Virus record (IMG/VR): IMGVR_UViG_3300010370_000265
Span: 1-22,724 of that record
Reading direction: 5' to 3' (one strand)
Origin: a virus
Length of the DNA: 22,724 nt
Of the stretch, positions 1 through 22,724 are shown in pieces. The notes beneath the pieces were generated by a model that searched no databases, was not told the DNA's origin, and worked only from the letters and a program-made list of their open reading frames with translations. The translations under genes and the position numbers were made by a program. How positions within the stretch are numbered: the first letter of the stretch is position 1; every line of letters begins with the position of its first letter.

Positions 1-106
1 CCTTTTTAAAGAGCTTGGTCGGCTCGGGGCCATCCTTACGGACGACCTTCCGGGCTTTAGGCATTTTGCTGGCGGCTATTGCCCCCATGCCGCGCGAGGA
101 CATCAT
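1..106 (-). CDS. Partial small basic phage protein, cut by the left edge
   Basis: Reads leftward off the window; about 35 residues are visible. It begins MMSSRGMGAI, followed by a lysine/arginine-rich stretch (KARKVVRKDG). Its ATG at 106 shares a base with the TGA stop of the upstream gene (TGATG), so the two are probably translationally coupled, and a purine-rich GGGAAAG lies about 8 bases upstream. A second ATG immediately follows the first, and in-frame ATGs at 88 and 64 are later alternatives. The composition matches the neighbouring short basic proteins, and it may belong to the same ADGxAQRGK group, but its C-terminus is not visible. Function unknown. Confidence 0.6.
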   Translation of the reverse strand, partial: MMSSRGMGAIAASKMPKARKVVRKDGPEPTKLFKK

Positions 107-459
107 CAGCAGACTTTCCCGCCCTTGCGCATCATCTTGCCTTTGGTCTTGCCACGCTGGGCGATACCGTCAGCGGAGCTACGGAATACGCCGCCGCCTT
201 TAGCGTATTTGGCCATGCCACCCTTCTTCATGCCCTTCATTTCCGCCATTTCGTGCTTGACCATCGACTTAGGCGCGCCCTTCTTTTTCATGAAGGCCAC
301 TTCTTTTTTCATCATTCCTTTAGCTTCTTTCACGGGACCACCTCCTGACTGAGAGAACTCACGACCCACGGATTGTGGGACACCCACCTTCTTGGCGAAC
401 CCACGGTTGTGAGCCACCGCCTGCATAAAACGTTTCTGCTTTTCAGATACTGCCGGCAT
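106..459 (-). CDS. Small basic phage protein with C-terminal ADGIAQRGKTKGKM motif
   Basis: Encodes 117 residues, very rich in Lys, Met and Gly. The N-terminus (PAVSEKQKRFMQAVAHN) looks helical and resembles the start of short proteins common in environmental phage contigs. The middle is repetitive (MKKKGAPKSMVKHEM, MKGMKKGGMAKYAKGGG). Near the C-terminus it carries ADGIAQRGKTKGKM, followed by a short RKGGKVC tail. The start overlaps the upstream stop as TGATG, and its own stop overlaps the next start in the same way. It sits in the late operon downstream of the glycosyltransferases and holin-like gene. A virion or nucleic-acid-binding role would suit the charge but is not shown. No catalytic motif is visible. 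Confidence 0.75.
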   Translation of the reverse strand: MPAVSEKQKRFMQAVAHNRGFAKKVGVPQSVGREFSQSGGGPVKEAKGMMKKEVAFMKKKGAPKSMVKHEMAEMKGMKKGGMAKYAKGGGVFRSSADGIAQRGKTKGKMMRKGGKVC

Positions 460-737
460 CAGATCATTTTGCCCCGGGTCTTGCCGCGTTGAGCAATACC
501 GTCAGCACGACGAGAAGCGGAGCCTACAGAGCCGCCTTTTTTCATGCCCGCCGCTGGCCCTTTAATTACAGGAGAGCCCGCTGCCATAGCAGAGCGTTGC
601 GATTTTTCTTCTTCTCGATCTTTTAGCTTTTGGTACGCAAGATTGCCGGCAATGCCAAAACCCTGCAGCAGTTTGGGGTTGTCGGCAACAATTGCAGGAA
701 CAATGCCCAGCGCGCCGCTTTTCAGAAAATCTTTCAT
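459..737 (-). CDS. Small phage protein with C-terminal ADGIAQRGKTRGKM motif
   Basis: Encodes 92 residues starting MKDFLKSGALG. The ORF stays open 12 codons further upstream, but the ATG at 737 is preferred because it forms an ATGA overlap with the stop of the preceding gene. The N-terminal half contains a hydrophobic stretch (LGIVPAIVADNPKLLQGFGIAGNLAY), possibly one weak membrane or amphipathic helix, and then a charged helix (KLKDREEEKSQR). The C-terminus is MKKGGSVGSASRRADGIAQ-RGKTRGKMI, the same module as in both neighbours. Function unknown; it is one of three consecutive proteins sharing this tail. Confidence 0.72.
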   Translation of the reverse strand: MKDFLKSGALGIVPAIVADNPKLLQGFGIAGNLAYQKLKDREEEKSQRSAMAAGSPVIKGPAAGMKKGGSVGSASRRADGIAQRGKTRGKMI

Positions 738-988
738 ACCATCCGCCCTTTGGTCTTGCCACGTTGCGCGCACCCATCAGCGGCTTTTACGTACCCTCCG
801 GTCTTTAGCCCGGGGCGTTTCATTTCCCCACGAGTGCCGGTCTGTCCGGATTCGGCCTGTTTAGCACCACGATTCAGAGCATCGTCCATAATCTGTTGCA
901 AACGGTTGAGCTCTTTTTGCTCTTCGGGCTTGAGCGGGGTATTTCTGCGCTGCAGTTCAAGCAGCCGTGCTTCTTGTTGGCTATTCAT
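734..988 (-). CDS. Small phage protein with C-terminal ADGCAQRGKTKGRM motif
   Basis: Encodes 84 residues. The N-terminal half is a charged, predicted helical or coiled-coil segment (MNSQQEARLLELQRRN, then KPEEQKELNRLQQIMDDALNR). The C-terminus has LKTGGYVKAADG followed by CAQRGKTKGRMV, the third copy of the repeated tail. An AGGAAG ribosome site lies about 7 bases before the ATG. The start overlaps the stop of the holin-like gene by 8 bases, and its TGA overlaps the next ATG. Helix-plus-tail architecture suggests a small structural or assembly protein, but this is inference. Confidence 0.75.
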   Translation of the reverse strand: MNSQQEARLLELQRRNTPLKPEEQKELNRLQQIMDDALNRGAKQAESGQTGTRGEMKRPGLKTGGYVKAADGCAQRGKTKGRMV

Positions 989-1175
989 CTTTTTTCTTCC
1001 TCTTGATCAGTTCGTTGAACGGCTTGCCGGTGACCATTTCGGCCATACGCATCCCTGTCCACACGATACTGAACAGCGCAGCAATAGTAGGCAACATGTC
1101 AAAAAACGCTCCAAATGCCGTAAATACTGAAGCAATATCCAGAGCAGTTTTTATTTGTTCCGAGTGTTGCGTCAT
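981..1175 (-). CDS. Small holin-like membrane protein
   Basis: Encodes 64 residues beginning MTQHSEQIK. The ATG at 1175 is chosen over one 15 bases upstream because a GGAAG site sits about 7 bases before it. A hydrophobic region at roughly residues 11-46 (LDIASVFTAFGAFFDML, then PTIAALFSIVWTGMRM) can form two short membrane helices separated by a Pro turn. The C-terminus is strongly basic (LIKRKKKDE). Two helices and a charged tail in under 70 residues fits small class II-type holins, which permeabilise the inner membrane for lysis. No endolysin is seen beside it, so the holin label is inference from topology. Confidence 0.55.
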   Translation of the reverse strand: MTQHSEQIKTALDIASVFTAFGAFFDMLPTIAALFSIVWTGMRMAEMVTGKPFNELIKRKKKDE

Positions 1176-1177
1176 TT

Positions 1178-1432
1178 TTAGCACTTCCATGCTCGCAGTG
1201 ATTTATTGATCCGGCTGTTCGGATCATTCGCCGTCTTCGACGAAGTCAGTTTCTTCTTCATACCCTTCATACGAGCGCAGAAGCTGTCTCTCCGAGGGCC
1301 GCCTTCGGGCTGCGGCCTCTTCAAGCCGGGCTTTCCGGGATTGGCTGCGTTGTACGAAGCCCTCCCCTTCGCGTTCAGACCACCTTTCGGATTCTTTCCT
1401 TCTTTTCTTTGCCATGCTGGACTCTTAGCCAT
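1178..1432 (-). CDS. Conserved basic phage protein beginning MAKSPAWQRKEGKNP
   Basis: Encodes 84 residues, rich in Lys, Arg, Gly and Pro, with no predicted membrane segment. The opening (AKSPAWQRKEGKNPKGGL followed by NAKGRASYN) and the centre (GKPGLKRPQPEGG, DSFCARMKGMKKKL) match a short conserved protein I have seen repeatedly in phage contigs, probably of the DUF6321 type; that name is from memory. The ATG at 1432 has GAGGG 6 bases upstream and overlaps the end of the glycosyltransferase gene by 8 bases. A TTG two codons earlier is a less likely start. Function unknown; low complexity and basic charge suggest binding to nucleic acid or virion surfaces. Confidence 0.75.
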   Translation of the reverse strand: MAKSPAWQRKEGKNPKGGLNAKGRASYNAANPGKPGLKRPQPEGGPRRDSFCARMKGMKKKLTSSKTANDPNSRINKSLRAWKC

Positions 1433-2186
1433 ACGCAACCCTCAGAGGTTCGTTCTCTTCCTTGATTTCCGTAGCTTTCATCATCGGGAAAAGAACATCG
1501 TTTGCAAAATCAGCTTTGAACTCGTGCATGCCAAAATGGCCCAGCTTAATCATTGGGTCAATCCATACTTCAAACCCGTGGGCACGCGCTCTGTCGCAAA
1601 AAAGAATATCTTCGCCGTAATAACCTTCCGGCGTAGACTTAAAATCAAAAATAGAGACCAGCTTTTGGTCACGTTTACGGTCGTGATATTCCCATTCAGG
1701 ATGGCAACGTATCAACTCCTGAATTACGTCTCGCTTGATCATCATGAAGCCGGTGCCGATGCTCTTGGCCTTCACCAGACCAATGTCGTCGATAATGACG
1801 TTGCCATCGCGGTCATCCAGCGTCATGTAATAGAGCGGAGGAACAGTCTTGACGCTGTATACGCCGCCAACTATGGACTTAGTCTGCGTCCACGCAAGCA
1901 GCCTAAAAATGTCGTTCGGATCAAAAGAGATATCAGAGTCGATGAACATCAGGCTGTCGCAGTCTGATTTCATGAACTCATCAACAAGGATGTTTCTTGC
2001 ACTCGATATTACAGAGCAGCCTTTAACGAATCCGAGGTGAAAGTCCACCCCGTATTCTCTTGCCTTGTTGGAGAAGGCGAGGAATGCGCCAATCATATCA
2101 ACCGGTGCTTTAGCGTCGTATGTCGGTATAGCAATAAACACGCTACGACCGTCAAGTCGAACATCCTTTTGCACTCCTTGAGTCAT
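1425..2186 (-). CDS. Family 2-like glycosyltransferase, copy 1
   Basis: Encodes 253 residues with a GT-A-like fold: an N-terminal nucleotide-sugar strand (SVFIAIPTYD), the conserved segment KGCSVISSARN, and the acidic metal-binding DxD-type motif FIDSDISF at residues 81-88 (Asp83, Asp85). A downstream acidic segment (GYYGEDILFCDRARAHG) could hold the catalytic acid, followed by WIDPMIKLGHFG. Such enzymes transfer a sugar from an activated donor; in phages the target can be virion protein, DNA or host surface glycan, and none is specified here. It overlaps the upstream paralogue by ATGA. The two proteins are about half identical, indicating tandem duplication. Confidence 0.82.
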   Translation of the reverse strand: MTQGVQKDVRLDGRSVFIAIPTYDAKAPVDMIGAFLAFSNKAREYGVDFHLGFVKGCSVISSARNILVDEFMKSDCDSLMFIDSDISFDPNDIFRLLAWTQTKSIVGGVYSVKTVPPLYYMTLDDRDGNVIIDDIGLVKAKSIGTGFMMIKRDVIQELIRCHPEWEYHDRKRDQKLVSIFDFKSTPEGYYGEDILFCDRARAHGFEVWIDPMIKLGHFGMHEFKADFANDVLFPMMKATEIKEENEPLRVAYG

Positions 2187-2908
2187 GCCGCGACTCCCGA
2201 TTTTTCCATCGCTGGGTAGAGAACGTCGTTACCGAAATGGCTCTTGAACTCGTGGTGGCCCATGTGGCCCAACGCGATAGTAGGATCAATCCAAACGGTA
2301 AAGCCCGCTTCCCGCGCGCGGTCGCAGAAGAGGAAATCCTCTCCGATATAGCCTTCACGGGTCAGTTTGAAATCAAAGTAGCCGTACAACATGTTGTCGC
2401 TGTTGATGTCCTTATGCTCCCACTCGGGGTGCATATCGCGCAGGGTTTCAAACACTTTGCGCTGGATCATCATAAAACCGGTGGCGACACGATGGGCCTT
2501 TACCAGACCCATCGAATCCATGTGGATGTTGTCACCGTCACCCGCAAGAGAAAGGATATAGACCTTGCCTTCTTTGCGAGCCTCATACGCCCCCGCCACA
2601 ATCGGGCGGGTTTGGTTCCATGCCAAGAGCCGGATAACGGAGTCCGGCTCAAAGGTCATGTCGGCATCAATAAACAGCAGGCTATCGCAGTCGGACTTCA
2701 TAAACTCGTCCGCGATCATGTTACGCGCACGGGTGACTACCGAACATCCACAGATGCTGCTTACTTGGATGGTGATCCCGTGCTCCAAGACCTTTTGGGC
2801 TAAACGCATCAACGACACGGCCATTTTGACGCCGACTTTGTGGTCGTACGCCGGTAAGCCGATCATCAATTTTTTACCCGAGAGATCGAACCCCTGCTGA
2901 TTTTGCAC
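2183..2908 (-). CDS. Family 2-like glycosyltransferase, copy 2
   Basis: Encodes 241 residues from a GTG start at 2908, with AGGAGG about 4 bases upstream; no nearby ATG fits the ribosome site. The order of motifs matches the next gene: KLMIGLPAYD, CGCSVVTRARN, the shared block DEFMKSDCDSL, the DxD-type motif FIDADMTF (residues 79-86), ATGFMMIQRKVF, GYIGEDFLFCDRARE and WIDPTIALGHMG. It is therefore a GT-A glycosyltransferase with an intact metal-binding site. The two copies differ most in the loop after the DxD strand and at both termini, where acceptor recognition often lies. Lying in the late operon favours virion or surface-glycan modification over DNA modification, but this is inference. 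Confidence 0.82.
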   Translation of the reverse strand: MQNQQGFDLSGKKLMIGLPAYDHKVGVKMAVSLMRLAQKVLEHGITIQVSSICGCSVVTRARNMIADEFMKSDCDSLLFIDADMTFEPDSVIRLLAWNQTRPIVAGAYEARKEGKVYILSLAGDGDNIHMDSMGLVKAHRVATGFMMIQRKVFETLRDMHPEWEHKDINSDNMLYGYFDFKLTREGYIGEDFLFCDRAREAGFTVWIDPTIALGHMGHHEFKSHFGNDVLYPAMEKSGVAA

Positions 2909-2923
2909 AAACCCTCCTATTGA

Positions 2924-3208
2924 TTAGCCGTAATAAGCGGTGACTGCAGCAGCTCCATTGATGTCGAGGAAGAGTCCGTTCTGGGCGAGGATGCCCTCAC
3001 CCGGAATCAAAACATTGAACGCCCCGGCAACAGCAGTGCTGACTTCGATCACCTTGGTTCCAGAAGCTGCGGATGCGTTGTCGTAAATGATCAACGCGGC
3101 ACCCGCAGTAGACACCGCAACCGTAAGTCCCTTGAGCCGGACGCGACCCGCAAAGATCACGCCATCGGCAGCAAGGTACTTCGATTTGACATCAGTTTGC
3201 ATGCCCAT
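2924..3208 (-). CDS. Small beta-rich putative virion protein
   Basis: Encodes 94 residues with alternating small and hydrophobic residues (VRLKGLTVAVSTAGAALIIY, VIEVSTAVAGAFNVLIPGEG, GLFLDINGAAAVTAYYG) typical of an all-beta domain. It opens QTDVKSKYLAADGVIFAGRV, a pattern I associate with small structural proteins in aquatic phages. GGAGGG lies 6-7 bases before the ATG at 3208; a second ATG at 3202 is too close to that site to be preferred. It is the second gene behind the promoter at 3880-3908. A role in the tail, head-tail joint or decoration is plausible from position only. Confidence 0.65.
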   Translation of the reverse strand: MGMQTDVKSKYLAADGVIFAGRVRLKGLTVAVSTAGAALIIYDNASAASGTKVIEVSTAVAGAFNVLIPGEGILAQNGLFLDINGAAAVTAYYG

Positions 3209-3235
3209 AATCGACCCTCCTAGTCAGGGTTACGA

Positions 3236-3787
3236 TTAGCTGTCAGCAAACGGGGTAGCTGGGGTCGTTCCGAGAAGCACACCCTGAACAGCATACCGGT
3301 CTGCGGCAATAGCAGTGATCACCAGCCAAGAGCCAGCAATGCCACCGGAGGTAGTGGTCAGGTTGATGAAGTCGTTGGAAGAGCCGTTGGGGACGTAGCC
3401 GTTAATCGTACCAGCGGTGTCGGAGTCCACAACAATCACGGAGCCGGTGTAGATGTCGCCACTGGCGGCGGCGGTGCCGATCTTCAGCGAGTTAGCCGTG
3501 ATCGAACCGGTGATCCAGATGGTGTAGCTCGTGCCCAGATTGTTCAGGGTGTTGGGGTCGGAACCGGGGCCAGCCGAAGTTGGGTCAGCGGTGGTGTTGA
3601 TCGCCGGGAGGGTGATCGTACGGCTTGCGGCCAGCGAGCCACCTGCAAAACGCAGGATATGGCCAGCATGCTGGGCAACGGTCAGGGTGGTGTTGGCGGT
3701 GGTGGACAGGTCGATAAAGTTGCCCGGGCCTTGAACGTAGACTCCGTTAAGCGACCGAATCGGGCCGTCAAAAGTGGTGATAGCCAT
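3236..3787 (-). CDS. Beta-rich putative virion structural protein
   Basis: Encodes 183 residues starting MAITTFDGPIRSLNGVYVQG. The ATG at 3787 is preferred because AAAGGA sits 6 bases upstream; the frame stays open 8 codons further but without a ribosome site. The sequence is rich in Thr, Ser, Gly, Ala and Asn with repeated strand-like segments (ASRTITLPAIN, YTIWITGSITANSLKIG, GSVIVVDSDTAGTING, GSWLVITAIAADRYAVQG). The composition fits a secreted-like or virion beta-sandwich such as a fibre or decoration protein. It is the first gene after the capsid terminator/promoter module. No enzymatic motif is seen and the exact role is unknown. Confidence 0.68.
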   Translation of the reverse strand: MAITTFDGPIRSLNGVYVQGPGNFIDLSTTANTTLTVAQHAGHILRFAGGSLAASRTITLPAINTTADPTSAGPGSDPNTLNNLGTSYTIWITGSITANSLKIGTAAASGDIYTGSVIVVDSDTAGTINGYVPNGSSNDFINLTTTSGGIAGSWLVITAIAADRYAVQGVLLGTTPATPFADS

Positions 3788-3879
3788 GTGCGTCCTTTCG
3801 TGTGTAAGCACATCCCCGTACCGTCTCTTACAAGTCTGCCCAGCCAGTCGGTACAGGTAAAAATCTGGGGTCTAACGAC

Positions 3880-3908
3880 GTTATATCAGGTAGAACTAGG
3901 CAAGTCAA
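3880..3908 (-). promoter_or_regulatory. Strong sigma70-like promoter for the second late unit
   Basis: On the minus strand: TTGACT (plus 3903-3908), a 17-base spacer, then TATAAC (plus 3880-3885). Each box matches the consensus at 5 of 6 positions. A TG one base before the -10 (TGATATAAC) adds an extended -10. Transcription would start near 3873, about 85 bases before the ATG at 3787. It lies just downstream of the terminator that follows the capsid gene, so the next block is independently transcribed. Confidence 0.78.
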
Positions 3909-3910
3909 CG

Positions 3911-3941
3911 AGCAAAGAAAAAGCCCGCCGAAGCGGGCTTT
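3911..3941 (-). terminator. Intrinsic terminator after the major capsid gene
   Basis: Read on the minus strand: a perfect 9-bp stem AAAGCCCGC / GCGGGCTTT (plus 3920-3928 and 3933-3941) closed by a stable TTCG tetraloop and followed by a T-rich tail (TTTCTTTGCT). It begins about 12 bases after the capsid stop codon. It should end or reduce transcripts from the upstream terminase-to-capsid block. Confidence 0.9.
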
Positions 3942-3952
3942 CCCTCACATCA

Positions 3953-4864
3953 TCAAGCTCCCGGGGAGCCGAAAATGCCCAGCGGGTCAGACCAGCCGAA
4001 CGAGTAACGCTCACGCGCTTTGTAGCGCACGTTGCCCGTATCGAAGTCTCCATCCATGGAATTTTGCAGCGGGGTACGAACGAAGTGCTTCAGGCCGTTC
4101 GGAACGTCGGTGCAAAGGAACCACGCATTGGTGTCGGTCAGGAAGTGGTTGACCGTGTAACCCTCGGGGATCGAGCCGTTGTTCTTGATCGCGTTGATAT
4201 CGTTGTTGTTGGTAGCAACACGCAGCTCAGTTTCCAGCAGTCGGGTAGCAACGAACTGGAGATTGGGCGGAACAACCAGCTTGCGGGGCTTGGCAGCAAT
4301 GAGCAGGCTACGCTCGTCCGTCCACGCAGCGATCTGGATGACAGCCGCTTCAAGCGACGTCTCATTCAGGTCAGAGGCAGTAGCCGGGGTGTTGCTGTTG
4401 GTGCCGCCGGAGACCAGCGGGTGGTCGGTAGCGCACAGGGCTTTACCGTCACCGCCGTTGTAACCGCTCGCCGCAAAGGCGTTGTTCAGCACCGAAGCGG
4501 CTTTCACCTGTTTGGTGTAGGCCATGGCGCGAGCAAGCGCTTTGGTATAGCGGCTGGACAGCGAATCGTACAGGTTGTCCTCAACCGCCTCTTCGGTGAT
4601 CGAGAAGCCCAGTGCGATGGTCTCGTGGTTGTAACGAGCAGTCCACGCTTCCTGCGCATTGTCATACGCAATGGCGTTGCCCTCGGGTTTGACCGGGGCG
4701 GCGCTGAAGCCGGACAGCTTCGTTTCTTCTTCGAAGGAACGCTCGGAGGTCTCGGTCTCGAAAATCTCCTTGTGCTCTTCGCCGTAGCGGGCATACTCCA
4801 TGCCGAACAAGGCGTTCAGGCCGGGGAGCAGCTCTTTCAGTAGTTGTGCGCGAGAAATAGCCAT
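3953..4864 (-). CDS. Major capsid protein (HK97-fold type)
   Basis: Encodes 303 residues, a usual size for an HK97-fold coat protein without a delta domain. It has an acidic helical N-terminus (LLPGLNALFGMEYARYGEEH) and a strand-rich E-loop-like region (SERSFEEETKLSGFSAAP, ARYNHETIALGFSITEEAVED). Then comes the long spine-helix candidate (LYDSLSSRYTKALARAMAYT followed by KQVKAASVLNNAF) and a C-terminal A/P-domain part with ATDHPLVSGG, KPRKLVVPPNLQFVATRLL and RYSFGWSDPLGIFG. The head helix with HxTI, the LVVPPxL strand and the position after portal and scaffold are typical of head proteins. GGAG lies about 9 bases before the ATG, and an intrinsic terminator follows the gene. Identification rests on pattern and order. 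Confidence 0.85.
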   Translation of the reverse strand: MAISRAQLLKELLPGLNALFGMEYARYGEEHKEIFETETSERSFEEETKLSGFSAAPVKPEGNAIAYDNAQEAWTARYNHETIALGFSITEEAVEDNLYDSLSSRYTKALARAMAYTKQVKAASVLNNAFAASGYNGGDGKALCATDHPLVSGGTNSNTPATASDLNETSLEAAVIQIAAWTDERSLLIAAKPRKLVVPPNLQFVATRLLETELRVATNNNDINAIKNNGSIPEGYTVNHFLTDTNAWFLCTDVPNGLKHFVRTPLQNSMDGDFDTGNVRYKARERYSFGWSDPLGIFGSPGA

Positions 4865-4876
4865 GATTCAGTCTCC

Positions 4877-5491
4877 TTAGACGCCTGAATTGCTACGGTA
4901 CTGGTGGACGCCTTGGTTCCAAGTCACGAGGACTTCAACAAACGAACCGGCGGCCGGAGAAGTATCCGGAACAACGTCGATGATTTTAAACGGCGCGGAA
5001 GTGGTAGTACTTCCCGCATTGAGAACAGCTTGTTGGCTATCGCCAGTCGTGGTCAGGCCGAGGTTAGCAACCAGAGCCACAGTGCCGCCCACCAGACCCG
5101 CACGGGAAGCTTGCGCAACCACGGTGGTGCCGGAGACGATGGCGACTTTCATCACCAGATCAGGATCGTCCGCCACGTAGGCAACGATGCCGTCCGCCGA
5201 GTCGGCAGTGCCGGTCGTGCCCGCAGGGAAATACTGCGAGAACACGCGCTGACCTTGCGTATTGACGTACGAGCAGCCTTGGAAAATACCCAGCACATTG
5301 ACGGTGTCAGCAGTCAAAGTGGCGTTGTTGATGCAGCCATTGGACGACATGATAACCACGTCGCCGTAGAAAATTGCCGTGCCGTGCCCCGAAGCAATCG
5401 GAAGCTGTCGAGTGGAGGCAGCAAACACCTGACCACCCAGCAGGTTAACCGGCTTGAAACCGTACGGCTTATCGACAGTCGGATAGGCCAT
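4877..5491 (-). CDS. Putative capsid decoration or head-associated protein
   Basis: Encodes 204 residues, starting MAYPTVDKPYGFKPVNLLGG. It is rich in Gly, Val, Thr and Ala with strand-like segments (GTAIFYGDVVIMSSNG, TVNVLGIFQGCSYVN, IVAYVADDPDLVMKVAIVSG, FVEVLVTWNQGVHQY). The start pattern and the segment GIFQGCSY..RVFSQYFPAGT are familiar from proteins next to the coat gene in aquatic phages, where they are annotated only as structural. It sits 12 bases upstream of the capsid gene in the same transcript with its own GGAG site. Being made with the coat protein favours a decoration or stabilising role. It is not a protease: no catalytic triad pattern is visible. Confidence 0.68.
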   Translation of the reverse strand: MAYPTVDKPYGFKPVNLLGGQVFAASTRQLPIASGHGTAIFYGDVVIMSSNGCINNATLTADTVNVLGIFQGCSYVNTQGQRVFSQYFPAGTTGTADSADGIVAYVADDPDLVMKVAIVSGTTVVAQASRAGLVGGTVALVANLGLTTTGDSQQAVLNAGSTTTSAPFKIIDVVPDTSPAAGSFVEVLVTWNQGVHQYRSNSGV

Positions 5492-5512
5492 TGTTCATAC
5501 TCCTAAATTAGT

Positions 5513-5962
5513 TTATTTACCCTTGCCGAACGATACCCCAGAACGCTTCTCCGCGAAGAGAGGCATCCGAGCGTCATTCGCACGCATAAAGTTGTTGTCC
5601 ACAGCCTCGGTTTGCGCTTGAGTTTGCCTGTTGTACCACGCATTACGCTGGGCAACCATCTCAGCCGGGGCCTTGCACAACACCAGACCACCAATCTCGA
5701 TACCGCCGGGAAACCGGCCGTTCGGGTCAGCGATCATCATGATTTCCGGGTGGTCTTCGGCTTTCACCGGCACCCAGCCTTCACGAAATTTAGCGGACAC
5801 GTTCGTGGGGTCAACCTGCCCCATCAGGCTAGTCCGAATCCAACGAAAAGTCCAACCATCCTGCGGATGCGGGGATGGAAGCGTTTGCGGAGGAGCCCAC
5901 GATTGTTTGCGTTGCGTGGTTTCGCGCGTATTTGCGTCTCGTGTAAGACGGTTATCACCCAT
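5513..5962 (-). CDS. Conserved phage morphogenesis-region protein
   Basis: Encodes 149 residues from MGDNRLTRDANTRETTQRKQ. The ATG at 5962 is chosen because GGAGG sits 6 bases upstream; it overlaps the end of the scaffold-like gene by 8 bases. Visible blocks are a disordered polar N-terminus (to about residue 40), DGWTFRWIRTSLMGQVDPTN, KFREGWVPVKAEDHPEI, PNGRFPGGIEIGGLVLCKAP and a charged helix (AEMVAQRNAWYNRQTQAQTE). I recognise this arrangement from head-gene clusters of environmental phages but know no function. Position between scaffold and capsid genes suggests head assembly. Confidence 0.68.
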   Translation of the reverse strand: MGDNRLTRDANTRETTQRKQSWAPPQTLPSPHPQDGWTFRWIRTSLMGQVDPTNVSAKFREGWVPVKAEDHPEIMMIADPNGRFPGGIEIGGLVLCKAPAEMVAQRNAWYNRQTQAQTEAVDNNFMRANDARMPLFAEKRSGVSFGKGK

Positions 5963-6920
5963 TTGAAGCCTCCAAAGCTTGTACTTGTTTAGCGTAATCG
6001 TTAAGCGGAACACCCAAGCGCTTGGCTATGGCGACTTGAGTCTTTGTCAGAGAAACTTTCTTTGCTCCGGTAGACCGATTAGCCGGCGCTACAACCGTAG
6101 CAGCTTTTTTCACCTCTACAGGTTCATCAGGCTTCACCGTTTCGCCGAAAAATTCGGGAAACACTTTACGAACGCGAGCGTCAATTCGCTCGAAATACTC
6201 ATCAGAACGCGGGTCGATACCCGTTTGGACCAACTTCTTATGCGCGAGCATTGCGATGGCGGTCATCTCATCATCGGACCCGAACCACGGATTACGCTGT
6301 TGCCACTTGAGCGTTTTCTCGTCGATTTGAGGCCGTGCAGCCTGCGTAGTTTCGTTTTCTACAGGAGTTCCGAACTCTTGTAAAGAGGTAGGCTTAAAAG
6401 TTTGTGCATCGCGCAGCTTCATTTGGGCGGCAAGAAGGGCCTCCTGCGCCTCCAGCAGCGCATCGGCGTCAAACGCTTCGTGCGCTTCCTTGTACTTCTT
6501 CTTGGCAACCTCGATTTCCATCTTGGCAGCGGACTCAAGGGTGCCGGCGTAGACCTTTTCGCCGTTGGCGGCGTACGCTTTCAGCCTCTTATTCTCCTCA
6601 ATAAGTTGCTGAGAAAGCCTCTCAAGCTCTTCTCGCTCGCGCGCGATGGCTTCTTTGGCGCGGCGCTCGTCATGGCGAGCATGCGTTAAGTCCTTGATTC
6701 TTTTCTGAACTGAGGACGTGTACTGCGCCAGCTCCTCGTCCGTAACTTCGTCCGGCTCCTTGGCCATGGGCTTGCGGCCCCGGTCGTCCGGCGGGGTGTC
6801 GTCAACGATATCAAGCTCAACATCGCCCTCAACAACTGCCTCAACCTCCAGTTCAGGGGTGTCGGCAGCTTTTTGCTCGTTGTCGGCTTCGTCAGGGAAT
6901 TTATACGCGGATTGACTCAT
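5955..6920 (-). CDS. Putative capsid scaffolding protein
   Basis: Encodes 321 residues. Residues 1-60 are very acidic and disordered (VEAVVEGDVELDIVDDTPPD). Residues about 60-180 form a long charged coiled coil (RRAKEAIAREREELERLSQQ and LLEAQEALLAAQMKLRDAQ). The C-terminal part is more compact (LKWQQRNPWFGSDDEMTAIA, ARVRKVFPEFFGE), ending in a basic KKVSLTKTQVAIAKRLGVPL segment that could be a helix-turn-helix-like capsid-binding tail. Acidic N-terminus, coiled coil and basic end in a gene just upstream of the coat protein are typical of internal scaffolds, which direct shell assembly and then leave. GGAG lies 5 bases before the ATG. No protease domain is present. Confidence 0.72.
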   Translation of the reverse strand: MSQSAYKFPDEADNEQKAADTPELEVEAVVEGDVELDIVDDTPPDDRGRKPMAKEPDEVTDEELAQYTSSVQKRIKDLTHARHDERRAKEAIAREREELERLSQQLIEENKRLKAYAANGEKVYAGTLESAAKMEIEVAKKKYKEAHEAFDADALLEAQEALLAAQMKLRDAQTFKPTSLQEFGTPVENETTQAARPQIDEKTLKWQQRNPWFGSDDEMTAIAMLAHKKLVQTGIDPRSDEYFERIDARVRKVFPEFFGETVKPDEPVEVKKAATVVAPANRSTGAKKVSLTKTQVAIAKRLGVPLNDYAKQVQALEASNG

Positions 6921-6929
6921 GGTTACTCC

Positions 6930-7340
6930 TTATTTTCTGCGAATGCCACGGGGGTCTTCCACAACCGCTTCCACCGTGTCGTCGTTGATGATGCGAAATT
7001 CTTTGCCGTGTATATCCAAACGGGTACCGCTGTTCGACCGAACAACCACAAAATCCCCTTCCTTGCACCACGGTCCTGTTGGAAACTTTGACTCATCCTT
7101 GTACGCATCCGGCCCGAGTTTGATCACAAACAGCACCGTGGTCAGAATCTCCTCATGCTGCCGAGTGATGTCTGCCTTGAGGATGCCGCTGTCATATTTG
7201 TTCTCGATATCCGGTATTGCGCACAGGATTCTGTAACCCTGTGGGTCAGGCAACTGCTTTGCTTTCCGGGCGGCTTCATCATTCTCGGCCGCCCATTTCT
7301 GCTCCAGCGCAGTTAACTGCACTGTCTCAGTCGCTGTCAT
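6930..7340 (-). CDS. GroES-like co-chaperonin (cpn10 fold)
   Basis: Encodes 136 residues. The second of two adjacent ATGs (7340) is preferred because GGAGA lies 6 bases upstream. Residues 1-32 are a helical extension absent from bacterial GroES. The rest follows the cpn10 pattern: QGYRILCAIPDI (first strand), a KYDSGILKAD segment at the place of the mobile GroEL-binding loop, VLFVIKLGPDAY (the GxVxAVG region), then WCKEGDFVVVRSNSG and FRIINDDTVEAVV (the terminal GD-V...DILAVV block). Phage co-chaperonins such as T4 gp31 adapt host GroEL to fold the coat protein. Its place in the head-gene cluster fits that role. The length of the insertion in the central loop is unusual. Confidence 0.66.
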   Translation of the reverse strand: MTATETVQLTALEQKWAAENDEAARKAKQLPDPQGYRILCAIPDIENKYDSGILKADITRQHEEILTTVLFVIKLGPDAYKDESKFPTGPWCKEGDFVVVRSNSGTRLDIHGKEFRIINDDTVEAVVEDPRGIRRK

Positions 7341-7527
7341 CATCAGTCTCCAATCTTTCAAGAAGGTCTTTTAAGTGGCGCTCCGCGATAGCAAGACCTT
7401 CAATCACACCGCAGAGACGTTTGTAATCCTCAAAACTTCTGCAACTACCCGTGGCCACATCATCGGCGTAGTTGTTCATTTCTTCGCGCAGCTTGCGGTT
7501 TAACGCTTCTGCGAATTGACCAATCAT
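7327..7527 (-). CDS. Small helical hypothetical protein between portal and co-chaperonin
   Basis: Encodes 66 residues, mostly charged and predicted helical (FAEALNRKLREEMNNYADDV, then LAIAERHLKDLLERLETDDD). The start overlaps the portal stop by ATGA, and the end overlaps the co-chaperonin gene by 14 bases, so it is translationally coupled on both sides. Phages often carry a short helical protein of this kind just after the portal, without a known role. No cysteine or metal motif and no membrane segment. Confidence 0.65.
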   Translation of the reverse strand: MIGQFAEALNRKLREEMNNYADDVATGSCRSFEDYKRLCGVIEGLAIAERHLKDLLERLETDDDSD

Positions 7528-9932
7528 TGGTTATTACCCCTTTTCAAAGCATCAGCTTTTGCGGCCGCATCCGTGACGATACGGAGCGTATCCGTTTGTT
7601 GACGTGCTGCAAGTTCCTGCTCGCGCAACCGCAAGTCGTCGGCTTTTGCTGCTGCGTTTACTGCAAGTTGCTTCTCTTTCAATGCAACGTCCTGCTGTTG
7701 TTTCTGTTCTTTTAGCGCCAGCTCTTTCTGCTGCATCATGAGCAGAGGGTCTTGAGCGTTCTGCTGCGCCTGCTGCTGGGCGGCAAGCATTTTGCTCTGC
7801 GCAAGGACTTGGGGAGCAGCCTGTGCCAGCAGCTTCGACAGCTGGTACTCCATCTCCTCCGGCATCCCTTCATCTTTGTCAGCCTGCGGAATCGCCACGC
7901 CCAACGCTTCACTGATCTTATTGCGGTAGGCAAATCCAACGTGCTCGGCGATGTGTGCTTCCATCGCGCCAACAAGCGCATTGACCCTCGGGTTCTGCCC
8001 CACAATCTGCTGAATCATGGGGTCCTGCTTCATCATCATGTGCACCGCAATGTGCGCTTCGTGATCCTGATACGCAAAAGCCTTGACCGGTTTGCCATTC
8101 AGAATATTCTGGTTCTCGGAGACCGGATCGAGCGGTTTGATTGATTCCTCATTCGGCACCAGCTTATCCACGTTCTTGATACCCAGTACGTGCAGCATCT
8201 CGCGGTGCAGCTCGGGCAGGTTGTAAATCTGTGGGGCCTGCTGCGACAGCTGGATAACCGCCTGATACTGCACGATCCGCTGCGTCATCGTCGCCGCGTT
8301 GGGGTCCGAAACAGGGATAATCTCGGCGTAGCGGTAGTCCTCGTACTTGGCTTTGCGACCTTGCGGCGCGTCAACGTCATACGGGTACTCTTTGTTTGCC
8401 GGGGTATCTTCCCGAACAATCTCCGCTATAAGCTGCAGCTCTTGTTTGAACGAGTAGTGCACCCGCGCCTGCACAGCCGTCAGGGGCTTGAGCGTGCGCT
8501 CCAGCAACGCCAGCGTAGTGCCAACCGGCGTCTGCGCCGACATATCCGCAATTTTAAGATCACTGGACGCCGCCAAGCGCCGGCCCTCATCAATGATCTT
8601 GTCGAGCAGCCCAGCCAGAACCTGCGACGGTTCCTTGTACGGCAGCGGGAGGATGTTGTCGCGGATAGCGCCGCCAGTGACGTCCACGTCACGAAACTCA
8701 CCCGGAGCGATGGGGGTGTCATCTCCCTTGATACGCAGACCCCGGGCTTTCAGACCGCCGGGGAGATTCGACAAAGTGCCCGCATCCACCAGCTGCCGCA
8801 GGATCGACGTACCCGCCTTGGCATACCCGCCAATCAGGTGGAACAGACCAAACCCGTACGGACCAAACCCGGGGACATAAGTGTACTGCGTGTAGTGCAG
8901 GCGCTTCCTGCGGTTGTTGTCGCCTTTGCGCCAGTTGCGGCGCAGGGCCAGCGGGATGTTGGCCCCAACCACGTACGTCAGGATGTATGGCAGCGCGATC
9001 CCGGTGGGTTTGCCTTCTTTGTCCTTATCCTCGTAGCCGGGCAGGTCAAGATCGACGCACACCTCATCAATCAAATAGCGGTCGTCGTTGATGGCAGACA
9101 CGCCCGCTTCGCTGTCCTTGGCCTTGCGGATGTCATCAACCATCCGGGAGGGGGTCCCCAGATCGGCGTCGGCCCAAAACCCATCGGACTGCAGCATCGC
9201 CACGTCGTTCTTGGTCTTGCGCATACGGTGCGTAATACGTGGAGAGGTCAGCAAATCCGCTGCGCCATACGGCAATATGACATCTTCAGCAGCCACGTAG
9301 ACGGATGTTTGGCGGCCGAGCATCGGGTCTTTATAGACTTTCTTGAACGCCGCGCCGGTAGCCGGCAGGCCCCACAGCATCTTTTCGTGCTCGGGGCGAA
9401 ACTCCGTCATATTCTCGGTCAGCTGCCAATTCATGTCATCCGCCACCCGCGCAGCTGCCTGCTCTTTATCCTTGGTGACCTTGCCCACAATTTTGGTTTT
9501 GACCGGTCCTGCAGCGGGGAACGTCTCCATGATTGTGTCGGACTGGAAGCGCACAACCGCCTCGGTGATCATCGGATGAAAGACGCCGCAAGCGCCAGAC
9601 CACGGCTCTGTGCGCTCCTCGTACTTGAGCCCCAGCAGCTGGATACCGTCTTTAAGCATCTTTTCCCAATCCGAGCGGCTGTTCAGGTCGTTACGAACAT
9701 CTGCCGCCACCTGCGAAACAATCGACTCCATCTCGCGCGCGTCGAGGAACTCAACAAGGTTTGCGTCAAAGTCCTCCGCTGTTTCCTTGCCGGGCTCCAG
9801 AGTAATCTCCAGCCCGTCTACCCCGATCTTCACCGACTCCGGATCAACAATCTCGATCTCAATGGGAGGTTCCCCCTCTGCCATCTGCTCAAGCCCAAGC
9901 GGTGCGTTGTACAGCGCCTTATCAATAGCCAT
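7524..9932 (-). CDS. Portal protein
   Basis: Encodes 802 residues, close to the long portal proteins of P22-like podoviruses (about 700-800). It would form the dodecameric ring at the capsid vertex through which DNA enters and leaves. After a short acidic start come portal-type segments: ADVRNDLNSRSDWEKMLKDG, EPWSGACGVFHPMITEAVVR FQ, the wing region with PRITHRMRKTKNDV, and a core with YVPGFGPYGFGLFHLIGGYA, LSNLPGGLKARGLRIKGDD, and SDLKIADMSAQTPVGTTLAL. The last 110 residues are a Gln/Ala/Lys coiled coil (LAAQQQAQQNAQ, LALKEQKQQQDVALKEKQL), matching the helical barrel of long portals. It lies 10 bases after the terminase stop with GGAGAAG before the ATG. The fold assignment is by pattern and gene order. 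Confidence 0.86.
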   Translation of the reverse strand: MAIDKALYNAPLGLEQMAEGEPPIEIEIVDPESVKIGVDGLEITLEPGKETAEDFDANLVEFLDAREMESIVSQVAADVRNDLNSRSDWEKMLKDGIQLLGLKYEERTEPWSGACGVFHPMITEAVVRFQSDTIMETFPAAGPVKTKIVGKVTKDKEQAAARVADDMNWQLTENMTEFRPEHEKMLWGLPATGAAFKKVYKDPMLGRQTSVYVAAEDVILPYGAADLLTSPRITHRMRKTKNDVAMLQSDGFWADADLGTPSRMVDDIRKAKDSEAGVSAINDDRYLIDEVCVDLDLPGYEDKDKEGKPTGIALPYILTYVVGANIPLALRRNWRKGDNNRRKRLHYTQYTYVPGFGPYGFGLFHLIGGYAKAGTSILRQLVDAGTLSNLPGGLKARGLRIKGDDTPIAPGEFRDVDVTGGAIRDNILPLPYKEPSQVLAGLLDKIIDEGRRLAASSDLKIADMSAQTPVGTTLALLERTLKPLTAVQARVHYSFKQELQLIAEIVREDTPANKEYPYDVDAPQGRKAKYEDYRYAEIIPVSDPNAATMTQRIVQYQAVIQLSQQAPQIYNLPELHREMLHVLGIKNVDKLVPNEESIKPLDPVSENQNILNGKPVKAFAYQDHEAHIAVHMMMKQDPMIQQIVGQNPRVNALVGAMEAHIAEHVGFAYRNKISEALGVAIPQADKDEGMPEEMEYQLSKLLAQAAPQVLAQSKMLAAQQQAQQNAQDPLLMMQQKELALKEQKQQQDVALKEKQLAVNAAAKADDLRLREQELAARQQTDTLRIVTDAAAKADALKRGNNQ

Positions 9933-9941
9933 ATTCTTCTC

Positions 9942-11420
9942 CTAGTAGTACCCCGTGTGGCGACGGCGAAAAAACCGGGGCTCATCCGGCTCATCCAAAT
10001 CATTCCGGATAAACCCGCCTTGCCGAACGCGCAGCAGCGCCTGTGTCGTCGTATCCACGTAGTCGTCATGCTCGCCAACCGGGAAGGCGGCAAGCTCTTC
10101 AATCACATCCCGCGCCCACCGCGTCTCGGGGGCCCAAATCAAACCGCTACTGAACATATCGCTGACCGCGTTCACGCGCACGGTCTTGTCGTTGCCCCGG
10201 CTCGGAGAGAACTCCTGCACCGGTATGCCCATTGAGCGCAACTCCTGTATCAGCGGACCACCGGCTGCTTTTTTCTCAACGATGAACGCATCAGGACTCC
10301 ACGACTTCCACTGATCGAAGGCGGTCTGTTTCAGCTCCGGAAACTCCATCCGGTCCTTGAAGGCGTTGAGCAATATGACCTGCGGCCGATTGTTTTCTTC
10401 CTCGTTGTACCAAATTCCCCACGTTGTGCAGGCAGAATAGTCCGACGACGTTTTCGTATCGTGCGCGGTATCCCACGACTGTATCACGTATTCACACCGG
10501 GGCGGTTCTTCGTGAGGCCACACACGCCACATATCCCGCTTGATGAGCGCAGCCACATCCGCCGTCGGCTGCTGCATGTACTGCGCGTTCCAGAAGCGCG
10601 GGTCGATGGTGGCCTTGGTCTTGCTCAGCTCCTCCAGCGGCCACTTCTCCGGCCACAGCGCCTTGCCTGACGGCAGGATCGCCGGAAACTCAACAACCTC
10701 CCACTGGTCAGCGTCGGGGTTTTTGGTCTGATAGTTGACGAGTTTGGAGGTCATATCAATCTCCCCCCAGCGCGTCATGACCACAATGATCGCCCCACCC
10801 CACATTAACCGCTGGCGCGGGCCGGTCTGATACCACGTCCACGCCTGCTCAAACGGCAGCTTGCTCCCGCTCTTCAAATCCTGCTCTGAGTGGGGGTCGT
10901 CGATCACCAGCAAATTAGCGCCCCGACCTGCCAGCGCGCCGCCCACACCGACGGCGTAATACTTACCTCCGGCGTTGGTTGCCCAGCTCCCCGCGCCCTT
11001 TTTGTCGTCCGCCAGCCGCGTCTTCGGAAAGATGCCCGCATACTCAGGTGACGCAATCAGGTTCCGCACCCGCCCGCCAAAGTCCTCCGACAGCGAAGCG
11101 GTGTGCGTTGCCATGATGATCTGGTGGTCCGGGTGCAGCCCCAGATACCACGCCGGCAGCAAAAACGAAGTTAGCTCAGACTTGCCATGGCGCGGTGCAA
11201 TATTGATGATCACCCGCTTCTTCTTGCCCTGCGCCACTTCCTTGAATATGCGGGCCATGTGGCGGTGGTGCGCGCCGATGCTGTAGTTGGGGTAGACCTT
11301 TTTGGCAAACTCAAGGAGGTCATTCTGCGCCGCCTTCACCTCCAGACGCTTTATCCGCTCGTCCAGAAGGTTCAACAGCGCTTCGCGTTCCTCACGACTC
11401 TGCGGGGCTGTCATCGGCAT
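9942..11420 (-). CDS. terL: Terminase large subunit
   Basis: Encodes 492 residues if it starts at the ATG at 11420; the ATG at 11414 is equally possible, and the weak GGAGA upstream slightly favours 11420. The ATPase domain has a Walker A variant APRHGKSE (residues 75-82), a coupling-type MATHTASLSEDFGGRVR segment, Walker B LLVIDDPH (170-177) and TRWGEIDM. The RNase H-like nuclease domain has QSWDTA (first catalytic Asp, about 317), IVEKKAAG (about 380-387) and HDDYVDTTTQAL (about 451-462). All parts needed for DNA packaging and concatemer cutting are intact. It overlaps the upstream small gene by 29 bases, as terminase pairs often do. The packaging strategy cannot be read from the sequence. 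Confidence 0.93.
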   Translation of the reverse strand: MPMTAPQSREEREALLNLLDERIKRLEVKAAQNDLLEFAKKVYPNYSIGAHHRHMARIFKEVAQGKKKRVIINIAPRHGKSELTSFLLPAWYLGLHPDHQIIMATHTASLSEDFGGRVRNLIASPEYAGIFPKTRLADDKKGAGSWATNAGGKYYAVGVGGALAGRGANLLVIDDPHSEQDLKSGSKLPFEQAWTWYQTGPRQRLMWGGAIIVVMTRWGEIDMTSKLVNYQTKNPDADQWEVVEFPAILPSGKALWPEKWPLEELSKTKATIDPRFWNAQYMQQPTADVAALIKRDMWRVWPHEEPPRCEYVIQSWDTAHDTKTSSDYSACTTWGIWYNEEENNRPQVILLNAFKDRMEFPELKQTAFDQWKSWSPDAFIVEKKAAGGPLIQELRSMGIPVQEFSPSRGNDKTVRVNAVSDMFSSGLIWAPETRWARDVIEELAAFPVGEHDDYVDTTTQALLRVRQGGFIRNDLDEPDEPRFFRRRHTGYY

Positions 11421-12024
11421 CCGGAGTTTTCTCCACGGGCACCGCCTCATTCTCCAGCGTCGTGCCCTCGACAACCTTCATCAAGTGCATGTACTTGCCC
11501 ATGCGCTTGTCGATCTCAGCCTGCAGTTCCGTATCCGACAGCTCGGTTTTCTTCAGCTCGACCCGCTCGGTAAAGAGCGCCACCTCGGTCACCTTACCCA
11601 GCAACTCCACGGCTTTGAGCCGTATTTTGGCGTCGGGGTGTTTGGTTTCTTCCAGCAGCGATGCGATGCAGTAGCCACGCAGCTCTTTGGCCTGCTCCAC
11701 GAAGGCCCAGTCGTACGCGGTCAGCATGCCTACCAAATGTTTTACCGCCGTCGGCACCTCTACGTGGGCCAAGGCGCGCTTCTGTTCTTCGACGTCAAGG
11801 GGCGCGGTGAGCGCCGCGAACGCATACTGGGCGTTCTTTGTCGCGGCGGTGTCGATCACTTCGTCATCTTCGACGCCAAGTTGTTGAAGCCAATCAGCGG
11901 TTTTGACTTTGGCGTCGAGGATGTCGGTGGGCGTTGCCTTCTTGTCGGGCTCAAAAGCATCGGGGCTTCCCAAGATATCTGGGACAAAGTCTGCTTCGTC
12001 AGCCGTAACAAGATGGTCGAACAT
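11392..12024 (-). CDS. Putative terminase small subunit
   Basis: Encodes 210 residues, the first gene of the leftward late block and directly upstream of the large subunit. It is mostly helical: an acidic N-terminal region (MFDHLVTADEADFVPDILGS), a middle rich in Ala and Leu (YAFAALTAPLDVEEQKRALA, LVGMLTAYDWAFVEQAKELR), then a long helical section (IRLKAVELLGKVTEVALF, LQAEIDKRMGKYMHLMKVVE) and a disordered acidic tail. The IRLKAVELLGKVTEVALFT segment is familiar from phage proteins annotated as small terminase. No clear DNA-binding helix-turn-helix is evident, so the assignment is mainly by position. GGAG sits 4 bases before the ATG. A leader hairpin (12050-12067) lies upstream. Confidence 0.6.
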   Translation of the reverse strand: MFDHLVTADEADFVPDILGSPDAFEPDKKATPTDILDAKVKTADWLQQLGVEDDEVIDTAATKNAQYAFAALTAPLDVEEQKRALAHVEVPTAVKHLVGMLTAYDWAFVEQAKELRGYCIASLLEETKHPDAKIRLKAVELLGKVTEVALFTERVELKKTELSDTELQAEIDKRMGKYMHLMKVVEGTTLENEAVPVEKTPDADDSPAES

Positions 12025-12053
12025 GGCACTCCGCGCTATATAAGCGAACGGGG

Positions 12054-12082
12054 TTTACAGTAACCCCAACCAATAGTATACT
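12054..12082 (+). promoter_or_regulatory. Plus-strand promoter of the candidate small RNA
   Basis: TTTACA at 12054-12059 and TATACT at 12077-12082, separated by exactly 17 bases; each box matches the sigma70 consensus at 5 of 6 positions. The start would be near 12089. Because AGTATACT is palindromic, a TATACT -10 is also readable on the minus strand at 12075-12080, but the minus-strand -35 region is poor. Some bases also belong to a GGGGTT/AACCCC hairpin (12050-12067) in the terminase leader. Confidence 0.62.
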
Positions 12083-12088
12083 GCAAGC

Positions 12089-12179
12089 TCCTTCGTTGTT
12101 GTGCCACACAAGAGCGTGGACGTAACGCATTCTTCACGGCACTTTAAGCCCCGGGACCCTCCTCCCCGGGGCTTTTTTT
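12089..12179 (+). ncRNA. Candidate small non-coding RNA, about 90 nt
   Basis: Bounded by a good promoter (12054-12082) and a strong intrinsic terminator (12146-12179). No ATG-initiated reading frame occurs in between. The 5' half can fold: GTGCC (12101-12105) pairs with GGCAC (12138-12142), enclosing a GCGT/ACGC stem (12114-12117 with 12125-12128) and a 7-base loop. It is divergent from the terminase gene and sits upstream of the rightward block. It does not look like a tRNA (no acceptor/T-arm pattern). The target is unknown, and transcription is inferred only. Confidence 0.45.
12146..12179 (+). terminator. Strong rightward intrinsic terminator
   Basis: A perfect 10-bp stem AAGCCCCGGG / CCCGGGGCTT (12146-12155 and 12165-12174) with a 9-base loop, continuing into a run of seven T (12173-12179). 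The T-run orientation shows it stops plus-strand transcription. No plus-strand gene ends here, which is why a short RNA is proposed upstream. Confidence 0.88.
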
Positions 12180-12199
12180 CCAACCTTGATGTAAAAGAT

Positions 12200-12261
12200 T
12201 TGACAAAAGCCTACGAAATTTTTTTGTAAAATTTTTGACACCTTTGACATGTATTTATAAA
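12200..12261 (+). promoter_or_regulatory. AT-rich region with three TTGACA hexamers
   Basis: TTGACA occurs at 12200-12205, 12235-12240 and 12244-12249 in an AT-rich stretch unlike the flanking GC-rich DNA. The middle copy has TATAAA 15 bases downstream (12256-12261), a possible promoter with a short spacer; TAAATA lies at 17 bases but is a poor -10. The region may hold a rightward early promoter or a repeated protein-binding site. The exact promoter cannot be fixed by eye. Confidence 0.42.
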
Positions 12262-12316
12262 TATTAGAGACAAACAGTGTTATTGCGTAGCTGCCACGCT
12301 GCCACGTCAAAAGGCT

Positions 12317-12348
12317 GCCCCGCCCCCTAGTGGGGTCTGCTGCGGGGC
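12317..12348 (+). other. GC-rich stem-loop upstream of the early promoter
   Basis: Outer arms GCCCCGC (12317-12323) and GCGGGGC (12342-12348) enclose an inner CCCC-TAGT-GGGG hairpin. No T-run follows, so it is not a typical terminator. The same heptamer arms recur in the terminator hairpin at 12427-12445, so in a long transcript starting upstream the left arm here could pair with the right arm there. Confidence 0.5.
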
Positions 12349-12381
12349 TAACAGGGGAGTCACACTCTCCAGAACGTGCTG

Positions 12382-12390
12382 TGGTATAAT
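12382..12390 (+). promoter_or_regulatory. Extended -10 promoter for the rightward block
   Basis: TGG followed directly by a consensus TATAAT (12385-12390). There is no good -35 (ACACTC-like at 17 bases), which extended -10 promoters tolerate. The start would be near 12397, about 90 bases before the first rightward ATG at 12489. The leader so produced contains two terminator-like hairpins. Confidence 0.6.
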
Positions 12391-12426
12391 AGAGCCAGTT
12401 TTGGGAGCCTTTCCCGGGACTGCGCC

Positions 12427-12450
12427 GCCCCGCCGCTTGCGGGGCTTTCT
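12427..12450 (+). terminator. Leader terminator-like hairpin 1
   Basis: A perfect 7-bp GC stem GCCCCGC (12427-12433) / GCGGGGC (12439-12445) with a 5-base loop, followed by TTTCTT. It lies about 30 bases after the predicted start of the early transcript and ahead of its first gene. It could attenuate the transcript or end read-through from upstream. Confidence 0.7.
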
Positions 12451-12451
12451 T

Positions 12452-12477
12452 GTGGGACTTCGTGTCCCACTTTTTTT
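12452..12477 (+). terminator. GGGAC-N5-GTCCCAC hairpin, copy 1, with T-run
   Basis: Stem GTGGGAC (12452-12458) / GTCCCAC (12464-12470), loop TTCGT, then seven T (12471-12477). It is the best terminator-like member of a six-copy hairpin family in the rightward gaps. It ends one base before the GGAG ribosome site of the first gene, so its folding could also affect translation. Confidence 0.72.
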
Positions 12478-12488
12478 GGAGAATCAAC

Positions 12489-12854
12489 ATGAACGTCAAA
12501 CAGCTCATCAACATCGCCCTGCAATTCAAACGCGGCGCCGCTGCGCAGCAAGACGCGGCCACCAAGCTCCGCAAGGTGTGTCGCAGCCGCGAGGCGGCGA
12601 AGGCCGCAATGCTGCCCGCCATCGCGCGGGCTTACGGTGCCAAGACGTCCACAACCAAGTCCGGCGCGGTGCGCTGGGTGAAAGGCGACAAAGCGGCCGT
12701 GGCCGCGAAGCGGGCATTGAATCGCCTGCTTGCAATGGCGTATCCGGGCAAGGCGACCAAGCGCGCCAAGTCTGACCCGGTAGTCGCGCTGCTCAATCGG
12801 TTCGGGAAACTCTCAGCGGCTCAGCAGCGCCGCTTCCTCAAAGCTGCCAAGTAA
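12489..12854 (+). CDS. Small very basic early protein
   Basis: Encodes 121 residues starting MNVKQLINIALQFKRG. The ATG at 12489 is chosen because GGAG lies 7 bases upstream; the longer open frame begins inside the leader hairpin. Lys, Arg and Ala dominate (RKVCRSREAAKAAMLP, AIARAYGAKTST, KAAVAAKRALNRLLAMAYPG), and the C-terminus is a helical LLNRFGKLSAAQQRRFLKAAK-like segment. It is probably alpha-helical and likely to bind nucleic acid, judging by charge. It is the first gene of the rightward block, a position often used for early regulators or host-takeover proteins. No family recognised. Confidence 0.68.
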   Translation: MNVKQLINIALQFKRGAAAQQDAATKLRKVCRSREAAKAAMLPAIARAYGAKTSTTKSGAVRWVKGDKAAVAAKRALNRLLAMAYPGKATKRAKSDPVVALLNRFGKLSAAQQRRFLKAAK

Positions 12855-12871
12855 TTTGACAGCTTGTTTTT
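12841..12871 (+). terminator. Weak terminator overlapping the stop codon
   Basis: AAGCTG (12841-12846) pairs with CAGCTT (12860-12865), extended by CAA/TTG across one mismatch, then GTTTTT. The stop codon TAA of the preceding gene lies in the loop. Only moderately stable; probably partial termination. Confidence 0.4.
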
Positions 12872-12883
12872 GAGAGATCGGGA

Positions 12884-12920
12884 GCGCGAGGGTGTCGGCG
12901 CTGTTTCGGCACCCCCGCGC
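12884..12920 (+). other. GC-rich intergenic stem-loop
   Basis: GCGCG-A-GGGTG (12884-12894) pairs with CACCC-C-CGCGC (12910-12920): ten base pairs with one A/C mismatch and a 15-base loop. No T-run follows. It lies between the first two rightward genes, just before hairpin-family copy 2, and could act in RNA processing or stability. Confidence 0.5.
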
Positions 12921-12931
12921 TTCATCGCAAC

Positions 12932-12948
12932 TGGGACACTTTGTCCCA
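12932..12948 (+). repeat. GGGAC-N5-GTCCCAC hairpin, copy 2
   Basis: TGGGACA (12932-12938) / TGTCCCA (12942-12948), continuing ACTTTAATC. GGGAC and GTCCC are separated by five bases (ACTTT), as in all other copies. It lies 20 bases before the ATG at 12969. Confidence 0.8.
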
Positions 12949-12968
12949 CTTTAATCAGGAGAATCACC

Positions 12969-13343
12969 ATGACCACGATCCTAAATTTGACCCAGCACCC
13001 CGCCACCCCCGACCAAATCGCGCAGGGAGTAGTTGACCTGCCGCCGAAAGCTCGGGAGTGGCTGTGCAAGCTGCTTACCTTCGACACCCTGCCGACCCCG
13101 CGGGAGGTGGTCAGTCGCGCGATGAAGATTGCCCACATGCCGGAGGTGGCTGCACACACCGGCCCCTGCATGATCGGGGGCGCTCCGTATTTAATGCCCT
13201 CTTTGGAGGGGCTGCTGAAGATCAAGACGCGCAAGCCCGTAGTCTATGCGTTTTCCACTCGGGAGAGCGTTGAGCAGGTGCAACCGGACGGAACCGTCCG
13301 GAAGGTGGCTGTATTTCGTCACACCGGATTTGTTGGCCTCTAA
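12969..13343 (+). CDS. Conserved LTQHPATPDQ protein, possible CARF/Csx20-like
   Basis: Encodes 124 residues. The ATG at 12969 has AGGAG 7-8 bases upstream. It starts with a strand and loop TILNLTQHPATPDQIAQGVV, then DLPPKAREWLCKLLTFDTLP, a helical segment, a glycine-rich MIGGAPYLMPSLEGLL turn-helix, and a C-terminal strand block (VVYAFSTRESVEQVQPDGTV, then FRHTGFV). I recognise this as a protein widespread in phages, prophages and bacteria, usually annotated hypothetical. The N-terminal LTQHPATPxQ, a central LP..L..L, and the terminal YA-S-RES-E--PDG-V-K--VFRH--F resemble what I remember of the small CRISPR-linked Csx20/CARF-type Rossmann domains. That link is unverified. Intact, no missing segment evident. 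Confidence 0.7.
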   Translation: MTTILNLTQHPATPDQIAQGVVDLPPKAREWLCKLLTFDTLPTPREVVSRAMKIAHMPEVAAHTGPCMIGGAPYLMPSLEGLLKIKTRKPVVYAFSTRESVEQVQPDGTVRKVAVFRHTGFVGL

Positions 13344-13354
13344 GGAGAATCACC

Positions 13355-13618
13355 ATGAAACTACAATCCCTGCACCACGTAAAGTCTTACCCGATGCCCC
13401 CGCTGCATCGCCCACCACGCGGGTATCACTCTCGCGTCTATCGCCACGGCAGCATGTGGCAGGTGGACTTGTTCAAGGGCGCTCGCACTGAATTCTCAGG
13501 CGAGATGTTCAAGCGCGGCGACGCCACCGCGCTGGCTAAGGCATGGGGCGACAAGCGGCTGCGCCACATCATCTGGTGCAGCTTCGGGCTAACTTCACCC
13601 CGTCAAAAGTGGGACTGA
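13355..13618 (+). CDS. Small basic hypothetical phage protein
   Basis: Encodes 87 residues with an AGGAGAATCACC leader before the ATG, identical to that of the preceding gene, 11 bases after its stop. It is rich in His, Arg, Trp and Pro (VKSYPMPPLHRPPRGYHSRV), with a strand-like YRHGSMWQVDLFKGART and ALAKAWGDKRLRHIIWCSFG near the end. The pattern suggests a small mixed alpha/beta domain; no family recognised. Its TGA stop forms part of the loop of hairpin-family copy 3, so the hairpin is partly coding. Confidence 0.65.
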   Translation: MKLQSLHHVKSYPMPPLHRPPRGYHSRVYRHGSMWQVDLFKGARTEFSGEMFKRGDATALAKAWGDKRLRHIIWCSFGLTSPRQKWD

Positions 13619-13628
13619 CTGTCCCACT
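13608..13628 (+). repeat. GGGAC-N5-GTCCCAC hairpin, copy 3
   Basis: AGTGGGAC (13608-13615), loop TGACT containing the stop codon of the preceding gene, GTCCCACT (13621-13628), then GTTTCTC. An 8-bp perfect stem directly at the 3' end of a coding region. Confidence 0.82.
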
Positions 13629-13654
13629 GTTTCTCACAAACGTATTACACAGAA

Positions 13655-13674
13655 GATGTCAAATATTTGACATC
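13655..13674. promoter_or_regulatory. 20-bp perfect palindrome, candidate operator
   Basis: GATGTCAAAT followed by its exact reverse complement. TTGACA is present on both strands within it, but no fitting -10 lies 16-18 bases away in either direction, so it looks more like a dimeric repressor or initiator site than a promoter. Confidence 0.55.
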
Positions 13675-13684
13675 GCGGACATTT

Positions 13685-13722
13685 GTCCACTCCGTCCTAG
13701 AAAAAACCCCCGAGCTGGGCGC
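13685..13722. repeat. Inverted repeat, left arm
   Basis: The reverse complement of this arm aligns with 13921-13959 at about 31 of 39 positions, including a shared TTTTTTCTAGGAC core, an upstream CTCGG and a downstream TGGAC. The arms enclose about 200 bases including the AT-rich block. Confidence 0.7.
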
Positions 13723-13772
13723 AGATTCATCTGATGAATCAAAGGACTTCCGTCCAAGTGTCCAGCGTGTCC

Positions 13773-13809
13773 ATATATATATAACCTTTTACCTTTCCAA
13801 ATATATATA
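13773..13809. other. AT-rich block
   Basis: ATATATATATAA and AAATATATATA flank a pyrimidine stretch ACCTTTTACCTTTCC (itself two ACCTTT steps). It stands out against the GC-rich window and would melt easily, as a DNA-unwinding element does. Confidence 0.6.
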
Positions 13810-13870
13810 CAGCGGCTTTGCGGACGTTTTTTTCTTTTAAGTCTTGGAAGCTTTGTTTGTCCGTAAAACA

Positions 13871-13903
13871 TGGACGCGCCGGACTTTTTCAAGTAACTTG
13901 TTG
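13871..13903 (+). repeat. 33-bp imperfect direct repeat, copy 1
   Basis: Matches 13955-13987 at 26 of 33 positions; the shared skeleton is TGGACGC..., TTTTC and GTAACTT.TTG. The copies start 84 bases apart. Confidence 0.68.
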
Positions 13904-13920
13904 ATGCGCCTAAACAATTT

Positions 13921-13959
13921 GCGTCCCACTCGGCCTTTTTTTCTAGGACAGAGGTGGAC
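13921..13959. repeat. Inverted repeat, right arm
   Basis: Partner of 13685-13722, with seven T followed by CTAGGAC. The T-rich stretch after a CTCGG gives a terminator-like look, but no stable local stem precedes it. Confidence 0.68.
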
Positions 13960-13987
13960 GCACGTGACGTTTTCTTGTAACTTATTG
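13955..13987 (+). repeat. 33-bp imperfect direct repeat, copy 2
   Basis: Second copy of the repeat at 13871-13903. It ends 15 bases before the ATG of the zinc-ribbon gene, so a protein binding here could also control that gene. Its first bases overlap the right inverted arm. Confidence 0.68.
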
Positions 13988-14002
13988 AAAGGACACGCGA
14001 TT

Positions 14003-14395
14003 ATGCAACCCACTTCCCAGATTTGCGAAGGATGCGGTGTCAAACGGGGCCGAAATCTGTTCCTCAGACGCCACAAACAGCGTCTGATCGTGGAAAAACG
14101 GTGCGTGAAGTGCCGCGCCGCCACGCTTCTGCGCGACAAAACGGGCAAGGCAATCCAGCGTGCGCTCAACAAGAACGAGATCACGGAACCCGAAGCGCGC
14201 GCCCTCCAAGCCACGCTCAAAGCAACCCGCGAAGCGGCCGAGCAGCAACGCCGCGCGAAGATCAGCGCACGAACCCGCAACACGTGGGATGCCCTGCGCA
14301 ACCCCGTGACCCCGCAAGAACAGGCGCGCCGCAAGAAGATCAGCGACGCGCTCAAGGACAAGCCACGCGCCCCTCGCAGGGTCGTGGTGTTGTAA
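14003..14395 (+). CDS. Small zinc-ribbon protein with basic helical tail
   Basis: Encodes 130 residues. The ATG at 14003 has AAAGGA 9 bases upstream; a longer open frame runs back through the repeats but has no ribosome site and encodes only repeat-derived sequence. Cys8, Cys11, Cys34 and Cys37 form two CxxC knuckles (CEGC, CVKC) around a basic strand pair (RNLFLRRHKQRLIVEKR), a classic zinc ribbon. The remainder is strongly basic and helical (KAIQRALNKNEITEPEARAL, ATREAAEQQRRAKISART). It probably binds DNA or RNA. Lying right beside the repeat-rich region, it could be the factor that recognises it; that is speculation. The stop codon runs into hairpin copy 4. Confidence 0.72.
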   Translation: MQPTSQICEGCGVKRGRNLFLRRHKQRLIVEKRCVKCRAATLLRDKTGKAIQRALNKNEITEPEARALQATLKATREAAEQQRRAKISARTRNTWDALRNPVTPQEQARRKKISDALKDKPRAPRRVVVL

Positions 14396-14416
14396 GTGGG
14401 ACACGCTGTCCCACTT
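14394..14416 (+). repeat. GGGAC-N5-GTCCCAC hairpin, copy 4
   Basis: AAGTGGGACA (14394-14403) / TGTCCCACTT (14407-14416), a perfect 10-bp stem with a CGC loop, then TGCTT. The longest stem in the family. It overlaps the TAA of the zinc-ribbon gene. Confidence 0.88.
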
Positions 14417-14478
14417 TGCTTCAACCAGTGTCAACCGTCTCACCAGCAGTTCTTATTAACTCAATCAGGAGAATCATC

Positions 14479-14649
14479 ATGCGTATCAAACAAACCAACC
14501 AGAAGTTCTTCAACCCGCTCAAGCCCTTCCTTGAGTTCACGATGCCGCGCCCCTCCGCATACTGCGCTGGCAAGCTGGTGTATCCGGCTACGCAACCGCG
14601 CGTCAGCATCAAGCCCGTCCCGGCGTGGCGTGCTGCCTACCTCAACTAA
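14479..14649 (+). CDS. 56-residue hypothetical protein
   Basis: Starts MRIKQTNQKFFNPLKPFLEF with an AGGAGAATCATC leader before the ATG, the same leader as in neighbouring genes, which is the main support for the gene. The rest (TMPRPSAYCAGKLVYPATQP, VSIKPVPAWRAAYLN) is basic and Pro-rich, with no recognisable domain. It ends 25 bases before the next ATG. The ribosome site and gap placement support a real small protein; function unknown. Confidence 0.55.
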   Translation: MRIKQTNQKFFNPLKPFLEFTMPRPSAYCAGKLVYPATQPRVSIKPVPAWRAAYLN

Positions 14650-14674
14650 CCACAACACATTACGGAGAACCAAG

Positions 14675-14989
14675 ATGAAAGCCAAGACCAAGCGCACCAA
14701 CAAAACCAAGAAGCAAGCCAAGGGCAGCGAAAACCCCCGCAGCCTGATCTTCACGGCGCGGTGGGAGAAACCGGGAGCGTGGCCGAAAGAGTATGACTAC
14801 CCCTACAAGATGGCGTTTGTCATGCCGAACGGTAGGACCAAAACCCTCTGCCTCCGCGTCATTCCGTTCGACGGGCACTTTATGGATGCACTGGACGCAT
14901 GCTATGGGCTCGGTAAGTTACACGATAAACCCAAGCTCGTGCCGGACAGCGAAATCCTCCTCAGCGCCATACCGGTGCCGACCCGGTAA
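14675..14989 (+). CDS. Hypothetical early protein with Lys-rich start
   Basis: Encodes 104 residues. GGAG lies 8 bases before the ATG at 14675. Residues 1-18 are almost all Lys, Thr, Asn and Arg (KAKTKRTNKTKKQAKG), followed by a compact domain (SLIFTARWEKPGAWPKEYDY, MAFVMPNGRTKTLCLRVIPF, FMDALDACYGLGKLHDKPKL). No family recognised. A disordered basic tail plus a small globular domain suggests binding to nucleic acid or ribosomes, without direct evidence. It ends 15 bases before the next ATG. Confidence 0.65.
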   Translation: MKAKTKRTNKTKKQAKGSENPRSLIFTARWEKPGAWPKEYDYPYKMAFVMPNGRTKTLCLRVIPFDGHFMDALDACYGLGKLHDKPKLVPDSEILLSAIPVPTR

Positions 14990-15004
14990 ACGAGGAAAAA
15001 CATC

Positions 15005-15454
15005 ATGGGATACCGCAGCAATGTGGTGGCGTATTTCTACGTCACCAAGAATCAGGTCTTTGACCCCGAGATCGACCCCTTCCTCCACAAAAACGGGTTT
15101 GATCGCGCGCTCACCCTGTTTCGGGTGTGGTGGGAGAACGATGATCTCACCCGAGCGCTCGTTGAAAGGTTTGGTGCTGACGTGGAGGCCACCGACAGGG
15201 GTGTGTTGTTCAGTTGCGAGCATGTCAAATGGTATGAGGGTTACGAAGGCGTCGCGCTGTTCAACAAGGTAGCCACCCGCTTCAGGGAGGACTTCATCTA
15301 CAACGACGAGCTTGATGGCGGCGTCGGCATGAACAAGATGTTCTGCTACGAGTTCGCTCGCATAGGGGAGGAGCTAGATGACAACGAGTTCGAAACGTTC
15401 GGTGTAGCTAACGAGTATCGGCTGCACATTAACCGCATCATAACTGTTGATTAG
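15005..15454 (+). CDS. MGYRSNV-type conserved phage protein
   Basis: Encodes 149 residues beginning MGYRSNVVAYFYVTKNQ, an opening shared by a family of phage hypothetical proteins. It is acidic and mixed alpha/beta (LFRVWWENDDLTRALVERFG, HVKWYEGYEGVALFNKVATR, FCYEFARIGEELDDNEFETF), ending with HINRIITVD. No catalytic residues or metal motif are evident. GAGGA lies about 9 bases before the ATG. The acidic nature contrasts with the basic genes to its left and might suit a protein that mimics DNA or inhibits a host factor, but that is conjecture. Confidence 0.7.
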   Translation: MGYRSNVVAYFYVTKNQVFDPEIDPFLHKNGFDRALTLFRVWWENDDLTRALVERFGADVEATDRGVLFSCEHVKWYEGYEGVALFNKVATRFREDFIYNDELDGGVGMNKMFCYEFARIGEELDDNEFETFGVANEYRLHINRIITVD

Positions 15455-15465
15455 AGGAGAACAGC

Positions 15466-15672
15466 ATGACCACTGAAACGCGTCCCGCCCAAACGTATGA
15501 CGGGGTCACCGACCTCGTCCCGATGGACCTCTACTACATCAAGGGCTACCCCGGGCACTATTTCGGGAACAAGCTGGCCGCCGAGGTAGAGGCGCGGCGT
15601 GTGTTTTCGTTGGAGAGCGAGGATCGGAGGTATGCCCGGATTTTTTATAAACGTGTGTTTGTGGAGGTGTGA
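15466..15672 (+). CDS. 68-residue hypothetical protein
   Basis: Starts MTTETRPAQTYDGVTDLVPM with AGGAG 7 bases upstream, 11 bases after the preceding stop. It contains LYYIKGYPGHYFGNKLAAEV and ends in a strand YARIFYKRVFVEV. A small alpha/beta fold is likely. No family recognised. The next gene begins one base after its stop. Confidence 0.62.
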   Translation: MTTETRPAQTYDGVTDLVPMDLYYIKGYPGHYFGNKLAAEVEARRVFSLESEDRRYARIFYKRVFVEV

Positions 15673-15673
15673 G

Positions 15674-16111
15674 ATGAACGAGTCTACGAAAACCCAAGAA
15701 TGGGTGGAAAAAATGAGTAACTATAAAAAGCTGTGGGAGGTTCAAGTCGGGCAGTTCCCCGACTCGGTATATCTGAACGACACGCAGGTGCTCAACCTGA
15801 TTATGTCCGCTGTGCCGGACTGGCTGCGTGACATGACGTGGGATATGTGGGACAGGAAGGGGGACTACGATAACGACATGGAGGCACGGCTGGCGTTCTA
15901 CGAGTGGCGTGAAAAGGAGATCACGAAGAACCGTTTCATCTGGGCAATCAACGCGTTCTCCAACCGGTCGCAGTCAAGCGATGGGTTCTTCTACGCATGC
16001 GGCAAGCGTGAGGACGGTCGGTATAAACACATCGGGTTCCGCACGGGGCTTGAGCCATCCGACTACTCATCAGGTTACATGGGGCTTAACTACAAGGAGA
16101 ACGGGAAATGA
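15674..16111 (+). CDS. Acidic Trp-rich hypothetical phage protein
   Basis: Encodes 145 residues. The ATG at 15674 is preferred because GGAGG lies 7-8 bases upstream, inside the previous gene. The sequence is rich in Trp, Asp and Tyr (LWEVQVGQFPDSVYL, VPDWLRDMTWDMWDRKGDYD, RLAFYEWREKEITKNRFIWA), with a C-terminal FFYACGKREDGRYKHIGFRT strand block. No known family. It overlaps the NinX-like gene by ATGA, so the two are co-translated. Confidence 0.66.
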   Translation: MNESTKTQEWVEKMSNYKKLWEVQVGQFPDSVYLNDTQVLNLIMSAVPDWLRDMTWDMWDRKGDYDNDMEARLAFYEWREKEITKNRFIWAINAFSNRSQSSDGFFYACGKREDGRYKHIGFRTGLEPSDYSSGYMGLNYKENGK

Positions 16112-16455
16112 AGATTAAACCGAGTGAGTTAAAGGGCGAGGCCCTTGATACGCTGGTGGCTAAGTGCGAGGGGAAAACATCGCTTGAAAAATACTGGTTC
16201 TTTCCCTCAACCGACTGGGCGCAAGCTGGCCCGATCATCGAGCGGGAGTTCATCAGCATTTTCGATCTTCCAAGCGGAATTGACGTTACGCAACACCCAA
16301 CATTCACCGAAGGTGATTTGTGGGAGGCTGAGATTATTCCTGCTGGTGAAGACTCTATCCGTTACTGCGGCCCTACCCCGCTAGTCGCAGCCATGCGCTG
16401 CTATGTCGCATCTAAACTCGGCGACGAGATCGAGATACCGGAGGAATTGAAATGA
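16108..16455 (+). CDS. NinX-like protein (DUF2591)
   Basis: Encodes 115 residues. It matches the NinX/DUF2591 family, known from the nin regions of lambdoid phages such as P22. Visible signatures are KPSELKGEALDTLVAKCEG at the start, the STDWAQAGPIIERE block, and C-terminal TPLVAAMRCYVASKLGDE followed by a short EIPEELK. The family is common in enterobacterial and other proteobacterial phages and prophages, and its biochemical role is not established. The length is slightly short of some members but all blocks are present. It overlaps the previous gene (ATGA) and the next one (ATGA). Confidence 0.86.
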   Translation: MKIKPSELKGEALDTLVAKCEGKTSLEKYWFFPSTDWAQAGPIIEREFISIFDLPSGIDVTQHPTFTEGDLWEAEIIPAGEDSIRYCGPTPLVAAMRCYVASKLGDEIEIPEELK

Positions 16456-16456
16456 A
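16439..16456 (+). repeat. 18-bp direct repeat, copy 1
   Basis: CGGAGGAATTGAAATGAA covers the end of the NinX-like gene, a ribosome site and the start of the next gene. An identical copy lies exactly 100 bases downstream (16539-16556), so one whole small gene is bracketed by the repeats. Confidence 0.85.
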
Positions 16457-16550
16457 ACACAGGTTCGTACGTCTGGTAAAGGGTGGCACACGCAAGATGT
16501 GCCGATGCTGCGGCAAGGTGATCATTGAACTACCGAAGCGGAGGAATTGA
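16452..16550 (+). CDS. 32-residue protein with CRCC motif
   Basis: A very short gene: MKHRFVRLVKGGTRKMCRCC followed by GKVIIELPKRRN. The ATG overlaps the preceding stop (ATGA) and has GGAGGAATTGA ahead. Cys17, Cys19 and Cys20 could bind a metal but are too few for a full zinc finger; it is very basic. Overlaps, ribosome site and bracketing by an 18-bp repeat support it as a true or recently inserted gene. Function unknown. Confidence 0.55.
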   Translation: MKHRFVRLVKGGTRKMCRCCGKVIIELPKRRN

Positions 16551-16556
16551 AATGAA
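16539..16556 (+). repeat. 18-bp direct repeat, copy 2
   Basis: Identical to 16439-16456. It spans the stop of the 32-residue gene, the ribosome site and the start of the next gene. Confidence 0.85.
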
Positions 16557-16728
16557 CGGATACGTATGCTTTCACAACAGGAAGCGAGTCGAAGTCAGGG
16601 CGGAAACGTCACAACAGGCGCAAGCCGAAGCTGCGCGCATGCTACGCGTGAAGCGCCCGTGGGAAGTAACCGTTGTGCTGGCCGAGCGCGCTGACGGCAG
16701 CGAAGTAACCCACACCGCTGCCGATTAA
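16552..16728 (+). CDS. Small conserved phage protein (58 residues)
   Basis: Starts MNGYVCFHNRKRVEVRAETS, with GGAGG 8 bases upstream; the ATG at 16552 is chosen over the upstream open frame because of that site. It continues with a helix (QQAQAEAARMLRVKRPWE) and a strand VTVVLAERADGSEVTH. This strand-helix-strand arrangement matches a small conserved protein in many phages and prophages (pattern Y-x-F-K-R-x-E-V-A-x-S, AQ..AA, VTV-LAE). Function unknown. It is the last gene before an untranslated gap. Confidence 0.7.
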   Translation: MNGYVCFHNRKRVEVRAETSQQAQAEAARMLRVKRPWEVTVVLAERADGSEVTHTAAD

Positions 16729-16761
16729 CCAAACATGTTTTGAGTAACACGTTAATACAAC

Positions 16762-16781
16762 AAGGAGACTCCACTATGTAA
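16762..16781 (+). other. Start-stop element: good ribosome site followed by ATG-TAA
   Basis: AAGGAG (16762-16767), an 8-base spacer, then ATG (16776-16778) directly followed by TAA. The ribosome site is as good as those of the real genes, but the frame is one codon long. It may be a dead remnant of a gene or a deliberate ribosome-loading site. It lies 6 bases before the -35 of the next promoter. Confidence 0.6.
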
Positions 16782-16786
16782 AACAC

Positions 16787-16815
16787 TTGACACTGCATTT
16801 ACCCTGCTTTATTGT
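16787..16815 (+). promoter_or_regulatory. Sigma70-like promoter for the AAA+/VWA genes
   Basis: A consensus TTGACA at 16787-16792, a 17-base spacer, then TATTGT at 16810-16815 (4 of 6). The start would be near 16822, six bases before hairpin-family copy 5, so the transcript would begin with that hairpin. Confidence 0.68.
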
Positions 16816-16827
16816 CACAACAAAAAC

Positions 16828-16842
16828 GGGACACAACGTCCC
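16828..16842 (+). repeat. GGGAC-N5-GTCCCAC hairpin, copy 5
   Basis: GGGAC (16828-16832), ACAAC, GTCCC (16838-16842), then ACTTACAACG. The left flank is AC rather than GT, so the stem is only 5 bp, yet the right flank CACTT is kept. Located at the predicted 5' end of the mRNA. Confidence 0.78.
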
Positions 16843-16865
16843 ACTTACAACGAAGGAGCAATACC

Positions 16866-17993
16866 ATGCAGATTCCAACCCTGTCGCACTCCCAAGTGTG
16901 CGACCTCATCAAGTCTGTCGGCAGCAAGCGCACCGTCCTCGTGCTGGGTGAGAACGGCGTAGGCAAGACCAGTATTCAGCACGACCTGCGCCAAGACCCT
17001 GCGTTCCTCAACTACAACGTGCTCTCTCCGGTTGACTGCACGCAGCTGTCGGATGGCAGCGTGTGGATGCCTGACATCGACCGTGAGGCTGGCGTGTCGC
17101 GCGAGCTTCCCAACGAGCGCTTCTGTCTGTCCAAGCACAACCACCGTGACCTCGCTGGCAGCCGGCCTTCGATCATCTGTCTTGACGAGCTGCTCAAGGC
17201 CCCGCAGTTCATCAAGAACGTGCTGGCCCCCATCCTCTACGAGCGGCGCAACGGCACGCTGCACTACCCGGAGGGCAGCATCATCTGGGCTACCAGCAAC
17301 CTCGCCGTTGAGGGCTTGGGCGATACCGTCCTGCCGCACCTGCGCACTCGGTTCATCAAGGTCATCATGCGCAAGCCGTTCAAGGATGAGTGGAAGAACG
17401 AGTTCGCGTATCCGGCTGGCATCCACCCCGCTGTCATCGTGTTCGTTGAGCAGAACCCCACCGTGTTTGAGTCCTTCATGGACTACGAGCCGGGCGGTAT
17501 CAACGCTGGCAAGGATATGGCCAAGTGCAACCCGTATCCATACAACCCGCGCATCAAGCAGGATGGCTACGTCAGCCCACGCACGCTGCACGCAGCGAGC
17601 GACATCCTGCACACTTGTTCGCACCTCGACCACGACACGCTGCTCGCCGCGCTCGCTGGTGCTATGGGTGAGGCGGGTGCCCGCATGCTGATGGCGCTGG
17701 TCGCGCTCAATCGTGACATCCCGTTGTATGACCGCGTCATCGCTGACCCCGACAACACGCCGGTCGTTGATAACCCCGCTGCGCAGCTTATGCAGATTCA
17801 GCAGTTCATCGTCAACACCAGCACGCGTGAGCAGGCGCAAGCAGTAACGACCTACATCAAGCGCATGCGCAACGAGATGCAGACGCTGTTCGTCAGCCAG
17901 ATCGCCAACAGCCCACGCATGACGTTGTTCGCAACGGTGTCAGCGTTCCTCACGCTGCTGCAAGACAACAAGATTTATCTCAACATCAAGTAA
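16866..17993 (+). CDS. MoxR/CobS-like AAA+ ATPase
   Basis: Encodes 375 residues; AAGGAG lies 7 bases before the ATG at 16866. Walker A is GENGVGKT (residues 28-35), Walker B IICLDELLKA (Asp107, Glu108), sensor 1 WATSN (141-145), and arginine-finger candidates lie in LPHLRTRFIK (Arg160, Arg162). The C-terminal half is helical (YVSPRTLHAASDILHTCSHL, ALAGAMGEAGARMLMALVAL). MoxR-type ATPases form hexameric rings that remodel partner proteins or insert metals, usually with a VWA protein encoded next door, as in RavA-ViaA or CobS-CobT. Here the VWA gene follows after 12 bases. All ATPase motifs are intact. A phage target is not known. Confidence 0.88.
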   Translation: MQIPTLSHSQVCDLIKSVGSKRTVLVLGENGVGKTSIQHDLRQDPAFLNYNVLSPVDCTQLSDGSVWMPDIDREAGVSRELPNERFCLSKHNHRDLAGSRPSIICLDELLKAPQFIKNVLAPILYERRNGTLHYPEGSIIWATSNLAVEGLGDTVLPHLRTRFIKVIMRKPFKDEWKNEFAYPAGIHPAVIVFVEQNPTVFESFMDYEPGGINAGKDMAKCNPYPYNPRIKQDGYVSPRTLHAASDILHTCSHLDHDTLLAALAGAMGEAGARMLMALVALNRDIPLYDRVIADPDNTPVVDNPAAQLMQIQQFIVNTSTREQAQAVTTYIKRMRNEMQTLFVSQIANSPRMTLFATVSAFLTLLQDNKIYLNIK

Positions 17994-18005
17994 GGGAGAA
18001 ACACC

Positions 18006-19211
18006 ATGCTATCTGAGCGTTCTTGGCAGACGCAGGACTTGACCACGCGTATCAAGATCGTGCACACCGACATCATGCGGCACCCCGAGTTCGCACTGCT
18101 TGCGGGTGTCGTGTGCATCGGCGACTTCCGCATCAGCGACACAACGCGCACTGCGTCCACCAACGGGCGCGATATCAAGTATGGCCGCAAGTTCTCTGAG
18201 CCTCTCAATCAGAAGCAGATGCGCTACTTGGTGTTGCACGAGAACGGACACAAGGCGATGCGCCACTGCGTCGAGTATCGGGAGATCACCCGCAAGTATC
18301 CAAAACTGAGCAACATCGCGCAGGACCACGTCATCAACTTGATGATCGAGGAGTGCGACCCGCACATGCAGTTCGTTGAGCGACCCATACCCAACCTGTA
18401 TTGCGACAAGAAGTATACGGGTATGAGCTTCATCGAGGTGCTGCAGGACTTGATCAATAACCCGCCCGAGGATGACGGCGAAGGTGGTGGCGGGAGTGGC
18501 AATCAAGTTCTTGACGAGCACGAGGATGGCAGCGAGCTTGGCGGTGACGTGCTGGAGCAGCTTGGCAAGGACATCGACGAGGCGCTGCGGCAGGGCAAGA
18601 TTCTGTCTGACAAGATGCGTGGCAAGGGCAAGGGCGGCAACCCGCTCGACGCTACCATTCAGCAACGTGAGACAGACTGGCGTGAGGCGCTGCTGGAGTT
18701 CCTGCAGTCGGTGTGCGCTGGCTATGACAACAGCCGCTTCTGCCCGCCCAACAAGCGGATGCTGCCGCTCGACGTCATCATGCCATCGCACTTCAGTGAG
18801 CGCATCGGTGAGCTGATCCTTGCGCCGGATACTTCCGGTTCGATGGATGGCGTGTATCCAACTGTGTTCGGCGAGGTGGCGCGCCTGTGCGAGATCGTCA
18901 TGCCGGAGTCTGTGCGCGTCATCTGGTGGGACGATGGGGTCAACAGCGAGCAGGTGTTCATGCCTGACGAGTATGACCGCATCGCTTCGCTGCTCAAACC
19001 GCAGGGCGGCGGGGGCACACGCGTGTCGTGTGTTGCTGAGTATATTGCGGAGAAGCAATACAAACCTGTAGCAGTGGTCTACCTCACTGACGGGTATATC
19101 GAGTCCAATTACAAGGTTCCCGATCTGCCGTGTCTGTGGGGCGTGGTTGACAACAAGTCTTTCAAGCCGCTCGTCGGCATGAAGATTGACATCAGCAGCA
19201 TCAACATTTAA
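18006..19211 (+). CDS. Metallopeptidase-VWA protein (DUF2201-like)
   Basis: Encodes 401 residues. The N-terminal half resembles the DUF2201 putative metallopeptidase domain: HENGH at residues 78-82 (HExxH zinc motif), then LSNIAQDHVINLMIEE, which could supply a third ligand. A flexible acidic Gly-rich linker (about 153-185) and a helical stretch follow. The C-terminus is VWA-like with the MIDAS motif DTSGSM (275-280), a Thr in GGGGTRVS (338) and LTDGYIE (360-366), so a metal-binding site is probably functional. VWA proteins are adaptors for MoxR ATPases; the metallopeptidase domain suggests a protease remodelled or powered by the neighbour. GGGAG lies 7 bases before the ATG. Confidence 0.86.
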   Translation: MLSERSWQTQDLTTRIKIVHTDIMRHPEFALLAGVVCIGDFRISDTTRTASTNGRDIKYGRKFSEPLNQKQMRYLVLHENGHKAMRHCVEYREITRKYPKLSNIAQDHVINLMIEECDPHMQFVERPIPNLYCDKKYTGMSFIEVLQDLINNPPEDDGEGGGGSGNQVLDEHEDGSELGGDVLEQLGKDIDEALRQGKILSDKMRGKGKGGNPLDATIQQRETDWREALLEFLQSVCAGYDNSRFCPPNKRMLPLDVIMPSHFSERIGELILAPDTSGSMDGVYPTVFGEVARLCEIVMPESVRVIWWDDGVNSEQVFMPDEYDRIASLLKPQGGGGTRVSCVAEYIAEKQYKPVAVVYLTDGYIESNYKVPDLPCLWGVVDNKSFKPLVGMKIDISSINI

Positions 19212-19227
19212 TTCAGGAGAATAGATA

Positions 19228-20136
19228 ATGCAACGCTACAACATTGATACGTGCGCCATGCTGGTTGAGTTCAACGCAAGCGTGTGGACTGCGCGCAAGC
19301 TCGACCGCAACGTGACTGACGAGGTGGTGCGTGACAAGGGTGCTGCAGAGAAGGGCGCAGCGCGTGTCAACAAGAACCTGCTGGCCGGCCGCAAAGAGCT
19401 GGAGGTTATTCAGCAGTTCGTCAGCGAGGTGCGCAACTACGTGTATGCCTGCACCCTGCCGTGGTCTGACAGCGGTCTGCGCTTGCTGCCGGTCGTCAAG
19501 TTCCAGCGCTTCAACGCTGACATGGCACAGCACGAGGACAAGTATTGGAAACTGTGCGAGAGCTTCGTCACTGCGTATCCGTTCCTCATCACGGCGCAAG
19601 CAATGGCGCTGGGCGATATGTTCAAGCGTGACGAGTATCCGTCCCCCGACAGCATCAAGAGCAAGTTCGGGTTCCACGTCAACTACATGCCCGTGCCGAC
19701 CTCGGGTGACTTCCGTGTTGACGTAGGCGATGCGGCGCAAGCCGAGCTGCAGAAGCAACTGTCGGAACTGGCAGACAAGCGAGTCGAGGCGGCTATGGCC
19801 GATGTGCGTGCAAGGATCGGGGATCACCTGCGCCGCATGTCTGACCGTCTGCATATCGACGTGGTCGATGGGCAACCCAAGCCGCGCCGCTTCCACGACA
19901 CGCTGGTCGAGTCCGGGCTGGAGCTATGCGATACCGTCAAGGCGCTCAACGTCACGCAGGACCCTGATCTTGAGAAGGCACGCGCCGCGCTGGAGCGCAG
20001 CTTGACTAGTGTCACCGTCATTACCAAGAAGAACGGCAAGGAACTTTCGATTGCCGATACGTTGCGCGAAGACATGCAGCAACGTAGTGCGCTCAAGACG
20101 CAGGTGGACGAGATGCTCAACAAGTTCAATTGGTAA
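19228..20136 (+). CDS. Third protein of the AAA+/VWA set (possibly DUF3150-like)
   Basis: Encodes 302 residues; AGGAG lies 8 bases before the ATG, 16 bases after the VWA gene. The N-terminal third is helical with WTARKLDRNVTDEVVRDKG and NKNLLAGRKELEVIQQFVSE; the centre contains LRLLPVVKFQRFNADMAQHE and YPSPDSIKSKFGFHVNYMPV; the rest is a coiled coil (AQAELQKQLSELADKRVEA). Proteins of similar layout (DUF3150) accompany CobS/VWA pairs in conjugative elements such as SXT/R391, which is why I suggest this family; it is from memory and not confirmed. The role is probably as substrate, adaptor or structural partner of the ATPase. Confidence 0.66.
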   Translation: MQRYNIDTCAMLVEFNASVWTARKLDRNVTDEVVRDKGAAEKGAARVNKNLLAGRKELEVIQQFVSEVRNYVYACTLPWSDSGLRLLPVVKFQRFNADMAQHEDKYWKLCESFVTAYPFLITAQAMALGDMFKRDEYPSPDSIKSKFGFHVNYMPVPTSGDFRVDVGDAAQAELQKQLSELADKRVEAAMADVRARIGDHLRRMSDRLHIDVVDGQPKPRRFHDTLVESGLELCDTVKALNVTQDPDLEKARAALERSLTSVTVITKKNGKELSIADTLREDMQQRSALKTQVDEMLNKFNW

Positions 20137-20145
20137 GAGGGCTGC

Positions 20146-20349
20146 ATGCCAACGAAGCTCAAAGATGGCAAAGATATAGTGCGGGAGCTGGAGTCTGTGA
20201 TTGTGCATGACGGCGGCCCCCGCTGTTTGACCGTGATGATTCGGTCTGATGGCGTGATGTTCCTACGCGCCAAAGGATTGAAGCGGCAGGTGATGTGGAA
20301 GCTGGAGGCCCTGTATGACAAGGGCGTTAAAGAAGGTAGGTTTTGTTAA
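20146..20349 (+). CDS. Small hypothetical protein
   Basis: Encodes 67 residues starting MPTKLKDGKDIVRELESVIV, 9 bases after the previous stop with AGAGGG upstream. It has a strand-rich centre (GGPRCLTVMIRSDGVMFLRA) and a basic helix at the end (KGLKRQVMWKLEALYDKGVK). Tight spacing places it in the AAA+/VWA transcript. No family recognised. Possibly a small DNA-binding or adaptor protein. Confidence 0.62.
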   Translation: MPTKLKDGKDIVRELESVIVHDGGPRCLTVMIRSDGVMFLRAKGLKRQVMWKLEALYDKGVKEGRFC

Positions 20350-20366
20350 TAACTTTGGAGAAAGCA

Positions 20367-20777
20367 ATGATCGAAGAAATCATGAAGCGTCTGGAAGCAA
20401 TCGAAGCGCACATGGCGCAGATGCAGGCCAAACTGGAGCACACGCCGCTTAACGACGAGATGAAAACGGCGGTGGAGATGTGCCTCAAAGAGTCTGAGTG
20501 GTTCGGCGAAATGGTGGACACCGAGCTTGGTAATGCACTAAGCGAAATGGAAAATAACTTGGAACATTACGTAGACGAAGAAGTAGATCGGCAACTTAAC
20601 AGCAACGTGGAGTCCGAAGTCGAGCGGGCGATAGACAATTATGCCCAAGACCTCAAAGACGTGCAGCGCGAGGTTGAGGAGGTGCGGGATGAAGTGAATG
20701 GGTTGGACAGCAGGGTGGGTGTGCTGGAGAATGAGTTGGAAGAAGTAAAGAGCGAAGTTGAAAGGGAGGCAGCATGA
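20367..20777 (+). CDS. Acidic coiled-coil protein
   Basis: Encodes 136 residues. The ATG at 20367 has GGAG 7 bases upstream and is preferred to a TTG-like start further up. Nearly the whole protein is an acidic helix: MIEEIMKRLEAIEAHMAQMQ, LSEMENNLEHYVDEEVDRQL, and heptads near the end (VQREVEEVRDEVNGLDSRVG, VLENELEEVKSEVEREA). The overall net charge is strongly negative. It overlaps the nuclease gene by ATGA. It could tether or regulate that nuclease, act as an anti-host decoy, or be a structural coiled coil; the sequence does not decide. Confidence 0.7.
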   Translation: MIEEIMKRLEAIEAHMAQMQAKLEHTPLNDEMKTAVEMCLKESEWFGEMVDTELGNALSEMENNLEHYVDEEVDRQLNSNVESEVERAIDNYAQDLKDVQREVEEVRDEVNGLDSRVGVLENELEEVKSEVEREAA

Positions 20778-21073
20778 CACCGGAGGGCAAGGTAAAAAAG
20801 AAAGTCACGGATATCCTGAAGAAGCATGGGGTGTATTACTTCTTCCCGGCAACGGGTGGGTATGGGCGTAGCGGTGTGCCTGACATCGTGTGCTGCTTCA
20901 AAGGTAACTTCTTGGCTATCGAGTGCAAGGCCAACGGCAACAACCCAACGGCACTGCAGGCGCGCGAGATAAACAGGATCAACGAGGCTGGCGGTATGGC
21001 TCTCGTGGTGAGAGATACCGATTACGAGCTGCTGGATAAGTTGCTGGTTGACTTTGCGAAGCAGCTTGACTGA
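20774..21073 (+). CDS. VRR-NUC family nuclease
   Basis: Encodes 99 residues, the full length of a stand-alone VRR-NUC domain. PD-(D/E)xK features are all present: an early Glu4 in TPEGKVKKKV, the glycine-rich FFPATGGYGRSGVPD turn with catalytic Asp37, and the IECKA strand (Glu50, Lys52), followed by the helix LQAREINRINEAGGMALVV typical of the family. Such phage enzymes are thought to cut branched DNA (Holliday-junction-like) or to act in recombination and DNA processing. It is co-translated with the coiled-coil gene. Hairpin copy 6 lies 13 bases after its stop. Confidence 0.88.
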   Translation: MTPEGKVKKKVTDILKKHGVYYFFPATGGYGRSGVPDIVCCFKGNFLAIECKANGNNPTALQAREINRINEAGGMALVVRDTDYELLDKLLVDFAKQLD

Positions 21074-21086
21074 CCGAAGCAAAAAC

Positions 21087-21101
21087 GGGACAGCATGTCC
21101 C
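21087..21101 (+). repeat. GGGAC-N5-GTCCCAC hairpin, copy 6
   Basis: GGGACA (21087-21092) / TGTCCC (21096-21101), N5 AGCAT, then ACTTTTATTT. The left flank AAAAAC is the same as in copy 5. It lies between the nuclease and the next gene, so it could end the AAA+/VWA transcript. Confidence 0.82.
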
Positions 21102-21132
21102 ACTTTTATTTACTACTTTCTGGAGAATTCAC

Positions 21133-22116
21133 ATGTTTTCGGACTCTGTGCACAATATTTCCCCCATCGCAGGTTTCCCGCAGGCTCGCCGCTACTTTGA
21201 GTCAACGCGCAAGCCACCACGCTCAAAGCGATGGGAAGAACATCAGCGCCCGCTGTACAAAGTATCCGCGCCTCACTATCGCATCGAGTGCTTTGACGGC
21301 GCAACGGAAGCGGATAGCTACTACGACATCGTGCATTATCAAACGCCGTTGCTGCGCTACTTCGCCCCCAAAGAGGACGGGTCGTATGCCATGCTGGTTA
21401 ACTATTACTACTCACTCACTTCTCGCAAACTGCTTGCGCGTATGCGCTATGGCACGGGTAGTGGTTTTTCTTCTGTTGAGGAAGGTAAGCGGGTCCGCAT
21501 ACCCATGCGATATGCCTGCAAAGAAGACTACACAGCGCCCAACGGCGTGACGGTGCCCAAAGGTTGGAGTGCTCTGTTGACTTACAAAGAGTCAGGCATG
21601 CTTGACGTGTCCCGCTCAGCGCACGGACCAGTCCATGTGTTTCATACAAGCCGCGAACGCCGCGCGGAACGCAGCACTTTCTTCAAGCAGATCAGACCAT
21701 ACGTCGATATACTCATGCTGTCGCTACCGTCAACGCACGCTAATGCGTTTGTATGTCGATGGGGGTCTGTTAGCTATAGGGCTGTTGATGAATTGCGGGA
21801 AGCGTTGCAGCTTTTTTCTGAGTCTGATGGCTTAATGACTGAAGCGCTGCTGCATAGTATGTCTAATGCTTTCGCGTGTGCGTACGCAGTGCGTTGGGAA
21901 CACTGGATGCAGGACAAGCATTACCCTCTTTTTTCAACAATAAAAACGAGCACGCGTATGCCTGAAGGTATGCCAATGCTTCCAGCAGACATGGCGAGGA
22001 ACGCCTTCATGTCGTTCTTGCAGAACTCATTGGCACCGTTTAGCAAGGGCGATGAGCACAAGTGCTTGGGGCAGTTTCCAGAAAACCTGCCGCGCCGCTA
22101 CTACGCAACGAATTGA
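21133..22116 (+). CDS. Hypothetical 327-residue phage protein
   Basis: Starts MFSDSVHNISPIAGFPQARR, with GGAG 8 bases upstream. It is a mixed alpha/beta protein rich in Tyr and Arg (PHYRIECFDGATEADSYYDI, YHYQ-type strand VHYQTPLLRYFAP, MLVNYYYSLTSRKLLARMRY), with a long helical C-terminal half (VDELREALQLFSESDGLMTE, LLHSMSNAFACAYAVRWEHW). I recognise no family and see no catalytic motif. It is the largest unknown in the rightward block and begins after hairpin copy 6, so it may be a separate transcription unit. Confidence 0.7.
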   Translation: MFSDSVHNISPIAGFPQARRYFESTRKPPRSKRWEEHQRPLYKVSAPHYRIECFDGATEADSYYDIVHYQTPLLRYFAPKEDGSYAMLVNYYYSLTSRKLLARMRYGTGSGFSSVEEGKRVRIPMRYACKEDYTAPNGVTVPKGWSALLTYKESGMLDVSRSAHGPVHVFHTSRERRAERSTFFKQIRPYVDILMLSLPSTHANAFVCRWGSVSYRAVDELREALQLFSESDGLMTEALLHSMSNAFACAYAVRWEHWMQDKHYPLFSTIKTSTRMPEGMPMLPADMARNAFMSFLQNSLAPFSKGDEHKCLGQFPENLPRRYYATN

Positions 22117-22126
22117 TGGAGGAAAT

Positions 22127-22372
22127 ATGGAGAAGCCGATAGTTGTAGACGCGCGCAGCATCATGAGGAGCCGAGCCATCTGGTTCGGTTTTGGGGTGGT
22201 ATTCGGTGCCGGTCTGCTGTCTATGTTCATCAGGTACGCAGAGCACAGGTTCGATCAGCAGTTGCTGCAGGAGCCGGCCATCGTCAAGGCTTGCAAGCTA
22301 CCGCAAGGTGATGGAGAAATGACGGTGTTCACTCGATTAGATGGCAAACCTGTTTGTTGGGAGTGGAAATGA
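22127..22372 (+). CDS. Small single-pass membrane protein
   Basis: Encodes 81 residues; the ATG at 22127 has GGAGGAA just upstream, which settles the start. Residues about 18-36 (AIWFGFGVVFGAGLLSMFI) form one membrane helix after a basic RSIMRSR segment, predicting the N-terminus in the cytoplasm. The periplasmic tail carries two Cys (ACKLPQGDGEMTVF, KPVCWEW) that could form a disulphide. It resembles small membrane proteins of lysis or superinfection exclusion, but it lies away from the lysis-like gene of the late block. It ends in an ATGATG junction with the next gene. Confidence 0.65.
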   Translation: MEKPIVVDARSIMRSRAIWFGFGVVFGAGLLSMFIRYAEHRFDQQLLQEPAIVKACKLPQGDGEMTVFTRLDGKPVCWEWK

Positions 22373-22581
22373 TGGGCAGATATCTAGTTTTCAATATCGG
22401 GTGTATCGAGTGTGGCGTCTCATCCAATGTTGTTGGTGTTTATGAAACAAAGGATGAGGCCCTAGTAGTAGCCAAGAAATGTGATGAAAACCTTGGATGG
22501 AGGGAGCATGGTCAAAACGCGTTTGCGGTGTTTGATTTACTCGCTCCGCAAGCTGAAGAGTATAGGGATGTGCTGAAATGA
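22369..22581 (+). CDS. 70-residue hypothetical protein
   Basis: Begins with two Met codons (MMGRYLVFNIGCIECGVSSN); the start at 22369 overlaps the previous stop. IGCIECGVS contains a single CxxC; VGVYETKDEALVVAKKCDEN and FAVFDLLAPQAEEYRDVL complete a small alpha/beta fold. No family recognised. It overlaps the next gene by ATGA. Confidence 0.63.
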   Translation: MMGRYLVFNIGCIECGVSSNVVGVYETKDEALVVAKKCDENLGWREHGQNAFAVFDLLAPQAEEYRDVLK

Positions 22582-22724
22582 TTACTACCACCTTGAACCG
22601 CATCCGTAAGCATGACCCCTGCGAGAGAGGGTGGAAAAAACTGCTCGAACATTTAGGAAAGACAAAAGCCGATAACAAACCGTTGCCTCTTGTCACCATA
22701 CTTGAGAGCAACGGCCTTGATGAC
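22578..22724 (+). CDS. Conserved phage hypothetical protein, cut by the right edge
   Basis: Forty-nine residues are visible, in frame to the end of the window. The start (MITTTLNRIRKHDPCERGWK) and the continuation KKLLEHLGKTKADNKPLPLV with TILESNGLDD match a conserved protein I know from many phages and bacteria, usually followed by an ALWCLRA-like segment. Its function is not known to me. The ATG overlaps the preceding TGA (ATGA). Confidence 0.72.
   Translation, partial: MITTTLNRIRKHDPCERGWKKLLEHLGKTKADNKPLPLVTILESNGLDD

Follow-up and report, generated by a model that had tools for sequence, protein, structure and literature searches.

Cluster A mycobacteriophages such as L5 and Bxb1 carry many short stoperators genome-wide, sites at which elongation is blocked; these are 13 bp long, asymmetric and oriented with transcription, their consensus differs between related phages and tracks the partner protein, and the repressor serves lysogeny (PMC6550527, PMC9283540). 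In cluster K mycobacteriophages such as TM4, SAS and ESAS repeats lie just 5' of start codons in the non-structural half of the genome; the SAS is a fixed 13-bp asymmetric motif, the ESAS is an inverted repeat with imperfect 17-bp arms whose consensus differs by subcluster, and no partner gene is reported in that work (PMC3203893). Promoters of the N4 virion RNA polymerase are conserved in sequence in a 3-nt hairpin loop (PMC4496689), and N-boxB antitermination is described for lambda (PMC11480772).

The sites described here lie in a viral window of 22,724 nt (the whole stretch of DNA that we analyzed, positions 1 to 22,724 of IMG/VR record IMGVR_UViG_3300010370_000265). Like stoperators, they are several short sites dispersed in gene gaps with a phage-specific consensus, and this consensus follows the divergence of a candidate binding protein, the product of the first early gene (gene 1). 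They differ in having perfect inverted arms, in being confined to the early region, and in that their candidate partner is this unrelated early gene rather than a cluster A repressor. Whereas cluster A phages are temperate and carry integration functions, a search of 13 contigs from the present group for the integrase family PF00589, with a control positive in 14 of 14 genomes, found none, making a classic integrating-prophage role of the regulator unlikely. The resemblance to SAS and ESAS lies in repeats just ahead of starts and, for ESAS, in inverted repeats with a group-specific consensus; here, however, the arms are 5 to 8 bp and perfect, many sites come after stop codons, a candidate partner exists, and the 13-bp GGGATAGGAGCCC-type SAS motif is absent around the starts of the window.

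Lambda N is a small first early protein that recognizes boxB, a hairpin with a 5-bp stem and a 5-nt loop, and its specificity differs between related phages. The present system is similar in having a small first early protein, such a hairpin and a specificity that differs between related phages, but its loops vary and show no conserved GNRA-like sequence, boxA occurs at 0 of 219 sites, the sites are many rather than two, and some lie upstream of the promoter. We rejected a lambda-N system on the first two of these counts, the variable loops and the missing boxA.

The window contains six GGGAC-N5-GTCCC cores (Table 1), against an expectation of 0.017 (chance ≈0.02) in Markov sequences of the same composition; the best alternative 5-bp arm with an N5 spacer reaches just two copies. 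An earlier note on this DNA had given the copies, their arms, 5-nt spacers and loop sequences correctly, with start coordinates 1 to 4 bases too early for the first four. The conserved right flank that it described is also present, ACT following the core in six of six copies and then T in five, but the core itself is a palindrome, so that the orientation ascribed to the copies comes only from this flank (ACTT). Two copies had been said to overlap a stop codon: copy 3 does (the TGA of ORF 13355-13618), whereas copy 4 starts past the TAA of ORF 14003-14395 and therefore touches it solely by its extended stem. The leftward late block holds no copy, as had been noted. Rfam gave no match at the sites, and a collection-wide search for the GGGAC-N5-GTCCC pattern returned mainly single chance matches. 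Three to seven copies occur in the other viral contigs L126, L101, L120 and L053; several of those in L126 have A-runs and T-runs on their flanks and in this resemble bidirectional terminators.

Table 1. Early-region features of the window (coordinates in nt).
Feature	Position	Strand	Sequence	Remarks
Extended -10 promoter	12380..12390	+	TGTGGTATAAT	Upstream of gene 1; conserved in most relatives
Leader terminator	12427..12451	+	GCCCCGC-CGCTT-GCGGGGC-TTTCTT	Between promoter and site 1
Site 1	12454..12468		GGGAC-TTCGT-GTCCC	35 nt 5' of gene-1 start; leader terminator immediately before; T7 after
Gene 1	12489..12854	+		121-aa product; first early gene; candidate reader of the sites, from co-variation with stem type
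Site 2	12933..12947		GGGAC-ACTTT-GTCCC	78 nt past gene-1 stop; ≈20 nt ahead of next start
Site 3	13611..13625		GGGAC-TGACT-GTCCC	Spans stop codon of ORF 13355-13618; ≈375-nt gap after
Site 4	14398..14412		GGGAC-ACGCT-GTCCC	2 nt past stop of ORF 14003-14395
Site 5	16828..16842		GGGAC-ACAAC-GTCCC	23 nt 5' of MoxR ATPase start
MoxR-type AAA ATPase	16866..17993	+		Served to find relatives and as distance yardstick
Site 6	21087..21101		GGGAC-AGCAT-GTCCC	31 nt 5' of ORF 21133-22116

We retrieved ≈110 related viral contigs through the MoxR gene adjoining copy 5. The lack of conservation in related phages that, according to the earlier note, would refute its reading was not found. Near relatives (L128 and L129, 84-85% identity) keep the GGGAC sites at matching places, the site 5 ortholog having a 4-nt spacer in both. 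More distant relatives have few GGGAC sites or none and keep the arrangement with other stems: nearly all that include an early region carry a recurrent palindrome of their own, where shuffled sequences reach a maximum of 1-2 copies. These stems comprise GTAGAC, GTTGAC, GTGGAC, GTGGAG, GGTGGAG, GCAGAG, GCGGAC, GCAGAC, AGTATC, GTGGTC, GGACGG, GGACAG, GGGTTC, AGGTGTG and others. Our catalogue holds 219 distinct intergenic sites from 58 loci, with ≈27 different stems and 3-10 repeats per phage, and perfect copies (213) far outnumber real near-misses (about a dozen). Among 16 distinct odd-spaced arms, each of the six pair positions holds a Watson-Crick pair in all families, with at most four pair types. 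In 23 of 27 stems the 5' arm is rich in G. Loops vary from site to site in each genome, and the spacer is constant in most genomes but variable in two groups (4 or 5 nt for GGGAC; 4, 6 or 7 nt for GGGGAC). What the window shows is a single instance of a widespread system, shared by dozens of related water phages.

By terminase, the phages nearest to this group are the pelagiphages HTVC023P/027P, DSL-LC04 and Pag-Yong1. The last, a cultured Planktothrix cyanophage and a distant relative, carries at least 15 intergenic GGTTC-N5-GAACC sites, many of them 21-22 nt ahead of starts. A 5.9-kb contig from a Chthoniobacterales metagenome bin (L265) encodes a MoxR 84% identical to that of the window and is probably phage DNA that was placed in a bacterial bin.

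Most of the catalogued sites (188 of 219) lie between two early genes, and a further 22 lie ahead of the first early gene. Two position classes are prominent: sites 13-35 nt ahead of a start codon and sites 1-20 nt past a stop codon. Genes in the relatives were called with a simple purpose-made caller, so that individual distances may be off. Ten whole genomes, 634 kb in total, contain 51 cognate palindromes, of which 50 fall between -300 and +12000 of gene 1. Gene 1 itself is usually bracketed by cognate sites, one before it (-140 to -29) or inside its ORF (+48 to +303) and one 0-54 nt past its stop. Sites within the gene-1 coding sequence, found in L134, L137, L146, L158, L184, L226, L257 and others, fix the peptide encoded there, VEKTST from GTGGAGAAAACCTCCAC and ADIESA from a GCAGAC site.

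Phages with 97-99% identical MoxR can have different stems at homologous sites. At homologous flanks, L171 has GGACGG and L174 has GGGGAC with 99% identical MoxR, and L258 (GTGGTC) and L262 (GTGGAG) likewise differ with near-identical MoxR. The simplest cause of such a wholesale switch in near-identical phages is that a trans-acting reader switches too. Among phages with MoxR at least 90% identical, the median identity of the gene-1 N-domain is 86% when the stem is the same and 17% when it is different, whereas the neighboring proteins do not respond (VWA, 92% and 92%; a 302-aa protein, 97% and 95%). At equal MoxR distance, sharing a stem adds 43 points of identity to gene 1 over 107 pairs, ranking it first of 23 clusters; the pairs share ancestry and gene 1 evolves fast, so this figure is an effect size and not a p-value. 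The same effect is 0-2 points for MoxR, VWA and the 302-aa protein, and a few other early genes reach 10-27 points on fewer pairs. Linkage does not account for the pattern because the sites adjoining MoxR switch as well, and MoxR does not. Stem and first early gene therefore change together. We consider a site-partner relation between the two highly probable, and the gene-1 product is, judging from these comparisons, very probably the protein that reads the sites. Of the functions listed in the earlier note, binding sites for one phage regulator is thus well supported by the sequence comparisons. We also considered a trans-acting small RNA carrying one arm of the stem and rejected it, as no consistent single-arm copy was found.

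Gene 1 defines a new protein family with a variable N-domain and a conserved C-tail, DPVVALLNRFGKLSAAQQRRFL, whose consensus is KxDxVxxLLxxFxxLTAAExRRFLxxI. The first early gene of Pag-Yong1 has the same C-tail, ending in KKADKVAALVKAFKELSPAEQARFTATL. Comparison of gene 1 with Pfam, PHROGs and the PDB gave matches at chance level only. An AlphaFold2 model (mean pLDDT 86.6) predicts a helix-helix-β hairpin-helix arrangement followed by a helical tail; it has no fold match in the PDB below E 0.8, and a known DNA-binding fold is thus not seen in gene 1.

The main rival to a DNA operator, a less likely but serious one, is that the gene-1 protein would read the sites as hairpins in the leaders and trailers of early mRNAs, acting as a translational repressor, RNA-processing factor or lambda-N-like antiterminator. 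Many sites lie 13-35 nt ahead of a start codon, often with a Shine-Dalgarno sequence ≈9-11 nt past the hairpin, a placement that fits an RNA role as well as an operator. The G-rich 5' arms, the sometimes variable spacer, the occasional T-runs and the leader terminator ahead of gene 1 also agree with RNA. Other terminators point the same way: of 41 class A sites, 10 have one within 90 nt upstream, and of 77 class B sites, 14 have one downstream. In seven loci from two stem groups (L229, L252, L237, L256, L262, L258 and L259), however, the site belonging to gene 1 precedes the conserved extended -10 promoter, centered about -50 or -62 from the predicted start, and would be absent from that transcript. 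Flanking and loop positions, the pairs just outside and inside the stem, showed no within-site covariation in a rotated-flank test run by class and then on all sites, and the loops are unconstrained. A wobble test for RNA pairing saw G-U and A-C about equally often in near-misses. A spacer of constant length in most genomes also agrees with DNA. The earlier note had argued for selection on structure, and the arms do always match across stems, but pairing in flanks and loops is not enriched within sites; moreover, matching arms are not specific to RNA structure, because a dimer on two equal half-sites gives the same pattern. Its suggestion of weak terminators holds for a minority only, a T-run following 32 of 210 sites. 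Together, the upstream sites and the missing flank covariation favor a double-stranded DNA operator over an RNA hairpin; granted the site-partner relation, we lean toward the sites acting as DNA, and RNA-level roles seem less probable.

A role of the sites in replication, partition or DNA condensation, again with the gene-1 protein as reader, would suit palindromes clustered in one region of the genome, but these are dispersed over ≈6 kb in gene gaps without an iteron cluster and gene 1 matches no replication or partition family, so we judge this very improbable. We give even less weight to an N4-like early transcription in which the hairpins would be promoters of a phage RNA polymerase. That idea was suggested by the MoxR/VWA pair and the leftward late block, and it draws on short hairpins of genome-specific sequence 5' of early genes and on the existence of a giant late protein of 2.4-3.1k aa. 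The loops vary here, unlike the conserved N4 loop, a Shine-Dalgarno sequence begins 0-3 nt past some hairpins, a σ70-like promoter is conserved, and the terminase is of the HTVC023P/Pag-Yong1 type, placing these phages in a different group. No RNA polymerase was seen: the giant protein has no single-subunit RNA polymerase motif, and PF00940 gave no match in 13 large contigs, but its control likewise gave none. In the giant protein (L189:11714-19933, minus strand; L188:3-8321; also L194 and L205), the C-terminal third is conserved (LPD38 in L189) and the N-terminal part varies greatly. Ordinary intrinsic terminators or hairpins for RNA stability, serving host machinery with no phage factor, are comparably remote, since the T-run at copy 1 and some class B sites is missing from most, and host-read structure alone does not explain an exact stem that is fixed per genome and switches with gene 1.

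The leader RNA between the promoter and gene 1 (window 12396-12451; L258:3326-3397; L252:3030-3100; others) forms two hairpins, the second an intrinsic terminator immediately 5' of the gene-1 Shine-Dalgarno sequence, with compensatory changes at 10 of 14 consensus pairs in 20 phages. It has no Rfam match and may act as an attenuator, as a put-like element or as a small RNA. A noncoding gap of ≈370-400 nt after an early site (window 13626-14002) is kept in many relatives (for example, L256 after 3563 and L258 after 4234) and contains CTCCACAACGTGTTGTGGAG, which is similar to the -35 side of the gene-1 promoter and constant across stem types. Two proteins of 302 and 327 aa (window 19228-20136 and 21133-22116, the latter gene directly behind copy 6) are conserved in nearly all relatives and have no Pfam or PHROG match.

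We propose that a single phage regulator, the gene-1 product, has the six repeats as its cognate sites and would bind each of them as double-stranded DNA, probably as a dimer on two inverted half-sites (G-N-N-G-A/T-C/G). Made first, it would bind close to its own promoter or gene and in gaps throughout the early block. By analogy with stoperators, it would most likely act by repression or as a roadblock to transcription, turning off the early genes, its own included, later in infection. We assign a probability of about 50% to such an early repressor or roadblock, with stoperator-like operators that are dispersed and in phages for which no integrase was detected; the variable spacer in two groups sits awkwardly with a rigid dimer. 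Protein and sites would switch specificity together within the group, as in heteroimmune phages, and protection against co-infecting relatives may drive the switching. A more speculative and rather doubtful extension is a non-integrating phage family with "immunity groups" without lysogeny, in which a first-expressed regulator with a hypervariable reading domain and a constant effector tail would change in concert with its private operators, keeping co-infecting relatives from reading one another's early genes.

With ≈27 protein-site pairs available from a single phage group, in part from phages near-identical elsewhere, the evolution of regulator specificity becomes directly testable. The pairs also suggest what a hypothetical first early gene, conserved across dozens of uncultured phages, may do, and through the C-tail the same candidate function extends to a cultured Planktothrix phage. 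These findings suggest that dispersed-operator control and heteroimmunity-like switching extend beyond temperate mycobacteriophages.
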